Positions 1 to 61,236 of a DNA stretch of 61,236 nucleotides are shown in pieces. The notes under the pieces are model-generated. The model searched no databases. It saw nothing but the letters and a program-made list of their open reading frames with translations, and had not been told where the DNA came from. The translations under genes and the position numbers were made by a program. Location: NCBI GenBank assembly GCA_001797275.1, contig MGOY01000036.1, forward strand, positions 100,361 through 161,596, read 5' to 3'. This stretch comes from Clostridiales bacterium GWF2_38_85. GTDB lineage: Bacteria > Bacillota > Clostridia > Oscillospirales > CAG-382. Position 1 is the stretch's first letter, and every line of letters starts with the position of its first letter.

Positions 1-1307
1 TTTTGTATTATCAACACGAACACCGACAACACCGCCATCAGAGTGCCGGTGGTCAGCATCAGCACTTGAACACTGTTAAACATATGGCCGAACAGATTTA
101 TTACGTTGTCGCCGACAATATCGACGAAGCCTGTTCCGCAGACCATCCCGAACAGTGCCGCCATGTTAACGAATATCATATAAAACGCTATATAATTTGT
201 CCTGTCCTTAGCGGGCAGGTTGATATACGGAAAGTTTGCGAAGGTAATTGTTATCAAAACACTGAATAAGTGCTGTGAAAGTCTTACGACAAGCATCAAA
301 GTCTGATAATTCGAGCTGTCGACAAAAGCATAGAGTATATATGTTGGCAGCAGCATGAAAACCGCAAAAGCGAAGGATTTAAACCATGAAAGCTGTCTTA
401 TTATCCTCTTTGCAATTCCTCCGAACATAATAAAAAAGATAAAATACGAAGCGGTTATCATATTTACGAAGGTATATGTAACGCCGACATATTCGAGAAG
501 ATATGTATTTACAACCGATGCGGTCAAATTTGACGCGAAGGTATAACCGAACATGACAAGCATTGTCAGCAGAAATTTCTTATGCCTGAATGGCAATATA
601 AAGGTATCCGCCAATTTGGGCTTTTTTCCTGCTGTCTGCTCATATGGGTATTCTTTAGGCAGCGACAGCATGAAAATATCAAACATTGCGAAAGCAAAAC
701 CGATGATTCTGAGGATTGTGATAATCTGAAGCTGTTGGGGCGAGCCTGCAAGCGAATCGGTTATCAGTGAGCTGATAAGCACAACAACACCCATGATTGC
801 GTTTGCAACTGCGCTTGAGATATTAAAATAATCAGCCCTGATATTATCGGGCAGAAAATTAAGATGCCACACCGAATAACCTGATGAAAACAGCGAATTA
901 ATAGCCGATGCAACAAAAACAATTATGCAGAACCCGATAATTTTACCACTGTCGCTATGAACAAGCTCAGGTAAAACCGTAAGTCCGAGAATATTGATGA
1001 CATAATATGCGATCCTGCTTATCAGCAGGACTTTTTTACGCTGCTTAAAGCGTTCGAGTATCATCGGTGAAAACAGGCTGAACAGAGTAGCGATAAACGG
1101 AATGAAGGTTATGATACCTATATTGACGATGTTTATTCCGTGACCGACCAAAAAGCCGGAGTAAAAAATACCTCCGGTTATGCTTGACACTACTGCTGTC
1201 AGTATGCTCGACGACAGCATACAGCTTCTGCCTTTTGCATCCTGATCAGAGAAGTTGAAGAGCCGTCCAAATTGAGAGCTTCGAAGAGCAGCGATTATTT
1301 TATTCAT
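1..1307 (-). CDS. MFS-type membrane transporter, C-terminus beyond window edge
   Basis: Reading the minus strand from an ATG at 1307 gives about 435 codons without a stop, running off the left edge. The protein begins MNKIIAALRSSQFGRLFNF and consists of alternating hydrophobic helices and short charged loops. These include a cytoplasmic loop after the second helix with the basic stretch RFKQRKK, and a central hydrophilic loop near LPKEYPYEQ. This is the layout of a 12-helix major facilitator protein acting in the plasma membrane. No substrate can be named. The Shine-Dalgarno site is weak (GGG a few bases upstream). It is divergent from the TerB/BrxD cassette, with 426 nt of repeat-rich DNA between them. 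Seen: the open frame and its hydrophobicity. Inferred: MFS membership. Confidence 0.75.
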   Translation of the reverse strand, partial: MNKIIAALRSSQFGRLFNFSDQDAKGRSCMLSSSILTAVVSSITGGIFYSGFLVGHGINIVNIGIITFIPFIATLFSLFSPMILERFKQRKKVLLISRIAYYVINILGLTVLPELVHSDSGKIIGFCIIVFVASAINSLFSSGYSVWHLNFLPDNIRADYFNISSAVANAIMGVVVLISSLITDSLAGSPQQLQIITILRIIGFAFAMFDIFMLSLPKEYPYEQTAGKKPKLADTFILPFRHKKFLLTMLVMFGYTFASNLTASVVNTYLLEYVGVTYTFVNMITASYFIFFIMFGGIAKRIIRQLSWFKSFAFAVFMLLPTYILYAFVDSSNYQTLMLVVRLSQHLFSVLITITFANFPYINLPAKDRTNYIAFYMIFVNMAALFGMVCGTGFVDIVGDNVINLFGHMFNSVQVLMLTTGTLMAVLSVFVLIIQ

Positions 1308-1371
1308 AATTTTCCCGTTATTTTTTACTGTAGTGTTGTCTTTTAGGAAAATGCTCCGCATTTTCAGTAGG

Positions 1372-1476
1372 TATATTAAACTAACAAATGAATCAGGATA
1401 TTATTGATTTTGAAAAAGCCGTACAGAAAAGGCTTTTTCAAAATCGCTAAGGTAATTCATTTATCAGTTTTATATA
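1372..1476. repeat. 105-bp palindromic MITE-like element, copy A
   Basis: The ends at 1372-1393 and 1455-1476 are inverted repeats matching at 19 of 22 positions (left end starts TATATTAAACTAACAAATG). A second, perfect 14-bp inverted repeat lies inside (1407-1420 and 1431-1444, ATTTTGAAAAAGCC with its complement), around a 10-nt loop. The whole element could fold into one long interrupted hairpin. It has no coding capacity. A sister copy of exactly the same length lies at 1598-1702. Confidence 0.85.
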
Positions 1477-1597
1477 GTTAAAATTATTATATAGTAAATT
1501 GCAATTAAGTCAATGTATTTTTGCTACAAAATTATCCTATGTTTATTTATGATTTATATGATATAATTCTTGACATATTCGAACATATGTGCGATAA
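1477..1597. other. AT-rich spacer between two palindromic elements
   Basis: This 121-nt stretch separates element copies A and B and has no open frame of note. It includes TTGACA (1570-1575) within TCTTGACATATTCG, a possible -35 box for the downstream plus-strand cassette. The matching -10 region would fall at the AT-rich edge of copy B (around 1593-1602). I cannot show that it is a promoter. Confidence 0.35.
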
Positions 1598-1702
1598 TAT
1601 ATTAAACTAACAAATGAATTTTAATTTTATTAATTTGAAAAAGGACAAAAAGTATAGGCATTTTTCAAATTGCTGTAGTAATTCATTTACTAGTTTTATA
1701 TA
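1598..1702. repeat. 105-bp palindromic MITE-like element, copy B
   Basis: The end repeats are 1598-1619 and 1681-1702, again 19 of 22 matched, with the same left end as copy A. The inner inverted repeat AATTTGAAAAA (1632-1642) pairs with 1661-1671. The element stops 32 nt before the TTG start of the TerB-domain gene, so it sits in that gene's 5' region. It could shape the leader RNA of the cassette. Confidence 0.85.
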
Positions 1703-1733
1703 GTTTATATTTATCTGCCCATTAAGAGGTGAT

Positions 1734-3299
1734 TTGAGTTTGAAGGACAGCGACGAGCTTTTTACTATAGAAATTCATTTCGAAACTAATAAAAAACCAA
1801 AAGAAGAAAACAAGGAACAAATAAAGTTTAACAGTGATAAACCTGAACCGAAAAAGATTGAGGTTTATGGCCCTCAGCAGATTATTGATGAACGGTTAAA
1901 GGCTCTTAAGGAAAAGGCTGAGAAATGGCGTGAGGCAAAGAACCGCGCATTTCTTGATCTTCGTGATGCGATTTTCGACCAGAATAGAGGTGCTGTCAAA
2001 ACCACACGGGATACTTTTTTGAAGCAGGCAGAGAAATATAAAAACGAAACATCAGAACCCGTCAGCTTTGTCCCCTTCACCTGCTATTGGCCGACCTATG
2101 ATGTCATGTCGGATTCTCAACGCAAATGGTATTTCTTCTGGCGTGACCGCGCAAGACACGGTGAGTATCTGCAAACAGCGTTGTCCTACATCTTTCTTTA
2201 TGTTTACGAGCTGCTGGGCGAGATCGGGGTCGAGGACGAATGCGACGGGTTCATTAAGCTCTGTAACATCTGGGGTGAATTCCGAACCTATTTCCCAACG
2301 ATAGACAAATATATTGAGCAATGGACAGCTGATTACATTGCAATTCACTTCAAGGACGGGCTACCCGAATTTATCTTCAACTCAATCAACTACCCCGAAA
2401 CAATAAACCATCTGCCGACAAATTTAATTATTGACTACATTTTCAGAACAGGACTGCTGAAGCTGGGCGATGAGAATGCTATCACCTACATTGGCAGGTT
2501 CTCGAATTATAAAATCGAAGCAAGTAAATTCTATCAGAAAAACGACAAAGCCGAGATAAACGAAAGTATCACTCTTGTTATCTGTCATCTGAACAACTAT
2601 TTAAAAGATAAAACCGACAAGGGTATTCTCCAGACCTACACTCCTGCTTATATAAAGCCACAGACACGGCTGCCATATCAGAATGCAATTTATCAAGGCA
2701 AGGTAAAATCGGTTGAGGTTGACGCTTTTGACTACACAAAAAACAAATCGCTACGGGATTTCTTTACCGCAGTTATTAAGCAGACGGAAAATATACTCCG
2801 TAAGATGTCAAATTATAAGGGAAAACTAACAAACGAACTGCCAAAGGAATACAGCGATGTTATAGAAAAATTCCTGCTTGACAGGAGGAAAAGAAAAATA
2901 ATCGAAGAACGCTCGAAAATCGAAATGAATGTCGATAAGATAAGACAGCTTATCCATCATTCAAACGAAATCAGGGACAAGCTGCTTGAGGGCAGTGAAT
3001 TTTCAACTGATGAAACTATGAGTGAAGAAATTGCTGCAGAACAACCTGCACCACCGACTGCTGCCAAAGCAGACAGTAAATACGGTAATCTGTCTGCATA
3101 CCTGACCGAAACCCAAAGGCTACTGTTATCTTTTATCACCGAAAGAGGCGGTAGTATACTGTACAATGAGCTATCGAACAGCTTCAACGGCGTGTTTGTT
3201 CAGATGGAAATTGATAATATAAACGAAGCTGCAATATCTTGTCTGGGCGATATTTTAATATTGTCAGAAGGCGAGGAGCTTATAATTCAAGAAATATAA
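1734..3299 (+). CDS. TerB-N/TerB-C domain protein of a BrxD-helicase cassette
   Basis: This 521-residue soluble protein is the first gene of a four-gene cassette. Residues about 1-110 are charged and probably partly coiled-coil. A TerB-N domain starts near residue 116, with the recognisable run PTYDVMSDSQRKWYFFWRDR followed by the aromatic-rich SYIFLYVYELL. A charged linker (about 355-450) leads to a short TerB-C-like end (about 455-521). TerB-type domains are known from tellurite-resistance and stress or phage-resistance gene neighbourhoods; no enzymatic motif is visible. The frame opens with TTG at 1734, and a second TTG at 1740 is better spaced from GAGGTG (1726-1731). The next gene starts 20 nt downstream, implying one operon. 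A role as adaptor or sensor for the ATPase and helicases is inference. Confidence 0.8.
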   Translation: MSLKDSDELFTIEIHFETNKKPKEENKEQIKFNSDKPEPKKIEVYGPQQIIDERLKALKEKAEKWREAKNRAFLDLRDAIFDQNRGAVKTTRDTFLKQAEKYKNETSEPVSFVPFTCYWPTYDVMSDSQRKWYFFWRDRARHGEYLQTALSYIFLYVYELLGEIGVEDECDGFIKLCNIWGEFRTYFPTIDKYIEQWTADYIAIHFKDGLPEFIFNSINYPETINHLPTNLIIDYIFRTGLLKLGDENAITYIGRFSNYKIEASKFYQKNDKAEINESITLVICHLNNYLKDKTDKGILQTYTPAYIKPQTRLPYQNAIYQGKVKSVEVDAFDYTKNKSLRDFFTAVIKQTENILRKMSNYKGKLTNELPKEYSDVIEKFLLDRRKRKIIEERSKIEMNVDKIRQLIHHSNEIRDKLLEGSEFSTDETMSEEIAAEQPAPPTAAKADSKYGNLSAYLTETQRLLLSFITERGGSILYNELSNSFNGVFVQMEIDNINEAAISCLGDILILSEGEELIIQEI

Positions 3300-3319
3300 A
3301 TATAGGATGGTGAAATAGA

Positions 3320-4630
3320 TTGAGCGAAATAACAATACCGAAAAGGGTATCAACTGCGTTGATCAATTCTCTCAGCTCAGGTGTTACTCCAAGAATCGGA
3401 CTCGAATATATGGCAGTCGGCAGGAAGAATGAAATTGAAACACTGCTGAACGACCTTTCGAATATAGCTGAGGGTGGTTCTGTGTTCAGATTCATTGTCG
3501 GCCGATATGGCAGCGGTAAAAGCTTTCTTCTGCAGATAATCCGCAATTATGCAATGGACCGTAATTATGTTGTTACCGATGTCGACCTGTCTCCCGAACG
3601 CAAGCTTTGCGGCAACAAGGGGCAGGGGCTTGGAACATACAAGGAGCTGATGCAGAACCTGTCGACAAAGGTTCGCCCTGACGGCGGTGCGTTAGCATCC
3701 ATACTCGAAAAATGGGTTGCGCAGATTCAGATGTCGGTAATGAAGGATAATAATATAACTGTATCAGAACCGAAGTTTTCATCACTGGTTGAGATAAAAA
3801 TTATGGAAGTCATCGGTGAAATGGATTCTATGGTGCATGGCTTCGACTTCGCAAAGGTCATGACTGCCTATTGGGAAGGCTGCAAGACCGGCAACCAGGA
3901 GCGTAAAAACGTTGCACTCAAATGGTTTCGGGGCGAGTATTCGACCAAAACTGAGGCAAATAATGAGCTTGGCGTGCGTATAATCATTGACGACGACACC
4001 TGGTTCGATTATATAAAGCTGATGTCTGTATTTGTCCGCCAGCTCGGGTATGCAGGATTCCTTGTTTTGATGGATGAGGGCGTAAACCTCTACAAAATCT
4101 CAAACACAATTGCAAGAAACAACAACTACGAAAAGCTTCTGACTATTTTCAACGACACAATGCAGGGGCGGTCAAGCGGTATCGGCTTTTACCTTTGCGG
4201 TACACCTCAATTTGTTGAGGACAACCGCAGAGGACTGTTCAGCTACGAAGCGTTGAAAACCCGTCTCGCAACGACCCGCTTTGTCAAAGATGGAATAAGA
4301 GATATGCAAAGTCCGCTTATCTACCTTGACAGGCTGACTAACGAAGAGATCTTCGTGTTACTTTTAAAGGTAAAGGGTATTCACGAACAGCATTTCGCAT
4401 ACAAAAGCAATGTAACGAAAGAAGATCTCGTCTCATTTATGAAGGTTGTTACCGGGAGAGTCGGAGCTGACGAACTGCTGACTCCGAGAGAAATAATCAG
4501 GGATTTTATTGGAATTATGAATGTACTCAAACAACAACCTGAGCTGTCGTTCGATAACCTTGTGACCGATGATTTGTTAAAAACAACTCCGCAAACGGAT
4601 GACGATGATTCAATGGTATTCGAAATCTGA
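3320..4630 (+). CDS. BrxD-like P-loop ATPase (BREX ATP-binding family)
   Basis: This is a 436-residue AAA-type ATPase of the family often annotated as BREX system ATP-binding protein (DUF2791). The Walker A motif GRYGSGKS lies at residues 61-68 and Walker B FLVLMDEG at about 247-254. A conserved VDLSPERKL segment near residue 88 follows the first strand after the P-loop. The start is TTG at 3320 with GGATGG 9 nt upstream. In type 2 BREX systems BrxD accompanies an Lhr-like helicase (BrxHI), and the same pairing is present here. It probably hydrolyses ATP to load or control the helicases on DNA in the cytoplasm. That is inference from family and context. Confidence 0.85.
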   Translation: MSEITIPKRVSTALINSLSSGVTPRIGLEYMAVGRKNEIETLLNDLSNIAEGGSVFRFIVGRYGSGKSFLLQIIRNYAMDRNYVVTDVDLSPERKLCGNKGQGLGTYKELMQNLSTKVRPDGGALASILEKWVAQIQMSVMKDNNITVSEPKFSSLVEIKIMEVIGEMDSMVHGFDFAKVMTAYWEGCKTGNQERKNVALKWFRGEYSTKTEANNELGVRIIIDDDTWFDYIKLMSVFVRQLGYAGFLVLMDEGVNLYKISNTIARNNNYEKLLTIFNDTMQGRSSGIGFYLCGTPQFVEDNRRGLFSYEALKTRLATTRFVKDGIRDMQSPLIYLDRLTNEEIFVLLLKVKGIHEQHFAYKSNVTKEDLVSFMKVVTGRVGADELLTPREIIRDFIGIMNVLKQQPELSFDNLVTDDLLKTTPQTDDDDSMVFEI

Positions 4631-4674
4631 ATAAATATCAAAAACTTGCGTTATTATTAGAGGATTAACATAAT

Positions 4675-7005
4675 ATGACAGATAACAACGTTTTCAATCG
4701 ACTTTCACCTTTTATAAAAAATTATATATACCGCAACAACTGGACAGAGCTGCGTGAGGTGCAGGTCGAGGCCTGCAAGGTTATATTTGATACAGATGCG
4801 CACCTGCTGCTCAGCACAGGGACCGCTTCCGGAAAGACCGAAGCGGCATTTCTGCCTGTCCTTACAGAGCTGACAAATGATCCGCCGCTGTCGGTGGGGG
4901 TGCTTTATGTAGCACCGCTCAAATCGTTGATAAACGATCAATTTTATAGGCTCAACGGCCTGCTTGAGGAAGCCAATATCCCAGTCTGGCACTGGCATGG
5001 CGATGTCTCACAGAGCCACAAGAAAAAGCTGATGCGTGAGCCTCAGGGAGTGCTTCAAATAACTCCCGAATCACTCGAAAGCATGCTGATAAACAAGAAC
5101 CGTGATTTGGTGCGTATTTTTGGCGACCTGCGGTTTATAATCATAGATGAAGTACACAGCTTTATGGGCACCGACAGAGGAATTCAGGTCATCTGCCAGC
5201 TTGAACGGCTGCAGCGGTTTATCCGCAATTCACCTCGCAGAATCGGGTTATCAGCAACACTCGGCGATTATACAAAAGCCGAACAATGGTTGGCATCGGG
5301 TACAGACAGACGGATTATAACTCCGCAGATTAATGTATCATCACAAAAAATCCGGCTTGCAGTCGAACATTTTTACGACCCGCTCGATGCTCCGAAGGAT
5401 GAAAAGAAAGAGCAGCCTGACAGCTTTGAGTCGGAAAAGGATGCTGATATTAACCTCGAAGAAAAAGAAGATGAAAAAGGCGATGGCAAGGAACTGAAAA
5501 CTACTGCCTTTTGGGAATATATCTACGAAAAAAGCCTGAACAAGAAGTGTATTATCTTTGCAAATATGCGTGACCAGGCTGAATATGCAATTGCGATGCT
5601 GCGCCAGATTGCGGAGCTTCGCGGTTCGCCCGATATATACCATGTGCATCACGGCAGTATATCCTCCGCACTCCGTGAGGAAGCTGAAAGTGAGATGAAG
5701 GAGAGCGCTGCACCGATTGTAGTCGGTGCAACCCTGACGCTTGAGATGGGAATCGACATCGGTCAGCTTGAACGGATTATCCAGATTGATGCGCCAAGCT
5801 CTGTGTCAAGCTTTCTGCAAAGGCTGGGACGTTCGGGCAGACGAGGCAATGCGTCCGAGATGTGGTTTGTATGCAGAGAGGAAAAGCCGTCGGGACTGCC
5901 GATGCTGCCGCTGCGAATGCCTTGGAAACTGATGCAGGACATAGCAATAATACAGCTATACATCGAGGAGCATTGGATTGAACAGCCGAGAAAACCGAAA
6001 TATCCGCTAAGCATGCTTTACCACCAGACCATGAGTGTACTTGCTGAGTTAGGCGAAGCAACACCGGCACTGCTTGCAAAGCGTGTGCTTGGGATGGAAG
6101 CCTTTAAAAGTATATCCTTCGATGATTACCGTGAGCTATTGCAGCTTCTTATACAAAACGACCATCTTCAACTGACCAGCGAGGGCAGTATGATAATAGG
6201 CTTGACCGGCGAGAAGATTGTCGGCAGCTTCAAATTTTTTGCAGTGTTCCCCGAAGAGGACGATTATACAATTGTTGCCGACTCAAATGTAATCGGCAAA
6301 GTCGAGTTCCCACCGCCTCCGGGCGAACGAATGACCATTGCCGGCAGGACATGGGAGGTGCTTGAAGTTGACTTGAAGAGCAAGATTGTCAATGTTAAGC
6401 GTGTCAAGGGAAAAATCAAAACCTATTGGGCAGGCGGAAACCTCAAGATTGATAACCATATACTCCAGCGGATGAGAAGAATTCTTACCGAACAGAACGA
6501 CTTTCCCTATCTGCAAAAAGGTGCAAAGGAACGTATGAGCGAAGCCTATTTTCTTGCGAGAAGCTCGGGGCTTGACAAGTACAATGTAGTCAGTCTGGGT
6601 GGAAAAAGCGTCTGCATCTTCCCCTGGATGGGAAACATCGATTATTATACAATAATGTTGTTGATTAAAAAGCTCTGCGGTCATATGCTCAATCTCAAAA
6701 GTGTCGGCGGACAACCGCCTTACTTCATAACTCTTAAAATCGGCAGCGGTACAGCAACCGCAGACGACTTCCTTGCTGAGTTCAGGACTGCGCTTAATCA
6801 ACAAATTAACCTTGAATATATGCTTGATGATAATGATATTATTGATTTGAAGGGTTATTACGAATACAAACCACCGAAGTTCGATAAGTTTGCACCTATG
6901 TCTTTATTGAAAAAAGCAATAATAAACGATTATATTGATCTTGACAGAATCCGTACAGCTGTCGGCTCCTGGACAAGCCTTAATGAAGGTAAAGCTGAAA
7001 CATGA
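4675..7005 (+). CDS. Lhr/BrxHI-like DEVH superfamily 2 helicase, first copy
   Basis: This 776-residue helicase has motif I GTASGKTEA (49-57), Ia PLKSLINDQ (81-89), ITPESLE (129-135), the DEVH box (158-161), SAT (193-195), motif V GATLTLEMGIDIG (351-363) and motif VI QRLGRSGRRG (382-391). The C-terminal half, about 390-776, is the long accessory region of Lhr-type enzymes. A lysine/glutamate-rich insert at about 240-275 is missing from the tandem second copy. SD AGAGGA precedes the ATG by 8 nt. The stop overlaps the start of the second helicase (ATGA), so translation is coupled. It is expected to unwind nucleic acid with ATP; the target is unknown. Confidence in helicase identity is high and in the defence role moderate. 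Confidence 0.92.
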   Translation: MTDNNVFNRLSPFIKNYIYRNNWTELREVQVEACKVIFDTDAHLLLSTGTASGKTEAAFLPVLTELTNDPPLSVGVLYVAPLKSLINDQFYRLNGLLEEANIPVWHWHGDVSQSHKKKLMREPQGVLQITPESLESMLINKNRDLVRIFGDLRFIIIDEVHSFMGTDRGIQVICQLERLQRFIRNSPRRIGLSATLGDYTKAEQWLASGTDRRIITPQINVSSQKIRLAVEHFYDPLDAPKDEKKEQPDSFESEKDADINLEEKEDEKGDGKELKTTAFWEYIYEKSLNKKCIIFANMRDQAEYAIAMLRQIAELRGSPDIYHVHHGSISSALREEAESEMKESAAPIVVGATLTLEMGIDIGQLERIIQIDAPSSVSSFLQRLGRSGRRGNASEMWFVCREEKPSGLPMLPLRMPWKLMQDIAIIQLYIEEHWIEQPRKPKYPLSMLYHQTMSVLAELGEATPALLAKRVLGMEAFKSISFDDYRELLQLLIQNDHLQLTSEGSMIIGLTGEKIVGSFKFFAVFPEEDDYTIVADSNVIGKVEFPPPPGERMTIAGRTWEVLEVDLKSKIVNVKRVKGKIKTYWAGGNLKIDNHILQRMRRILTEQNDFPYLQKGAKERMSEAYFLARSSGLDKYNVVSLGGKSVCIFPWMGNIDYYTIMLLIKKLCGHMLNLKSVGGQPPYFITLKIGSGTATADDFLAEFRTALNQQINLEYMLDDNDIIDLKGYYEYKPPKFDKFAPMSLLKKAIINDYIDLDRIRTAVGSWTSLNEGKAET

Positions 7006-9224
7006 CTGATTATTACAGCAGACTTTCTCCGTTCATAAGAGAATATATATACCACAACAACTGGACTTCGCTCAACGAAATCCAGCTTGAGGCCTGCCGT
7101 GTTATTTTTGATACAAATGCGCATCTGCTGCTTTCGTCAGGCACCGCCTCTGGCAAGACCGAGGCGGCATTTCTTCCTGCGCTGACAACCATTGAAGAGG
7201 ATATGCCCCAAAGCATTGCAATCCTCTACATCGCACCCATGAAAGCGTTGATTAACGACCAGTTTTTCAGGCTTGACGACCTGCTGAGGGAAGCCGACAT
7301 ACCCGTAGCCTGCTGGCACGGCGATATATTGCAGTCGAAAAAGCAAAAGGTTATCAAGGAACCGAGAGGTATTCTGCAAATTACCCCTGAATCTCTGGAA
7401 TGCATGCTGCTCAACCGCAACCGCGATCTGGGCAGGCTGTTTGGCGACCTCAGATATGTTATAATTGATGAGGTTCATGCCTTTATGGGCAGCGACAGAG
7501 GAATACAGATTCTCTGTCAGCTTGAGAGACTAAAAAAGTATATTAGGACAACTCCCAGAAGAATCGGGCTGTCTGCAACACTCGGCGACTACGAACAGGC
7601 TGAACGTTGGCTTTCATCGGGAACGGATATTCATGTCATAACCGTCAGCGGTTCTGATACTCACCGCAAAATTAAGCTGTCGGTTGAGCATTTTACAGAA
7701 CCTGTGCTTGAAACAGAGATGAGCCCGTTCAACGATCCTGCGTGGCCATATCTTTATGAAAAGAGCCTTGGTAAGCGTTGTATCATCTTTTCAAACGGCA
7801 GAGAAACAGCTGACGCAGTTATAACAAACATGAAGTTCATGTCAAAGATGAACGGTGACCCCGATATATATCATGTACACCACGGCAGCATCTCAGCTTC
7901 GCTTCGTGAATATGCCGAAACCGAAATGAAGGAAAGCAGTGAGCCTGTTGTAATCGGCGCGACCGTAACACTTGAAATGGGCATTGATATCGGCAAGCTC
8001 GAACGGGTTATCCAGATAGGTCCACCAATATCGGTGAAAAGCTTAGTGCAAAGATTAGGGCGGTCGGGCAGACGCGGAACCATACCCGAGATGTTGTTTG
8101 TTGACTGGGAGAATTCACAAGAAAAGCGTATGCCGCTGCCCTATCAGATACCCTGGCGGATGATACAGATAATCGCAATGCTGCAGCTATACCTTGAGGA
8201 ACGCTGGATTGAGCCGGCAAAGATACTAAAATATCCACTCAGCATGCTATATCAGCAGATAATGAGCAATGTTGCGCAGTCGGGTGAGCTTTCACCACAG
8301 GCACTTGCTGATATTATACTGTCGATGGACAGCTTTAGCTATATCGAAGTTGACGATTTCCGCGACTTGATTATGCAGTTGATCGAGCTTGACCATCTTG
8401 AAATGACCGAGGAACGGGGGCTTATCATCGGACTTGAGGGCGAAAAAATCATCAATAACTATAAATTTTATGCCGTGTTCCCCGATGTTGAAGAGGAATG
8501 GGCGGTTATGAACGGCTCAAAGAAGTTAGGCACGATCGAATACCCTGTCAAGCCCTCACAGCTGTTCACCATCGCCGGACAATGCTGGATTGTTACCGGA
8601 GTTGACAGCAACAAACGCTTAGTTTTTGTCGAGGAAACCAAGCGGAAGATAGAGCTTTTGTGGAAGGGCGACAGAGCGTTGACCCACAACCGAATCCTTG
8701 AACGCATGAAGCAGGTGCTGTTTGAAGACACTGAATATCCTTATCTGCAGGAAGCCGCAAGGGATTGTTTGAAAAGTGCAAGAAGGATTGCGAGAGAGCA
8801 AGAATGGGATAAAATAAACTTGTTCGATATCGGCAGCAATACTCTCTGCCTGCTGCCCTGGATGGGACACATTAGCTATTATACATTGCTAAAATTAGTT
8901 GGCAAATATATGACCAAGGGCGAGAGCGACGACTTCCGTATAAAAAAAATAGGCGGTCTGCGCCCTTATTTTATAACCTTCAAGCTTGAGAATCCGAACA
9001 CTGGAATCATACTCGAAAAGCTGAAATCGCTGATCAATTCCGAAATCCCCGAGGAATTTGTGGTTGATGAGCATGACATCAGACAGCTCAAAAAGCAATT
9101 CGAATACAAGGAGCCTAAATACGACCGCTACCTGACACCGACACTGCTGAAAAAGCAGGTAATCGAGGACTATATCGACCTCGATTATCTAAAAAACGAG
9201 ATAAATAAGTGGAGCTGCGGATAA
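7002..9224 (+). CDS. Lhr/BrxHI-like DEVH superfamily 2 helicase, second tandem copy
   Basis: This 740-residue paralogue of the preceding helicase is collinear with it along nearly the whole length. For example, both have NNWT near residue 20, TASGKTEAAFLP near 50, DEVH (156-159 here), HVHHGSIS and QRLGRSGRRG. It lacks the acidic insert of copy one, so its two RecA lobes are joined by a short linker. It starts inside the stop of copy one with a 4-nt overlap and no separate promoter. Duplicated helicases in one operon suggest a heteromeric complex or specialisation. Nothing follows in the same direction, and tmcAL converges 62 nt downstream, so the cassette ends here. Confidence 0.92.
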   Translation: MTDYYSRLSPFIREYIYHNNWTSLNEIQLEACRVIFDTNAHLLLSSGTASGKTEAAFLPALTTIEEDMPQSIAILYIAPMKALINDQFFRLDDLLREADIPVACWHGDILQSKKQKVIKEPRGILQITPESLECMLLNRNRDLGRLFGDLRYVIIDEVHAFMGSDRGIQILCQLERLKKYIRTTPRRIGLSATLGDYEQAERWLSSGTDIHVITVSGSDTHRKIKLSVEHFTEPVLETEMSPFNDPAWPYLYEKSLGKRCIIFSNGRETADAVITNMKFMSKMNGDPDIYHVHHGSISASLREYAETEMKESSEPVVIGATVTLEMGIDIGKLERVIQIGPPISVKSLVQRLGRSGRRGTIPEMLFVDWENSQEKRMPLPYQIPWRMIQIIAMLQLYLEERWIEPAKILKYPLSMLYQQIMSNVAQSGELSPQALADIILSMDSFSYIEVDDFRDLIMQLIELDHLEMTEERGLIIGLEGEKIINNYKFYAVFPDVEEEWAVMNGSKKLGTIEYPVKPSQLFTIAGQCWIVTGVDSNKRLVFVEETKRKIELLWKGDRALTHNRILERMKQVLFEDTEYPYLQEAARDCLKSARRIAREQEWDKINLFDIGSNTLCLLPWMGHISYYTLLKLVGKYMTKGESDDFRIKKIGGLRPYFITFKLENPNTGIILEKLKSLINSEIPEEFVVDEHDIRQLKKQFEYKEPKYDRYLTPTLLKKQVIEDYIDLDYLKNEINKWSCG

Positions 9225-9286
9225 CAAGGAACAGCGAATTCGATAGTAAACGTTAAGAGTCGCCCTTAAAATTTATTATTTGAATA

Positions 9287-10414
9287 TTAAATTATCACCG
9301 GTGATTTTATGCAGGCCTGTCCGCCCTGTTTGGGTGTTTTATCAGCCAGTGCCATGATATCATCTGCTCTCTCAGACAGCAGAAACTGCTTCTGTGCAAT
9401 AAGCGGCAGCTTTTTGTAATGAGCAGGCTTTGCAAGTACAGGCATAGCTTGTGTGTTCAGCTCGTTTAATATATTCAGCTTTACCCGATTTGCCGCAAGC
9501 AGCATTGTGTATCTTGGTAGCCGCTTTGCCATACGCATATCGGCACCGATGAAACTGTGCAGAACCGCTCGCCTGATTTTTGCATGTGTGTCGGTAAGTG
9601 CTGATGCGGATTTATATAACTCTTCAAGGTTGGTCGCTTTTACAGCGGCCTTTTTTATTCTGACCGCAAAATCGTCGGTCATATCGTAAATTCTAAGATA
9701 GTCCTTTATTTCCATCATCCTCAGCTTTGCGATTATCGCAAGCTCAAGGTTTTTCATTGCTCTCATTTCCGCATTGCCAAACTGCTCCGCGGAATACAGC
9801 GGCAGCTCAGAGAGCATCTCTTCCCTGCTCATGGCTCTGATAACCGATGCCGATAAAAATTCATGGTTGCGTTTTATCGGAAAATAGCTGATTTTGTCAC
9901 CGCCGGCAATCATATATTCGATGCCGAGGATGTTATTCGGTTTTATCAGAAGCTCTGCTTTGTCGCTGCCCAGCAGCTGTCTTACATACTCCTGTCTTGC
10001 TTGCGGATATGAAAGACTGCCTTTCTCATTGAGCATTATTCTTATTTCATCTTGAGTTGATGGTTTTATTAACAATCTCACCAGCTCCTCAAGTCCATCA
10101 TTCTCAGCTCCGAATACAAGGGTTGGTATTCCAAGCATAGTTGCAATATGTACCCCCGATGCTGCAAAATCCCTTGCGCCAAGCGATGAATAAGGGTATG
10201 GCAGCTCAAGCACAATATCTGCGCCCTCTCTGACCGCCGCCTCCGCACGGATGTATTTGTCAGCAATAGCACACTCACCACGCTGTACGGTTGTACCCGA
10301 CATAATACAGATGACAGTATCGAAGCTTTGCTTCATTATTTCCATCTGATATTTATGTCCCTTGTGGAACGGATTGTATTCGCAGATTACTGCGCAGGTT
10401 GTTTTGTCTTGCAT
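9287..10414 (-). CDS. tmcAL: tRNA(Met) cytidine acetate ligase
   Basis: This 375-residue protein begins with the nucleotidyltransferase signature CEYNPFHKGHKYQ, where the HxGH motif is at about residues 17-20. It continues with the family runs SGTTVQRGE, ADKYIRAEAA and ADIVLELPYPYSSLGARDFA. The former name was YlbM. TmcAL activates acetate with ATP to acetylate the wobble cytidine of elongator tRNA-Met. Acetate kinase lies divergently next to it, though a functional link is only suggestive. The start at 10414 fits the family N-terminus, but no clear Shine-Dalgarno site precedes it. A perfect GGAGGT lies about 70 nt upstream. It converges with the helicase cassette. Confidence 0.9.
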   Translation of the reverse strand: MQDKTTCAVICEYNPFHKGHKYQMEIMKQSFDTVICIMSGTTVQRGECAIADKYIRAEAAVREGADIVLELPYPYSSLGARDFAASGVHIATMLGIPTLVFGAENDGLEELVRLLIKPSTQDEIRIMLNEKGSLSYPQARQEYVRQLLGSDKAELLIKPNNILGIEYMIAGGDKISYFPIKRNHEFLSASVIRAMSREEMLSELPLYSAEQFGNAEMRAMKNLELAIIAKLRMMEIKDYLRIYDMTDDFAVRIKKAAVKATNLEELYKSASALTDTHAKIRRAVLHSFIGADMRMAKRLPRYTMLLAANRVKLNILNELNTQAMPVLAKPAHYKKLPLIAQKQFLLSERADDIMALADKTPKQGGQACIKSPVII

Positions 10415-10525
10415 AAATTATTGCATGATTCTGCACAACATTCCATATATGGGCATTTGGAACCGTTTAAACAGAATCCGCTTACCTCCGTTATTAAATT
10501 CTTAGTTTATATAATGCAAAAAGTC

Positions 10526-10554
10526 TTGCAAATCAAAAAGAAAAGTGATATATT
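10526..10554 (+). promoter_or_regulatory. Likely sigma-A promoter of ackA
   Basis: TTGCAA at 10526-10531 and TATATT at 10549-10554 are separated by exactly 17 nt. Transcription from here would give an ackA leader of about 185 nt. Confidence 0.6.
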
Positions 10555-10560
10555 ATATAT

Positions 10561-10701
10561 GCTGTATTTTTAACACAGCTAATTTTTTATGAATAATAAT
10601 ATCCTCCACACCCTACCGAGTAAAATTAGTAATAACAATTTTGTGGAGGCACGCGCGAATATATTACGATTTCTTATTTTTTCACGCTACAAAATTATTA
10701 T
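10561..10701 (+). promoter_or_regulatory. Structured 5' leader of ackA
   Basis: The leader holds three inverted repeats. GCTGT and ACAGC (10561-10580) form a short hairpin. CCTCCACA (10603-10610) pairs perfectly with TGTGGAGG (10642-10649). An AACAATTTTGT-type arm (about 10631-10643) pairs with ACAAAATTATTAT (about 10689-10701). The second and third overlap, so the structures are mutually exclusive. It matches no riboswitch class I know. Confidence 0.5.
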
Positions 10702-10745
10702 ATACAAAATATCAAAAAAGGTCAAGTAATGGAGGACAAATTCTA

Positions 10746-11948
10746 ATGTATGTATTGGTCATCAATGCAGGCAGCTCATCACTGAAGTATCAGCTGTTTG
10801 ATATGGCAACCGAAGAGGTGTTTGCCAAAGGATTATGCGACAGAATCGCTATTGACGGTATCTTAACACACCAAACCAAAGGTAAAGAAAAATATATTAA
10901 ATCAATCGCTATGCCGAACCATTCCAAAGCTATCGAAGCAGTTCTTAAGATACTTTGTGACAAGGAGTTCGGCTGTATTGATGATTTGTCGCAAATAATT
11001 GCGTGCGGACACAGAATCGTGCATGGCGGTGAGTGGCTGACACAGTCGGTGCTTGTAAATGACAGAGTTATCGAAGACCTCGAAAAATGCCGTTCGATTG
11101 CACCGCTTCACACCGGTCCGCATCTTATGGGACTTCGCGGATGTATGGAAAATATGCCGACAACTCCACAGGTGCTTGTCATTGATACAGCATATCATCA
11201 GTCAATGCCTGCGCACGCATATATGTATCCGATCCCGTATGCGCTTTATGAAAAATACAAAATCCGTCGCTACGGATTCCACGGCACCTCGCACAGATAT
11301 GTTGCCACAAAAGCAATCGAATATCTTGGTAAACCTGCGGAAGATACAAAAATTATCACCTGCCATCTTGGCAACGGTTCATCAATAAGCGCCATACTCG
11401 GTGGTAAAGTTATAGATACAAGTATGGGATTTACACCACTCGAAGGCGTCATAATGGGTTCAAGATCGGGTGATATCGATCCTGCAATCGTTCCATTCAT
11501 CATGGAGAAGGAAAACATACCGGCATCTGAAATGGGTGAATGGTTAAACAAGAAATGTGGATTACTTGGGGTTTCGGGTGTTTCAAGCGATCTTCGTGAT
11601 ATTGATGCTGCAATCAAAGCCGGAAACGAGCGTGCTAAGCTTGCATTTGATATCCTCTGTTATGATATCAAAAAATACATCGGTGCATATACAGCTGCAC
11701 TTAATGGACTTGATGCAATTGTATTTACAGCCGGTATCGGTGAAAATAATGTTTCGGTACGTTATGACTCATTAAAAGACCTTGAATTCTTCGGTATAAA
11801 GATTGACAAAGAAAAGAATGAAAATTTCCGCTCAATGTCTGATCCAGTCGACATCTCTACAGCAGATTCCAAGGTCCGCATCTATGTTATACCCACCAAC
11901 GAAGAGCTTGTTATCGCAAGAGATACAATGGCTATCGTCAGCAAATAA
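10746..11948 (+). CDS. ackA: Acetate kinase
   Basis: This is a 400-residue acetate kinase (acetyl phosphate + ADP to acetate + ATP), cytoplasmic, and the ATP-yielding end of mixed-acid fermentation. Characteristic runs are NAGSSSLKYQ at the N-terminus, GHRIVHGGE, HLGNGSSISA, DTSMGFTPLEG, GSRSGDIDP and TAGIGENN; length is typical. A longer in-frame extension from 10641 exists, but the ATG at 10746 is preceded by GGAGG at a suitable distance and gives the normal N-terminus. Phosphotransacetylase, the usual partner, is not adjacent. A strong terminator follows directly. Confidence 0.97.
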   Translation: MYVLVINAGSSSLKYQLFDMATEEVFAKGLCDRIAIDGILTHQTKGKEKYIKSIAMPNHSKAIEAVLKILCDKEFGCIDDLSQIIACGHRIVHGGEWLTQSVLVNDRVIEDLEKCRSIAPLHTGPHLMGLRGCMENMPTTPQVLVIDTAYHQSMPAHAYMYPIPYALYEKYKIRRYGFHGTSHRYVATKAIEYLGKPAEDTKIITCHLGNGSSISAILGGKVIDTSMGFTPLEGVIMGSRSGDIDPAIVPFIMEKENIPASEMGEWLNKKCGLLGVSGVSSDLRDIDAAIKAGNERAKLAFDILCYDIKKYIGAYTAALNGLDAIVFTAGIGENNVSVRYDSLKDLEFFGIKIDKEKNENFRSMSDPVDISTADSKVRIYVIPTNEELVIARDTMAIVSK

Positions 11949-11950
11949 TA

Positions 11951-12259
11951 CTAATCTCTCATAAAACACACATCGGGAGCAGAAAATCTGCTCCCGATGT
12001 GTGTTTTTGATGCTTCATCCCAATCCTTTTCAACAATTTTATTACCGAAATTAAATGAGAAGAAATAAAAATCTGTTCCTGTTATGTATTTTTCCATATC
12101 AGGCGTCGATATATCTATATGCCGGACAACAAAGGAATAAAGCACAGCATTGTACTGCACTGTTCCGCCGTCAGCTAACATTTTTGTGGGTATAGGTGTT
12201 AGTAAAACAACCAACAGTATTATAATAATTATAATCCTCTCTCGCATTTTCTTTTTCAT
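11951..12259 (-). CDS. Small exported or membrane-anchored protein of unknown function
   Basis: The protein is 102 residues from the ATG at 12259; an upstream in-frame ATG at 12271 abuts the AAGGA site and is less likely. The N-terminus is basic (KKKMRER), followed by an isoleucine/leucine-rich segment (IIIIIILLVVLLTPIPTK) that is a signal peptide or single membrane anchor. The sequence PTKMLADGGTVQYNAVLYS follows and the remainder is polar. It resembles short lipoprotein-like hypotheticals common in Clostridia, but I cannot assign a function. The last ~15 codons are supplied by the perfect ackA terminator hairpin, so the true C-terminus may have been extended over it. Confidence 0.6.
   Translation of the reverse strand: MKKKMRERIIIIIILLVVLLTPIPTKMLADGGTVQYNAVLYSFVVRHIDISTPDMEKYITGTDFYFFSFNFGNKIVEKDWDEASKTHIGSRFSAPDVCFMRD
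11964..12006. terminator. Perfect 20-bp hairpin, ackA terminator
   Basis: Arms 11964-11983 and 11987-12006 are perfectly complementary (AAACACACATCGGGAGCAGA), with an AAA loop. In the plus direction the stem ends in a T run. It lies inside the last codons of the opposite-strand ORF, so it may serve both genes. Confidence 0.85.
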
Positions 12260-12329
12260 GCCTATATTCATTCCTTATACTAATTCGAATTATAATAAAC
12301 AACAAACGAATTCAACCCAGCGTTGTATT

Positions 12330-12968
12330 TTAATAATACATGCTATCTAATATGAATTTCTGATTAGCTGCATCAATATCAGAGTATTGTTGCAAATCAT
12401 TTCCGTCATTCATTCCACTTCCCGGACTCATTTCTATATCCAATACATAATTATAATTACTGCATTTTGAAAGAAGACTATATGTACCATCTGTATTTTT
12501 ACGATATCGGAATATTTGGCCGCTTGTTCCGTCATCATGCCAAATCCACGCGTCTGTCCCTGAACTTGTAGAACTGCCGATAATACTCAATAATTTACCG
12601 CTATTTACATCTTGAATTTTATAATTTCCGTTGCCTATATAGATGAATAACCAATCTTGAGCCGCAGTATTATTATAAGGAAATTGTTGTATAATAGTGC
12701 CGTCTCCCGTTGCGGAATTTTCAACATCCAAATATTTTCCGCTGAGATATGATTTTATATTATATGTTCGTTCCGGAATTTTTGTATTTGCAGCAAGTTG
12801 CAAAACAAATTTTTGATCATCCGTACCATTGTCATAATATTGTTGAAGGTTATTGGTATCCGTTATGTCTAAAACATAGTTGTATAAACTGGCTTTTGTT
12901 AGAAAACTAAACGTTCCATCATCATTTTCGCGTATGTGAAATTTCTGACCTGTTGAGCCATCGTATTG
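12330..12968 (-). pseudogene. Ricin-lectin 3' part cut off by an in-frame TGA
   Basis: This is the downstream continuation, in the same frame, of the secreted SpoIID-like gene. It completes one ricin-type beta-trefoil domain (QYDGSTGQKF, NYVLDI, LQQYYDNGTDDQKFVL). It then encodes a second whole domain (YNIKSYLSGKYLDVEN, QDWLFIYIGNGNYKI, AWIWHDDGTSGQIF, LQQYSD). It would be translated only by reading through the TGA at 12969-12971, or from an internal start for which I see no ribosome site. Such domains bind carbohydrate and usually tether secreted proteins to glycans. Confidence 0.7.
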
Positions 12969-14534
12969 TCATATCCAGGCATTAGCCCCTGCAGCTGAAG
13001 AGTTAGCATCAATACTCAAATATTTGCCACTGTTTATATCTTTTATAATATACTCACCATTTCCTATATGAACAATTAACCATTCTTGATATGCTGTATT
13101 TGTATCATAAGTTGCTTGTATTACATTTGTTGTATTTCCAGTTGCACCACCCGATACAGTAAGATACTTTCCGCTTTGAACACATCTAATATTATATACT
13201 TTCCCACTGACGAGTTTATTTACAGTAACAGAAGTAAAGATATTAACTATACCAGTAGTTGGATTATTGTATGCAGAATTATTATAGTAATAATGAATAA
13301 TATATTGCCATGAATATCCAAGGTCAGCAAGATATTTTGCATTATATTGTCTTAAAATACCGCTGTTCTGAGTATCCGACGCTGGATATGAATATGTACC
13401 TTGATACCATGGCATATAAAAATATCCGTAAGTACTTTTGACACCAATATTGCGAATTGTATTTACATAATTTCTTATTGTTTGTGGAATATTATCTTCA
13501 GAATCATTAGGATCATAAGCTACATCATGATTAGCAAGTATATCACAGCCTTGAGCGTCACGAAAATTACCAAGGTAACACCACCATGAAGTCATTTTAG
13601 CAGCCATTGCTTGAGCAATAATTACATCAGAGTCCCAAAAAACTCCACCTGCGTCAGGTTGTCCTACTTCATTAAAAGTAACATTTTCATAAAATAGACT
13701 GAAGTCAACATCATAATATGCAGATGCTTCAGGAATTAAATCTGATTTATTGGGATCGTATCCAGCTAAAATATGGAAAGGCTCAATATTACTTCCGTTT
13801 ATAAATCCTGTCACTTGTACAGTTTTAGTATTATTAATTTTTATATTTGTATTATTATCCAATAAACTTAAAGATCTATCTGAATAATCAGATATTGCAT
13901 CTTCAACTGGATATGTTCCTTTAAAATCTTCTAAAAGTTCTATTGGACAACCACAAGTGACTCCAACTCCCCAATTTCCATTATCATTAACTAATAAAAC
14001 GAGCTTGTAATTTATGCCATCAAAGTAATATTTACTCTTTTCGTGTACATTAATATCATATCCGATCATGTAGCACTCATAACTGGTATCATTATTTTGA
14101 TAATTTTCAAGCTCTCGATATTTAGGAGCGTAACAATTATCTACTTTATCAATTGATATAATTTTTAGTGATGAAATGTTTAATATTCCTCTATGATTTT
14201 TTTGATTATCTTCATTTGTAACAAAACTTAAATAGGTTTCTCTTAAGCTAGGAATATAATATGAAGCCCAAGAACTCCAATCTCCTTTATCTATACTCTT
14301 GCAGTAATTATAAATCATTTTTTTGCTATCAGTAAGGATATTATAATTTAATGCCGGAAGTTCTACTTTTTGTGTGTCTGAGTTTTCAATGGGGTCAAAA
14401 GAATTTGTAAAAGAATTTTTGTATTCTTGAGATACTGTATTAAATGCCTGTACGCTAATGGTTTGTAAAACTATAATTAATAATAAAGTAAGTATTAAAT
14501 ATAACCTTAAATAATGATTTTTAAATTTTAACAT
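12969..14534 (-). CDS. Secreted SpoIID-like protein with truncated C-terminal ricin lectin domain
   Basis: The 521-residue product begins with a signal peptide (hydrophobic LYLILTLLLIIVLQTISVQA, cleavage near residue 30). Residues about 45-200 form an unassigned domain. About 215-430 resemble the SpoIID/LytB fold, with DVIIAQAMAAKMTSWW near the middle and LADLGYSWQYIIHYYYNNS near its end. From about 448 a ricin-type beta-trefoil starts (YNIRCVQSGKYLTVSG, QEWLIVHIGNGEYII). The frame stops at a TGA in codon 522 exactly where the second ricin repeat has Trp. Without it the protein would be 734 residues. SD AAAGGAG precedes the ATG well. It may act on or bind cell-wall or host glycans; the SpoIID assignment is tentative. 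Confidence 0.65.
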   Translation of the reverse strand: MLKFKNHYLRLYLILTLLLIIVLQTISVQAFNTVSQEYKNSFTNSFDPIENSDTQKVELPALNYNILTDSKKMIYNYCKSIDKGDWSSWASYYIPSLRETYLSFVTNEDNQKNHRGILNISSLKIISIDKVDNCYAPKYRELENYQNNDTSYECYMIGYDINVHEKSKYYFDGINYKLVLLVNDNGNWGVGVTCGCPIELLEDFKGTYPVEDAISDYSDRSLSLLDNNTNIKINNTKTVQVTGFINGSNIEPFHILAGYDPNKSDLIPEASAYYDVDFSLFYENVTFNEVGQPDAGGVFWDSDVIIAQAMAAKMTSWWCYLGNFRDAQGCDILANHDVAYDPNDSEDNIPQTIRNYVNTIRNIGVKSTYGYFYMPWYQGTYSYPASDTQNSGILRQYNAKYLADLGYSWQYIIHYYYNNSAYNNPTTGIVNIFTSVTVNKLVSGKVYNIRCVQSGKYLTVSGGATGNTTNVIQATYDTNTAYQEWLIVHIGNGEYIIKDINSGKYLSIDANSSAAGANAWI

Positions 14535-14832
14535 GATTTTCTCCTTTAATTTTTATTTTGATTTCTTATTTTAAAGTGATTATGGAGGAATAGAATAAAG
14601 CAACATCAATCAAAATACCACAGAAAATACCGCCTTATATTTCACATTAATACAATGTGTCTCATATAATGTACCATTATATTCTATTATTGTCAATAAA
14701 TATTATTAAAAAATATATAAAAAAGAATATACTATGTAAGTATACTCTCTTTATAAAGGATTATTGTCATTGAATGTAGTAGTAAGGTTTAAAAATCCTA
14801 TTGTTGTGTTGTTTTAATTAGAATAGATTTAG
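14535..14832. other. AT-rich intergenic region, nothing recognised
   Basis: About 300 nt between the sigma-factor partner gene and the SpoIID-like gene, both on the minus strand. It is very AT-rich, with no open frame, no convincing terminator and no clear promoter spacing. It presumably holds the promoter of the SpoIID-like gene. Confidence 0.4.
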
Positions 14833-16365
14833 TTATTTTATTGATGTTTCTGGAATACTTTTTTCTGACACATTAGATTCAAACGGACCTTTTAATATAA
14901 TAACTTCTCCTTGCCCATAGATAACATTATCAGTAATCCATGAGCCATAATCTGCGTACTCCTTGGATAAATTATATAGTAAAACATTAAATACTTGTTT
15001 TTTCAAATTAAAATCAATAATTACCTCCACAGTATGTTTTGTATCAAAAACACCTAAGCCTTCCCAAATGTTCACTAGTCCGAATTTTCCGTCAGGACTT
15101 GTTTTCATTGTTACTGAATAGTATATATCCGGTGTTGACGGTTGGTGATTTAAAGTGAATACTATTTCTCCTGTCATTAAATCTATTATATTATTTGAAT
15201 CAATATAATATCTGATACCATTTTCGCCAAAATCCTTTTCGCTTCTATAACTGAATGCACTGACATCAGATGATAATATGAACTCTTCACCAGTAAAAAT
15301 GTTCTTTCGTATAAGATCATAAGTCGATTCTGAACTATATGCTTTGTAATTATCGTCTCCTGTTTCCCAAAATACTCCAGTGTGTATTTTGGAATAAAGA
15401 ATATTCTCATTATCTATCCACTTTATAAATCCGCAATTTTGTGCAAACGAATCCATTCCAAATGGATATCTCTCAATATGAGTAGAGATAATTTCTTTTT
15501 TATCTAAATCATAATAATATTCTATGGTTTTGCTTATATCCTCCTTATTTGAAGAAAAATATATTTTGCTACCATCAGGACTGATAAATTTATTTGCTAA
15601 TTCCTCATTTGTATAGTATGAAGTTATTTTATCTTTAAATGAATTGTCAGCTTCATTCAACCAATCATAAACCGTATCGGTATTTATATCATAAAAAACA
15701 ATATTTGTTGTTTTGTCAAGGTATAATTGAACTAACATTAAACCTTCGTGATTTGGTATTGCTGATATTACACAGTGTTCGTATGAACTGTTTTCAGAAA
15801 GATAATATGGGAAAGTATTAACATAATATTTGTTATCATCAATAATGTAATCTGTCTCTATCTTAAAGGTTTTCTCGTTATATTTAATTAATTTATAAAC
15901 CTTTCGACATTCCATCATTCTAAATTTATCATCATATAGAGAGTAATAATAACTATTATTGTCTTTTATAGTTATTATATAATTATCATGCACAGAATAG
16001 CTATCGAAATATTTTTCAAAATCATAACTTCCTTTATAAATTCCTTGTTTTATCTGTTCAATTTGATTTATATTAAATGAATCAGGTATAGTTTCAGATG
16101 TATTTAAAGATTCTGTCTCTGATATATCTAATGATTCCGTATCTGATGTTAATTGTGAATTTGCTTGATAATTATTAGCTCCAAAGTTAAAGGAGAGTGG
16201 AATTACGATACCTAAGCATAGAAGTACACATGCTGCATATAATGCGATTTGCCCAAATAGCTGTTTATTATTTGGGAAAAAAGCGTTTCTACGTGCTTCC
16301 ATTTTTTTTATAGTCTTCTTTTTTAAATCATCAGTGGGGATGAAGTTATTATATAATTGTTTCAT
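14833..16365 (-). CDS. Membrane-anchored putative anti-sigma factor with large extracytoplasmic domain
   Basis: This 510-residue protein has a short basic cytoplasmic N-terminus (DDLKKKTIKKMEARRNAF) and one membrane segment at about 37-60 (IALYAACVLLCLGIVIPLSF). A serine/threonine/glutamate-rich linker follows, then about 400 residues of beta-rich, tyrosine-rich sequence resembling a propeller of DPDG/SPDG-type blades (SPDGSKIYFSSN, SPDGKFGLVN). It lies 27 nt behind an ECF sigma gene. That context and topology suggest it holds the sigma factor at the membrane and senses an external signal. No zinc-binding HxxxCxxC anti-sigma motif is visible, so this role is inferred. Confidence 0.6.
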   Translation of the reverse strand: MKQLYNNFIPTDDLKKKTIKKMEARRNAFFPNNKQLFGQIALYAACVLLCLGIVIPLSFNFGANNYQANSQLTSDTESLDISETESLNTSETIPDSFNINQIEQIKQGIYKGSYDFEKYFDSYSVHDNYIITIKDNNSYYYSLYDDKFRMMECRKVYKLIKYNEKTFKIETDYIIDDNKYYVNTFPYYLSENSSYEHCVISAIPNHEGLMLVQLYLDKTTNIVFYDINTDTVYDWLNEADNSFKDKITSYYTNEELANKFISPDGSKIYFSSNKEDISKTIEYYYDLDKKEIISTHIERYPFGMDSFAQNCGFIKWIDNENILYSKIHTGVFWETGDDNYKAYSSESTYDLIRKNIFTGEEFILSSDVSAFSYRSEKDFGENGIRYYIDSNNIIDLMTGEIVFTLNHQPSTPDIYYSVTMKTSPDGKFGLVNIWEGLGVFDTKHTVEVIIDFNLKKQVFNVLLYNLSKEYADYGSWITDNVIYGQGEVIILKGPFESNVSEKSIPETSIK

Positions 16366-16396
16366 AATGATATATGATTAAAGAAAATTTAATCAT
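16349..16396 (-). CDS. Possible 15-codon coupling ORF with hairpin before the anti-sigma gene
   Basis: GGGAGG at the end of the sigma gene is followed by an ATG that overlaps the sigma stop (ATGA, 16393-16396). It opens a 15-codon frame, MIKFSLIIYHYETII, which ends 17 nt inside the anti-sigma gene in another frame. The same DNA forms a perfect 11-bp hairpin, ATATGATTAAA with its complement, loop TTTTC. The arrangement separates the only good ribosome site from the anti-sigma ATG at 16365. Confidence 0.4.
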   Translation of the reverse strand: MIKFSLIIYHYETII

Positions 16397-16923
16397 ATTA
16401 TCCTCCCTTCGCTATTAGTAATCTGAATTCTTAACTTTTCGCGCCCTCTTTTTAAGCGCTGACAAACTGACGGTACGCTTATTTTTAAAGTTTTTGCGAT
16501 TTCATTAGCAGACTGTTCCTCGATATAATATAAGTGCATAACATCTTTATATTTATTAGGCAAGGCCCATAATTTACTCAGTAAATCACTATCTGACTCT
16601 GATACTATATTGTATGTAAGGTTGTTTTCAATTTTTGATAAAGGAATATAGCTATGTCTTTTACGTTCACGATAAATATTGATACATTCGTTTATGGCAC
16701 ATCTTATAAACCACGCTTTTTCGCTATTAAAATCTTTAAATTTTGGTGAATATTTAACGTATTTTAGAAATGTATTTTGAAACGCATCATCAACAGCCGA
16801 AGCATCAATGCTTATTAGGTGAGATATGCAAATTTTATATACCATATCTGCATGTCGATTAACTAATTCTTCATCTGTTATTTCCCTATAAATCTCCATG
16901 GTTCTCATACAAATTTCATTCAT
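16393..16923 (-). CDS. ECF-type RNA polymerase sigma factor
   Basis: This 176-residue sigma-70 family protein has region 2 from about 15-90 (DAFQNTFLKY and EKAWFIRCAINECINIYRERKR). Region 4 is at about 120-165 (LPNKYKDVMHLYYIEEQSANEIAKTL, then the helix-turn-helix SVPSVCQRLKRGREKLR). It would direct RNA polymerase to a small regulon, with its activity set by the adjacent membrane protein. The start is uncertain: ATGs at 16923, 16908 and 16899 are all in frame and none has a strong ribosome site. I found no convincing ECF autoregulatory promoter upstream. Known: the two-domain ECF architecture. Inferred: pairing with the downstream gene. Confidence 0.88.
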   Translation of the reverse strand: MNEICMRTMEIYREITDEELVNRHADMVYKICISHLISIDASAVDDAFQNTFLKYVKYSPKFKDFNSEKAWFIRCAINECINIYRERKRHSYIPLSKIENNLTYNIVSESDSDLLSKLWALPNKYKDVMHLYYIEEQSANEIAKTLKISVPSVCQRLKRGREKLRIQITNSEGRII

Positions 16924-17050
16924 TATTACTGAAACAAAACTTGTTTTCCTTTTCTACAATAAAACATAAAATTTCATTGCCTCTATATATAAAACGGATT
17001 TTGAAGGTGTTATATGACAAAATATAAATATTTTTATAAAAAATATTTTA

Positions 17051-17071
17051 GGGCAGATTTTTTATCCGCCC
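17051..17071 (-). terminator. Terminator of the GH27 gene
   Basis: On the minus strand GGGCGGAT and ATCTGCCC pair through one G-U pair around a short A-rich loop, 9 nt after the GH27 stop. An AT-rich stretch with a T run follows. Confidence 0.6.
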
Positions 17072-17079
17072 CTTTGAAA

Positions 17080-18192
17080 CTATATTCTTGTTGCTTTGAA
17101 TATAAGGCAGGAATGGCCTTCAACTCTGAGCGTTGCTCCGCATTTGAACTCGCCTAAGTCCTTGTGGGCGATTACATCATACAGCTTAACTCTGTCGGTT
17201 ACTTCCCAGCCGCAATAGTCCCATGACAGTGCCATGTACTTCCAGTTTGGCTCGCGGTTGAATAGACCGAGTGCCATGGAGCCGTCCGCAAGCGGTTTTG
17301 CAAGTACATCGGAATAACCCGGGATTTTATATGCAGGAATTCCTGCATCATCCTGGTCTATGGCAATCAATTCTTTATTTTGAAGTATTTCTTTGACTTC
17401 AGGTGTGGTTTTTCTGACATCGTGTCCCATGAGGAGTGGTGCCGAAAGCATACACCAGAGTGCAAAGTGCGCCTGATATTCATTTGTTGTACATCCGCCG
17501 CCGATGTGACCGACATACCCTTGGCCGTTGAGCCCGACAACCATCATATCAGGATCGTTCCAGCCGGAAGGTCCTGCATATGCTTCAAGTCCCAACGCTC
17601 CGAAGCCAACCTTTTCGATCGATTCCCAGCTGTCAAAAATGTCGCCGGTCAGTCGCCACATATGAGCACCACAGCTGCGCATCCATTTCCAGACGCCGTC
17701 GTTGCCCCAACAACCTGAAAAAATTATATCCCTACCGGTTTCACGAAGCGCCTGTCCCATTCTGCGATACAGGTTGACATCGCTGCAGCCGGGTGTGCTG
17801 TAACAGAAGTCGTATTTGAGCAGGTCAATGCCCCACTCTGCGAACTGCTTCGCATCCTGTCTTTCATGACCGAAGCTGCCCGGGAAGCCCGCACAGGTCA
17901 TTGTTCCTGCATCCTCATATATACCGAACTTCAAGCCCTTTGAATGCACATAATCTGCAAGAGCTTTTATTCCATTCGGGAACTTTTCGGGATCGGGAAC
18001 TAAGTTTCCGTTCTCATCTCTGTCTCTGAGCATCCAGCAGTCGTCAATTGATACTATATCGTAGCCTGCATCAAGGAAGCCGTTTTCAACTATGTAATCT
18101 GCGGTTTCTCTGATCAGCGTATCGCTGACATTACCTGAAAAGGTGTTCCAGGAATTCCAGCCCATCGGTGGTTTTAATGCTATCATTGCCAT
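17080..18192 (-). CDS. Alpha-galactosidase, glycoside hydrolase family 27
   Basis: This 370-residue enzyme begins PPMGWNSWNTF and shows SIDDCWM (about 48-54), LKYDFCYS with the nucleophile Asp at about 128, and GWNDPDMMVVG with the expected acid/base region. These are family GH27 hallmarks for alpha-D-galactosidase or alpha-N-acetylgalactosaminidase. A C-terminal beta domain follows (about 285-370). No signal peptide is visible, so it acts in the cytoplasm on imported oligosaccharide. It lies 54 nt downstream of a FAD oxidoreductase gene, probably in one operon, which is unusual for a plain hydrolase. Substrate within the family cannot be fixed from sequence. Confidence 0.9.
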   Translation of the reverse strand: MAMIALKPPMGWNSWNTFSGNVSDTLIRETADYIVENGFLDAGYDIVSIDDCWMLRDRDENGNLVPDPEKFPNGIKALADYVHSKGLKFGIYEDAGTMTCAGFPGSFGHERQDAKQFAEWGIDLLKYDFCYSTPGCSDVNLYRRMGQALRETGRDIIFSGCWGNDGVWKWMRSCGAHMWRLTGDIFDSWESIEKVGFGALGLEAYAGPSGWNDPDMMVVGLNGQGYVGHIGGGCTTNEYQAHFALWCMLSAPLLMGHDVRKTTPEVKEILQNKELIAIDQDDAGIPAYKIPGYSDVLAKPLADGSMALGLFNREPNWKYMALSWDYCGWEVTDRVKLYDVIAHKDLGEFKCGATLRVEGHSCLIFKATRI

Positions 18193-18246
18193 GAAAAGTT
18201 TCTCCTATATTTGAATTTGCATAAAGTATTAAAGAATGCTTTTGTT

Positions 18247-19641
18247 TTAAACAACATAATCGGCGCCAAGCTCTATCATGCGTTCTCTGACCTTGACACC
18301 GTCAACCTCACGAAGAGCGATATTCTTGTTTATTGCCATTGCTGCAGCGATACCTGCCGCTTCACCGGAAGCACGCATTGTGGGCATAATACGCATTGAT
18401 GACTGTGCAAGGAACTCCGCACCGAGACAGCGACCTGCAACAAGCAGGTTATCAAAGCCCTTAACAACCAGCGAACGATACGGAATCTCATAGTATGGTT
18501 TGTCATCAACAGGCTTTATTTCATGGTCGAAATGCAGTTTTCTGCCATGAATATCGACCGGATAATTGGACTGAACGAATTTGTCATCAAATTTTTTTCT
18601 TGTCAGGCAGTCTTCTCCGGTGAGAACATATTCACAGACAACATTTCTGCTCTCACGGATACCGACCATAGAAGCAAATTCGGCAATATAAGCGTTTTCA
18701 TAGCCGCGGAAATATTTTTTATAAAATTTAAGCTGTCTGAATATTGCCTGTTTGCCCTTAAGCTGAGTAAAGTTCAGATGCTCGGGATTGGTTGCATCGA
18801 CATAATCGAAAAACTCTGGGTTGTTGAACGCAAGCGAATCTGCGCGTCCTGGAAGCGAAAACATCTGCCAGTAAAGCATATCATTCTCGATCAGATCGCC
18901 TGCGGCGATTGCTTCCTTGAATACGGTTGTCATCGTGTATTCTATGAGCCCTGTTACTGCCGCATAACAGTCCTTCGGAACAATACCGCAGTTTACTCCG
19001 GTTCTGTCAATCTGCTCCTGAAGGTATTTGCTGAACTCATTGCAGTCAATTCCTGCAATTATATATCTGAGTGATATAGGTTGATTCTTGCCTGTTTCCG
19101 GGTTGCCCTTTGTATATTCCGCGCCTGCGCGGACACAAAGGTCTGCGTCACCCGAACAGTCGATGAAAATCTTGCCTTCAACAACCGTGCGTCCGGTTTT
19201 GTTCTCAACAATAACACCTGCAAGATTGCCCTTTTTGTCTTTAACAGCATCGCAGAAATATGTGTGATACAAAATTTTTACTCCTGCTTCCTCGCACATT
19301 TCTTCAAGTACGATGCTCATTATTCTGGGATCAAATGCTGCTGGATTGGGTGTTCCGTTGGATTTTGTTGCACCATATTCCATCAGCTTTGCAAAAATAC
19401 GTCTTGCGATAGATGAACATGCCGGATTGCCGGGGATGCCGACACCCATGTTCGGACAAACAAGTCCGTTTGTCGAGCTGCCGCCAAGTGAGCCGAACTG
19501 CTCAACTATTATAACGCTTTTACCTTCCTCAGCTGCCGCAATGGCTGCAACAGCACCTGCTGTACCGCCGCCGACAACAATTACATCGGCTGTGTATGAA
19601 ACCGATAATTCTTTTTGGGGTTCAATATATGTTTTGCTCAT
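18247..19641 (-). CDS. FAD-dependent oxidoreductase paired with GH27
   Basis: The protein is 464 residues from the ATG at 19641, which has CGGAG about 7 nt upstream; an in-frame extension to 19698 lacks a ribosome site. The N-terminal Rossmann motif reads VIVVGGGTAGAVAA, ending in the acidic IIVEQ. FIDCSGDADLCVRAGAEY and LLVAGRCLGAE near the C-terminus complete the FAD-binding fold typical of the FAD_oxidored family. Substrates of that family are mostly unknown. Being upstream of an alpha-galactosidase in the same transcript suggests oxidation of a sugar or glycoside-related alcohol. That is inference only. Confidence 0.85.
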   Translation of the reverse strand: MSKTYIEPQKELSVSYTADVIVVGGGTAGAVAAIAAAEEGKSVIIVEQFGSLGGSSTNGLVCPNMGVGIPGNPACSSIARRIFAKLMEYGATKSNGTPNPAAFDPRIMSIVLEEMCEEAGVKILYHTYFCDAVKDKKGNLAGVIVENKTGRTVVEGKIFIDCSGDADLCVRAGAEYTKGNPETGKNQPISLRYIIAGIDCNEFSKYLQEQIDRTGVNCGIVPKDCYAAVTGLIEYTMTTVFKEAIAAGDLIENDMLYWQMFSLPGRADSLAFNNPEFFDYVDATNPEHLNFTQLKGKQAIFRQLKFYKKYFRGYENAYIAEFASMVGIRESRNVVCEYVLTGEDCLTRKKFDDKFVQSNYPVDIHGRKLHFDHEIKPVDDKPYYEIPYRSLVVKGFDNLLVAGRCLGAEFLAQSSMRIMPTMRASGEAAGIAAAMAINKNIALREVDGVKVRERMIELGADYVV

Positions 19642-19790
19642 ATATACTCCGTTTCTCCGATGATAAAAGATAGAATTGATGCCATCCTCACCGGTCAAAT
19701 GGCGTTAGTAAAATTTCCAACCTATCTCGAATGATAACATAATATAACTTTGAATTCAATAGAAATACGAAAAATGTTCTGATTTATTAT

Positions 19791-21833
<2,043 letters not shown>

Positions 21834-21948
21834 TTATTATTTTATCAAATATTTTGGATATATAAAACCTATTATATTTTATATTCAATAAAAGAGATAG
21901 GATAATAAGGCTATTCATACTTTTTATGGCTTTTTTCGTGTATTTAGT

Positions 21949-22001
21949 TTAATATAGTATATATGTTGCAATTCCCTATTAGATGTGATATACTATATTA
22001 A
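21949..22001 (+). promoter_or_regulatory. Promoter enclosed by a perfect 14-bp inverted repeat, for the glycosyltransferase gene
   Basis: TTGCAA (21966-21971) and TATACT (21989-21994) are spaced by 17 nt. The arms TTAATATAGTATAT (21949-21962) and its exact complement (21988-22001) flank the -35 box and cover the -10 box. This is a plausible operator for a dimeric repressor. Confidence 0.6.
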
Positions 22002-22039
22002 GTATTAAACCCTGTTAATTTTCAACGGAGGTGCATTAG

Positions 22040-23143
22040 TTGAAAAATATACTTTTTATCGGCATCGATATGCGTTGCGCTGGTACTGAAAAAAGCTTTC
22101 TGTCTTATCTTAAAAGATACGATAAAACACAATACAATATTACACTTCTTCTTGCAAAAAAGCAAGGAGAACTGCTTGATAAATTACCCGATTATATCAA
22201 CATAATTGAGATGCCCAAGCCATACGGCAATTTATTTCTGCTCAATAAAGACGATGCTACTACGGTAATATTCAGAGATATTTTACCTCATCATCCGCTG
22301 GTTGTATTCAAATTATTATCGGAAATATACGATATAAAAGTGAAAAAGCAGGGATCAAGAAAGATGGAGCTTTGGTATAAGCTGATGCAGCTGATACCGC
22401 CGCTCGAAGGACATTATGATGAAGCCTTTGCATACTGGGGCGAAAAAACAATGTTCTATATGCTCGAAAAAGTCAGTGCGGATTACAAAATAAACCGCCA
22501 GCATTTTTCATACGAAGGTACACCATATGCACAACCGCTTTATTATGATGCTTATAAAAAATGCGACAGGATTGAACATGTCGCAAAGGTTATAAATGAT
22601 GAATTTCAAAGGTTGTTCCCCGATATTGCCGATAAGGCTGTTTTTGTACCTAACACAGTTGACAATAATGAAATAAAATGTCTGTCTGAAAAAGACGGTG
22701 GATTCACCGATACCGATTTTCATGGTAGGCGAATACTGACAATTGCAAGACTTTGCCCGCAGAAAGGGCTTGATGCCGCCGCAAAAGCAATCAAGCTGCT
22801 GACACGCTGTGTCAATGTCAGATGGTATATCATTGGTGAAGGTATCGACAAGGAAAAGCTTGCTGAATATGCCGTTGAAAACGAGATTGAAGATAAAATC
22901 ATCTTTCTCGGACAGATTGAAAATCCGTATCCATATATAAAGCAATGCAACCTGTACCTACAACCATCCAGATATGAAGGTATGCCGATCACTGTCGAAG
23001 AAGCAAAAATACTTGAAAAGCCCATTGTTGCCTGTGATTATCTATCTGCAGAAGAACAGCTAAAGGATTATGATAATTCTATTATCTGCAAGCTGAATGA
23101 AATAAGCCTTTGTGATGGAATTCTAACATTGTTTAATATCTGA
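22040..23143 (+). CDS. Family 4-type glycosyltransferase
   Basis: This 367-residue GT-B enzyme uses a TTG start at 22040 with GGAGGTG 8 nt upstream. The N-terminal half carries the acceptor domain (FIGIDMRCAGTEKSFLSYL). The C-terminal half has TIARLCPQKGLDAAAKAI, WYIIGEG, IIFLGQIENPYPYIKQCNLYL and PSRYEGMPITVEEA, the GT4 donor-binding E-x7-E pattern. It transfers a nucleotide-sugar glycosyl group, probably to a surface polysaccharide or lipid. It stands alone on the plus strand with its own promoter. Its last 21 nt overlap the 3' end of the convergent TIM-barrel gene. Confidence 0.88.
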   Translation: MKNILFIGIDMRCAGTEKSFLSYLKRYDKTQYNITLLLAKKQGELLDKLPDYINIIEMPKPYGNLFLLNKDDATTVIFRDILPHHPLVVFKLLSEIYDIKVKKQGSRKMELWYKLMQLIPPLEGHYDEAFAYWGEKTMFYMLEKVSADYKINRQHFSYEGTPYAQPLYYDAYKKCDRIEHVAKVINDEFQRLFPDIADKAVFVPNTVDNNEIKCLSEKDGGFTDTDFHGRRILTIARLCPQKGLDAAAKAIKLLTRCVNVRWYIIGEGIDKEKLAEYAVENEIEDKIIFLGQIENPYPYIKQCNLYLQPSRYEGMPITVEEAKILEKPIVACDYLSAEEQLKDYDNSIICKLNEISLCDGILTLFNI

Positions 23144-23992
23144 TTTCAATGCTTTCTGATACAGTCTTTTCATTTCGAGTGCGTCCTCAGTCATTGTGCC
23201 GTCCGATTCACAGATTATCGTCGGTGTAACACCAAGCGATACAATCGCTTCTGCAAGCGGTTCGAATTCAGGTCCGTAGGTGCTGTCTTCAAAGGTCAGA
23301 TGCTTTTTCTCTCCCATTTTTGTGAATTCGATTTTTGAGAAATGGCAATGCAGCTTCATTGCATACTCAGCATCCAGACCTTTGGAAATTCTGTCAAAGA
23401 CATATTTATAATCATCGGCGTTGAAAAAGCGTCCCTGCTCTCTGGCATTCATATGTCCGAAATCAACCACGGGTTCAAGTCTTTTATCGACTTTACATAG
23501 CTCAATCACCTCGTCAAGTGTACCGAGTTGGTTGAGCTTTCCCATTGTTTCAAGCCCGATTTTAACCTTGTAATCGTGATTATCGAGTGCAAACACAGCA
23601 TACTCTATTGTTTTTCGTGCGAACTTCATTGCTCGTTCGCGTGATATTTTTGCACATGAACCTGTATGAACAACCATAACTCTTGCGCCGAGTGCTTCTG
23701 CTGCTTCGGCGCTTTTTAATATATATTGAACACTCTTAATTCGAATTCCCTCGTCCTCTGAAGATAGTGATATAAAATACGGCGTATGCAATGACATAGC
23801 TATCCCATATTTTTTTGCTTCTTCGCCGATTGCTTCAAGTGTTGCTGTTGATGCGGTTATACCGTTGCCTCCTTCGTACTCATATACATCAAGTCCAAGG
23901 TCATTAAGCCATTTAGGTGCCTGCTGTGTTTTTTTGAATCCCTGATCATAAAACAGTTGTGCATTACCTCCCGGCCCGAATTTTGCGTTCAT
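23123..23992 (-). CDS. TIM-barrel protein of the endonuclease IV/sugar-phosphate isomerase superfamily
   Basis: This 289-residue protein has metal-site runs at the expected order in an AP-endonuclease-2 type barrel: MSLHTPYFISL, MVVHTGSC, IGLETMGK, PVVDFGHMNA, LHCHFSKIEF and IICESDG. It could be a deoxyribonuclease IV-like repair enzyme or a sugar isomerase/epimerase; sequence alone does not decide. It sits 7 nt after yqeG in a minus-strand run. AAGGTAG precedes the ATG. Confidence 0.75.
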   Translation of the reverse strand: MNAKFGPGGNAQLFYDQGFKKTQQAPKWLNDLGLDVYEYEGGNGITASTATLEAIGEEAKKYGIAMSLHTPYFISLSSEDEGIRIKSVQYILKSAEAAEALGARVMVVHTGSCAKISRERAMKFARKTIEYAVFALDNHDYKVKIGLETMGKLNQLGTLDEVIELCKVDKRLEPVVDFGHMNAREQGRFFNADDYKYVFDRISKGLDAEYAMKLHCHFSKIEFTKMGEKKHLTFEDSTYGPEFEPLAEAIVSLGVTPTIICESDGTMTEDALEMKRLYQKALKSDIKQC

Positions 23993-23999
23993 ATATTCA

Positions 24000-24500
24000 C
24001 TACCTTCTTTTATTCTTGTATATCGTTATAAAAGGCTTCTCGAGTGTTCTTTTGAAATTAAAAAATAAGTTTTCTTTTGGTTGTATGGGTTTAACAATGA
24101 TACACCTAACTCCTGCACGATGTGCTGAAAGGCAGTCGGTGAAAATCTGATCGCCGACAAACAGCACCTCTTCTCTATTAAGCTTCATATGCGTTATACA
24201 ACCCCTGACACATCTGCTTGAGGGTTTACCTGCGTTATGCTGTGCGTAATAACCAAAACAATCGTTGAATTTTTTTACGCGTTCAAGGTTATTATTTGAC
24301 ACCAGCGTAATTTGTATTCCGCTGCTTTCAATTTTACGCAGATGTTCGGTCAGCTTCCGGTTTGCTATAGGTTCGGAATATGGGACAAGCGTATTATCAA
24401 TATCAAGCACCAACCCCCTGATACCTATGTCCTTAAGAAGCTCAGGTGTCACATCATATATATTGTCAAACATTATATCGGGTACAAGGTTGTTCTTCAA
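24000..24500 (-). CDS. yqeG: YqeG-family HAD phosphatase
   Basis: This 166-residue HAD IIIA-type phosphatase has the nucleophile motif GLVLDIDNTLVPY with aspartates at 33 and 35, the threonine/serine strand TLVSNNN, and FVGDQIFTDCLSAHRAGV as motif IV. The start is TTG at 24500 with AGGGAG upstream. The family is conserved in Firmicutes and related to mitochondrial phosphatidylglycerophosphate phosphatase. The substrate here is not established. Confidence 0.9.
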   Translation of the reverse strand: MKNNLVPDIMFDNIYDVTPELLKDIGIRGLVLDIDNTLVPYSEPIANRKLTEHLRKIESSGIQITLVSNNNLERVKKFNDCFGYYAQHNAGKPSSRCVRGCITHMKLNREEVLFVGDQIFTDCLSAHRAGVRCIIVKPIQPKENLFFNFKRTLEKPFITIYKNKRR

Positions 24501-24551
24501 TTTGATTTTACTCCCTATATATTTTTAGGGCAGATAATATCCACCCCATGT

Positions 24552-24992
24552 TTATTTCGAATATTTCTCAGCCGCTGCAACTGCAAGCATATCACAACGC
24601 TCGTTGTATTGATGGCCGTTATGTCCTCTCACCCAAATGAACTTTACCTGGTGTACTTCAAGCATGCGCAGCAGTCGTTCCCAGAGGTCAACATTAAGCG
24701 CAGGCTTCTTATCAGCCTTTATCCAGCCTTTATTCTTCCAGGCGTAAACCCATTTTTTTGTTATCGAGTCAACAAGATATTTTGAATCGCTGTACAGGTT
24801 CACATTGCAGGACTCTGTCAGTGCTTCAAGCCCGGCGATCGCAGCCATCAGCTCCATGCGGTTATTTGTCGTCTGTTTTTCACCGCCTGACAGCTCTTTT
24901 TCTTTGCCGTTATATTCTAATATTGCACCGTACCCGCCTGCACCCGGATTTCCCTTGCAAGCACCGTCAGTATATAAATTGATTTCCTTCAT
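24552..24992 (-). CDS. rnhA: Ribonuclease HI
   Basis: This 146-residue RNase H1 has all catalytic residues: Asp9 ([11 protein letters not shown]), Glu47 (NRMELMA), Asp69 (YSDSKY), His124 (VRGHNGH) and Asp134 (ERCDMLA). It degrades RNA in RNA-DNA hybrids. Its ATG overlaps the stop of the upstream DnaC-like gene (ATGA), indicating coupled translation with a replication gene. Confidence 0.95.
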
Positions 24993-25951
24993 TTTTGCTC
25001 CGAATCTTTTTTAAGCCTTCTTACATCATTACCATATAATCTTAAAATTTTAAATTCACCGAATAACCTTGAGCATATTCGATCGTCATATCTTTTCCGT
25101 ATCTCATCGCTGCTTAAGTTTGTATTCAACAGAAGCGATCTTCCGTTTATTAGCCGCGTATTTAATAAATTGTATATTACGGAAATCCTGAATTCATTCA
25201 GGTATTCGCTCCCAAAATCATCACATATTAAAAGCTCACATTCCATTATCTGATCGATTGCATGGGTGTCATATCTTTGGAACTTGTCCAATATATTGAC
25301 CATAGCATAATATAAAACATTGCAGCCGCCTTCAATTGCCGCTTTTGCAATTGCAGAAGACAGATGAGTTTTACCAAGACCGGTTCCGCCGGCGATCATT
25401 AAATTTTCTGTTGTTTTGCAAACCTTTCTTGAATATTCCTTGCAATATTTCACGCAATTTTCTAAATTTTCTCGGGGAGTGGTACCGTTTTCACTTTTTC
25501 CTGAAGCAAAGTTTATATTAAAATTTTCGAAGGTTTTATCTTCAAAGGCTTTGCCTAACCCTGCTGACATATAGTTTTCTCTGTTAAGTTCACGCTTGAA
25601 GCATTCGCACATATTCAATCCGACATAACCGCTGTCATTGCATTTATTGCATTCGTATCGAATATCCGAATAATCAAGAGAAAATCCGTTTTTTGCAAGT
25701 ATTTCATTCCGCTTTTTCTGTAATTCCAGATTTCTGATTTTCAATTCTTCAATAAGCTTATCAAGCTCTTCATTGTTGGATAGTGCTGCATCCATTATCC
25801 TGATACCGGTTGATGCAAGCTCGAAATCGATTTCTTTTATTTCAGGGAATTTTTCGTGTAAAAGATAACGGCGTGCGTCTGCAACGCGTTCAGCATTTTC
25901 GCGCTTCAGAGAAAATTTTTCGGATATAACCGAATAACAGTCATTTGCCAT
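24989..25951 (-). CDS. DnaC/DnaI-like helicase-loader ATPase
   Basis: The protein is 320 residues. A helical N-terminus (about 1-110) leads to a four-cysteine zinc site ([17 protein letters not shown], about 119-135). The AAA+ core follows with Walker [12 protein letters not shown] near 188, Walker [12 protein letters not shown] near 245, and a sensor 1 NTNLS. This matches IstB/DnaC-type loaders of the replicative helicase in Firmicutes. It lies directly behind a DnaD-domain gene, supporting a primosome role. GAGGT lies 8 nt before the ATG. Confidence 0.88.
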
Positions 25952-25974
25952 CTGTGATACCTCACTGCTTAAAC

Positions 25975-26913
25975 TTAAAACTTAACGACCGCGGAATTAA
26001 AGAAATCGTCGAAATCAAATGTATTATTTTCGAAATGCTTATGCTTTTCTTTATAGCTTTCAACATCTGTCTTTGCCTGTTGATATGTTGTTACTCCTTC
26101 GCTATACCAGCGCTCAAGGATAGCGTTTATGTAATTCATATTATACTTCTGCAGCTTGTCTACTGTGATATCATATGCAAGTTCAACCATTTCGAATTGA
26201 TACTGTCTTTCTTCAAACCATGTTGAAAAGGTTGTCTTTTCTTTCGAGGACAGTCCTCTGTCTGCAATTCCGGCAAGCTTTCGGAATTTGGTTACATTAT
26301 CATTCAAGCTTCTGCGAACAGCCATATAGTTTTCGAGCTTTTCGTAAGTATCGATTCCCTGATCCTCAAACATACTTATTGCTGTTTTAACAAGATAGTT
26401 CATTGCTTTTCTGTCATTCTCGACACAATATTCAACAATCCCATACAAAAGCTCAACAGATATACCTATATAATCATATAGATAGAAAAGTGAATTTATT
26501 TCATTCTTATTCAATGCTGCTTTTTCAAAACGTTCGGCAACATAGTTGCCCAATAATTTGAACTTGTTATCCTCGTTAACCTTTTTTGCAAGCAGGTCAG
26601 GCTCATAAGTCTGGATTGTATTAACCTTTGTTGTCGAAACCTTTTTCGGTGTTTCAAGCTGTTCTCCGTCAAGAGCGATCAGCTTTGCACCGCGCCAATA
26701 GCTGAGTGCAGCTTCAAATTCCTCACGCTTGATTTTAAGCTCGTTACACACCTCATCATTGTCGAAGCCACAGCTGTTTGCACATAGATATATAATAACA
26801 CGAAGTTCGACAGCACTCGCTGAATTAATGTAGCTCAAAACCTGTTTGGGAAGCAGTATACAGTTGTCGATTGCGCTTGTAAACTTGCGTTTGCCATCAA
26901 ATTCCTGTTCCAT
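25975..26913 (-). CDS. DnaD-domain primosome protein
   Basis: This 312-residue, mostly helical protein has a winged-helix-like N-terminus (VELRVIIYLCANSCG, GFDNDEVCNELKIKREEFEAAL). A DnaB_2/DnaD domain occupies about residues 120-190 (ISVELLYGIVEYCVEN, MNYLVKTAISMFEDQGI), and a second similar segment lies at about 215-290 (WFEERQYQFEMVELAYD, YINAILERWYSEGVTT). Such proteins remodel DNA at the origin and recruit the helicase loader, encoded next. AAAGGATG precedes the ATG. Confidence 0.85.
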   Translation of the reverse strand: MEQEFDGKRKFTSAIDNCILLPKQVLSYINSASAVELRVIIYLCANSCGFDNDEVCNELKIKREEFEAALSYWRGAKLIALDGEQLETPKKVSTTKVNTIQTYEPDLLAKKVNEDNKFKLLGNYVAERFEKAALNKNEINSLFYLYDYIGISVELLYGIVEYCVENDRKAMNYLVKTAISMFEDQGIDTYEKLENYMAVRRSLNDNVTKFRKLAGIADRGLSSKEKTTFSTWFEERQYQFEMVELAYDITVDKLQKYNMNYINAILERWYSEGVTTYQQAKTDVESYKEKHKHFENNTFDFDDFFNSAVVKF

Positions 26914-26939
26914 TTATCTATACATCCTTTAATTATTAA

Positions 26940-27374
26940 TTATGAGGCTATATTGCCCTCCTCCGGGATTACGGTGTAGGTTACTCTGTTTCTCTCGAAC
27001 ATAGTGCCTCCGTAAGAAATACTATAATCTATGAGAAAACAACCGCCCTGTTCGGTAAGCTTGCTCTCAAGGTGTTTTGTTATTGTATTCATCTGTATCG
27101 TGTTGATGTTGTCGCTAAAGGTGCCAAAATAGCTTCTGCCCTCTTCAAAGACAAGCTGCGAGCTTATCTGTCCGGAACGATTTACGGTTATCATTTTTTC
27201 AAAGACAGCAATTGTGTTATCGGTGAAATTGCTTCTATACTGTATTATATAACCGTTGTCGACCTTCTGAAGATCACCCTTGAAGCTTAGATCTGAGGTT
27301 TCGGTATTACCATCATCGGCACTGTACATTGATATACTTTCGGTTTTCAATCTGATATCAACCGGTATTTTCAT
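26940..27374 (-). CDS. DUF1934 family small beta-barrel protein (YwiB-like)
   Basis: The protein is 144 residues from the ATG at 27374, which follows AAAGGACGTAATACTAATA, a variant of the window's recurring start signal; an in-frame extension to 27455 looks non-coding. Features are LSFKGDLQKVDNGYIIQYRS and GTMFERNRVTYTVIPEEG, typical of the lipocalin-like DUF1934 fold. No enzymatic function is known. It sits 26 nt before the DnaD-domain gene. Confidence 0.78.
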   Translation of the reverse strand: MKIPVDIRLKTESISMYSADDGNTETSDLSFKGDLQKVDNGYIIQYRSNFTDNTIAVFEKMITVNRSGQISSQLVFEEGRSYFGTFSDNINTIQMNTITKHLESKLTEQGGCFLIDYSISYGGTMFERNRVTYTVIPEEGNIAS

Positions 27375-27530
27375 TATTAGTATTACGTCCTTTCCTTGAG
27401 TCTTGCGTTCCCATATAGGGACACAAAAACACATTAAAAAAGTGCGGTTGTGCATAGCCCAATACGGATCCTGCAGTATGCTCCATAAGCAGTTTTTTAT
27501 TTTAAAAGTTTTACTTTCAAATTATCTCCT

Positions 27531-27632
27531 ATACTAATTCTATTTAGAAACAGTGATAAAATTAGAGAAAAAGTCTTTACTGTATGGACTTTTTCGAGAA
27601 ATTTTTTCTACTGTTTATTATAGAAATAGTAT
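27531..27632. repeat. Palindromic element, ATACTAATT subfamily, copy C
   Basis: The terminal repeats begin ATACTAATTCTATTTAGAAA on the left; reading inward from the right end (27632) gives ATACTATTTCTATAAT. Both arms then carry AAACAGT. AAAAAGTC and GACTTTTT form the inner stem around CTGTA. It lies between murI and the DUF1934 gene. Confidence 0.75.
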
Positions 27633-27650
27633 TATTAAGCAAAGAATCAA

Positions 27651-28460
27651 TTAATTATAATTCTCAATATCAATAAGCTCAACGCTCTTTATATCGTCTT
27701 GCATGAATACCGATGCCTTGCCGAGAAACTCTTCGCTTCCGTCGCTGACATAATACTCGGTTTTGCCTTCTGTCGGCGAAATCAATCCATCGGTTTCGAG
27801 CGTTTTTTTCATCCGTTTTGCTGCTTCTTCACCGCTGTCGATAAGAACACTGCGATAAAACAGCTCCTTCAGAACGTCAGCAAGCAGGATATAATGCGTG
27901 CAACCAAGAATAACCGCATCAGGTTTCTGAGCTGCAATTTCGAGCAGATATTCCGCAGCAATCATACGCTTGATTGAATAACCGCAGCGCAGCTTATTCT
28001 CAACAAGAGGCACAAACATCGGACACGCTTTTGATATTATTTCTATCCCTCTATATTTTGAGTTTATATATTCCTCGTATTTTTTACTGCCGACAGTCGC
28101 GCTTGTACCGATAAGCAGAACCTTACCATTGCCGCTCATTGCAACTTCGCATGCTCTATCTGCCGATGCTTCAACAACCCCGACGATCGGAATATCGGTC
28201 GAAGCCTGAAGCTCGTTTATTGCGTTTGATGATACTGTACCGCAAGCTACAAGAACCGCCTTGACCCCCTTTGATACCAGAAAAGCAAGATCGCTTTTTG
28301 CATATCTAACAATTGTCTGCCTTGAACGGGTTCCATACGGCAGTCTTGCGGTATCACCGAAATATATTATATTTTCCTCCGGCAGCAGCTCATGCAACTT
28401 TGATACAGCCGTCAGCCCACCGAGTCCGGAATCAAAAACACCGATTGCATTGTTTTTCAT
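27651..28460 (-). CDS. murI: Glutamate racemase
   Basis: The protein is 269 residues from the ATG at 28460. It has GVFDSGLGGLTAVS, GDTARLPYG, the first catalytic Cys at 73 (VACGTVSSNA) and the second in ILGCTHYILL (about 183). It makes D-glutamate for peptidoglycan. An in-frame ATG 12 nt upstream overlaps the ribosome site, as at several genes here. It follows ddl directly, so two cell-wall precursor genes are together. Confidence 0.96.
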   Translation of the reverse strand: MKNNAIGVFDSGLGGLTAVSKLHELLPEENIIYFGDTARLPYGTRSRQTIVRYAKSDLAFLVSKGVKAVLVACGTVSSNAINELQASTDIPIVGVVEASADRACEVAMSGNGKVLLIGTSATVGSKKYEEYINSKYRGIEIISKACPMFVPLVENKLRCGYSIKRMIAAEYLLEIAAQKPDAVILGCTHYILLADVLKELFYRSVLIDSGEEAAKRMKKTLETDGLISPTEGKTEYYVSDGSEEFLGKASVFMQDDIKSVELIDIENYN

Positions 28461-28475
28461 AATTTTGACCATTTC

Positions 28476-29531
28476 TTATTTCAATGCGATTTCGATAAGC
28501 TTATCGATAATCGAAGAAAAAGAATAACCTGCAAGTATGAGTAATTTCCCATACATACTGATTTGAGTAAAACCGGGAATGTTGTTTATTTCGTTGAACA
28601 AGACTTCTCCGTTGTCATTGACAAAGAAATCACATCTTGATAACCCACTGCAGCCGCAAGCCTTGAAAACTGTTCTCGCCTGCTTTCTGACCTCATCCGA
28701 AATCTTAGCGTCAAGCCTTGCGGGAGCAAAGTACTGCGCAGTATCTTCTTTATATTTATTATCATAATCGTAAAATTCGTTGCCGGGTATAATTTCGCCG
28801 CAAGGTGAAGCGAAAACCTCATCAGGTGTACCGAAAAGTGCAACTTCAATTTCCTTGCCTGTTACCCCTTCTTCTATAATAACACAGTCATCATGTATAA
28901 ATGCAATATCAAGCGCAGCGTCAAGCTTATCTTCTGTTTTAACCTTTGTTATGCCAACCGATGAACCGCCGCTCTGGGGTTTTACGAATACGGGATATTT
29001 GATTCCCGCTTCTTTGATAAACTCATTCGCTTTGCTTCTGCTTGCTTTGAAAACAGGAATAAAGGGAGTGCTTTTTATACCGAATTTTTCCGAGAGTATT
29101 TTTGACGCGGTTTTATTCATGCAGATTGCTGATGAATATGTATCACAGCCTACAAATGGGATACCTGCGATTGTCAGAAGTCCCTGCATTGTACCGTCTT
29201 CGCCGTTCTTGCCGTGAAGCACCGGGAAAACCACATCAATATATGTAATTTCATATGTATGAGCTGCTTTATTGAAGGTTATGAATCCATGATGAACCGT
29301 ACAGGGTGAAATAACTGCCGGAACAAGGTTTTGCTTGTCGTCTATCCAGCTTCCGTTGCGAATGCTTTCTGTGCTTCCGTTGTACAGCCACCAGATACCG
29401 TCTTTTGTAATTCCTATTTTATAAAGGTTATATTTTTCTATATCAACGTTTTCACAGACATTAGCTGCACTTATGCAGGAAACCTCATGCTCATTGGATT
29501 TACCGCCGTATAAAACCAAAAGATTTTTCAA
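28476..29531 (-). CDS. ddl: D-alanine--D-alanine ligase
   Basis: This roughly 351-residue ATP-grasp ligase has GGKSNEHEVSCISA at the N-terminus, FPVLHGKNGEDGTMQG, PVFVKPQSGGSSVGI, EEGVTGKEIEV, LSRCDFFVND and LFNEINNIPGFTQIS. It joins two D-alanines for peptidoglycan. The likely start is TTG at 29531, 9 nt after GAGG; a GTG at 29537 is only 2 nt from the ribosome site. No VanH/VanX neighbours exist, so a resistance ligase is unlikely. Confidence 0.95.
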   Translation of the reverse strand: MKNLLVLYGGKSNEHEVSCISAANVCENVDIEKYNLYKIGITKDGIWWLYNGSTESIRNGSWIDDKQNLVPAVISPCTVHHGFITFNKAAHTYEITYIDVVFPVLHGKNGEDGTMQGLLTIAGIPFVGCDTYSSAICMNKTASKILSEKFGIKSTPFIPVFKASRSKANEFIKEAGIKYPVFVKPQSGGSSVGITKVKTEDKLDAALDIAFIHDDCVIIEEGVTGKEIEVALFGTPDEVFASPCGEIIPGNEFYDYDNKYKEDTAQYFAPARLDAKISDEVRKQARTVFKACGCSGLSRCDFFVNDNGEVLFNEINNIPGFTQISMYGKLLILAGYSFSSIIDKLIEIALK

Positions 29532-29568
29532 AAACACTACCTCAATTTCTTTAATTTAATGATGAAAA

Positions 29569-29611
29569 TGCCGACAAAAAAAGCACCGAATTGTATTCCC
29601 ATATGTCGGCA
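29569..29611. repeat. Inverted repeat between transketolase and ddl
   Basis: TGCCGACA (29569-29576) and TGTCGGCA (29604-29611) are perfect complements around a 27-nt loop. On the minus strand a run of seven T lies just inside the second arm, so it may be a weak terminator or a regulatory hairpin. Confidence 0.4.
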
Positions 29612-29641
29612 GTTAAAATTATATATTATAGTGTATGCAGC

Positions 29642-30577
29642 TTATCTGCACATTGCCTTAGCTTTTTCAATAATGTTCTGAGCATTCAGTCCATAAAGGT
29701 CAAGCAACTCACTTGCCTTGCCGCTTCTACCAAACTCGTCGTGCATACCGATTCTGTAAAGCTTTGCATACTGTCTCTCCGCCAACACTTCAGCAACCGC
29801 ACTTCCGAGACCGCCGATAATGCTGTGTTCCTCGGCAGTAATTATTTTACCGCACTTACTTGCATAATGAACAATCGAATCACAATCTATCGGTTTGATT
29901 GTGCTGATATTTATGACAGCCGCATCGATCCCATTAAGCATAAGTTGTTTTCTTGCATCAAGTGCTGCCGCAACCATAACTCCGGTTGTAAATATTGCGA
30001 TATCCTTACCGTCAGCTAGTGTAATTGCTTTGCCGAACTCGAATTTATAATTATCTTTATCGAATATAACAGGGACATTATATCTGCCAAGTCTGATATA
30101 GACCGGACCGTTTATTTTTAATGCTTCCTCAACACATGAATATGCTTCTGTGTAATCTGCAGGGCAAAATATTTTTATATTTGGTATAGCACGCATCAGA
30201 GCAATGTCCTCGCAGCATTGATGGGTTGCTCCATCTTCACCGACAGTTATTCCTGCGTGTGTTGCACCAATTTTAACATTAAGATTCGGATATGCTATTG
30301 CATTACGAACTTGTTCAAATGCTCTTCCAGCCGCAAACATTGCAAAGGTTGAAGCAAAAACAGGTATGCCGAGAGTCGATAAACCTGCCGCAGAGGACAT
30401 CATGTTTGCTTCCGCTATACCGCAGTTGATAAAGCGGTCAGGATATTTCTGTTTAAACAAATCAGTCATTGTTGACTTTGAGAGGTCTGCATCCATAACA
30501 TAGAAGTTGTATTTATCACCCAAATCGGCAAGCGCTGATCCGTAACCAAGCCGGGTTGCTTTCTTTTCTGTTTCCAT
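29642..30577 (-). CDS. Transketolase, C-terminal subunit
   Basis: This 311-residue protein is the pyrimidine-binding and C-terminal half of a split transketolase. It has FINCGIAEANMMSSAAGLS (the catalytic Glu), HAGITVGEDGATHQCCED, IFCPADYTEA, VYIRLGRYNVP and TAEEHSIIGGLGSAVAE. It pairs with the N-terminal subunit encoded immediately upstream, with which it shares the base at 30577. The pair handles pentose-phosphate carbon shuffling; split forms are common in Clostridia and archaea. Confidence 0.92.
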   Translation of the reverse strand: METEKKATRLGYGSALADLGDKYNFYVMDADLSKSTMTDLFKQKYPDRFINCGIAEANMMSSAAGLSTLGIPVFASTFAMFAAGRAFEQVRNAIAYPNLNVKIGATHAGITVGEDGATHQCCEDIALMRAIPNIKIFCPADYTEAYSCVEEALKINGPVYIRLGRYNVPVIFDKDNYKFEFGKAITLADGKDIAIFTTGVMVAAALDARKQLMLNGIDAAVINISTIKPIDCDSIVHYASKCGKIITAEEHSIIGGLGSAVAEVLAERQYAKLYRIGMHDEFGRSGKASELLDLYGLNAQNIIEKAKAMCR

Positions 30578-31401
30578 TATTTTACCCCTTTTAAGTCATT
30601 CATTGCCTGCTCATATAATTCTTTGTTTGGAGCCTGACCATGCCATTTATAATTGTTCTCCATATATGAAACACCCTTGCCTTTAACTGTTTTACAAACA
30701 ATAGCAGAAGGTCTGTCATCTTGTTCGGCAGCTGTAACTGCTTCATCTATCTCGTCAAAGCGGTGTCCGTCAATAACCTGTACATGCCAGTTAAACGCTT
30801 CGAATTTTTTGTCAATGGGTGTCGGGTTCATAACATCGCATATATTTCCGTCTATCTGGAGTCCGTTGAAGTCAACAAATATACAAAGGTTTCTCAGCTT
30901 GTAGTGCGCAGCAAACATTGCCGCTTCCCAAACCTGCCCCTCCTCAAGCTCACCATCGCCGAGTATGCAATATACCTTAGAAGGCAGGTTTTGTTTCAGA
31001 CAACCGATTGCCATACCACAGGATGCTGAAAAGCCCTGTCCGAGTGAGCCTGTTGTCATATCAACACCGGGTACCTTGTTCATTACAGGATGTCCCTGAA
31101 GGTAGCTGTCCTTCCTACGAAAGCCTTTTAAATCTTCGGTCGGAAAAAATCCTCTTAATGCAAGCGTTGAATACAACGCCGGACTTGCGTGTCCCTTTGA
31201 CAGTACAAATCTGTCTCGCTCCAGCATCTTGGGGTTATTTTCGTCAACATTCATTTTATAAAAATATAAATAGCTCATAATATCGGCTATAGATAAAGAA
31301 CCGCCCGGATGTCCCGACTGAGCATTGTAAACTGCTTTGATAGATAAAATCCTGATATCATTCGCAGTCTTTTTAAGTTTTTCAACGAGTTGAATATTCA
31401 T
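30577..31401 (-). CDS. Transketolase, N-terminal (thiamine diphosphate) subunit
   Basis: The protein is 274 residues from the ATG at 31401. It has SGHPGGSLSIADIM, LSKGHASPALYS, TGSLGQGFSASCGMA, the ThDP motif GDGELEEGQVWEA ... CIFVDFNG, and KTVKGKGVSYME. It binds thiamine diphosphate at the dimer interface with the partner subunit. AAGGAATGACC overlaps an in-frame upstream ATG at 31413, the double-ATG pattern seen at other starts in this window. Confidence 0.93.
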   Translation of the reverse strand: MNIQLVEKLKKTANDIRILSIKAVYNAQSGHPGGSLSIADIMSYLYFYKMNVDENNPKMLERDRFVLSKGHASPALYSTLALRGFFPTEDLKGFRRKDSYLQGHPVMNKVPGVDMTTGSLGQGFSASCGMAIGCLKQNLPSKVYCILGDGELEEGQVWEAAMFAAHYKLRNLCIFVDFNGLQIDGNICDVMNPTPIDKKFEAFNWHVQVIDGHRFDEIDEAVTAAEQDDRPSAIVCKTVKGKGVSYMENNYKWHGQAPNKELYEQAMNDLKGVK

Positions 31402-31456
31402 ATTTATGGTCATTCCTTTTTCTGGTATTTATACAGTAAAATTTTATTTTTCAAAT

Positions 31457-32368
31457 TTAAATTTCTTTGAACTTTTCGATTTTATGGAGCAAATCAACAA
31501 AAAACTTCGGTATTTCTGCTTCAAACTCCAACCATTCGTCGCTCACCGGATGTTTGAACCCAATATGTTTGGCAAACAGACACTGTCCGTTCAATCCGAG
31601 CATATCTCTGCCCTTTGCATAAACTCTGTCACCGACAACCGGATGTCCTATATGTAACATATGCACTCTTATCTGATGGGTTCTTCCGGTCTCAAGAGTA
31701 AGTTCAACATAAGTATACCCTTGGTATCTTTGCAATACTTTATAATGTGTGATTGCTTCCTTTGAACCTGTATTTGTTACCACCATTCGTTTGCGGTCGT
31801 TTTTATTTCTGCCGACAGGTTCGTTTATTGTACCACTGTCTTCTTTCAGTCTGCCATATACAACCGCAACATATCTTCTTGTAAAGCTATGCTCTGCAAT
31901 CTGTGCGGCAAGCGCATTGTGTGATTCATCAGTTTTAGCAACTATAAGAAGACCTGCAGTGTCCTTGTCTATTCTGTGCACAATACCGGGGCGGATCTTA
32001 CCGTTTATCGACGACAGCCTGCTTTTGCAATAATACATCAATGCATTGACCAATGTACCATCGGGATTACCGACGGCAGGATGGACAACCATTCCCTGCG
32101 GTTTATTTACAACGAGCAAATAATCGTCCTCGTAAATTATATTAACAGGCAGCTCCTGTGGTTTTGAATCAATCAATTCGGGTTCGGGTATACTTACGAC
32201 AATAGTTTCGCCGCTGCGGATACGGTAATTTTTCGCAACCGTTTTATTTTCACAAAATGCCTCAAGCATCTGCGCAGCATTCCTGCTGATGTTCAGCTGT
32301 TCGGCAATATAAACATCTGCTCTTTTACCGCTGTCTTCAGCTTTGGGTGTCAGTATTGTCTGTTTCAT
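31457..32368 (-). CDS. RluA-family RNA pseudouridine synthase
   Basis: This 303-residue enzyme has an N-terminal S4 RNA-binding domain (RADVYIAEQLNISRNAAQ) and a catalytic domain with GIVHRIDKDTAGLLIVAKT, whose Asp is the nucleophile. It also has RRYVAVVYGRL, TGRTHQIRVHMLHIGHPVVGD and the late GQCLFAKHIGF. It converts uridine to pseudouridine in rRNA or tRNA. It overlaps the 3' end of lspA by 32 nt, the usual lspA-rluD order in Firmicutes. Confidence 0.94.
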   Translation of the reverse strand: MKQTILTPKAEDSGKRADVYIAEQLNISRNAAQMLEAFCENKTVAKNYRIRSGETIVVSIPEPELIDSKPQELPVNIIYEDDYLLVVNKPQGMVVHPAVGNPDGTLVNALMYYCKSRLSSINGKIRPGIVHRIDKDTAGLLIVAKTDESHNALAAQIAEHSFTRRYVAVVYGRLKEDSGTINEPVGRNKNDRKRMVVTNTGSKEAITHYKVLQRYQGYTYVELTLETGRTHQIRVHMLHIGHPVVGDRVYAKGRDMLGLNGQCLFAKHIGFKHPVSDEWLEFEAEIPKFFVDLLHKIEKFKEI

Positions 32369-32903
32369 TCTCTCCCTGCTCTGATTCTATTTCATCTGCC
32401 TGTTCAATTGATATTTCGGATAATTTCTTTTCGAAAACCGGATACTTCTTTTCAAAGAACAATACAAACACAACAAGAAGTATTGCTCCGAAGGTTATAA
32501 AACAATCGGCAACATTGAAGATTGCAAAATCCACAAACTTGAATTCAAAGAAGTCGACAACAAATTTAGTTCCGTCAACATCGGCTCTGAACAAACGATC
32601 AATCATGTTGCCCAGCCCGCCGCCTGCAAGAAATGCAATTGAAATCAACAGTAATTTATGCTTATCGCGATACTTTATCAGAAATGCAATCATTACAGCA
32701 AGCATTATTGCTGTAAATACCATGTACAGTATCCGTTGGTTTGACAGCATACTGAAAGCAACACCGGTGTTCTTCTTGTATGTGAAGTCCATAATACCAT
32801 TAATAAAGGTTACCGACTGATGCTCGGTCATAGTGCTGATAATCATATATTTTGTAAATTGATCTAAAGCTATAATTCCGGATATTATTAGGATTATATA
32901 CAT
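32337..32903 (-). CDS. lspA: Lipoprotein signal peptidase II
   Basis: This 188-residue integral membrane aspartic protease has four hydrophobic helices, with catalytic aspartates at about 102 (GNMIDRLF) and 133 (FNVADCFI). It cleaves signal peptides of lipoproteins such as the two encoded later in this window. An acidic, disordered tail of about 25 residues is encoded partly by the overlap with the pseudouridine synthase gene. A fragment of the TATTAAACTAAC repeat end lies at the start codon (32903-32914). Confidence 0.94.
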   Translation of the reverse strand: MYIILIISGIIALDQFTKYMIISTMTEHQSVTFINGIMDFTYKKNTGVAFSMLSNQRILYMVFTAIMLAVMIAFLIKYRDKHKLLLISIAFLAGGGLGNMIDRLFRADVDGTKFVVDFFEFKFVDFAIFNVADCFITFGAILLVVFVLFFEKKYPVFEKKLSEISIEQADEIESEQGENETDNTDTQS

Positions 32904-32984
32904 ATTAAACTAACTTTCAGAATTGATAATCTGTTGCTTGAATAGCTATATTTAAACAACAGATTTCTCAGCTCAATTATATAT

Positions 32985-35795
32985 TTATTCTTTTATAACT
33001 TCTCTGCATCTCGGGCAAAGGGTCTGACCGTCAGCATCGCAAGTAGTCGATGTTGAATGTATCCAACATCTGACGCACTTCTCACCATCGGCGTGAAAAA
33101 TCTTTACTTTGATATTGTTATCAACATCATCGAATACTTTCCCGGCGGGTTGATCATAACTCAGTTCAAGCTGAGATACGATAAATACGGTTTCGAGTAT
33201 GTTTTTATCAAGCTCGAACAGCCTCATGGCATTATTATCTTTGTCACCATATATTATAACTTTAGCTTCGAGTGATTTACCGATTACCTTTTCAGCTCTT
33301 TCGACTTCGAGAGCCTTCATAACACCATCACGTACCTCAAATAATTTATTATAATGCTCTTCGATTTCAATAAAGTCATATTCAACTTCGAAGTCAGGCA
33401 TATCATTATAAAATACGCTTTCGGGGTTGTCTCCCTTGACATGAGCCATGAACTGCCATGTTTCTTCGCTTGTGAATGACAGTATTGGAGTTAGCAATCT
33501 GACGAGTGAATTCAGTATGATGTACATGACCGTCTGAACACTGCGTCTTGACAGCGAATCCTTCTTGTCTGCGTAAAGTCTGTCTTTAGTTATATCAATA
33601 TAGAGCTTTGACATATCAATAGCACAGAAATTGTGAATATCGTGATATATATTATGGAACTGGTAGCTGTCATATGCAGCTCTGACTTTCTTGACCAATC
33701 CATTTACTCTTGATAATGCCCACTTATCTATAGGTAAAAGCTTATCAAGCTCAACCATGTCATGATTAGGATCAAAGTCGCCGCTGTCTCCAAGATTGGC
33801 AAGCAGTATTCTCTGAGTGTTGCGGATTTTTCTGTATATTTCGGAAAGTTGTTTTAATATATCCTGTGATATTCTAACATCGTTTGTGAATTCAACCGAT
33901 GAAACCCAGAGTCTTAATACATCAGCACCATAGACCTTGATTACATCCTGAGGTTCAATACCATTCTCAAGTGACTTCGACATCTTTTTGCCTTCGCCGT
34001 CAACAACCATACCGTGAGTAATAACACCTTTGTAAGGTGCTGTGCCTCTGGTTGCAACTGCTGTCAGCAACGAGGATTGGAACCAGCCTCTGTACTGGTC
34101 ATTGCCTTCAAGATACAGGTCTGCCGGGAATGAGTGTCCTTCGAAATCATCAAGTACATATGCATAGGATGAGCCCGAATCAAACCATACGTCCATTATG
34201 TCTTGTTCAGTCTTCATTTTATGCGATCCGCATTTGGCGCAGACACAGACATCACCGAGAATTTGTTCAGGAGTATATATATACCATGCATTTGAGCCTT
34301 CTTTTTCAAATAAATCCGAAACTTTTGCAATTGTTGCTTCATTAAGCAGCGGTTCACCGCAATCCTCACAATAAAATATCGGAATCGGCACACCCCATTT
34401 ACGCTGGCGTGAAATACACCAGTCGCTGCGATCTCCAACCATATTTTCAATGCGGATTTCGCCCCATGCAGGATACCAGGTAACATCCTTTATTGCCTTA
34501 AGCGCTTCATCCTTGAACCCCCCGACCGAACAGAACCATTGCTCTGTAGCACGGAATATTATCGGATGCTTGCAACGCCAGCAGTGTGGATACTGATGGA
34601 TTATCTTCTCGGTAGCCAACAGCACTCCGCTTTCCTTCAGGTCGGCAAGTATCGCTTTGTTTGCTTCCTCTGTTGTAAGTCTATAGTATTTGCCAGCGTT
34701 TTCATCCATTCTGCCCTTGTTGTCGACAGGTACAACTATACCGATTTCGGGATAATGTCTGCAAACCTCAAAGTCCTCGACACCATGACCGGGGGCTGTG
34801 TGAACACAGCCGGTACCGCTTTCAAGCGTTACATGATCACCAACGATTATCTTGCTGTCGCGGTCAAAGAACGGATGCGCTGCTGCCATATGTTCAAGCT
34901 CTGAACCCTTGAACTCAGCAATGCGTTCAACACTGCCGAGCTTGGTTGCCTGAACAACCGTCTCGATAAGGTCTGTTGCAAAGATATAGTAATCATTGTT
35001 ATGTTTACAGAGAGTATATTTGAATTCAGGGTTAAGGCTTATCGCCAGATTGCCCGGAAGTGTCCAGGTTGTTGTTGTCCAGATTACAAAATAGACATTG
35101 TCAAGGTTGCCGGTGAAAGGAGTGAAAAGTCCCTTGTCGTCGGTTACTCTGAACTTGACATAGATTGAATCGCAGGAATCTTCTGAATATTCGATCTCAG
35201 CCTCAGCAAGTGCGGTTTCATCGTGTGGGCACCAATAGACGGGCTTCATGCCCTTGTAGATATATCCCTTCTTCGCCATTTCACCAAATATCTTTATCTG
35301 TTTTGCTTCGAATTTCGGGTATAGTGTGAGGTATGAATTGTCCCAGTCACCGATTGCACCAAGACGCTGCTGCTGTGCTTTCTGTATCTCAACATTCTCG
35401 AGCGCAAATTGTTCGCACAGCTTACGGAACTCGACTGTACCTACATCACCGAATTTAATTTTATGCTTTTTCAGCATCTGATTTTCAATAGGAAGACCGT
35501 GAGTGTCCCAGCCGTGAATATACGGTGTTTTATAACCGGACATGTTTTTACTCTTTACAATAAAGTCCTTCAGGATTTTATTAAGTGCATGACCGATATG
35601 AATGTTTCCGTTTGCATATGGAGGACCATCATGGAAAACGAACGGCTTTTTACCCTCGTTGTTCTTCATGATACCTTCATATAATTTTTTCTCTTCCCAT
35701 TCTTTCAATATCTCAGGTTCTCTTTGTGGTAGATTAGCACGCATCGGGAACTCGGTTTTGGGCAGATTCAGTGTTTTTGCATAATCAAATTCCAT
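32985..35795 (-). CDS. ileS: Isoleucine--tRNA ligase
   Basis: This 936-residue class I synthetase has [15 protein letters not shown] (the HIGH motif), an editing domain with [35 protein letters not shown] (the KMSKS loop) and a C-terminal four-cysteine zinc site (CVRCW ... CPRC). The ATG at 35795 has AAGGGA upstream. A GTG at 35828 inside the conserved leader element is an in-frame alternative that would add 11 residues. No T-box riboswitch, common for this gene in Firmicutes, is visible upstream. Confidence 0.97.
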
Positions 35796-35825
35796 ACTTA
35801 TTGTCCCTTCAAAACTTTTTAAATT

Positions 35826-35952
35826 CACGATTATGACCATCCCTTCTTTAATGTGTGGGAATTGTACCGTATTCGATATTATCAAATTTGCGTCTCACTT
35901 TATGGCGCAAAGGCACAAAACCTTAGTTTGAAAGATTTATCTTTCAAACTTT
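35826..35952 (-). promoter_or_regulatory. Conserved hairpin/GTTTTGTGCC leader element upstream of ileS (E1)
   Basis: On the minus strand an 11-bp perfect hairpin (arms 35926-35936 and 35939-35949, GTTTGAAAGAT and complement) is followed by GGTTTTGTGCCTTT. A variable stretch comes next, then GGGATGGTCATAATCGTGAA. Three other genes in the window carry the same order of parts. Confidence 0.65.
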
Positions 35953-36020
35953 ATATCCGACAAATAGTTTGATGATCTGTAATTATCAGATTAATAGGGA
36001 AATACGCCGGTCGATATTCT

Positions 36021-36117
36021 ATACTAATTCGATTTGGAAACAGTGATAAATTCGAGGAAAAATCCTTGATATGTAGACTTTTTCTTATTTTCTGCTGTTT
36101 CTTATGCGAAATAGTAT
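36021..36117. repeat. Palindromic element, ATACTAATT subfamily, copy D
   Basis: Ends ATACTAATTCGATTT and, reading inward on the other strand, ATACTATTTCGCATA are inverted repeats. An inner AAAAATCC/GACTTTTT stem surrounds TTGATATGTA. It lies in the gap between ileS and divIVA. Apart from this element and leader E1, that 369-nt gap (35796-36164) shows nothing else. Confidence 0.75.
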
Positions 36118-36164
36118 TACCGCCGGCGATTTCATTATTTTATAAATAACTTTACCGTAAATAA

Positions 36165-36872
36165 TTATTTTGCTGTGTCCTCAAGTGCTTTAATAAAAGC
36201 ATCCTCAGAAGAATTTGCTGAAACCTTTTTTTCGGTTACAGTCTTGTCTATTTCGATTTTTACGTTTTCAGTTGTCTGGGTTTTTACGAATGCTGACTGA
36301 TCAGGGATAATTTTTTCCTGAGCAGGTTCTTTCTTATCAATCTCCTCCTGGATTGCTTTCTTTACCTCACCGAGTATATTTTCAGCAAGTTTGTCTTCAT
36401 CCGGAAGTACAATTTCCTCAATATCGTTCACAGAAATTGACTGTAAGCTTTGGATATGCTCACGGTAAGTATCGAACAGCCTCTTTTTAAAATCCAGAAC
36501 AAAGGTGCGGATTCGCCACATCTCATCCTTCTCTTCTTTGGTTTGCTCCTTGAAGTCAGCAATTATACTGTCACATCTATCTTTTATCGAGGCTGTAATG
36601 TTATCGGCACGGTTAGAGGCATCAGAAATAATCTGTTCACCCATTTTCTGAGCCTTCAGCAATGTGCTTCTGATAGATTCTTCTTCGTCTTTAATTTCTT
36701 CAAGCTTAGCGGCAACAATTCTAAGTTTTCTTTCAAGCTCATTATTTTCACGGTATATTTCTGTATATTTTTCAATAATAAACTCAATATACTCGTTCAC
36801 TTCTGCCGGATTGTAGCCCCTAACTATTTTAGAAAATGACTTATTCTTAAGTTCATGTGGTGCCAACATCAT
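36165..36872 (-). CDS. divIVA: DivIVA-domain protein
   Basis: The 235-residue protein starts with the DivIVA membrane-binding segment (LAPHELKNKSFSKIVRGYNPAEVNEYIEFI). Coiled coil follows (about 40-150), then a low-complexity charged tail. It marks division sites and poles at negatively curved membrane. GGAGGT precedes two adjacent ATGs. It is the last gene of the yggS-sepF-yggT-divIVA cluster, the standard Firmicute arrangement. Confidence 0.9.
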   Translation of the reverse strand: MMLAPHELKNKSFSKIVRGYNPAEVNEYIEFIIEKYTEIYRENNELERKLRIVAAKLEEIKDEEESIRSTLLKAQKMGEQIISDASNRADNITASIKDRCDSIIADFKEQTKEEKDEMWRIRTFVLDFKKRLFDTYREHIQSLQSISVNDIEEIVLPDEDKLAENILGEVKKAIQEEIDKKEPAQEKIIPDQSAFVKTQTTENVKIEIDKTVTEKKVSANSSEDAFIKALEDTAK

Positions 36873-36886
36873 TAACTACCTCCGTT

Positions 36887-37162
36887 TTATATTTGAAATA
36901 TCGCTAAAATCATGTATACAAACATAAGCACAATAAGAGTAAACTGAACTGAAAAATCTGCTGGGATTGATGAGAAAAACTCGCTTTTTGCCAGTTTGTT
37001 TCTCACTGGAGAAACAACCGGTTCCGTGAATACATATAAAAATTGTTCAATCGGCGAGCCCTCAAGCATAAGAAAATTGACAAAAACCCTTACAAACAGG
37101 AATACCCCTAATATAAATAATGCAGCCAAAACTGTATTTGAAATCATATTCGCAATGATCAT
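36887..37162 (-). CDS. YggT-family membrane protein
   Basis: The protein is 91 residues with two membrane helices (about 5-30 and 65-90) and the family core FVNFLMLEGSPIEQFLYVFTEPVVSPVRN. It lies between sepF and divIVA, where this family normally occurs, and has been linked to division or osmotic homeostasis. Confidence 0.85.
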   Translation of the reverse strand: MIIANMISNTVLAALFILGVFLFVRVFVNFLMLEGSPIEQFLYVFTEPVVSPVRNKLAKSEFFSSIPADFSVQFTLIVLMFVYMILAIFQI

Positions 37163-37275
37163 CTAAACAACTCCTTGATCTGACGTGTGCTATTCACTGC
37201 ATAGCACAAGCGAAAAACAGTAAAAACTTCAAAGCTGTTTTGTTTCAACAGCTTTTGATGAATTTATATATTTAT

Positions 37276-37740
37276 TTAAAACAATTCTTTCTGATTGGTT
37301 CTGTCATCACGAGCTTGCGGTTGATCACCTGAGACTTCAACATTTCTCGGAGTAATGACATATGTAGAATTCGCAACACGTTTGATAGAGCCGTCAATTG
37401 CAAATGCAACACCGCTTAAAAAGTCTATGATTCTTCTGATTGTTTCTTTGTTTGTTTCTTCAAGATTGAGAACAACAGTGCGTCTTGCAAGAAGATGTTC
37501 GCCTATTTGTGTTACCGCTTCGAATTTATCAGGTTTTACAACCTTCATTTCAAGCGATACTCCGCTCATCGATACTCCGCCGCTCGTTCTTGTATCTCTC
37601 GGTTGCTCTTTGGCTGACTGACGCTGACTGGGAGTATTTGCTTCCTCTTCCTCAGCATCGTAATTGCCTTCATAATCGTCAACGTATTCTTCTTCGGCTC
37701 CGCCGTTGATTACACCTTTGAATTTGTCGAAAAAACTCAT
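37276..37740 (-). CDS. sepF: Cell division protein SepF
   Basis: The 154-residue protein has an N-terminal amphipathic membrane helix (MSFFDKFKGVINGG), an acidic linker, and the SepF domain at about 60-140 (VVKPDKFEAVTQIGEHLLARRTVVLNLEE, RRIIDFLSGVAFAIDG, NSTYVITPRNVEV). It anchors and bundles FtsZ at the septum. The tail after residue 140 is polar. Confidence 0.93.
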   Translation of the reverse strand: MSFFDKFKGVINGGAEEEYVDDYEGNYDAEEEEANTPSQRQSAKEQPRDTRTSGGVSMSGVSLEMKVVKPDKFEAVTQIGEHLLARRTVVLNLEETNKETIRRIIDFLSGVAFAIDGSIKRVANSTYVITPRNVEVSGDQPQARDDRTNQKELF

Positions 37741-37759
37741 TTTTATACCCTCCGTAATA

Positions 37760-38488
37760 TTAATTGTTACTTTCTATTTTAACCGGATATATCCGCTGTC
37801 CGAATATTGTGCTACCAAGTCTGATTATATTGGCACCGCATTTCAAAGCTTCTCTGTAATCAGAAGACATACCCATAGACAAAATCTCCATATTAGTATT
37901 ATCTACATTTTTATGTGATATGTCAATAAATATTTTATTAATTTCACTAAAAAAATAATATTTTTTTTCATCATCGCCACATATTGGTGGTATTGACATT
38001 AATCCACATATCTTGATATTAGATAATTTTGAAATATACTTTATATAATCTAATACCAATTCAGGCTTAACGCCGCCCTTGTTTTCTTCGTCTCCGATAT
38101 TTACTTCGACCAGTATGTTCATAACAAGGTCATGCTTTTTTGCCTGCTTGTCGATTTCTTCGGCAAGAGAGACGTTATCAACCGAGTGAATCATCGAAAC
38201 CTTATCTATAATATATTTTACTTTGTTTTTTTGGAGCTGACCTATAAAGTGAATTCTTGATTTTTCAACTTGTATACTGTCGAACTTTTCCCGAAGCTCG
38301 TTTACCCTGTTTTCAGCTATAAGATCGACTCCGCACTCAAGTGCAAAGTTGATTTTTTCTGCATCAACAGTTTTTGTTGCTGCAAGAAGTCTGACAGATG
38401 AAGGATACGGGCTATATGTCAAAATATCCTGTTTGACTTTTTTTATATTGTCTGAAATAAACTTTCTGTCGGGCTCAGAAATACTCAT
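37760..38488 (-). CDS. YggS-family PLP homeostasis protein
   Basis: This 242-residue alanine-racemase-fold protein has the PLP lysine at about 39 (RLLAATKTV), LIAENRVNEL, IHFIGQLQKNKVKYI and LSMGMSSDYREALKCGANIIRLGSTIFG. It buffers pyridoxal phosphate and sits upstream of sepF as in other Firmicutes. Its ATG shares one base with the stop of the HlyD-like gene (TAATG), so the two are coupled. Confidence 0.94.
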   Translation of the reverse strand: MSISEPDRKFISDNIKKVKQDILTYSPYPSSVRLLAATKTVDAEKINFALECGVDLIAENRVNELREKFDSIQVEKSRIHFIGQLQKNKVKYIIDKVSMIHSVDNVSLAEEIDKQAKKHDLVMNILVEVNIGDEENKGGVKPELVLDYIKYISKLSNIKICGLMSIPPICGDDEKKYYFFSEINKIFIDISHKNVDNTNMEILSMGMSSDYREALKCGANIIRLGSTIFGQRIYPVKIESNN

Positions 38489-39732
38489 TATTTCAGCACC
38501 TTCCCATCGTAAATATTTTTGCCGCCTATTATCATCAAGTCATATAACGAAAGCTTTGTCTCCGATAGATAAGCTTTATTATTACTATCCGGTAGTGCGA
38601 CAATAAAATAATCCTTCTGTTCAAAAAGGATTTCAACCTCTCTGAATTGAACAACATTTCCTTGTATAATATAAACTCCGTTTTTACCGTCTTTCTTCCT
38701 TAATGCCGTAGTTGGTACTTCTAATCCTTCGTATTTTTTTAATTGTATTTTTACAGGCTGTTCCCGCTTGAAAGAAAAATCGTTCGGCATCTCCTGTGAT
38801 GAGAATACAGCAACAACATTCTCGTTATCTGTTTGTGACACGAATTTTTCAAGTTTCATTTTTATTGCAGTGTTATTAGAATAAATATACGAGAAATCAT
38901 AAATGCCCCCAGTCGTAAGGGTGCTTGCTGTACGCTTGTCCACTGTGCAGAGAAAATACCATTTACTATCGTAAACTATTTTACCAATTGCAGCATTTAT
39001 TGATATAAGGCTGGGATCCGAAGCAATTAGATTATAATAACTGTCAACCGAAAGTTGATTTAGTGCTGAGATTGTAAAAATTGATTCATAACCATCAACA
39101 TTCGAATAAAAATATCCTGATTTATCTGCATAGAATGTTGTTTTATTGCCTTTGATCGAATTTTCAAGCCTGGAAACCTCGTTATTCAATGCCGAGATCT
39201 GAAGCTCATAATTTTCGCCCTGACTTTTCAAAGCGTTTTTTCTGTTCATCAGAATAAGCAGCTCATCCTCTGAATATAATGCCCCTGTAAAATTATTGTT
39301 GTTGATTTTCCTGATAGAGTCTGTAAGTGATTGATGAATAGAATTCTCGATATTTATTATGTTAGTAGTGCTAACAGCAGTTGATGATGATTTTTTAAGA
39401 ATATCAATCTTTCTTTTACACTCAATAATTTGTTTTTGTATTAAAGCATCATTTGAGTCGGAATATACCATAACAACATTCATGCCGGCATAAACCTTTT
39501 CATTGTCATCAGCGAGGTAACTTATTGTTCCTTGAGTAGTCGAGCTTATTATTTTTTCATTTCGCAGTATATAACCGGTTACATCTAGTGTATCTTCATA
39601 TGAAGCAAGTTCAACCGTTTCAGCCGTAACTAAATCTCCGACAGACAAAGTCAGTTGTAATACCATATATGCAATTACCATTATTGCGATTCCACCAATC
39701 AGAATCTGATGCAAAATACCTTTTTGCGTCAT
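38488..39732 (-). CDS. HlyD-like membrane fusion protein in the division cluster
   Basis: The protein is 414 residues. One N-terminal membrane helix (about 8-30) leads to a biotinyl-lipoyl-like segment (VTGYILRNEKIISSTTQGTISYL, EKVYAGMNVVMVYSD) and a long coiled coil (about 90-190). Beta-rich domains end with VPTTALRKKDGKNGVYI, typical of periplasmic adaptor proteins. No transporter gene is adjacent. It overlaps yggS, so its expression follows the division genes. An envelope or division role is inferred from position. Confidence 0.75.
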   Translation of the reverse strand: MTQKGILHQILIGGIAIMVIAYMVLQLTLSVGDLVTAETVELASYEDTLDVTGYILRNEKIISSTTQGTISYLADDNEKVYAGMNVVMVYSDSNDALIQKQIIECKRKIDILKKSSSTAVSTTNIINIENSIHQSLTDSIRKINNNNFTGALYSEDELLILMNRKNALKSQGENYELQISALNNEVSRLENSIKGNKTTFYADKSGYFYSNVDGYESIFTISALNQLSVDSYYNLIASDPSLISINAAIGKIVYDSKWYFLCTVDKRTASTLTTGGIYDFSYIYSNNTAIKMKLEKFVSQTDNENVVAVFSSQEMPNDFSFKREQPVKIQLKKYEGLEVPTTALRKKDGKNGVYIIQGNVVQFREVEILFEQKDYFIVALPDSNNKAYLSETKLSLYDLMIIGGKNIYDGKVLK

Positions 39733-39783
39733 ATGCTCACTTCCCCACGAAAACTGACAACTAAAAGTCTAATACAGCTTATC

Positions 39784-40737
39784 TTATATTATATCACAGA
39801 AACCTTCTGTTTTTAATAGTTTTTCTACATTATTTACTTTTACTTCATATCTTTTTTCTTCACCGTCAAGTTCTATGTCAAATTTCATCCTGTTAAAATA
39901 GGTTTCCTGTCTTTTTGCGAAATTTCTTGTTGCTTTTTTTATCTGATCAAATACTTCCTCAAGGCTGCAAAGTCCTTCGAAATACGGGAAGAATTCTTTA
40001 TATCCGATCGATTGGGAAGCTGTGATCGTATCCTCCAGACCTATATCATACAATGCCTTTACTTCATCAACCAATCCCTGTTCAATAAACTTGTCAACCC
40101 GCAGATTGATTCGGTTGTACAACCATTCCCTGCTGCCTTTGATATATACCATGAATGGTCTGAAGTCGGAAGGTATTATATGTGACTGTTCGTTCCATTC
40201 TCCTATTGTTTTTCCTGTTGTATGATATACCTCAAGTGCGCGTACAACACGTTTTACATTGTTAGGGTGAAGCTTTTCAGCAGAAGCTTCATCAACACTC
40301 CGCAAGATTTCATGCAGCTTGTTGTTGCCAAGAGTTTGGGCAAGCGTCATATATACCTCGCGCAGTGAAGCTGTGCTTTCGGTTTCCGGCAGCAAAGTTG
40401 CATTCAACAGCATTTCTATATATAAACCTGTACCGCCGGCAAGTATCGGTATTTTCTCTCTTGAAACAATATCTTCTGCCGCTTTTTTCGCAAGTTCGGT
40501 AAATTGTCTTACTGAAAAAGGTTCGTTTATATCAAGCGAATCTATTAAATGGTGCTTTACACCGGTTTGTTCTGCTTTCGAAGGTTTAGCCGTTCCGATA
40601 TCCATTCCTTTGTAAACCTGCATCGAATCTCCGGATATAATTTCACCGTCAATCCTTTTTGCAAGCTCAAAGGCAACCTCGCTTTTCCCAACCGCAGTCG
40701 CTCCGGCAATCACAACAATCGGTATTTTATGATTCAT
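39784..40737 (-). CDS. miaA: tRNA dimethylallyltransferase
   Basis: The protein is 317 residues from the ATG at 40737. It has the P-loop AGATAVGKS (11-19), ISGDSMQVYKGMDIGTAKP, HHLIDSLDINEPFSV, IPILAGGTGLYIEML and NVKRVVRALEVY. It adds the isopentenyl group to A37 of tRNAs reading UNN codons. An in-frame extension to 40899 is encoded by the repeated leader element and is not real coding sequence. Confidence 0.96.
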   Translation of the reverse strand: MNHKIPIVVIAGATAVGKSEVAFELAKRIDGEIISGDSMQVYKGMDIGTAKPSKAEQTGVKHHLIDSLDINEPFSVRQFTELAKKAAEDIVSREKIPILAGGTGLYIEMLLNATLLPETESTASLREVYMTLAQTLGNNKLHEILRSVDEASAEKLHPNNVKRVVRALEVYHTTGKTIGEWNEQSHIIPSDFRPFMVYIKGSREWLYNRINLRVDKFIEQGLVDEVKALYDIGLEDTITASQSIGYKEFFPYFEGLCSLEEVFDQIKKATRNFAKRQETYFNRMKFDIELDGEEKRYEVKVNNVEKLLKTEGFCDII

Positions 40738-40903
40738 AAATATGACCATTCCTTTCGATTGTGAGCGGGAATTGTGCTTGATTTTACTTTGTAAAATCTT
40801 TTTGCTATACGCAAAACTTTCGCCACTCTGTATAACCGTATAGCAAGCTATACGGATAGAAAAGGCACAAAACCTAAATTTGAAAGATTTATCTTTCAAA
40901 TTT
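40735..40903 (-). promoter_or_regulatory. Conserved hairpin/GTTTTGTGCC leader element upstream of miaA (E2)
   Basis: This is the longest copy. It has a perfect 13-bp hairpin (40876-40888 and 40891-40903) followed by GGTTTTGTGCCTTT. A second perfect hairpin CCGTATAG-CTTG-CTATACGG and a third, ATTTTAC with GTAAAAT, come next. It ends in AAAGGAATGGTCATATTTATG, the miaA start. Confidence 0.7.
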
Positions 40904-40975
40904 TATTACTTCCTTTTTACTCGAGCGAACATAGTTATCCATTTTTCGCTGATCATTTTTATCTTTTTATTTGCT

Positions 40976-42031
40976 TCAATAAATAAACATCGCATCTCCG
41001 AAGCTGAAGAAACGGTATTTCTGTTCAACAGCGGTTTTATATGCGTTCATTATGTTTTCATAACCTCCAAATGCTGAAACCAGCATCAGCAGTGTACTTT
41101 CGGGAAGGTGAAAGTTTGTAATCAATGCATCAATTGCCTTGAATTTATATGATGGGTAAATAAATATCCCTGTATCTCCGGAAAACGGTCTGATTATACC
41201 ATTCTCATCGGTAACACTTTCAAGTGTTCTGCAAGAGGTTGTTCCGACGCAGATAATTCTACCACCGTTTTTCTTTGCAGTATTGATTTTATCTGCTGTT
41301 TCCTGTGTCACTTCAATATGCTCTGTGTGCATATGATGTTCTTTTATATTTTCAACCTTAACAGGGCGGAAAGTGCCGATGCCAACATGGAGCAAAACTT
41401 CAGCAAAAATTACACCTGATTCCTTCAGCTGTCCTATCAGCTCTTTTGTAAAATGCAGACCTGCGGTGGGTGCGGCAGCACTGCCATCGTATTTTGCGTA
41501 CACAGTCTGGTATCTGTTTTTATCGCTCAGCTTTTCGGTTATATACGGCGGTAATGGCATAAGCCCTATTTTATCAAGAATTTCATTGAAAATTCCATCA
41601 TAATCAAATTTAATCAGACGTAATCCGCCTTCAAGGATATCAATGACAGTTCCCGTCATCAGAGTTTCGGATTCGCTACAAAAAGTAATTTTTTCGTTCA
41701 GCTTTGTCTTTTTCCCCGGTCTGGTCATACAGCTCCAAACCTCGCCGCCTTTTTTATTGTCTCTTGCAATCAAGACTACCTCAATCTTGCCGGTATGAGT
41801 CGTACTTTTACCGTATAATCTTGCGGGGATTACCTTTGTGTCATTTATAATAACACAATCGCTCGGTTTTAAGTATTCGCAGATATCGCAGAAATGTTTA
41901 TGTTCAATTGCTCCGTTTTGTTTGTCAAGTACGAGAAGTCTTGACTTATCGCGTTTTTCGGATGGGGTTTGTGCAATTAGTTTTTCGTCAAGTCCATAGA
42001 AATATGATTTGGTCTTCATTAAATCAGGCAT
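40976..42031 (-). CDS. queA: S-adenosylmethionine:tRNA ribosyltransferase-isomerase
   Basis: This 351-residue QueA has the family runs YFYGLDEKLIAQTPSEKRDKSRLLV, DCVIINDTKVIPARLYG, AAPTAGLHFTKELI, LHVGIGTFRPV, HMHTEHIEV and TNFHLPESTLLMLVSAFGG. It builds epoxyqueuosine in tRNA. tgt is not adjacent in this window. It is followed by the E2 leader element and miaA, another tRNA modification gene. Confidence 0.96.
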   Translation of the reverse strand: MPDLMKTKSYFYGLDEKLIAQTPSEKRDKSRLLVLDKQNGAIEHKHFCDICEYLKPSDCVIINDTKVIPARLYGKSTTHTGKIEVVLIARDNKKGGEVWSCMTRPGKKTKLNEKITFCSESETLMTGTVIDILEGGLRLIKFDYDGIFNEILDKIGLMPLPPYITEKLSDKNRYQTVYAKYDGSAAAPTAGLHFTKELIGQLKESGVIFAEVLLHVGIGTFRPVKVENIKEHHMHTEHIEVTQETADKINTAKKNGGRIICVGTTSCRTLESVTDENGIIRPFSGDTGIFIYPSYKFKAIDALITNFHLPESTLLMLVSAFGGYENIMNAYKTAVEQKYRFFSFGDAMFIY

Positions 42032-42232
42032 ATAAAAAATAGTTTCCTCTCAGCAATGCAATGTGTGGCAAAAGCTTTTGTCAAATAATAAAATGATACA
42101 AAGAACAAAAAATCAAAGCCAACACATAAAAGTATTATAACAAAACAATATGTAAATTTCAACTACTTTAATGTACAAAAAATAATATCAACTAAGATCA
42201 ATTTTGAATAATTTATAAGGATGGACATATTA

Positions 42233-43120
42233 ATGAATAAACCGATTGTGTTCCAGGGAACAGCGACTGCAATGGTCACTCCCTTTCGGAACGATGAAAT
42301 AGATTTTATCAGCTTCGGTCATCTTCTCGAACGCCAGACCGAAAACGGAATAGATGCACTTGTTATTTGTGGGACAACAGGTGAAGCCGCAACAATGAGC
42401 GACTGTGAGCGACTACGCGTCATTGAATTTGCTGTCAGACACTCAGGTGCCTATGTCCCGATTATAGCCGGTACCGGCAGCAACAGCACAGCACACGCAG
42501 TTGAGCTTACAAAGGAAGCAGTAGAGGTCGGGTGTGATGCAGCTCTGGTGGTAACCCCGTATTACAACAAGGCCACCCAGATCGGTCTTGTAAGTCATTA
42601 CACAACTATCGCAGACGCTTCCGAGGTGCCGATAATTATATACAATGTCCCGACACGAACCGGAGTGAATGTCGAACCCAAAACCTATGCCGAGCTTGCG
42701 GAACACCCGAATATTGTTGCTGTCAAGGAATCGGGAACAAACATAGTCAAAATTCAAGAAATGCTGCGTCTTTGCGGCGACAAGCTGACCTTGTATTCAG
42801 GCAACGACAATCAGATTCTGCCTCTGCTTGCACTCGGCGGAATGGGAGTTGTGTCAGTGCTGTCAAATCTGCTCCCTGCCAGTGTCAGTGAGATATGTAA
42901 GGAATATTTCAACGGTAACAACGAGAAGGCATTGAAAAAGCAGCTTGAGCTGCTGCCATTAATGGAGGAAATATTTGTAGAGGTCAATCCGATACCTATT
43001 AAAACATTGATGGCGCAGAAAGGGCTTTGTACCAATGAGGTTAGGTTACCGTTGACTGAAATGGAGCCAAAAAACAAAGAAAAAATAATCGCACTTGTCG
43101 AAAAGTACAGTAATTTGTAA
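42233..43120 (+). CDS. dapA: 4-hydroxy-tetrahydrodipicolinate synthase
   Basis: The protein is 295 residues from the ATG at 42233. It has FQGTATAMVTPF, ALVICGTTGEAATMSDCE, IIYNVPTRTGVNVEP (catalytic Tyr), the Schiff-base Lys in VAVKESGTN and LYSGNDNQILPLLALGG. It condenses pyruvate and aspartate semialdehyde toward diaminopimelate and lysine. The start follows AAGGATGGACATATTA, with an in-frame ATG at 42221 touching the ribosome site. The 200-nt gap upstream is too short and unlike a lysine riboswitch. Confidence 0.96.
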   Translation: MNKPIVFQGTATAMVTPFRNDEIDFISFGHLLERQTENGIDALVICGTTGEAATMSDCERLRVIEFAVRHSGAYVPIIAGTGSNSTAHAVELTKEAVEVGCDAALVVTPYYNKATQIGLVSHYTTIADASEVPIIIYNVPTRTGVNVEPKTYAELAEHPNIVAVKESGTNIVKIQEMLRLCGDKLTLYSGNDNQILPLLALGGMGVVSVLSNLLPASVSEICKEYFNGNNEKALKKQLELLPLMEEIFVEVNPIPIKTLMAQKGLCTNEVRLPLTEMEPKNKEKIIALVEKYSNL

Positions 43121-43183
43121 TTATAAAATTATCCAATCAATATTAAAAAATTTTTATTTTTCTCTTATATTTTTAATAATATA

Positions 43184-43213
43184 TTGACATCATGAGTATA
43201 AATATGATATCAT
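43184..43213 (+). promoter_or_regulatory. Likely promoter of the PITGD surface protein gene
   Basis: A consensus TTGACA (43184-43189) and TATCAT (43208-43213) are separated by 18 nt, about 45 nt before the start codon at 43257. Confidence 0.6.
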
Positions 43214-43256
43214 TACCTTATAATATTTCAATTAAGCTTAAGAAAGGTAGTATATC

Positions 43257-44087
43257 ATGAAAAAAATTGCATCATTATTTCTCGTCCTAATGCTGATGAT
43301 TGTTTTATCAGCAAGTGCAATTGCCGTCGATGATCCGCCTGTAATTCATGTCAGCAAAATCGACAATGCGCTTGCATTTGAATCCGACTGCCTTATTATG
43401 ACTCCTGCTTTCGGCGATAATATTTTAAAGGCAGTAAAAACAATTACTAAAGAAGACGAAACCGAAGCCCAGATCGGTACAATATCACACAGCTTCAAAT
43501 GGTGGGCTGTTGCGGTATGTGAATGGGATGATACCGAAGGAGCATATGTTGTTACACAGCTTAAGGGCGTTGACGGCATTGAAGCAAGCTACGACATTCC
43601 GGATAACGGATTTGTAGTAGCTATCCATATCACAGACCAGACTAACGACTCAACCGCATTTGCTCAGAGCAATGTCGACGGTAAAAATGCTCTTGCAGTA
43701 GGCGCAAAGCTATACCTTTATAATATCAATATAGCAAACGCAACAATCGACACAACAGGTGTTTTCGCAAGTCTGTTTGAAGAAGCCGGAATCGATGCCG
43801 GTGTTGAGTCGGGAAGTGCTGTTGCTGATAAAGACGGTGAACCATATGCCGGTGAGCTTGTATTTGATAATTTCGTAACAAATTCGTTTATCGCCGTCGG
43901 CACTTCGTCAAACGATACCTCACTCACAGCTTACGATCCGACAGCAGTAGTTGAAGAATCCGAAGCTGATGAAAGCGAAGCCTCAACAGAAGAGCCTCCG
44001 ATAACCGGTGATTCTATTGTTATATTTGCAATAATCGCAGTTATATCCCTTGCAGGTGCAGCTGTTATCTCTAAAGCAAGAAGATAA
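43257..44087 (+). CDS. Secreted surface protein with PITGD-type C-terminal sorting tail
   Basis: The protein is 276 residues. A signal peptide (KKIASLFLVLMLMIVLSASAIA) is followed by about 200 residues with no family I recognise. An acidic EESEADESEASTEEP linker comes next. The C-terminus has PITGD, a hydrophobic helix (SIVIFAIIAVISLAGAAVI) and the basic end SKARR. This is the layout of a cell-wall sorting signal with a non-canonical pentapeptide. If not sorted, the helix would anchor the protein in the membrane. GAAAGG precedes the ATG. It is monocistronic, with its own promoter and terminator. Confidence 0.8.
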   Translation: MKKIASLFLVLMLMIVLSASAIAVDDPPVIHVSKIDNALAFESDCLIMTPAFGDNILKAVKTITKEDETEAQIGTISHSFKWWAVAVCEWDDTEGAYVVTQLKGVDGIEASYDIPDNGFVVAIHITDQTNDSTAFAQSNVDGKNALAVGAKLYLYNINIANATIDTTGVFASLFEEAGIDAGVESGSAVADKDGEPYAGELVFDNFVTNSFIAVGTSSNDTSLTAYDPTAVVEESEADESEASTEEPPITGDSIVIFAIIAVISLAGAAVISKARR

Positions 44088-44108
44088 GTAACCAGAATAA
44101 AAAATTAC

Positions 44109-44137
44109 GGGTATCGGATTTTTCCGATACCCTTTTT
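44109..44137. terminator. Strong bidirectional terminator
   Basis: GGGTATCGGA and TCCGATACCC form a perfect 10-bp stem with a TTTT loop, followed by TTTTT. It sits between convergent genes. Confidence 0.9.
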
Positions 44138-44144
44138 CGTTTCC

Positions 44145-46457
44145 CTAATTTATTATTGAATCAATATTTCTTTCAACTATAACGATTATAACATAATCGG
44201 GCTTATAGGTATTCAACTCCTGAGTGCGTATACCGTAATCCCACATTCCTCTCATTACTGTCTGATTCATACGTTCGGGTATTATATCCATGATTTGTGT
44301 TCCATATGAATCACGCATTACAATACAATTCGGTAGATCGTTGTTGCCTGTATTGATTATATGCTGATTCTGTGCAAAGCTGGGTGTATAGGTCAGCTTT
44401 TTAGCCGATACATAACGCTTTTCCGAAATTTCCTGCAGCTGTGTTGACATTGAGAATTTTGGAACCCTACGGGCGTTATATTCTTTTATTGTAGATTCAC
44501 TGTATCCAAGATAAACTGACATATCGCCGCTATAATAATAATCTTCAACAAAATCGAATTCATCAAATTCGCGTGGTGCTGCTTCGGGGAAACGCTGTTT
44601 GATATAATCGAACAACTCTGTATATGCCAGAAATGCACCGTAATCAGTCCAATGTGTATCGGTCTTCCAATACATCTTAAGATCATCGTTCTTATGCTCA
44701 TTAAACAGTGAAATTAAATCGATAAGAACCGCATCACTGTCTTCGATAACACCGTAAATCTGTTCAATTCTACTCTTTTTATCCAAAGGTTCAAAATACG
44801 AAGGCATCCGTTCGGGATATATTGTCGCTGCGGCCGGAACAACCATATATATAAGCTCGGCATCCGGATTATACTGCTTGATTGCAGCAACCTTTTTATT
44901 GATATTGCTTTTCGCCTGGTCAAGCTGACTTTGACTGTATGTATTTGTTCTCATAAAATCCAAATAACCATTATGGTCATACAAGAAGAAGCTAGAATCC
45001 GAACCTCCGATTATTCTCCAATAATTACTGCTTTGAATATACATAGGATCAACATAAGCCGCCTCGTATGTAACAGGGTCTGACTCAGCCATTCCTTCAT
45101 TCTTTGCTGTTAAGGTTACCTTAGTTTTAGTATCTTCTTTTTTTACCGTTATATTAAATATACCATGATCAGCTTTTGTTGTAATAACCTGTCCTTTTGT
45201 TGTTTTTGCGGTTATTGTAGCATCACCATCACAGGTTCCGAATATAACAAAATAATTGGGATCGGTGAAAACATGGCCGACAAAGCTTTTTGTTTGTCCA
45301 TCAAAAGCATCCTTGTAGGTATGTGGTGCGAATAATTGCGGAGCTTTTGACTCGGAATCATCGACAGTTATTGTAATAGATGCTTTCCTGCTATTCACAC
45401 CGGCAGCTGTGATTACTGTTATTCCCTTTGCCACCGCTGTAACAACGCCGGTGGTTGATACGGTTGCGACAGCTTTATTGCTCGAGGAGAAGGTAACACG
45501 CTTATCGTCTGCGTTATTCGGGCTGACAGTTGCTTTCAGAGTTAATGTGTTGCCTACATATATTGTAGTGTTACCCTTATCAAGTGTAACCGATGTAACC
45601 TCAACAACCTTAGGTGTTTCGGTAACGGTTACAGTACATTCGGTTTTTATACTGCCTGCTGCTGCTGTGATTTTTGTTGTTCCGACAGCCTTTCCGGTTA
45701 TAACACCGTTCGCGTCGACGATCGCAATCGCTTTATCTTCACTTGTGAAGGTAACTATAGTATCGATTGAATCTTCGGGGTTTATGACAGCTGTAAGAGT
45801 TGCGTTTGCATCCACCTTAAGCTCGATTTCTATTTTATCAAGAGTTATGCTCTCGGCATGTGGCAAAACTGTTACGGTACACTGTGCACTTTTTTCATTG
45901 ATTGTATACGCTTCGATAACCGCTTCGCCTTTTGCAACCGCAGTGATATTGCCATCTTCATCAACTGTTGCGATATCTTCATTGAGTGAACGGTAGAATA
46001 CATCGCTGTTGAATAAATCATCGGGCAAAAGCGAAACTTCAAGCAAAACGGTGTCACCTACCCCAAGTGTACATTTATCAAATGTAAGAACTACATCCGT
46101 TGCACCGCGCTTAACGGTAAGCTTAATTTCGGCAGTTACAGTTCCAACCGTAACCGATATCACACTATCTCCGACAGTTATTGCTGTTATAACACCGTCT
46201 TCGCTGACTTCGGCAACGCTTTCACGTGAGGATTCATATGTAATCTCAGTATCATCAGCGTTGAGTATTTCCGGTTCGAGTGTATATGTCTGGCCAACAC
46301 CCAATGTAAGATTTTCAAACGGAAGAGTTATTTGAGGATTTGCATTTGAAACTGTCTCAGAAGATGTGTTTTCACTTTCTGTTGATTTGGGATTTTTGCA
46401 TGCAAATAATGTTGTAGCAATCATCATGATTGCAAGGAAAGCTGCAATTTTTTTCAT
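44145..46457 (-). CDS. Lipoprotein with four BIG_2 Ig-like domains and an AlgX/DHHW-like SGNH domain
   Basis: The protein is 770 residues. The lipobox TTLFAC gives a lipidated Cys near residue 20. Four bacterial Ig-like (BIG_2) domains follow (about 45-370), each with a TLxVGxTxxL start and a VxxDGxITAxxxGxxxI end. After a spacer, about 490-770 is an SGNH-hydrolase-like domain of the DHHW/AlgX type. It opens YWRIIGGSDSSFFLYD, with the Asp-His-Trp run KTDTHWTDYGAF and the Ser motif CIVMRDSYGTQ. Such domains bind or O-acetylate polysaccharides. No acyl-carrier MBOAT partner is present here. A cell-surface glycan role is inferred. Confidence 0.85.
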   Translation of the reverse strand: MKKIAAFLAIMMIATTLFACKNPKSTESENTSSETVSNANPQITLPFENLTLGVGQTYTLEPEILNADDTEITYESSRESVAEVSEDGVITAITVGDSVISVTVGTVTAEIKLTVKRGATDVVLTFDKCTLGVGDTVLLEVSLLPDDLFNSDVFYRSLNEDIATVDEDGNITAVAKGEAVIEAYTINEKSAQCTVTVLPHAESITLDKIEIELKVDANATLTAVINPEDSIDTIVTFTSEDKAIAIVDANGVITGKAVGTTKITAAAGSIKTECTVTVTETPKVVEVTSVTLDKGNTTIYVGNTLTLKATVSPNNADDKRVTFSSSNKAVATVSTTGVVTAVAKGITVITAAGVNSRKASITITVDDSESKAPQLFAPHTYKDAFDGQTKSFVGHVFTDPNYFVIFGTCDGDATITAKTTKGQVITTKADHGIFNITVKKEDTKTKVTLTAKNEGMAESDPVTYEAAYVDPMYIQSSNYWRIIGGSDSSFFLYDHNGYLDFMRTNTYSQSQLDQAKSNINKKVAAIKQYNPDAELIYMVVPAAATIYPERMPSYFEPLDKKSRIEQIYGVIEDSDAVLIDLISLFNEHKNDDLKMYWKTDTHWTDYGAFLAYTELFDYIKQRFPEAAPREFDEFDFVEDYYYSGDMSVYLGYSESTIKEYNARRVPKFSMSTQLQEISEKRYVSAKKLTYTPSFAQNQHIINTGNNDLPNCIVMRDSYGTQIMDIIPERMNQTVMRGMWDYGIRTQELNTYKPDYVIIVIVERNIDSIIN

Positions 46458-46556
46458 AGGTTATTCCATCCTTAAAATCGGTTGCGAATTATAAATTCGG
46501 ATTTTTATATTGTCTGTGTTAATAATATTTTAATATAATTTAACCTTTTTGTTATT

Positions 46557-46659
46557 ATACTAATCTCGATTAAAAACATAGATAAAATTCAAGGAAAAAC
46601 CTTTGCTATATGGGTTTTTTCGCAGGATTTTATCGTAATGTTTTATGAGAGAGCAGTAT
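46557..46659. repeat. Palindromic element, ATACTAATT subfamily, diverged copy E
   Basis: Starts ATACTAATCTCGATTAAAAAC; the right end contains AGTAT at 46655-46659. AAAAACC and GGTTTTTT form the inner stem around TTTGCTATAT. It lies in the divergent gap 46458-46837, upstream of both the BIG_2 lipoprotein and the Cys-rich small protein. Confidence 0.65.
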
Positions 46660-46777
46660 TACACTCGACAGCAATGACTGAATATATTGTTTATTCTATC
46701 ACATATAATTTATAATTGCAACCGATTTTTATTGTATTTTGACTAAATAAATCAATGGTATTTATTGGCATGGGCTA

Positions 46778-46806
46778 TTGACTAAATCATAAAAAAGTGT
46801 TATAAT
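46778..46806 (+). promoter_or_regulatory. Near-consensus sigma-A promoter
   Basis: TTGACT (46778-46783), a 17-nt spacer and a perfect TATAAT (46801-46806) drive the Cys-rich small protein gene. The 10-mer TTGACTAAAT occurs twice, at 46739-46748 and 46778-46787. Confidence 0.8.
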
Positions 46807-46837
46807 ACAATATCATTTTAGAAGAGGTGGATTCGAA

Positions 46838-47044
46838 TTGAGAGATAATGATATCGCACATAACTGTGAGCTATGTGAATTTTCAACAGAGGTTCCTGGT
46901 TGTGATGCATTGATTTGCAAAAAACACGGTCTCATTAAACGTGATTCGCTCTGCCGCAAATTCCGGCTTGATCCTCTGAGACTGACACCTATGGTAAAGA
47001 AGCTGCGAAAAAACGAGTTTAAGCCAAGTGATTTTTTAACATAA
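46838..47044 (+). CDS. Small cysteine-rich protein of unknown function
   Basis: This 68-residue protein starts at TTG (46838) with AGAGGTGG upstream. Four of its five cysteines form NCELCEF ... GCDALIC; a fifth lies in DSLCRKFRLDPLR. The spacing suggests a zinc or Fe-S site. Small proteins of this style, with the RKFRxDPLR ending, are widespread hypotheticals in Firmicutes. It lies 19 nt before a lipoprotein gene, probably in one transcript. Confidence 0.7.
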   Translation: MRDNDIAHNCELCEFSTEVPGCDALICKKHGLIKRDSLCRKFRLDPLRLTPMVKKLRKNEFKPSDFLT

Positions 47045-47063
47045 ACGGGAAGGATGCCCTGTA

Positions 47064-47876
47064 ATGAAAAGACTGCTGCCTAAAATTTTTAGCTTTATTC
47101 TCATTTTGTGTCTGTTGTTTATCTCAGGTTGTACCAAAAATTACGAAACAAGCGAAGAAAGTTATACTTATAACTCAAGGACATACACTGTTGTAATAAA
47201 TATAGCGTTCAGTACAAACAAAAGCATTGAATATACTCAAGATGATTTGACTGAACCACAAAAGCAAAAGCTGACCGATGCTTTTGGCGATATCAATATA
47301 AAAGATGGTGAATTATTTGATTATTCTGAAAACCATGATCAACCACCGTATTATTTAACTCAAAGTGATGACGAGTTTCTAACACAAGCGAAAAAATACC
47401 TTATTGATCTTGGTCTTATGCCAAAGCCCGAATACATAACCAGAACAAATAAAACCACAGTATCGACTTTAATAAGCTCATCATCACCATTGACATCAGT
47501 AACAAGTGAATTTTCGCTTGGAATAGCAAAATCCGTTGACGGAATCCCGCTTCTTAATGAAAATCTCGGAATAAATATCACGTTCGATACCAAAGGTATA
47601 ACAAGACTTATTTATGGCTGGGGTGATGTTAAAGTTAAAACAGTAAGCTCAGACAAGGAACTGTTGTCTTACCAAGAGATAATAAAAATATATGATGCAT
47701 ATATAACCGAAAATGTATTTTCAGCAAATTTACTTGACAATCTGCATTGCTCACAGGTGTATTTTTACCACGAAAATACATTTTACCCTGCTTGGCAAAT
47801 TGTTGAGGGAAATGGTGATGCAAATCCGATATACATCAATGCTGTTACAGGTGAAATAATTTATTCTATGATTTAA
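47064..47876 (+). CDS. Putative lipoprotein with YycI/PepSY-like C-terminus
   Basis: The protein is 270 residues. Signal peptide and lipobox (LLFISGC) give a lipidated Cys near 23. The body is polar. The last 60 residues (LSYQEIIKIYDAYI, YFYHENTFYPAWQIVEG, PIYINAVTGEIIYSMI) resemble the terminal strand pair of YycI or PepSY-type regulatory domains. Function unknown. It is followed by a terminator shared with convergent recG. Confidence 0.65.
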   Translation: MKRLLPKIFSFILILCLLFISGCTKNYETSEESYTYNSRTYTVVINIAFSTNKSIEYTQDDLTEPQKQKLTDAFGDINIKDGELFDYSENHDQPPYYLTQSDDEFLTQAKKYLIDLGLMPKPEYITRTNKTTVSTLISSSSPLTSVTSEFSLGIAKSVDGIPLLNENLGINITFDTKGITRLIYGWGDVKVKTVSSDKELLSYQEIIKIYDAYITENVFSANLLDNLHCSQVYFYHENTFYPAWQIVEGNGDANPIYINAVTGEIIYSMI

Positions 47877-47888
47877 GTATATAAACAC

Positions 47889-47916
47889 AAACTGCCCGGG
47901 AAACCGAGCAGTTTTG
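47889..47916. terminator. Terminator between the lipoprotein gene and recG
   Basis: AAACTGC (47889-47895) and GCAGTTT (47908-47914) enclose a CGG-GAAA-CCG tetraloop stem, ending in a T run on the plus strand. Confidence 0.75.
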
Positions 47917-47928
47917 AAATTTGTCTAT

Positions 47929-49983
47929 TCAACTGAATATGTTCTCGCTGTTATTTATCCTGAACATCAAATTTACCTCGTCAGCAAGCTCGGCATATTT
48001 TTCGTTGCCGAACAGTCCTTCGGTGCAAATTTTTTCTGCCTCTTCCTTTGTTGCATTGACCATATCCATATCGGCAATATCGGCTATTTTGAACCTGATT
48101 TCCCCGTGTTGCCTTTCACCGATTAACTCACCCGGCCCACGGATTTCAAGATCGACTCTTGCAATCTCGAAGCCGTCGTTGGTACTGCTCATGATGTTCA
48201 GCCTTTGTTTTGCTTTTTCGCTCTCCTTTTCATAGATAAGTACACAATAGGATTTTTCTTTTCCTCTGCCGACACGCCCTCTCAGCTGATGCAACTGCGA
48301 CAGTCCAAAGCGTTCAGCATTCTCGACGACCATAACCGTTGCGTTAGGCACATCAACTCCAACCTCAACGACTGTCGTCGAAACAAGAACATCAATTTCA
48401 CCGTTCGAAAATTTGTTCATTATCTCATCTTTTTTCCTGCCCGACAGTTTACCGTGAAGCACTGCTATTTTCAATGTCGGAAGCATTGCGGCAAGGTCTG
48501 CTCCATGCTGTTCGGCTGATTTCAGGTTGTTATCTTCATTATCTTCAACAAGCGGACAGATTATATATGCCTGACGACCTGCCTCAACCTGATTTTTGAT
48601 GAAGTTATACACACGATTCCGATAGCTGTCGTCTACTGCATAGGTTTCGATTATCTGCCTTCCAGGCGGCAGCTCATCAATTACACTCAGGTCAAGATCA
48701 CCGTACATAATCAGTGAAAGTGTTCTCGGAATAGGCGTCGCTGACATAACCAATACATGCGGTGAGTATTCGCCGCTCTTATCGGCAAGCATCGCGCGTT
48801 GAGAAACACCGAACCGGTGTTGTTCATCGGCAACTATAAGTCCAAGCTTTGAAAAACGTACACTCTGTTGAATTAACGCATGAGTTCCAATTATAAGATC
48901 AATTTCACCGTTTTCAAGCTGTTCACGCAGCTTTTTTTTGTTTGCGGCGGTAACGCTTCCTGTCAGGTATTCTATCTTAATTTCGAATTTTTCGAATAAT
49001 TTCGAGAAGGTTTCGAAATGCTGTCTTGCGAGAATTTCGGTCGGCGCCATCATAGCTGCCTGACAGCCGTTCCTGATTGCAAGATATATCGCCGCTGCCG
49101 CGACAACAGTTTTACCGCTGCCGACATCACCCTGAACTAAACGTATCATCGGCTGCGATTTTTCCATATCATCGTAAATCTCTTTGATTACCCGCTCCTG
49201 AGCTGCTGTTAGTGCGAATGGGAGTGACGATAAAAATTTGCCTGCATTCGTACCCTTCAGCGGCATAGCTATTGCGTTCTCTTTTTTTATTTTTGCCCGC
49301 ATATTCTGGATGCCGAGCTGAAAGGTCAGAAGCTCCTCGAACGCAAGCCTGCGTCTTGCAAGCTCAAGCTTTTCCATGTTTTCGGGTAAATGAATTTGTT
49401 CAACTGCTTCAGCCTTATTCATCAGCGAATATTTTTCGATTACCTCGGCAGGAACCGGATCTTTGATAGATTTTATATATGGGGTTATTTGATTTATCGC
49501 ATTATAAATGTTCCGCTGTGCAAAGCCTTTGGTCAGCGGATAGATCGGGAAAATTGCTCTCAGCGGTTTCCCTTCAATCACTGCTTCAATCTCAGGCGAC
49601 TGCATTGTTTTTGCAAACATCGAATAAACCATCTTGCCGTAAAAGCGGTATTTTGCTCCTTGAACAAGCGATTTTTCAAGCCATTGTTGATTAAAGAAGG
49701 TAACCGAAACACTGCCTGTGTCATCGGACGCAAGCAGTGTTATATAGTTCAATCCATTCCTCGATATTGCCGTTTTCGACTTGGTATCGATTCTCATAAT
49801 CAGAGAACATAGCTCTCCGTTTTCGGTATCAGCAACCTTTTTTATATCACCCTTATTTACATATCTTCTCGGATAAAAAGAGACAAGGTCGCCCACCGTC
49901 GAGATTCCGAGCTTTTCAAAAAGTGCGCTCCGTTTCTCGCCGACCGTCTTCAGATAGCGTATCGGTGTTGCTCTTTCCATCAT
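47929..49983 (-). CDS. recG: ATP-dependent DNA helicase RecG
   Basis: This 684-residue helicase has an N-terminal OB wedge domain (about 60-170), Walker A QGDVGSGKTVVAAAA, the DEQH box (LIVADEQHRFGV), SATPIPRTLSL, VLVSTTVVEVGVDVPNA and QLRGRVGRG. It remodels stalled forks and Holliday junctions. The yhaN-like gene ends just upstream, so DNA repair genes are grouped. Confidence 0.97.
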   Translation of the reverse strand: MMERATPIRYLKTVGEKRSALFEKLGISTVGDLVSFYPRRYVNKGDIKKVADTENGELCSLIMRIDTKSKTAISRNGLNYITLLASDDTGSVSVTFFNQQWLEKSLVQGAKYRFYGKMVYSMFAKTMQSPEIEAVIEGKPLRAIFPIYPLTKGFAQRNIYNAINQITPYIKSIKDPVPAEVIEKYSLMNKAEAVEQIHLPENMEKLELARRRLAFEELLTFQLGIQNMRAKIKKENAIAMPLKGTNAGKFLSSLPFALTAAQERVIKEIYDDMEKSQPMIRLVQGDVGSGKTVVAAAAIYLAIRNGCQAAMMAPTEILARQHFETFSKLFEKFEIKIEYLTGSVTAANKKKLREQLENGEIDLIIGTHALIQQSVRFSKLGLIVADEQHRFGVSQRAMLADKSGEYSPHVLVMSATPIPRTLSLIMYGDLDLSVIDELPPGRQIIETYAVDDSYRNRVYNFIKNQVEAGRQAYIICPLVEDNEDNNLKSAEQHGADLAAMLPTLKIAVLHGKLSGRKKDEIMNKFSNGEIDVLVSTTVVEVGVDVPNATVMVVENAERFGLSQLHQLRGRVGRGKEKSYCVLIYEKESEKAKQRLNIMSSTNDGFEIARVDLEIRGPGELIGERQHGEIRFKIADIADMDMVNATKEEAEKICTEGLFGNEKYAELADEVNLMFRINNSENIFS

Positions 49984-49995
49984 ACTGTTGTCCTT

Positions 49996-52242
49996 CTAAA
50001 TCGATAAAATTTTTACATTTCCAAGGTTGATATCATTAAGCTCGACGCCTTTTCCAAGCAGGTAATCGCGTTCTCTATTGACACAGCTGAAGATAAACAC
50101 TTGTGAATCGACTGATGCAAGTATATCAAGCATCGCTGCAAGCCTGTCGTGATCAAGTCTGCCGAACACATCATCAAGTATTACAGGTGGTATTGCATCA
50201 CGGTACAAGACTTTGATCAATGCAAGGCGAAGGCAAAGATATGCCGAATCCCGTGTGCCGGCACTCATAAAGTCTGCGCTCTTTGTATATGCTCGTGCTG
50301 AGTATGACAGGTTGAGCTTGTTGTCAACCTCAAGCAGTCTGTATCTGCCGCAGCTGGCATTGTCGAAGTACTCCGAAGCATATTGTGTCAGCTTGGGTGA
50401 AATTGTGCTTCTCATAAAGTTACTTGCTGTATCAAGCAATTCAATTGCAGTATCCAGCGCTGTTGCTTTTTTATCAAGATCATTTATTATTTTTGCAACC
50501 GAATCACGCTTCCCGGCAAGCTCAGCGGGGTTCTTTGCCCTTGCGGTATGTGTTATCAGAATCTGTTCGTTCTCTCTTTCCTTTGCAATCAATGCATTCA
50601 ATGCCGCCTTATGGAAATGGACTTCTCTGTCAACTTCATCCACATTCCTTTTAGGTAAAACTGCATCTTTGCTGTATTCGGTTAATTTTTCGATATCCGC
50701 ATTGGCATGGATGATCTCCTGAGTTTTCCTCTTGGATTCATAAAGTGCAAGCTTTGTTCTTGCATCAGCTGAAAGCGAATCAAGCTTTTCTATACCGGTT
50801 GTTATATTGGTTTGTTCAAATTCGCCCTGCATATGCTGAGAAATTCTTATAATAATGCTTTGGACTAATTCATTGCATTTTTCTTTTCTCTCATCAATTC
50901 TTTTCTTTGCATCATTGATATCACTGTTTAATGTTTTAATTCTGACTTCAAGCATTGGATATTCAGCGACCATGTTCTTTGTTTCACCTATACCCATAAT
51001 ACCATATTTCTTCCCGAAATTTAACCACATGAAAAACGAAACAATAAACAATATTCCGAAACTCCCTGACAATCCCATCAATGAATATACTATAATCGGC
51101 GCATAATCGCCAATCAGCGTATGAAAATAATAAGCTATTCCTGATGCAATACCTAAAACAGCAGCTATTATAAAGAAAATGATTTGTCGAGTTTTAACTC
51201 CTGAATACTTATCAGAAAGCTCTGCAGATTCAACATCAGCTTCAGCAAGTGGACTTTCATCACATAAAATATTATATTTATCAATATTATCCTGCATGTA
51301 TTGTTCTTGTTCTTTTATTGCTTGAGTTTCACCGTTAAGCTTCAGATTATCATTGATAAGCTGCTGTATAAATTCACGATCAGGAATAACACCACCGACA
51401 AAATTATTTTTTGCAGTATTATATTCATTAAGAGCTTTGTCAATAAGCTTGTCCTGCTCCTCAAAATTCACAAGCTTTAGCTTGGTTTCATATTTATCAA
51501 TGTTTTCTCTCTCAGCGACAATAATATCTACTTCCCTCTGCTTTTCGGCGATGTCCTGTTGAACCTTTTTCAATTGCTTCTGAGCAATGAAAACCATAGA
51601 ATTTTGTTTTTCAGCTTCAGTAAACTCAAGAACCAATTCATCATATTGTTTTCTGAGTTTTGGGAGTTGCCCATTTGTACGTGAAGTAAGTGAATTTCTA
51701 GCATCCTTAAGCCTTTTCATGGCCTTTGACAGCGATGTCTGTTCATCGGCTGAGAAAATTAGATTTTGCAGTTGTTCTGCAAGTTCATCATCTCCGCTTT
51801 GCGGTACAAACAACTGTCTGAAAAAAGTACTCTTAGCAAAAACTTCTTCGCCAACACCGAAAAATTGGTTACCTGGACATATCCCATTAAAAACCTGTTT
51901 ACCTGTTGTAGTATCAAGTATTAATACATTCTCTTTTGCCGGGAGCGAAAAGCTTCTTTCGACTCTATATCTACCTTTTGGAGTTTTGATTATTATCGCT
52001 CCGGCAGCATGCTGTAAATCCCACGGGATATATTTCTTCTTTTCGTTATCAGCAATAGTTTGGAGTCGAATCCCTGAAAATCCATAAAATATAAATTTAA
52101 TGAATGCAGCTATAGTCGATTTTCCGCTTTCATTTGGAGCAACAATTACATTTAATCCACTTTTCGGTTCAATCAAAACTTCCTTAAGCGCACCAAAAGC
52201 CGATATTTCGATTCTGTCAATAATAATGCTTTTACTGTTCAT
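49996..52242 (-). CDS. YhaN-like SMC-type ATPase with membrane helices in its coiled coil
   Basis: The protein is 748 residues from the ATG at 52242. The P-loop is APNESGKST (about 35-43). Long coiled coils follow on both sides of two adjacent hydrophobic helices (IIFFIIAAVLGIASGIAYYF and a second ending GILFIVSFFMWLNF, about 350-410). The C-terminal half-site has MSAGTRDSAYLCLRLALIKVL and Walker B PPVILDDVFGRLD. The internal membrane pair is typical of Bacillus YhaN rather than SbcC. The upstream gene encodes the matching nuclease. A membrane-associated Rad50-Mre11-like complex is inferred. Confidence 0.85.
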   Translation of the reverse strand: MNSKSIIIDRIEISAFGALKEVLIEPKSGLNVIVAPNESGKSTIAAFIKFIFYGFSGIRLQTIADNEKKKYIPWDLQHAAGAIIIKTPKGRYRVERSFSLPAKENVLILDTTTGKQVFNGICPGNQFFGVGEEVFAKSTFFRQLFVPQSGDDELAEQLQNLIFSADEQTSLSKAMKRLKDARNSLTSRTNGQLPKLRKQYDELVLEFTEAEKQNSMVFIAQKQLKKVQQDIAEKQREVDIIVAERENIDKYETKLKLVNFEEQDKLIDKALNEYNTAKNNFVGGVIPDREFIQQLINDNLKLNGETQAIKEQEQYMQDNIDKYNILCDESPLAEADVESAELSDKYSGVKTRQIIFFIIAAVLGIASGIAYYFHTLIGDYAPIIVYSLMGLSGSFGILFIVSFFMWLNFGKKYGIMGIGETKNMVAEYPMLEVRIKTLNSDINDAKKRIDERKEKCNELVQSIIIRISQHMQGEFEQTNITTGIEKLDSLSADARTKLALYESKRKTQEIIHANADIEKLTEYSKDAVLPKRNVDEVDREVHFHKAALNALIAKERENEQILITHTARAKNPAELAGKRDSVAKIINDLDKKATALDTAIELLDTASNFMRSTISPKLTQYASEYFDNASCGRYRLLEVDNKLNLSYSARAYTKSADFMSAGTRDSAYLCLRLALIKVLYRDAIPPVILDDVFGRLDHDRLAAMLDILASVDSQVFIFSCVNRERDYLLGKGVELNDINLGNVKILSI

Positions 52243-52366
52243 AAATATAACCATTCCTTTTCATAGTGTGCGATGTTTCGTACGGTTCCGACTTGTTGGG
52301 ATTGCCGCCCCTTAGTGGCAAAGTCACAAAACTCGCTGTCTGAAAGAAAATTTGTTTTCTTTCAGA
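52240..52366 (-). promoter_or_regulatory. Conserved hairpin/GTTTTGTG leader element upstream of the yhaN-like gene (E3)
   Basis: A perfect 12-bp hairpin (52339-52350 and 52355-52366, TCTGAAAGAAAA and complement, loop TTTG) lies 2 nt after the SbcD-like stop codon. GAGTTTTGTGACTTT follows, and AAAAGGAATGGTTATATTTATG marks the gene start. Confidence 0.65.
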
Positions 52367-52368
52367 TT

Positions 52369-53502
52369 TTACACCTGCCTTTCGTCAAAATCGAGTATAT
52401 TTCTGTCAGCAAGCGCACAAAGACCGTATTTCATTGCCTGCAGCAATATCTCCTTCTTGTCAGGCGTTGTGTCTTCCTGTTCGAGATAGTCGCAAACTGT
52501 ACGATAAAAGACTCCTCTTAATGTATTTTCTCTCTCAAGGTCTGTAAAATCGACATTTGGCACAGTATTGTCAATAATTTCGATAAAATAAGGAACAAGC
52601 GGTCCCTCTCCGAACTGAGTAGGATTTATTATGATACCTTCGGGAACACTGCCTTCGAGGATTATCCTGAGTGCAGTATCATCTCTGTATTCTTTTATAC
52701 GCTGTCTTATGTAGTCGACACATTCTTTAGTTGTTCCGAGTCCATCAAGCGACAGACTGATAACCTCATATCTTCTTCTTGAAAAGCGGATTCCTTTGAG
52801 CGTGACTCCATCCTTACGAATGTCGCCGAAAATCGCACCCTTATATCCGGTCTCGCCGAAGTCTCTGCCTTCAATGCAGCCCGAATATGCATAATAAGTC
52901 TTACCGATTGAAAGAATACCGTCACTTGCATGAATATGACCGAGTGCAATATAATCAAATCCACTCGCTTCGATATCAGCCTTCGATACCGGTCCCGACT
53001 GTGACAGTGGGGAGGTCAGGTCACCGTGGCAAACAAGTATATTGATTCTGTTCTCTCTCAGCTTAGGATAGCCTTTAATTGGGCTGTCCGTCATTGTCGC
53101 CGAGGTAAACCCAACACCATAAACATCTACACCAAGCTCATCAATTTCGACCCTTTCCTTCTCCTTGAATATATGTACATTTTCAGGCCATTCAAGAAGT
53201 GTATAGGGTGAAACATCGGTATAAGGATCATGATTGCCGGGGGTAATGAAAAATCTGCAATCAGGAGCCTTTTTTATCTCATCAAACAAAAGCTCAATAG
53301 TTTCTTTTGTTATATATTCAGCGTCAAATAAATCTCCTGCAATAAAAAACAGCTGCGTCTTCCCCTCTTTTGCATAGTTCATCGCAGACAGCATCGCGTT
53401 CTGAAGTTCGAGCCGCCTTTTATATGCGTGAGAGGGTGCCAGCAGCGAAAATGGTGAATCCAAATGGATATCAGCACAATGGAATATCTTTACTGCGTTC
53501 AT
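52369..53502 (-). CDS. YhaO/SbcD-like DNA repair nuclease
   Basis: The 377-residue calcineurin-type phosphoesterase has FHCADIHLDSPF, FIAGDLFDAEY, FITPGNHDPYTD, ILVCHGDLTS and DYIALGHIHASD, the full set of metal-site motifs. The C-terminus matches YhaO-type nucleases. The ATG at 53502 follows GGAAAGGATGGTTATAATC. It forms an operon with the YhaN-like ATPase. Confidence 0.9.
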   Translation of the reverse strand: MNAVKIFHCADIHLDSPFSLLAPSHAYKRRLELQNAMLSAMNYAKEGKTQLFFIAGDLFDAEYITKETIELLFDEIKKAPDCRFFITPGNHDPYTDVSPYTLLEWPENVHIFKEKERVEIDELGVDVYGVGFTSATMTDSPIKGYPKLRENRINILVCHGDLTSPLSQSGPVSKADIEASGFDYIALGHIHASDGILSIGKTYYAYSGCIEGRDFGETGYKGAIFGDIRKDGVTLKGIRFSRRRYEVISLSLDGLGTTKECVDYIRQRIKEYRDDTALRIILEGSVPEGIIINPTQFGEGPLVPYFIEIIDNTVPNVDFTDLERENTLRGVFYRTVCDYLEQEDTTPDKKEILLQAMKYGLCALADRNILDFDERQV

Positions 53503-53526
53503 GATTATAACCATCCTTTCCGATCT

Positions 53527-53547
53527 ACATTAAACTAACAAATGAAT
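53527..53547. repeat. Solitary end of a palindromic element
   Basis: CATTAAACTAACAAATGAATC repeats the left end of elements A and B, but the rest of the element is absent. It lies between the flavoprotein stop and the SbcD-like start. A shorter fragment, TATTAAACTAAC, lies at the lspA start (32903-32914). Confidence 0.6.
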
Positions 53548-53557
53548 CTTGATTTTA

Positions 53558-54808
53558 TTATTCGTTAATACATTTCTCGCCCGCAACCTTTGCGGTTGAA
53601 AACGCAATCTGAAGATTGAAGCCTCCGGTATAAGCATCGCTGTCAATTACCTCACCTGCGAAAAACAAGTTCTTCTGCAGCTTAGACTGCATTGTCGACG
53701 GATCTATTTCCTTTACCGATACGCCGCCTGAGGTAATGATTGCTTCATTCAACGGTCTTGTTCCGGTGATTTTGATTTCCAACCCTTTGAGCAGTGAAAC
53801 TAACTTCTGGCGCTCCTCACGGGTTATTTCATTAACTCTTTTTTCGGTATTTATTCCTGATAATTTTATAATCGGTGCAATTAGCTTGTTTGGCAGTAAC
53901 ATCGAAAGCGAATTGCGGAATTCCTTGTTCTTCTGCTCCTCAAAATCACGAAGCACTCTGCGGTCAAGCTGAGCTGTATCAAGTGCGGGTTTCAAATCAA
54001 TCTTTGCAATAACCGGAAACTTTTTTAAATGAGCCGATGCCGACAATGCAATCGGTCCGGTAATACCGAAATGAGCAAACAGCATTTCACCCTGTTCATA
54101 ATAAAGCTCTTTCCCCGAATTTACATCGTAAAATCCACAACCTACATTTTTCAACGACAATCCCATGCATTCTCTGCAAAGCTTGTCCTGTGAAACTAAC
54201 GGAACAAGCGAGGGCTTCAGTGGAATTATTGTATGCCCGAATTTTCTCGCCAACTCGTATCCGTCACCGGTCGAACCGCATGCTGTATATGATGCACCAC
54301 CTGTACAGATTATAACCCTGTCGCAGTCGATACTATTATTCTCGCATTTTACAGCTGTGATAAATCCATTCTCGGTTTCGATTTCGGAAACTCTGCCGCG
54401 GATAATATTAACTCTCAACTCATGTAATTTCTTTTCGAGTGCATCAACAATATCCTTTGCCTTGTCGCTGACCGGAAAAACCCTGTTTCCCCTTTCAACC
54501 TTAAGCGGAATACCGAGGGATTCGAAAAATTCCATTGTATCCTTCGATTTCAGTGTCGAAAACGCTTTGTATAAAAATTTGGGATTGGTAGGCACATTGC
54601 TCAAAAACTCGTCCAGTTCGCAAAGATTGGTCAGATTACACCTTCCTTTGCCTGTTATTCTGAGCTTCTTACCCATTATATTATTACGTTCGATTATAAT
54701 AACATCAGCACCTGACTGAGCAGCGAAGATTGCAGCTGTCATGCCGGCCGCACCGCCGCCGATAACAGCGACACGGACTCTATCAGGAGTGTTTTTCGAA
54801 TACATCAT
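53558..54808 (-). CDS. HI0933/BaiN-family flavoprotein
   Basis: The protein is about 416 residues from the ATG at 54808. It has the FAD motif VAVIGGGAAGMTAAIFAAQSGADVIIIERN, GRCNLTN, RVFPVSDKAKDIVDAL, CTGGASYTACGSTGDGYELA, AIITSGGVSVKEIDPSTM and FFAGEVIDSDAYTGGFNLQIAFSTA. It is an NAD(P)/FAD-dependent oxidoreductase of unsettled substrate; family members include ene-reductases acting on bile acids. The start overlaps the 3' end of the rpiR gene by 26 nt. Confidence 0.9.
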   Translation of the reverse strand: MMYSKNTPDRVRVAVIGGGAAGMTAAIFAAQSGADVIIIERNNIMGKKLRITGKGRCNLTNLCELDEFLSNVPTNPKFLYKAFSTLKSKDTMEFFESLGIPLKVERGNRVFPVSDKAKDIVDALEKKLHELRVNIIRGRVSEIETENGFITAVKCENNSIDCDRVIICTGGASYTACGSTGDGYELARKFGHTIIPLKPSLVPLVSQDKLCRECMGLSLKNVGCGFYDVNSGKELYYEQGEMLFAHFGITGPIALSASAHLKKFPVIAKIDLKPALDTAQLDRRVLRDFEEQKNKEFRNSLSMLLPNKLIAPIIKLSGINTEKRVNEITREERQKLVSLLKGLEIKITGTRPLNEAIITSGGVSVKEIDPSTMQSKLQKNLFFAGEVIDSDAYTGGFNLQIAFSTAKVAGEKCINE

Positions 54809-55661
54809 ATTGATCCCAGATTCCCTCAAGCTCTTCAAAGGTTTTTGCTATCTCTTTATCCTTCGCTCTGCCAACCGAAACTATCAATGCATTTATTATT
54901 GACATCGGTGCGACAAGTGAGTCGACAAATGATGTTATATCATTCTTTGCAACAAGCACATGGTCACCGAACATTGCAATAGGTGATTCGTCGCTGTCAG
55001 TTATAGCAACACATGTAGCTTTTCTGAGTGATGCAAAACGCATAGCATCAACAGTTCTCTTTGAATATCTGGGAAAGCTGATCCCGATGATAACATCTTC
55101 GCTCCCAATCCATAAAAGCTGTTCAATTACCTCACCAGTATTGGTGTTAATCAGCTTGACATTTGGGAAGATAAGCGAAAAATAGAATGCTAAGAAGGAT
55201 GCAAGCGAGCTTGAGCTGCGTACACCGATAATATAAATATTTTTTGCGGTCAATAAGCTTTCAACTGTTTTTTTAAATGCAGCATTATTTAAATTTTGCA
55301 TTGTCGATTTCAGATTGGCTATATCCGATTCCATAACTGAAGTCAGAATATCGTTATCGGATATTCTTTCATCACCAATGGTTATTCTTTGAAGTGATGT
55401 AAGCTTACGTTTTGCGAAGCTGCGGATTGCTTCCTGCAATTCCGGGTAACCTTCAAAACCAAGCTCAAGCGCAAAACGGACAACTGTCGATTCAGAAACG
55501 CCGACTACCTTGCCCAGCCTTGTTGCAGTCATGTATGCTGCGCGGTCATAATTAACAAGAATATATGCCGCTATCCGGCGCTGCCCTTTTGAATAGCTTT
55601 CCATATTATCGCCAATAATCTGAAGTATTGAAGATGAATTTGTATAATCAACAGTATTCAT
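54783..55661 (-). CDS. RpiR-family transcriptional regulator
   Basis: The protein is 292 residues from the ATG at 55661. The N-terminal helix-turn-helix reads YMTATRLGKVVGVSESTVVRFALELGFEGYPEL. An SIS sugar-phosphate-binding domain spans about 115-250 (IYIIGVRSSSSLASFLAFY, EDVIIGISFPRYSKRTV, CVAITDSDESPIAMFGDHVL). Members respond to phosphosugars. It overlaps the flavoprotein gene, suggesting co-transcription, though no sugar gene is adjacent. Confidence 0.92.
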   Translation of the reverse strand: MNTVDYTNSSSILQIIGDNMESYSKGQRRIAAYILVNYDRAAYMTATRLGKVVGVSESTVVRFALELGFEGYPELQEAIRSFAKRKLTSLQRITIGDERISDNDILTSVMESDIANLKSTMQNLNNAAFKKTVESLLTAKNIYIIGVRSSSSLASFLAFYFSLIFPNVKLINTNTGEVIEQLLWIGSEDVIIGISFPRYSKRTVDAMRFASLRKATCVAITDSDESPIAMFGDHVLVAKNDITSFVDSLVAPMSIINALIVSVGRAKDKEIAKTFEELEGIWDQYDVFEKHS

Positions 55662-55781
55662 AGTTATAACCATTCTTTCCTCGGTTTTTTAGCCGAAAGC
55701 TGGATGTTTTGGACAGTTCACCCCTTATTATTTGGTGTAAAAGGCACAAAACTCCTCGTTTGAAAGCATCATCTTTCAAAC
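55659..55781 (-). promoter_or_regulatory. Conserved hairpin/GTTTTGTGCC leader element upstream of rpiR (E4)
   Basis: A 9-bp hairpin (55773-55781 and 55758-55766, GTTTGAAAG and complement, loop of six) contains the stop codon of pgeF. GAGTTTTGTGCCTTT follows. A hairpin TTTTAGCCGAAAGC-like stretch and AAAGAATGGTTATAACTATG end the element. Confidence 0.65.
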
Positions 55782-56603
55782 TTTTCTCTCTCTGATTTTC
55801 TCTCTGATTTTAATAAATGCTGCCATGGTGCCGCGTACAGTTCCCATTCTGCGGTGCGAAAAAAATAAATCCGGATTGCATATGGTGCATAAAGAACATT
55901 GCGAAATATTCTGCTCCGGAACACCGAGCTTTATCAATTGTATTACATTGATTTCGGGAACAGAAAGATATAATTTGTCTTGCTTTAAAATGAAAGCCTG
56001 GTCATATTCGGAGCTGACGGCATGAAAGCTTTCATATAATTCTTTGCCAACCTCATAACAGCAGACCTGTGCTGCCGGTCCGATTGCTGCAATCATCCGT
56101 CGGGGATCACTGCCATATTGTTTCTGCATTTTTTGCACGGCTTCAATGATTATTCCGTTCAATGCTCCCCGCCAGCCGGAATGTACCGCTGCACAGGCGT
56201 TGTTTTCGGTATCAAAGATCAGAATCGGTGTACAATCAGCTGTCCTGATTGACAGAAGTATATGTTCTTCATTGGTTATCAAACCATCAACACCGTATTC
56301 GAAGCCTATTCCGCAATTTTTGTGTTGTGCAAACTCAACATTAGTGCTGTGAGTCTGGTATGTCCTGCATATATCGCCGGCTTCAGAGCCGAGCTGCTTT
56401 GCGGCAAGCATATGATTATGCTCAACATTTTCACGACTGTCCTTGACATTACCCTGGCCTACCGAAAAATTTAATGATTCAAAAACACCCTTGCTGACTC
56501 CACCAGCTCTTGTCGAAAAGAGATGCGGAATATGGTATTTTTCAAAAAGCGGTGATACAAGATATTTAATAAGTCCTTGTTTTACGGTATATGCTTCAAC
56601 CAT
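55776..56603 (-). CDS. pgeF: Purine nucleoside phosphorylase / polyphenol oxidase family (YfiH, LACC1)
   Basis: This 275-residue protein has HLFSTRAGGVSKGVFESLN, YGVDGLITNEEHILLSIRTADCTPILI, CAAVHSGWRGALNG and the metal Cys/His residues of the family. Homologues act as peptidoglycan-editing factor and as multifunctional purine phosphorylases. The last codons lie in the hairpin of the E4 leader. Confidence 0.92.
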   Translation of the reverse strand: MVEAYTVKQGLIKYLVSPLFEKYHIPHLFSTRAGGVSKGVFESLNFSVGQGNVKDSRENVEHNHMLAAKQLGSEAGDICRTYQTHSTNVEFAQHKNCGIGFEYGVDGLITNEEHILLSIRTADCTPILIFDTENNACAAVHSGWRGALNGIIIEAVQKMQKQYGSDPRRMIAAIGPAAQVCCYEVGKELYESFHAVSSEYDQAFILKQDKLYLSVPEINVIQLIKLGVPEQNISQCSLCTICNPDLFFSHRRMGTVRGTMAAFIKIREKIRERKV

Positions 56604-56776
56604 TCAACCGATTTTTATCTTACTGAAACCGTAAAATAAATCCTTTCAATACTTTTTATACCTATTAGATTATAACACAAACCTTTCCGGATTTTCAAGG
56701 CAAAAAGAACTTTTAATTAAATATTTTTGCATTATTTTTATGCAAGTCCTGCAATTTAATAAATTGATCATAAAAC

Positions 56777-56805
56777 TTGACATAGCAGACTTTTTTTGTT
56801 ATCAT
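56777..56805 (+). promoter_or_regulatory. luxS promoter
   Basis: A perfect TTGACA (56777-56782), a 17-nt spacer and TATCAT (56800-56805) lie 37 nt before the luxS start codon. Confidence 0.75.
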
Positions 56806-56841
56806 AATTGTAAATATACACTTATAAAGGAATGAATCTAT

Positions 56842-57294
56842 ATGAAAAGAATAGCCAGTTTTTCTGTTGACCATACAAAGCTGATGCCCGGTATGTATGT
56901 TTCCAGGATTGACGGTGATATAACCACATATGACCTGCGTCAGAGACGTCCCAACTGCGGCGATTATCTTGACAATGCAACACTGCACACCTTTGAGCAT
57001 CTGTTTGCAACATTTATAAGAAACTCCGAAATTTCCGACTGCATAATTTACTTCGGACCAATGGGCTGCCAGACCGGTGCATATCTGCTTGTCCGCAACG
57101 CCGACAACAATAAGGTGTTCGAGGTTGTCAAACAGGTACTGCGTCAGATTATTGACCACGAAGGCGAAATTTACGGAGCCGCCGCAGCTGAATGCGGCAA
57201 TTACAAATCACACGACCTCGCTAAGGCGAAGGAAGAGAGCAAACGCTATCTTGCGGTCCTCGAAAACATCAAGAACCCGACATTCCAATACTGA
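56842..57294 (+). CDS. luxS: S-ribosylhomocysteine lyase (AI-2 synthesis)
   Basis: The 150-residue LuxS has its metal site HTFEH (49-53), catalytic Cys76 in GPMGCQTG and metal ligand Cys118 in AAAECGNY. It releases homocysteine and the AI-2 precursor from S-ribosylhomocysteine. AAAGGA lies 10 nt before the ATG. It is monocistronic, with its own promoter and terminator. Confidence 0.97.
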   Translation: MKRIASFSVDHTKLMPGMYVSRIDGDITTYDLRQRRPNCGDYLDNATLHTFEHLFATFIRNSEISDCIIYFGPMGCQTGAYLLVRNADNNKVFEVVKQVLRQIIDHEGEIYGAAAAECGNYKSHDLAKAKEESKRYLAVLENIKNPTFQY

Positions 57295-57307
57295 ATAAAT
57301 TTATAAC

Positions 57308-57346
57308 AAAAATTCCTGTTCTTCTTTCTATAGAGCAGGGATTTTT
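57308..57346 (+). terminator. luxS terminator
   Basis: AAAAATTCCTG (57308-57318) pairs with CAGGGATTTTT (57336-57346), with one G-U pair; the T run closes the stem. Confidence 0.75.
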
Positions 57347-57468
57347 AATATTTTAGATGTATTTAAAAGTTCTACCGGCATTCGACACGGTATTTTATAG
57401 ATTTTATTGATTTTTTCACATTTGCATATATAATATTATTAAACCGATATAAATGAAAGGGCGTAATG

Positions 57469-58185
57469 ATGGATAAATATGCAACCGCAAATCTGTTATA
57501 TGAGCTTAGGATAAAACACAATTATACTCAAAACGAGCTTGCTTCTATAATCGGAGTATCAAACAAAGCTGTTTCAAAATGGGAAACCGGAGCTTCAAAG
57601 CCTAAAATTGATACTTTGTATAAGCTGGCAGCACTATATAAAACAACAATTGATGAATTGCTTTCGAGCAATCAAAACGATATAACCTTCAACGAACAGC
57701 GAATTATCGAGCCTGATTTCAGCAAGTTTGAAACTATCACAGCCGAACAGAAAGATAATGCTTTTCAAAAATACGAAGACCGTCAGGAAAAACTATATGG
57801 CAAAGGCAGAATTTATGCCCGGATATTTGCAGTGTATTATATTACGAATATCGTATTGTATGCAATAAGTATAATGCCAAATTCCAGACTCGATCTTCTC
57901 AAATTGATTATATTAGCATCAAGAATTCTGCTTATCTTCTTCTTTTTGAAGGGAAGGTTCTGGGCAAGAATTACAATGATATGTTTATTCTCTTTTAGCT
58001 TTTTTATTGATCTTTTATATTGCTTGGGACTTATGAATTTACCTTTTTATATTAACATTAATGATCCCCTCGGATATGCCTTTTTCATTATTTATAATAT
58101 TTCAATCTCAGTTGAATTTATAATGTTTATTATCCTCATTAAAAGCAAAGCACTTCGAACATATCTCGAATACCAGGATGTATAA
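57469..58185 (+). CDS. XRE-family HTH regulator with C-terminal membrane domain
   Basis: This roughly 238-residue protein has a Cro/CI helix-turn-helix at about 5-60 (LRIKHNYTQNELASIIGVSNKAVSKWETGASKPKIDTLYKLA). A polar linker is followed by four hydrophobic helices (about 118-230). Membrane-tethered HTH proteins of this layout are common in Clostridia, with unknown signals. Two adjacent ATGs follow AAAGGGCG; the second is used here. It ends in its own terminator. Confidence 0.85.
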   Translation: MDKYATANLLYELRIKHNYTQNELASIIGVSNKAVSKWETGASKPKIDTLYKLAALYKTTIDELLSSNQNDITFNEQRIIEPDFSKFETITAEQKDNAFQKYEDRQEKLYGKGRIYARIFAVYYITNIVLYAISIMPNSRLDLLKLIILASRILLIFFFLKGRFWARITMICLFSFSFFIDLLYCLGLMNLPFYININDPLGYAFFIIYNISISVEFIMFIILIKSKALRTYLEYQDV

Positions 58186-58193
58186 TTTAATTC

Positions 58194-58234
58194 ACACTAT
58201 TGTTCAATTTATATTAAACAGTAGTGTATTTTTT
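58194..58234 (+). terminator. Terminator after the HTH membrane protein
   Basis: ACACTATTGTT (58194-58204) and AACAGTAGTGT (58217-58227) pair with one G-U, followed by ATTTTTTAT. The rest of the 285-nt gap up to 58470 is AT-rich, with no clear promoter. Confidence 0.75.
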
Positions 58235-58470
58235 ATCTATAGTCCCATCTAAAATTTCGACAAAAATGCGTTTTATATAATGTTTATTAATAGAATTCTT
58301 TAATAATATACCTTATTTTAAGGTCAAAATATAGTTAAACTGTCAATTGAATATTATGCTTATAATAAATCTATAATGAGAATAAGAGCAAAAATAGCAT
58401 TATTCATATAAAAGAATAAAATAGTAGTAGGAGTATATAGGGTTTATAATCCAAAAAGTGAGGTATTGAT

Positions 58471-59262
58471 ATGAAAAACGATATCAGAACAGAAAAAGTA
58501 ATTATATTTGTTCTCTCTGTTCTTTTCGCAATAACATTAATTACCGGCGTATTTCAAATAAAACAGTTAAACGTTCTCAGCGAACAAACCAAAGTTAAAC
58601 TTTCTGAATTAAATAATGAGCTTGAAAAAACACAAACAGAAGCTTCTGCCGCTCAAGAACAGTTTCAATTAAATAACAGCAAATATTTATTATTAATAAA
58701 AAAATTGAATCAAAAAAGCACAGATGCTTCAGAACAGCTTTCAGATAAGACAGATACAATAAATTCATTGACAGAAGAAAACTCAACATTACAGCAACAA
58801 ATATTAATCCTGAAAAATGAAATCATCAAGCTTCAATCAGAGATTGAAAAACAAGCTTCGATGAAATCCTATTCGACCGTCAAATATACGTCCGAGGAAC
58901 GCGAGATGCTATATTGTTTAGTGCAGAATGAATGCGGTAGTTCTGAAATTGAACACAAAAGAATAATCGCAAACATCGTTCTTAACCGAGTTAAAAGTAA
59001 TCGATTCCCGAATACAATATCTGAGGTTATAGCACAAGAAGGACAATTTGCAAAGATAACCGCCTGGCAGACAGAGAATAAAAATTATGATGAAGATACT
59101 GTAAAAGCTGTGGATGAGGTTTTGACCGATTCTGCGATAGATGAAAGCCACGGCGCATTGTATTTTTATTCGACAAATTATTTAAGTGATCACAATGCAA
59201 TACAATGGTTTGAGCATAAAAGTTTTCTATTTGAAGCCTATGGACATAGGTTCTTTAAATAA
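58471..59262 (+). CDS. SleB-like cell wall hydrolase with membrane anchor and coiled coil
   Basis: The protein is 263 residues. An N-terminal membrane helix (about 9-30) is followed by a coiled coil (about 35-135). A hydrolase_2 (SleB) domain spans about 140-263: EREMLYCLVQNECGSSEIEHKRIIANIVLNRVKS with the catalytic Glu, NTISEVIAQEGQFA, and GALYFYSTN. It probably cleaves peptidoglycan at the outer face of the membrane in growth or sporulation. GTGAGG lies 9 nt before the ATG. Confidence 0.88.
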   Translation: MKNDIRTEKVIIFVLSVLFAITLITGVFQIKQLNVLSEQTKVKLSELNNELEKTQTEASAAQEQFQLNNSKYLLLIKKLNQKSTDASEQLSDKTDTINSLTEENSTLQQQILILKNEIIKLQSEIEKQASMKSYSTVKYTSEEREMLYCLVQNECGSSEIEHKRIIANIVLNRVKSNRFPNTISEVIAQEGQFAKITAWQTENKNYDEDTVKAVDEVLTDSAIDESHGALYFYSTNYLSDHNAIQWFEHKSFLFEAYGHRFFK

Positions 59263-59282
59263 AATAGTGAATTAATATAATT

Positions 59283-59318
59283 AATGCTTCCGATGTAGTT
59301 TTTTCAGAAGCATTTTTA
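59283..59318 (+). terminator. Terminator after the SleB-like gene
   Basis: AATGCTTC (59283-59290) and GAAGCATT (59307-59314) form a perfect 8-bp stem followed by a T run. Confidence 0.75.
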
Positions 59319-59408
59319 TTGCAATTCAAAAATTATTGTTCTTATCTCTTTACAATATTTATCTGTAATGTTATACTGCTTAAAAGAAGTATTGAGGGAG
59401 TGAATATT

Positions 59409-60305
59409 TTGAGCGAAATCGTTATAAACAACCTTACGAAAAATTACGGAAGCGGAAAAGGTATTTTTGATGTAACGCTCTCTGTTAAAAAAGGCGAGGT
59501 ATTCGGATTTCTCGGGCCAAACGGTGCCGGCAAGACAACAACAATCCGTCATCTGATGGGATTTATCAATGCCGACAAGGGCAGCTGCACAATCGGCGGT
59601 CTTGACTGCCGTACTAAATCTGCCGAGATACAGAAAACACTCGGCTATCTCCCCGGAGAAATTGCTTTCATGGATGATATGAAGGGCATGGATTTTATCA
59701 GATTCATTGCAAAAATGAAGGATGTTGCCGATCTCACCAGAGCAAACGAGCTGATGGAGCTGCTTGAACTGAATCCTCAGGGACTGCTAAAGAAAATGTC
59801 CAAAGGTATGAAGCAGAAGATTGGGCTTGTATGCGTATTTTTATCCAATCCGAAGGTATTATTACTCGACGAACCGTCAAGCGGACTTGATCCGCTGATG
59901 CAGAATCGTTTTATTGAGCTTATTCTTGCCGAGAAGAAGAAAGGTACAACCATTTTTCTCTCATCACATATATTCGAAGAGATTGAACGCACCTGTGACA
60001 GAACTGCAATAATCAGAAATGGCAAGCTTGCAACCATTACTGATATGCAGACGCTCCGTGCTTCAAAACAGAAGACCTATCTTATTACATTTGAGACCGA
60101 TGAGCAAGCGACAGCATTTGCAAAAGAAGGTTTCAAGCTCTCATCTGTTACAAGCAACACAGTTGCGGTTTCAGTCAAAGGTGATGTGATGCCATTGATT
60201 AATGCAATGAATAAATATAAAATCACTGCTCTTGATGTTAAAACACAAACACTTGAAGAACTATTCCTGAACTTTTACGGGAAAGGAGAGAACGGTAATG
60301 CTTAA
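59409..60305 (+). CDS. ABC transporter ATP-binding protein
   Basis: The protein is 298 residues from the TTG at 59409, 8 nt after GAGGGAG; an extension to 59319 overlaps the terminator region and is rejected. It has Walker A GPNGAGKTTT, the signature MSKGMKQKIGL, Walker B VLLLDEPSSGLDP and the H-loop SSHIFEEIE. It powers the permease encoded next, with an 8-nt overlap. The substrate is unknown. Confidence 0.95.
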   Translation: MSEIVINNLTKNYGSGKGIFDVTLSVKKGEVFGFLGPNGAGKTTTIRHLMGFINADKGSCTIGGLDCRTKSAEIQKTLGYLPGEIAFMDDMKGMDFIRFIAKMKDVADLTRANELMELLELNPQGLLKKMSKGMKQKIGLVCVFLSNPKVLLLDEPSSGLDPLMQNRFIELILAEKKKGTTIFLSSHIFEEIERTCDRTAIIRNGKLATITDMQTLRASKQKTYLITFETDEQATAFAKEGFKLSSVTSNTVAVSVKGDVMPLINAMNKYKITALDVKTQTLEELFLNFYGKGENGNA

Positions 60306-61095
60306 CTTCACTCTTTTCAAACGCGAGCTTCGTGCCAATTATGTTGTATTCTTAATTTTTGTCGGTGTACTTGCGCTGTACGAATCGATGATTGTTATGA
60401 TGTTTGATCCCCAGCTTGGCGAAATGCTCGATCAATTCGCAAAAGTTATGCCACAAATTATGGCTGCCTTTGGTATGGTCAGTGTGGGAAGTACATTAAT
60501 TGAATTTGTTTCATCATATCTTTATGGTTTCCTTCTCCTGATGTTCCCCATGATATTTGAAATAATCGTCGCAAACCGTTTGGTTTCACGCTATGTTGAC
60601 CGCGGTTCGATGGCATGCTTACTAGCAACCCCAAATAAACGCAGTAAAATCATCCTCACTCAAGCTACATTTATGTTTCTCAGTTTGCTTTCATTAATTA
60701 TTATATCAACTGCCATGACAATTGCATTCAGTGAAATGATGTTCCCGTCAGCGCTTGATATACCAAAGTTCCTTGTTCTGAATGTCAACCTTCTTGGATT
60801 GCATTTTGCTATTTCAGGAATCTGCTTCTTCGGTTCTGCAGTTGCTAACTCAAGCAAGCTTTCTTATTCTATCGGTGCAGGTATTCCTATTGCCTTCTAC
60901 CTGATACAGATGCTTGCCAACATGGGCGGCAAACTCGAAGATTTAAAATACGCAACCATATTCTCGCTGTTTGACCCAGCAAGCATATTAAAAGAACCAG
61001 GCAATTTGATGCCTTTGTTTATTCTGTGTGCGATAGGCATTATACTGTACTCATCGGGAATACTGATATTCAACAAGAAGGATTTATCGTTGTAA
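60298..61095 (+). CDS. ABC-2-type transporter permease
   Basis: The 265-residue membrane protein has about six hydrophobic helices and the basic N-terminus NFTLFKRELRANY typical of ABC-2 permeases. It is translationally coupled to the ATPase gene. It resembles exporters of small lipophilic compounds or antimicrobials, but nothing fixes the substrate. Confidence 0.88.
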   Translation: MLNFTLFKRELRANYVVFLIFVGVLALYESMIVMMFDPQLGEMLDQFAKVMPQIMAAFGMVSVGSTLIEFVSSYLYGFLLLMFPMIFEIIVANRLVSRYVDRGSMACLLATPNKRSKIILTQATFMFLSLLSLIIISTAMTIAFSEMMFPSALDIPKFLVLNVNLLGLHFAISGICFFGSAVANSSKLSYSIGAGIPIAFYLIQMLANMGGKLEDLKYATIFSLFDPASILKEPGNLMPLFILCAIGIILYSSGILIFNKKDLSL

Positions 61096-61166
61096 ATTTT
61101 ATAACTTAAATATAGACAAAACAATGTGAATATGATAAAATAATTTATCCATTATTATGAATAGAG

Positions 61167-61236
61167 AATTATCCGAGCACGGGAGCATAAAAAAGCGGGC
61201 GAGAACATGAAATTCATCACCCGTGGTTGGATAATT
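61167..61236. repeat. Inverted repeat at the right edge
   Basis: AATTATCCGAGCACGGGAG (61167-61185) and the complement of 61218-61236 match at 16 of 19 positions. The second arm ends exactly at the window edge, so the unit may continue. No gene is visible in 61096-61236. Confidence 0.55.

What the first reader, a model, noticed from the sequence alone, without database searches (positions are those of the whole stretch)
1734..9224. Compact TerB-BrxD-helicase-helicase cassette, a candidate stand-alone defence system
Four plus-strand genes in one transcript encode a TerB-N/TerB-C protein, a BrxD-like ATPase and two Lhr/BrxHI-like helicases. BrxD and BrxHI are known parts of type 2 BREX, and TerB domains occur in stress and phage-resistance neighbourhoods. 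Here no methylase, PglZ, PglW or nuclease accompanies them. Either the set works alone through nucleic-acid translocation, or it is a degenerated BREX island. The intact frames and motifs argue for function.
Basis: partly seen in the sequence, partly recalled or inferred. Interest (0 to 1): 0.85.

Follow-up and report, generated by a model that had tools for sequence, protein, structure and literature searches.

The report
SOS-box Shango defence operon, two helicases
The four genes are a known bacterial anti-virus system called Shango, in an unusual form that carries two helicase genes instead of one and a promoter that looks as if DNA damage switches it on.

Summary
The four genes are real, but the system is known. 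It is Shango: SngA (TerB protein), SngB (AAA+ ATPase) and SngC (helicase). PADLOC models match at 217, 625, 794 and 741 bits, and Shango restricts phages in Pseudomonas (PMC10250203, passages). It is not a decayed BREX: this genome's BREX genes lie on another contig, and 11 of 12 same-family genomes with SngC have no PglZ.

Three things go beyond the textbook system. (1) SngC is a tandem pair of old, co-inherited paralogues with intact motifs, found in 5 of 12 same-family genomes that have SngC. (2) A LexA/SOS-box-like palindrome lies between -35 and -10 of the sngA promoter. The same 29-bp layout precedes sngA in 7 of 7 testable members of this clade. SOS control is inferred; LexA binding was not tested. 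(3) The cassette separates two genes that adjoin each other in a sister species; in another family SngB and SngC are often unlinked yet co-retained.

Verdict: new variant of a known kind. The SOS link is the testable new part.

The parts
1372..1485 (.). First copy of a dispersed ~114-nt imperfect palindromic repeat
   Evidence: 40 distinct places scored in the own genome, out of 139 first-look candidates
1570..1598 (+). Promoter-like site TTGACA-17-GATAAT, 11 of 12 matches, TG before the second hexamer
   Evidence: same 29-bp layout upstream of sngA in L021-L026
1580..1593 (.). LexA/SOS-box-like palindrome CGAACATATGTGCG between -35 and -10
   Evidence: 1 mismatch to the 14-mer CGAACATATGTTCG; B. 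subtilis box CGAACN4GTTCG (PMC9578287 Table 1); only hit with 2 or fewer mismatches in the window
1598..1711 (.). Second copy of the repeat (77% to the first); it begins at the end of the -10 hexamer, so it fills most of the presumed leader
1734..3299 (+). sngA: TerB_N/TerB_C protein, 521 aa
   Evidence: PADLOC SngA 217 bits; Pfam TerB_N, TerB_C; predicted winged helix at residues ~448-521, weak
3320..4630 (+). sngB: AAA+ ATPase of the BrxC/D family, 436 aa
   Evidence: PADLOC SngB 625 bits; Pfam BrxC_BrxD 537 bits; AAA+ fold
4675..7005 (+). sngC1: SF2 Lhr/BrxHI-like helicase, 776 aa, with a charged linker between the two RecA domains
   Evidence: PADLOC SngC 794.5 bits; motifs intact
7002..9224 (+). 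sngC2: tandem paralogue of sngC1 (52% identity), 740 aa, short linker, start overlaps the sngC1 stop
   Evidence: PADLOC SngC 741 bits; tree

Best explanation
This is a Shango anti-phage operon in a four-gene form, sngA-sngB-sngC1-sngC2, that has moved into its present site and is probably held down by LexA. Proposed working: phage replication or other DNA damage activates RecA, LexA leaves the box inside the sngA promoter, and the operon is expressed (inferred from the promoter). SngB, an AAA+ ATPase, assembles on DNA and loads SngC-type helicases (inferred from the AAA+ fold and from the loader role proposed for BrxD toward BrxHI). SngA, through a C-terminal winged helix and its TerB domains, senses or positions the complex (inferred, weak). 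The two helicases, which diverged long ago but are kept together, act as a pair on phage replication intermediates and block replication by unwinding or translocation; no nuclease domain was found. Shown here: identity, gene order, two intact retained helicases, the promoter layout, the changed site. Not shown: LexA binding, phage effect, any biochemistry. My odds: Shango 0.97; SOS control 0.75; loader-helicase mechanism 0.45; paired rather than redundant helicases 0.5.
For: Identity: PADLOC SngA 217, SngB 625, SngC 794 and 741 bits; same order sngA-sngB-sngC in the other loci found. Known phage effect of Shango: PMC10250203, passages. Two helicases: C1 and C2 form two clades (C2 6 rows 100*, the C1 group of five 100*), window and L023 sisters in both at 99*; the C-type motifs are intact in the 5 pairs inspected; synonymous sites saturated while pN is 0.12-0.20 between orthologues, so both are under constraint; 40 fixed differences, and SngC1 alone has the charged linker. 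SOS promoter: 7 of 7 testable clade members; first-order Markov controls 0 of 3000 for each of the seven; six other Shango loci used as controls had only chance matches; upstream DNA otherwise unrelated, except that L025 and L026 share theirs. A box CGAACACATGTTCT lies upstream of a radical-SAM DNA-repair-type gene in a same-family genome, and the GTGC half-site variant recurs at another promoter, in L186. Loader: AAA+ model with Cdc6/Orc1, TnsC and BrxC among the matches; BrxD proposed as loader of BrxHI (PMC12839542, passages). SngC, BrxHI, DruE and DpdJ form one helicase clade (PMC12278908, passages).
Against: The promoter pattern was written down after seeing the sites, and it was tested on DNA that I had fetched for Shango. 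The window's box has one mismatch in its second half-site (GTGCG for GTTCG). I could not find recA or lexA in this genome, so the local LexA box is not established. Most other Shango loci lack a box: of 68 sngA starts with upstream DNA (window not counted), 6 had GAACN4GTTC and 6 only the looser form, 56 none, with about 0.9 strict expected by chance; three plasmid copies had none. L024's second helicase is split over two frames, and L025 and L026 have one helicase, so C2 is dispensable somewhere. SngA model: pTM 0.57, no Foldseek hit at E<=0.001. SngB's structural matches have TM-scores of only about 0.3-0.42.
Confidence: 0.6

Rival explanations
1. In this clade Shango is first a DNA-damage-response or replication-maintenance complex of the cell, and phage restriction is a by-product.
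For: SOS-box-like promoter. Best NCBIfam match of both helicases is the ligase-associated DNA damage response helicase, though far below its cut-off (212.8 and 210.7 bits against 850). In another family (f20) SngB is in 87 and SngC in 88 of 116 good genomes; 129 of 196 hold both, against 92 expected if independent, and in 54 of these the two genes are on different contigs. Two single-SngC sites scanned sit among housekeeping-type genes.
Against: Patchy in the window's own family: 12 of 63 genomes. The cassette lies at different places in related genomes. Shango protects against phages when moved into another strain (PMC10250203). Shared ancestry alone raises co-occurrence, which I did not correct for.
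Confidence: 0.2
2. The second helicase is redundant or is an escape variant: a duplicate kept for dose, or to evade phage inhibitors, not a working partner.
For: C2 evolves faster than C1: pN 0.18-0.20 against 0.12-0.18, 372 against 454 invariant columns over five pairs. Independent tandem pairs exist in a Heimdallarchaeota locus and in G836. C2 is split in L024.
Against: C2 keeps the helicase motifs in the five pairs inspected and is retained beside C1 in five genomes; 40 fixed differences point to different roles.
Confidence: 0.3
3. The palindrome is the operator of another repressor, not LexA.
For: GTGCG half-site differs from the textbook box in the window, L021, L022 and L023; lexA and recA of this genome not examined; some controls carry isolated boxes.
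Against: L024, L025 and L026 have the full GAACN4GTTC, as given for B. subtilis and C. difficile (PMC4234289, PMC9578287, passages); placement between -35 and -10 is that of a repressor site.
Confidence: 0.2
4. A decayed type 2 BREX island.
For: SngB and SngC are relatives of BrxD and BrxHI.
Against: Shango models beat BREX models by far; BrxD equivalog score below its cut-off; no PglZ in 11 of 12 genomes; all four frames intact.
Confidence: 0.02

Closest known systems
Shango (SngA-SngB-SngC; PADLOC PDLC03958-03960)
   Same: All three protein families, gene order and compact operon.
   Different: Two SngC genes instead of one; LexA-box-like promoter, which most other Shango loci examined lack.
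Type 2 BREX (BrxD, BrxHI subset)
   Same: SngB is in Pfam BrxC_BrxD; SngC resembles BrxHI (404 and 392 bits).
   Different: No PglX, PglZ, PglW or BrxC beside it; BrxD equivalog cut-off not reached.
Druantia DruE and Dpd DpdJ helicases
   Same: Same potential SF2 helicase clade as SngC according to PMC12278908 (passages); weak PADLOC matches.
   Different: Other partner genes; Druantia III's DruE is described as a helicase-nuclease on ssDNA-containing intermediates (PMC13192584, abstract start in listing).
Firmicute SOS regulon (LexA box CGAACN4GTTCG)
   Same: Palindrome and its position over the promoter.
   Different: One mismatch in the window's box; no LexA test.

Membership tests
Shango | SngA-family TerB protein | tested here: met
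   PADLOC SngA 217 bits over model 81-517 of 528; TerB_N and TerB_C over Pfam cut-offs
Shango | SngB-family ATPase adjacent | tested here: met
   PADLOC SngB 625 bits, full length
Shango | SngC-family helicase adjacent | tested here: met
   Two copies, 794.5 and 741 bits
Shango | Exactly one helicase gene (three-gene system as published) | tested here: not met
   Two tandem SngC genes; I treat this as a variant because all three defining protein families are present
Shango | Restricts phages | not testable with these tools
   Shown for the P. aeruginosa PA14 system (PMC10250203, passages), not for this one
Type 2 BREX | BrxD equivalog | tested here: not met
   NF033438 171.5 bits, cut-off 350
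Type 2 BREX | PglZ and PglX with the cassette | tested here: not met
   Neighbour genes are unrelated; the one PglZ match in the genome is on contig C18, beside PglX, BrxC and BrxL
LexA (SOS) regulon | LexA box at the promoter | tested here: met
   CGAACATATGTGCG between -35 and -10, 1 mismatch to the 14-mer; layout in 7 of 7 testable clade members
LexA (SOS) regulon | Same box at recA and lexA of this genome | not tested
LexA (SOS) regulon | LexA binding and DNA-damage induction | not testable with these tools
   Needs bench work

The most novel reading that the evidence does not exclude
Shango of this clade is an SOS-induced complex in which an AAA+ loader places a pair of unlike helicases on stalled or foreign replication intermediates. 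It would join the DNA-damage response to phage defence, and in some lineages it would be a resident genome-integrity module, with its genes dispersed yet always kept together, from which the mobile defence cassette is drawn.
Probability: 0.25. Interest if true: 0.75.

Novelty: new variant of a known kind. Interest (0 to 1): 0.5.

Why it matters
A 2026 review still lists Shango's mechanism as unknown (PMC12926258, passages). If the promoter reading is right, the trigger of at least one branch is DNA damage, which makes the open question (what does Shango sense and act on?) directly testable with mitomycin C, recA and lexA mutants. A natural two-helicase form gives separable mutants. Split but co-retained SngA-SngB and SngC loci would be missed by tools that require neighbouring genes, so the system may be commoner than counted, and may have a cellular role.

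Tried and rejected
Degenerate BREX: rejected. Solved relatives by sequence: none for SngA at E<=0.1; for SngB one weak P-loop ATPase hit (E 0.028); SngC matches 23 distinct chains at E<=1e-10 (Lhr-type, YprA, Ski2/Brr2-type and others). Structure search with SngA: no Foldseek match at E<=0.001; the winged-helix rows (Z up to 8.2 for residues 448-521) are near the level the tool calls common. Phage and viral origin of the cassette: 1 of 50,697 phage records, no confirmed relative in viral contigs. Plasmids: 684 of 72,556 records match SngC2 at E<=1e-60, all below 60% identity; only three were opened, and all three show a large upstream gene (annotated TerB in two), an ATP-binding protein and the helicase; I did not check that the other 681 are Shango. 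RNA families at 1-14000: none at gathering score. E. coli-type SOS box in three plasmid Shango copies: none. An exact empty site could not be read: MFS and tmcAL adjoin in G025, but MFS is inverted relative to tmcAL and the intergenic DNA does not align. dN/dS could not be computed, synonymous sites being saturated. I checked at most two scored candidates per genome in the order and phylum surveys, so tandem counts there are lower bounds. L179 was fetched but not analysed, so BrxA and BrxB of the own-genome BREX were not looked for; I call it BREX genes, not a complete system.
Full report
What is there. Four intact plus-strand genes occupy 1734-9224. Pfam finds TerB_N and TerB_C in the first, BrxC_BrxD in the second, DEAD and Helicase_C in the third and fourth. 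PADLOC-DB names them at once: SngA 217 bits, SngB 625, SngC 794.5 and 741. BREX models score far lower on the ATPase (BrxD 168 bits; NCBIfam BrxD 171.5 against a cut-off of 350). So the cassette is Shango, a three-gene TerB-ATPase-helicase system tested against phages in P. aeruginosa and, as that paper says, in E. coli (PMC10250203, passages read; the original E. coli paper is not held).

Not a BREX remnant. In the twelve same-family genomes with SngC, PglZ occurs in one, the window's own, on contig C18. There BrxC, PglX, a ThsB-like TIR gene, PglZ and BrxL stand in a row, followed by Lamassu genes LmuA, LmuC and LmuB. The Shango cassette is on contig C36 between an MFS transporter and a HIGH nucleotidyltransferase.

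Two helicases. Of 63 same-family genomes 12 have SngC at E<=1e-120, and five of these (the window's genome, G025, G041, G043, G046) have two in tandem; one more (G031) is cut by a contig end. In an order-wide sample of 394 genomes 85 have SngC and the same five have two; in a phylum-wide sample of 398, 25 have SngC at E<=1e-100 and only the window's genome has two. At most two candidates per genome were scored in those two samples. Among 80 loci of named genomes tandem pairs appear in L021-L023 (which are the loci of G041, G043 and G025), in L024, where the second copy is split over two frames, and in L048, a Heimdallarchaeota contig. In another family G836 has three SngC matches, two of them in tandem. 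The tree of 41 SngC sequences puts the first copies and the second copies of the window's group in separate clades, and the Heimdallarchaeota pair together (99*), hence at least two separate duplications. L025 and L026, with one SngC, group with the first copies (95*), and the position of two long rows (L014, L015) is unsure. First and second copies are about 52% identical, orthologues 63-80%. In the five complete pairs motifs I, II (DEVH or DEIH), III and VI are kept, 40 columns are fixed differently, and only the first copies carry the charged linker. Synonymous sites are saturated, so no dN/dS is given; pN between orthologues is 0.12-0.18 for C1 and 0.18-0.20 for C2.

The promoter. The best plus-strand sigma-70-like site upstream is TTGACA-17-GATAAT at 1570-1598, although such scans found 30 sites against 15.6 expected by chance in this AT-rich DNA. 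Between its hexamers lies CGAACATATGTGCG, one mismatch from CGAACATATGTTCG; published boxes are CGAACN4GTTCG in B. subtilis and S. aureus (PMC9578287, Table 1 passage) and GAACN4GTTY in Clostridium (PMC4234289, passages). It is the only site with two or fewer mismatches in the 61 kb. I noticed it on comparing L022. The same 29-bp layout stands before sngA in L021, L022, L023 (GTGCG form) and L024, L025, L026 (full GAACN4GTTC): 7 of 7 clade members with upstream DNA; the eighth, G046, starts inside sngB. The upstream DNA is otherwise unrelated, except between L025 and L026. A pattern for this layout has 12 hits in 2.34 Mb of held DNA, all of them these seven promoters, some held twice, and none in 3000 random sequences for each promoter. 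The pattern was framed after the fact. Six other Shango loci used as controls show only chance matches. Of 68 other sngA starts with upstream DNA, 6 have the strict box (L024-L026 plus Paenibacillus L084, L093, L095), 6 only the loose one (L021-L023 plus L050, L052, L169), 56 none; about 0.9 strict are expected. L093 also has its box between TTGAAA and TATAAT. Among sngB and sngC starts without a linked sngA in hand, 38 were testable and 2 had a loose match. In the same bacterial family a box CGAACACATGTTCT lies upstream of a gene whose best NCBIfam match is the DNA modification/repair radical SAM family (305.6 bits, under its cut-off of 343.5), and L186 has a perfect box and two CGAACATTTGTGC sites upstream of a small regulator-like gene. 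I could not look for recA or lexA here. The SngB tree joins the eight members as one clade (99*).

Place and mobility. In G025 the MFS and nucleotidyltransferase frames are 2 bp apart with no Shango between, MFS pointing the other way; G025's own four-gene Shango is on another contig. The neighbours of the four-gene loci differ between genomes. Hence the cassette has moved, by an unknown route; no recombinase adjoins. Two copies of a palindromic repeat lie just upstream; it is a dispersed element of this genome, 40 places scored of 139 candidates.

Split Shango. In the order sample 83 genomes have both SngB and SngC; they are within 2 kb in 64 and on different contigs in 19. In family f20, 129 of 196 have both, 9 only SngB, 2 only SngC, 56 neither; 73 adjacent, 2 on one contig 3-4 kb apart, 54 on different contigs, of which 35 have both genes more than 2.5 kb from the low end of the contig (the high end was not checked). 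In seven split genomes opened, SngC stood alone in seven, and SngA sat beside SngB in six; in G292 TerB_N, SngB and SngC are on three contigs. These are draft genomes; misbinning cannot be excluded for each, and common descent was not corrected for.

How it may work. SngB models as an AAA+ ATPase (pLDDT 85.5) with HslU, Cdc6/Orc1, TnsC and BrxC among the matches, at modest TM-scores. PMC12839542 (passages) proposes that BrxD loads BrxHI; by analogy SngB may load SngC. SngA (pLDDT 79.2, pTM 0.57) ends in a probable winged helix. Expression after DNA damage, loader, helicase pair and block of phage replication is my most likely chain; only the parts list and promoter layout are shown.

Print. 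Searches for Shango, Shango with LexA and SOS boxes with defence islands gave no report of SOS-controlled or two-helicase Shango in this open-access library; the one paper with both Shango and LexA uses them in unrelated places. Subscription papers are not covered.

Noticed in passing
window 1372-1485 and 1598-1711; G000 genome-wide: A ~114-nt imperfect palindromic repeat with 23-nt ends, dispersed in the genome (40 distinct places scored, 139 first-look candidates), MITE- or REP-like; the second copy begins at the -10 element of the Shango promoter.
   Followed up: partly
G000 contig C18, L163:162-17916: BREX genes BrxC, PglX, PglZ and BrxL with a ThsB-like TIR gene between PglX and PglZ, followed directly by Lamassu genes LmuA, LmuC and LmuB.
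   Followed up: partly
family f20 genomes, e.g. L164/L165, L166/L167, L174/L175; G292 contigs C43, C18, C5: Split Shango: SngA-SngB at one locus and SngC at another, co-retained in 54 of 129 genomes with both genes.
   Followed up: partly
L048:8974-13505: A Heimdallarchaeota contig carries SngA-SngB with its own, separately duplicated tandem SngC pair.
   Followed up: partly
Paenibacillus and Saccharibacillus loci L049-L100: Most of the loci returned for these genera have SngA-SngB-SngC in a row, and SngA length varies widely between species.
   Followed up: no
L186:13130-13380: One perfect LexA-type box and two CGAACATTTGTGC sites upstream of a small gene weakly matching phrog_36, transcription regulator.
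   Followed up: partly
window 12330-14534: Two AT-rich genes with ricin-type beta-trefoil lectin domains, GC 27-33%.
   Followed up: no
L026:287-1780, minus strand: A further SngC-like reading frame (406 bits) in the opposite direction just before sngA.
   Followed up: no
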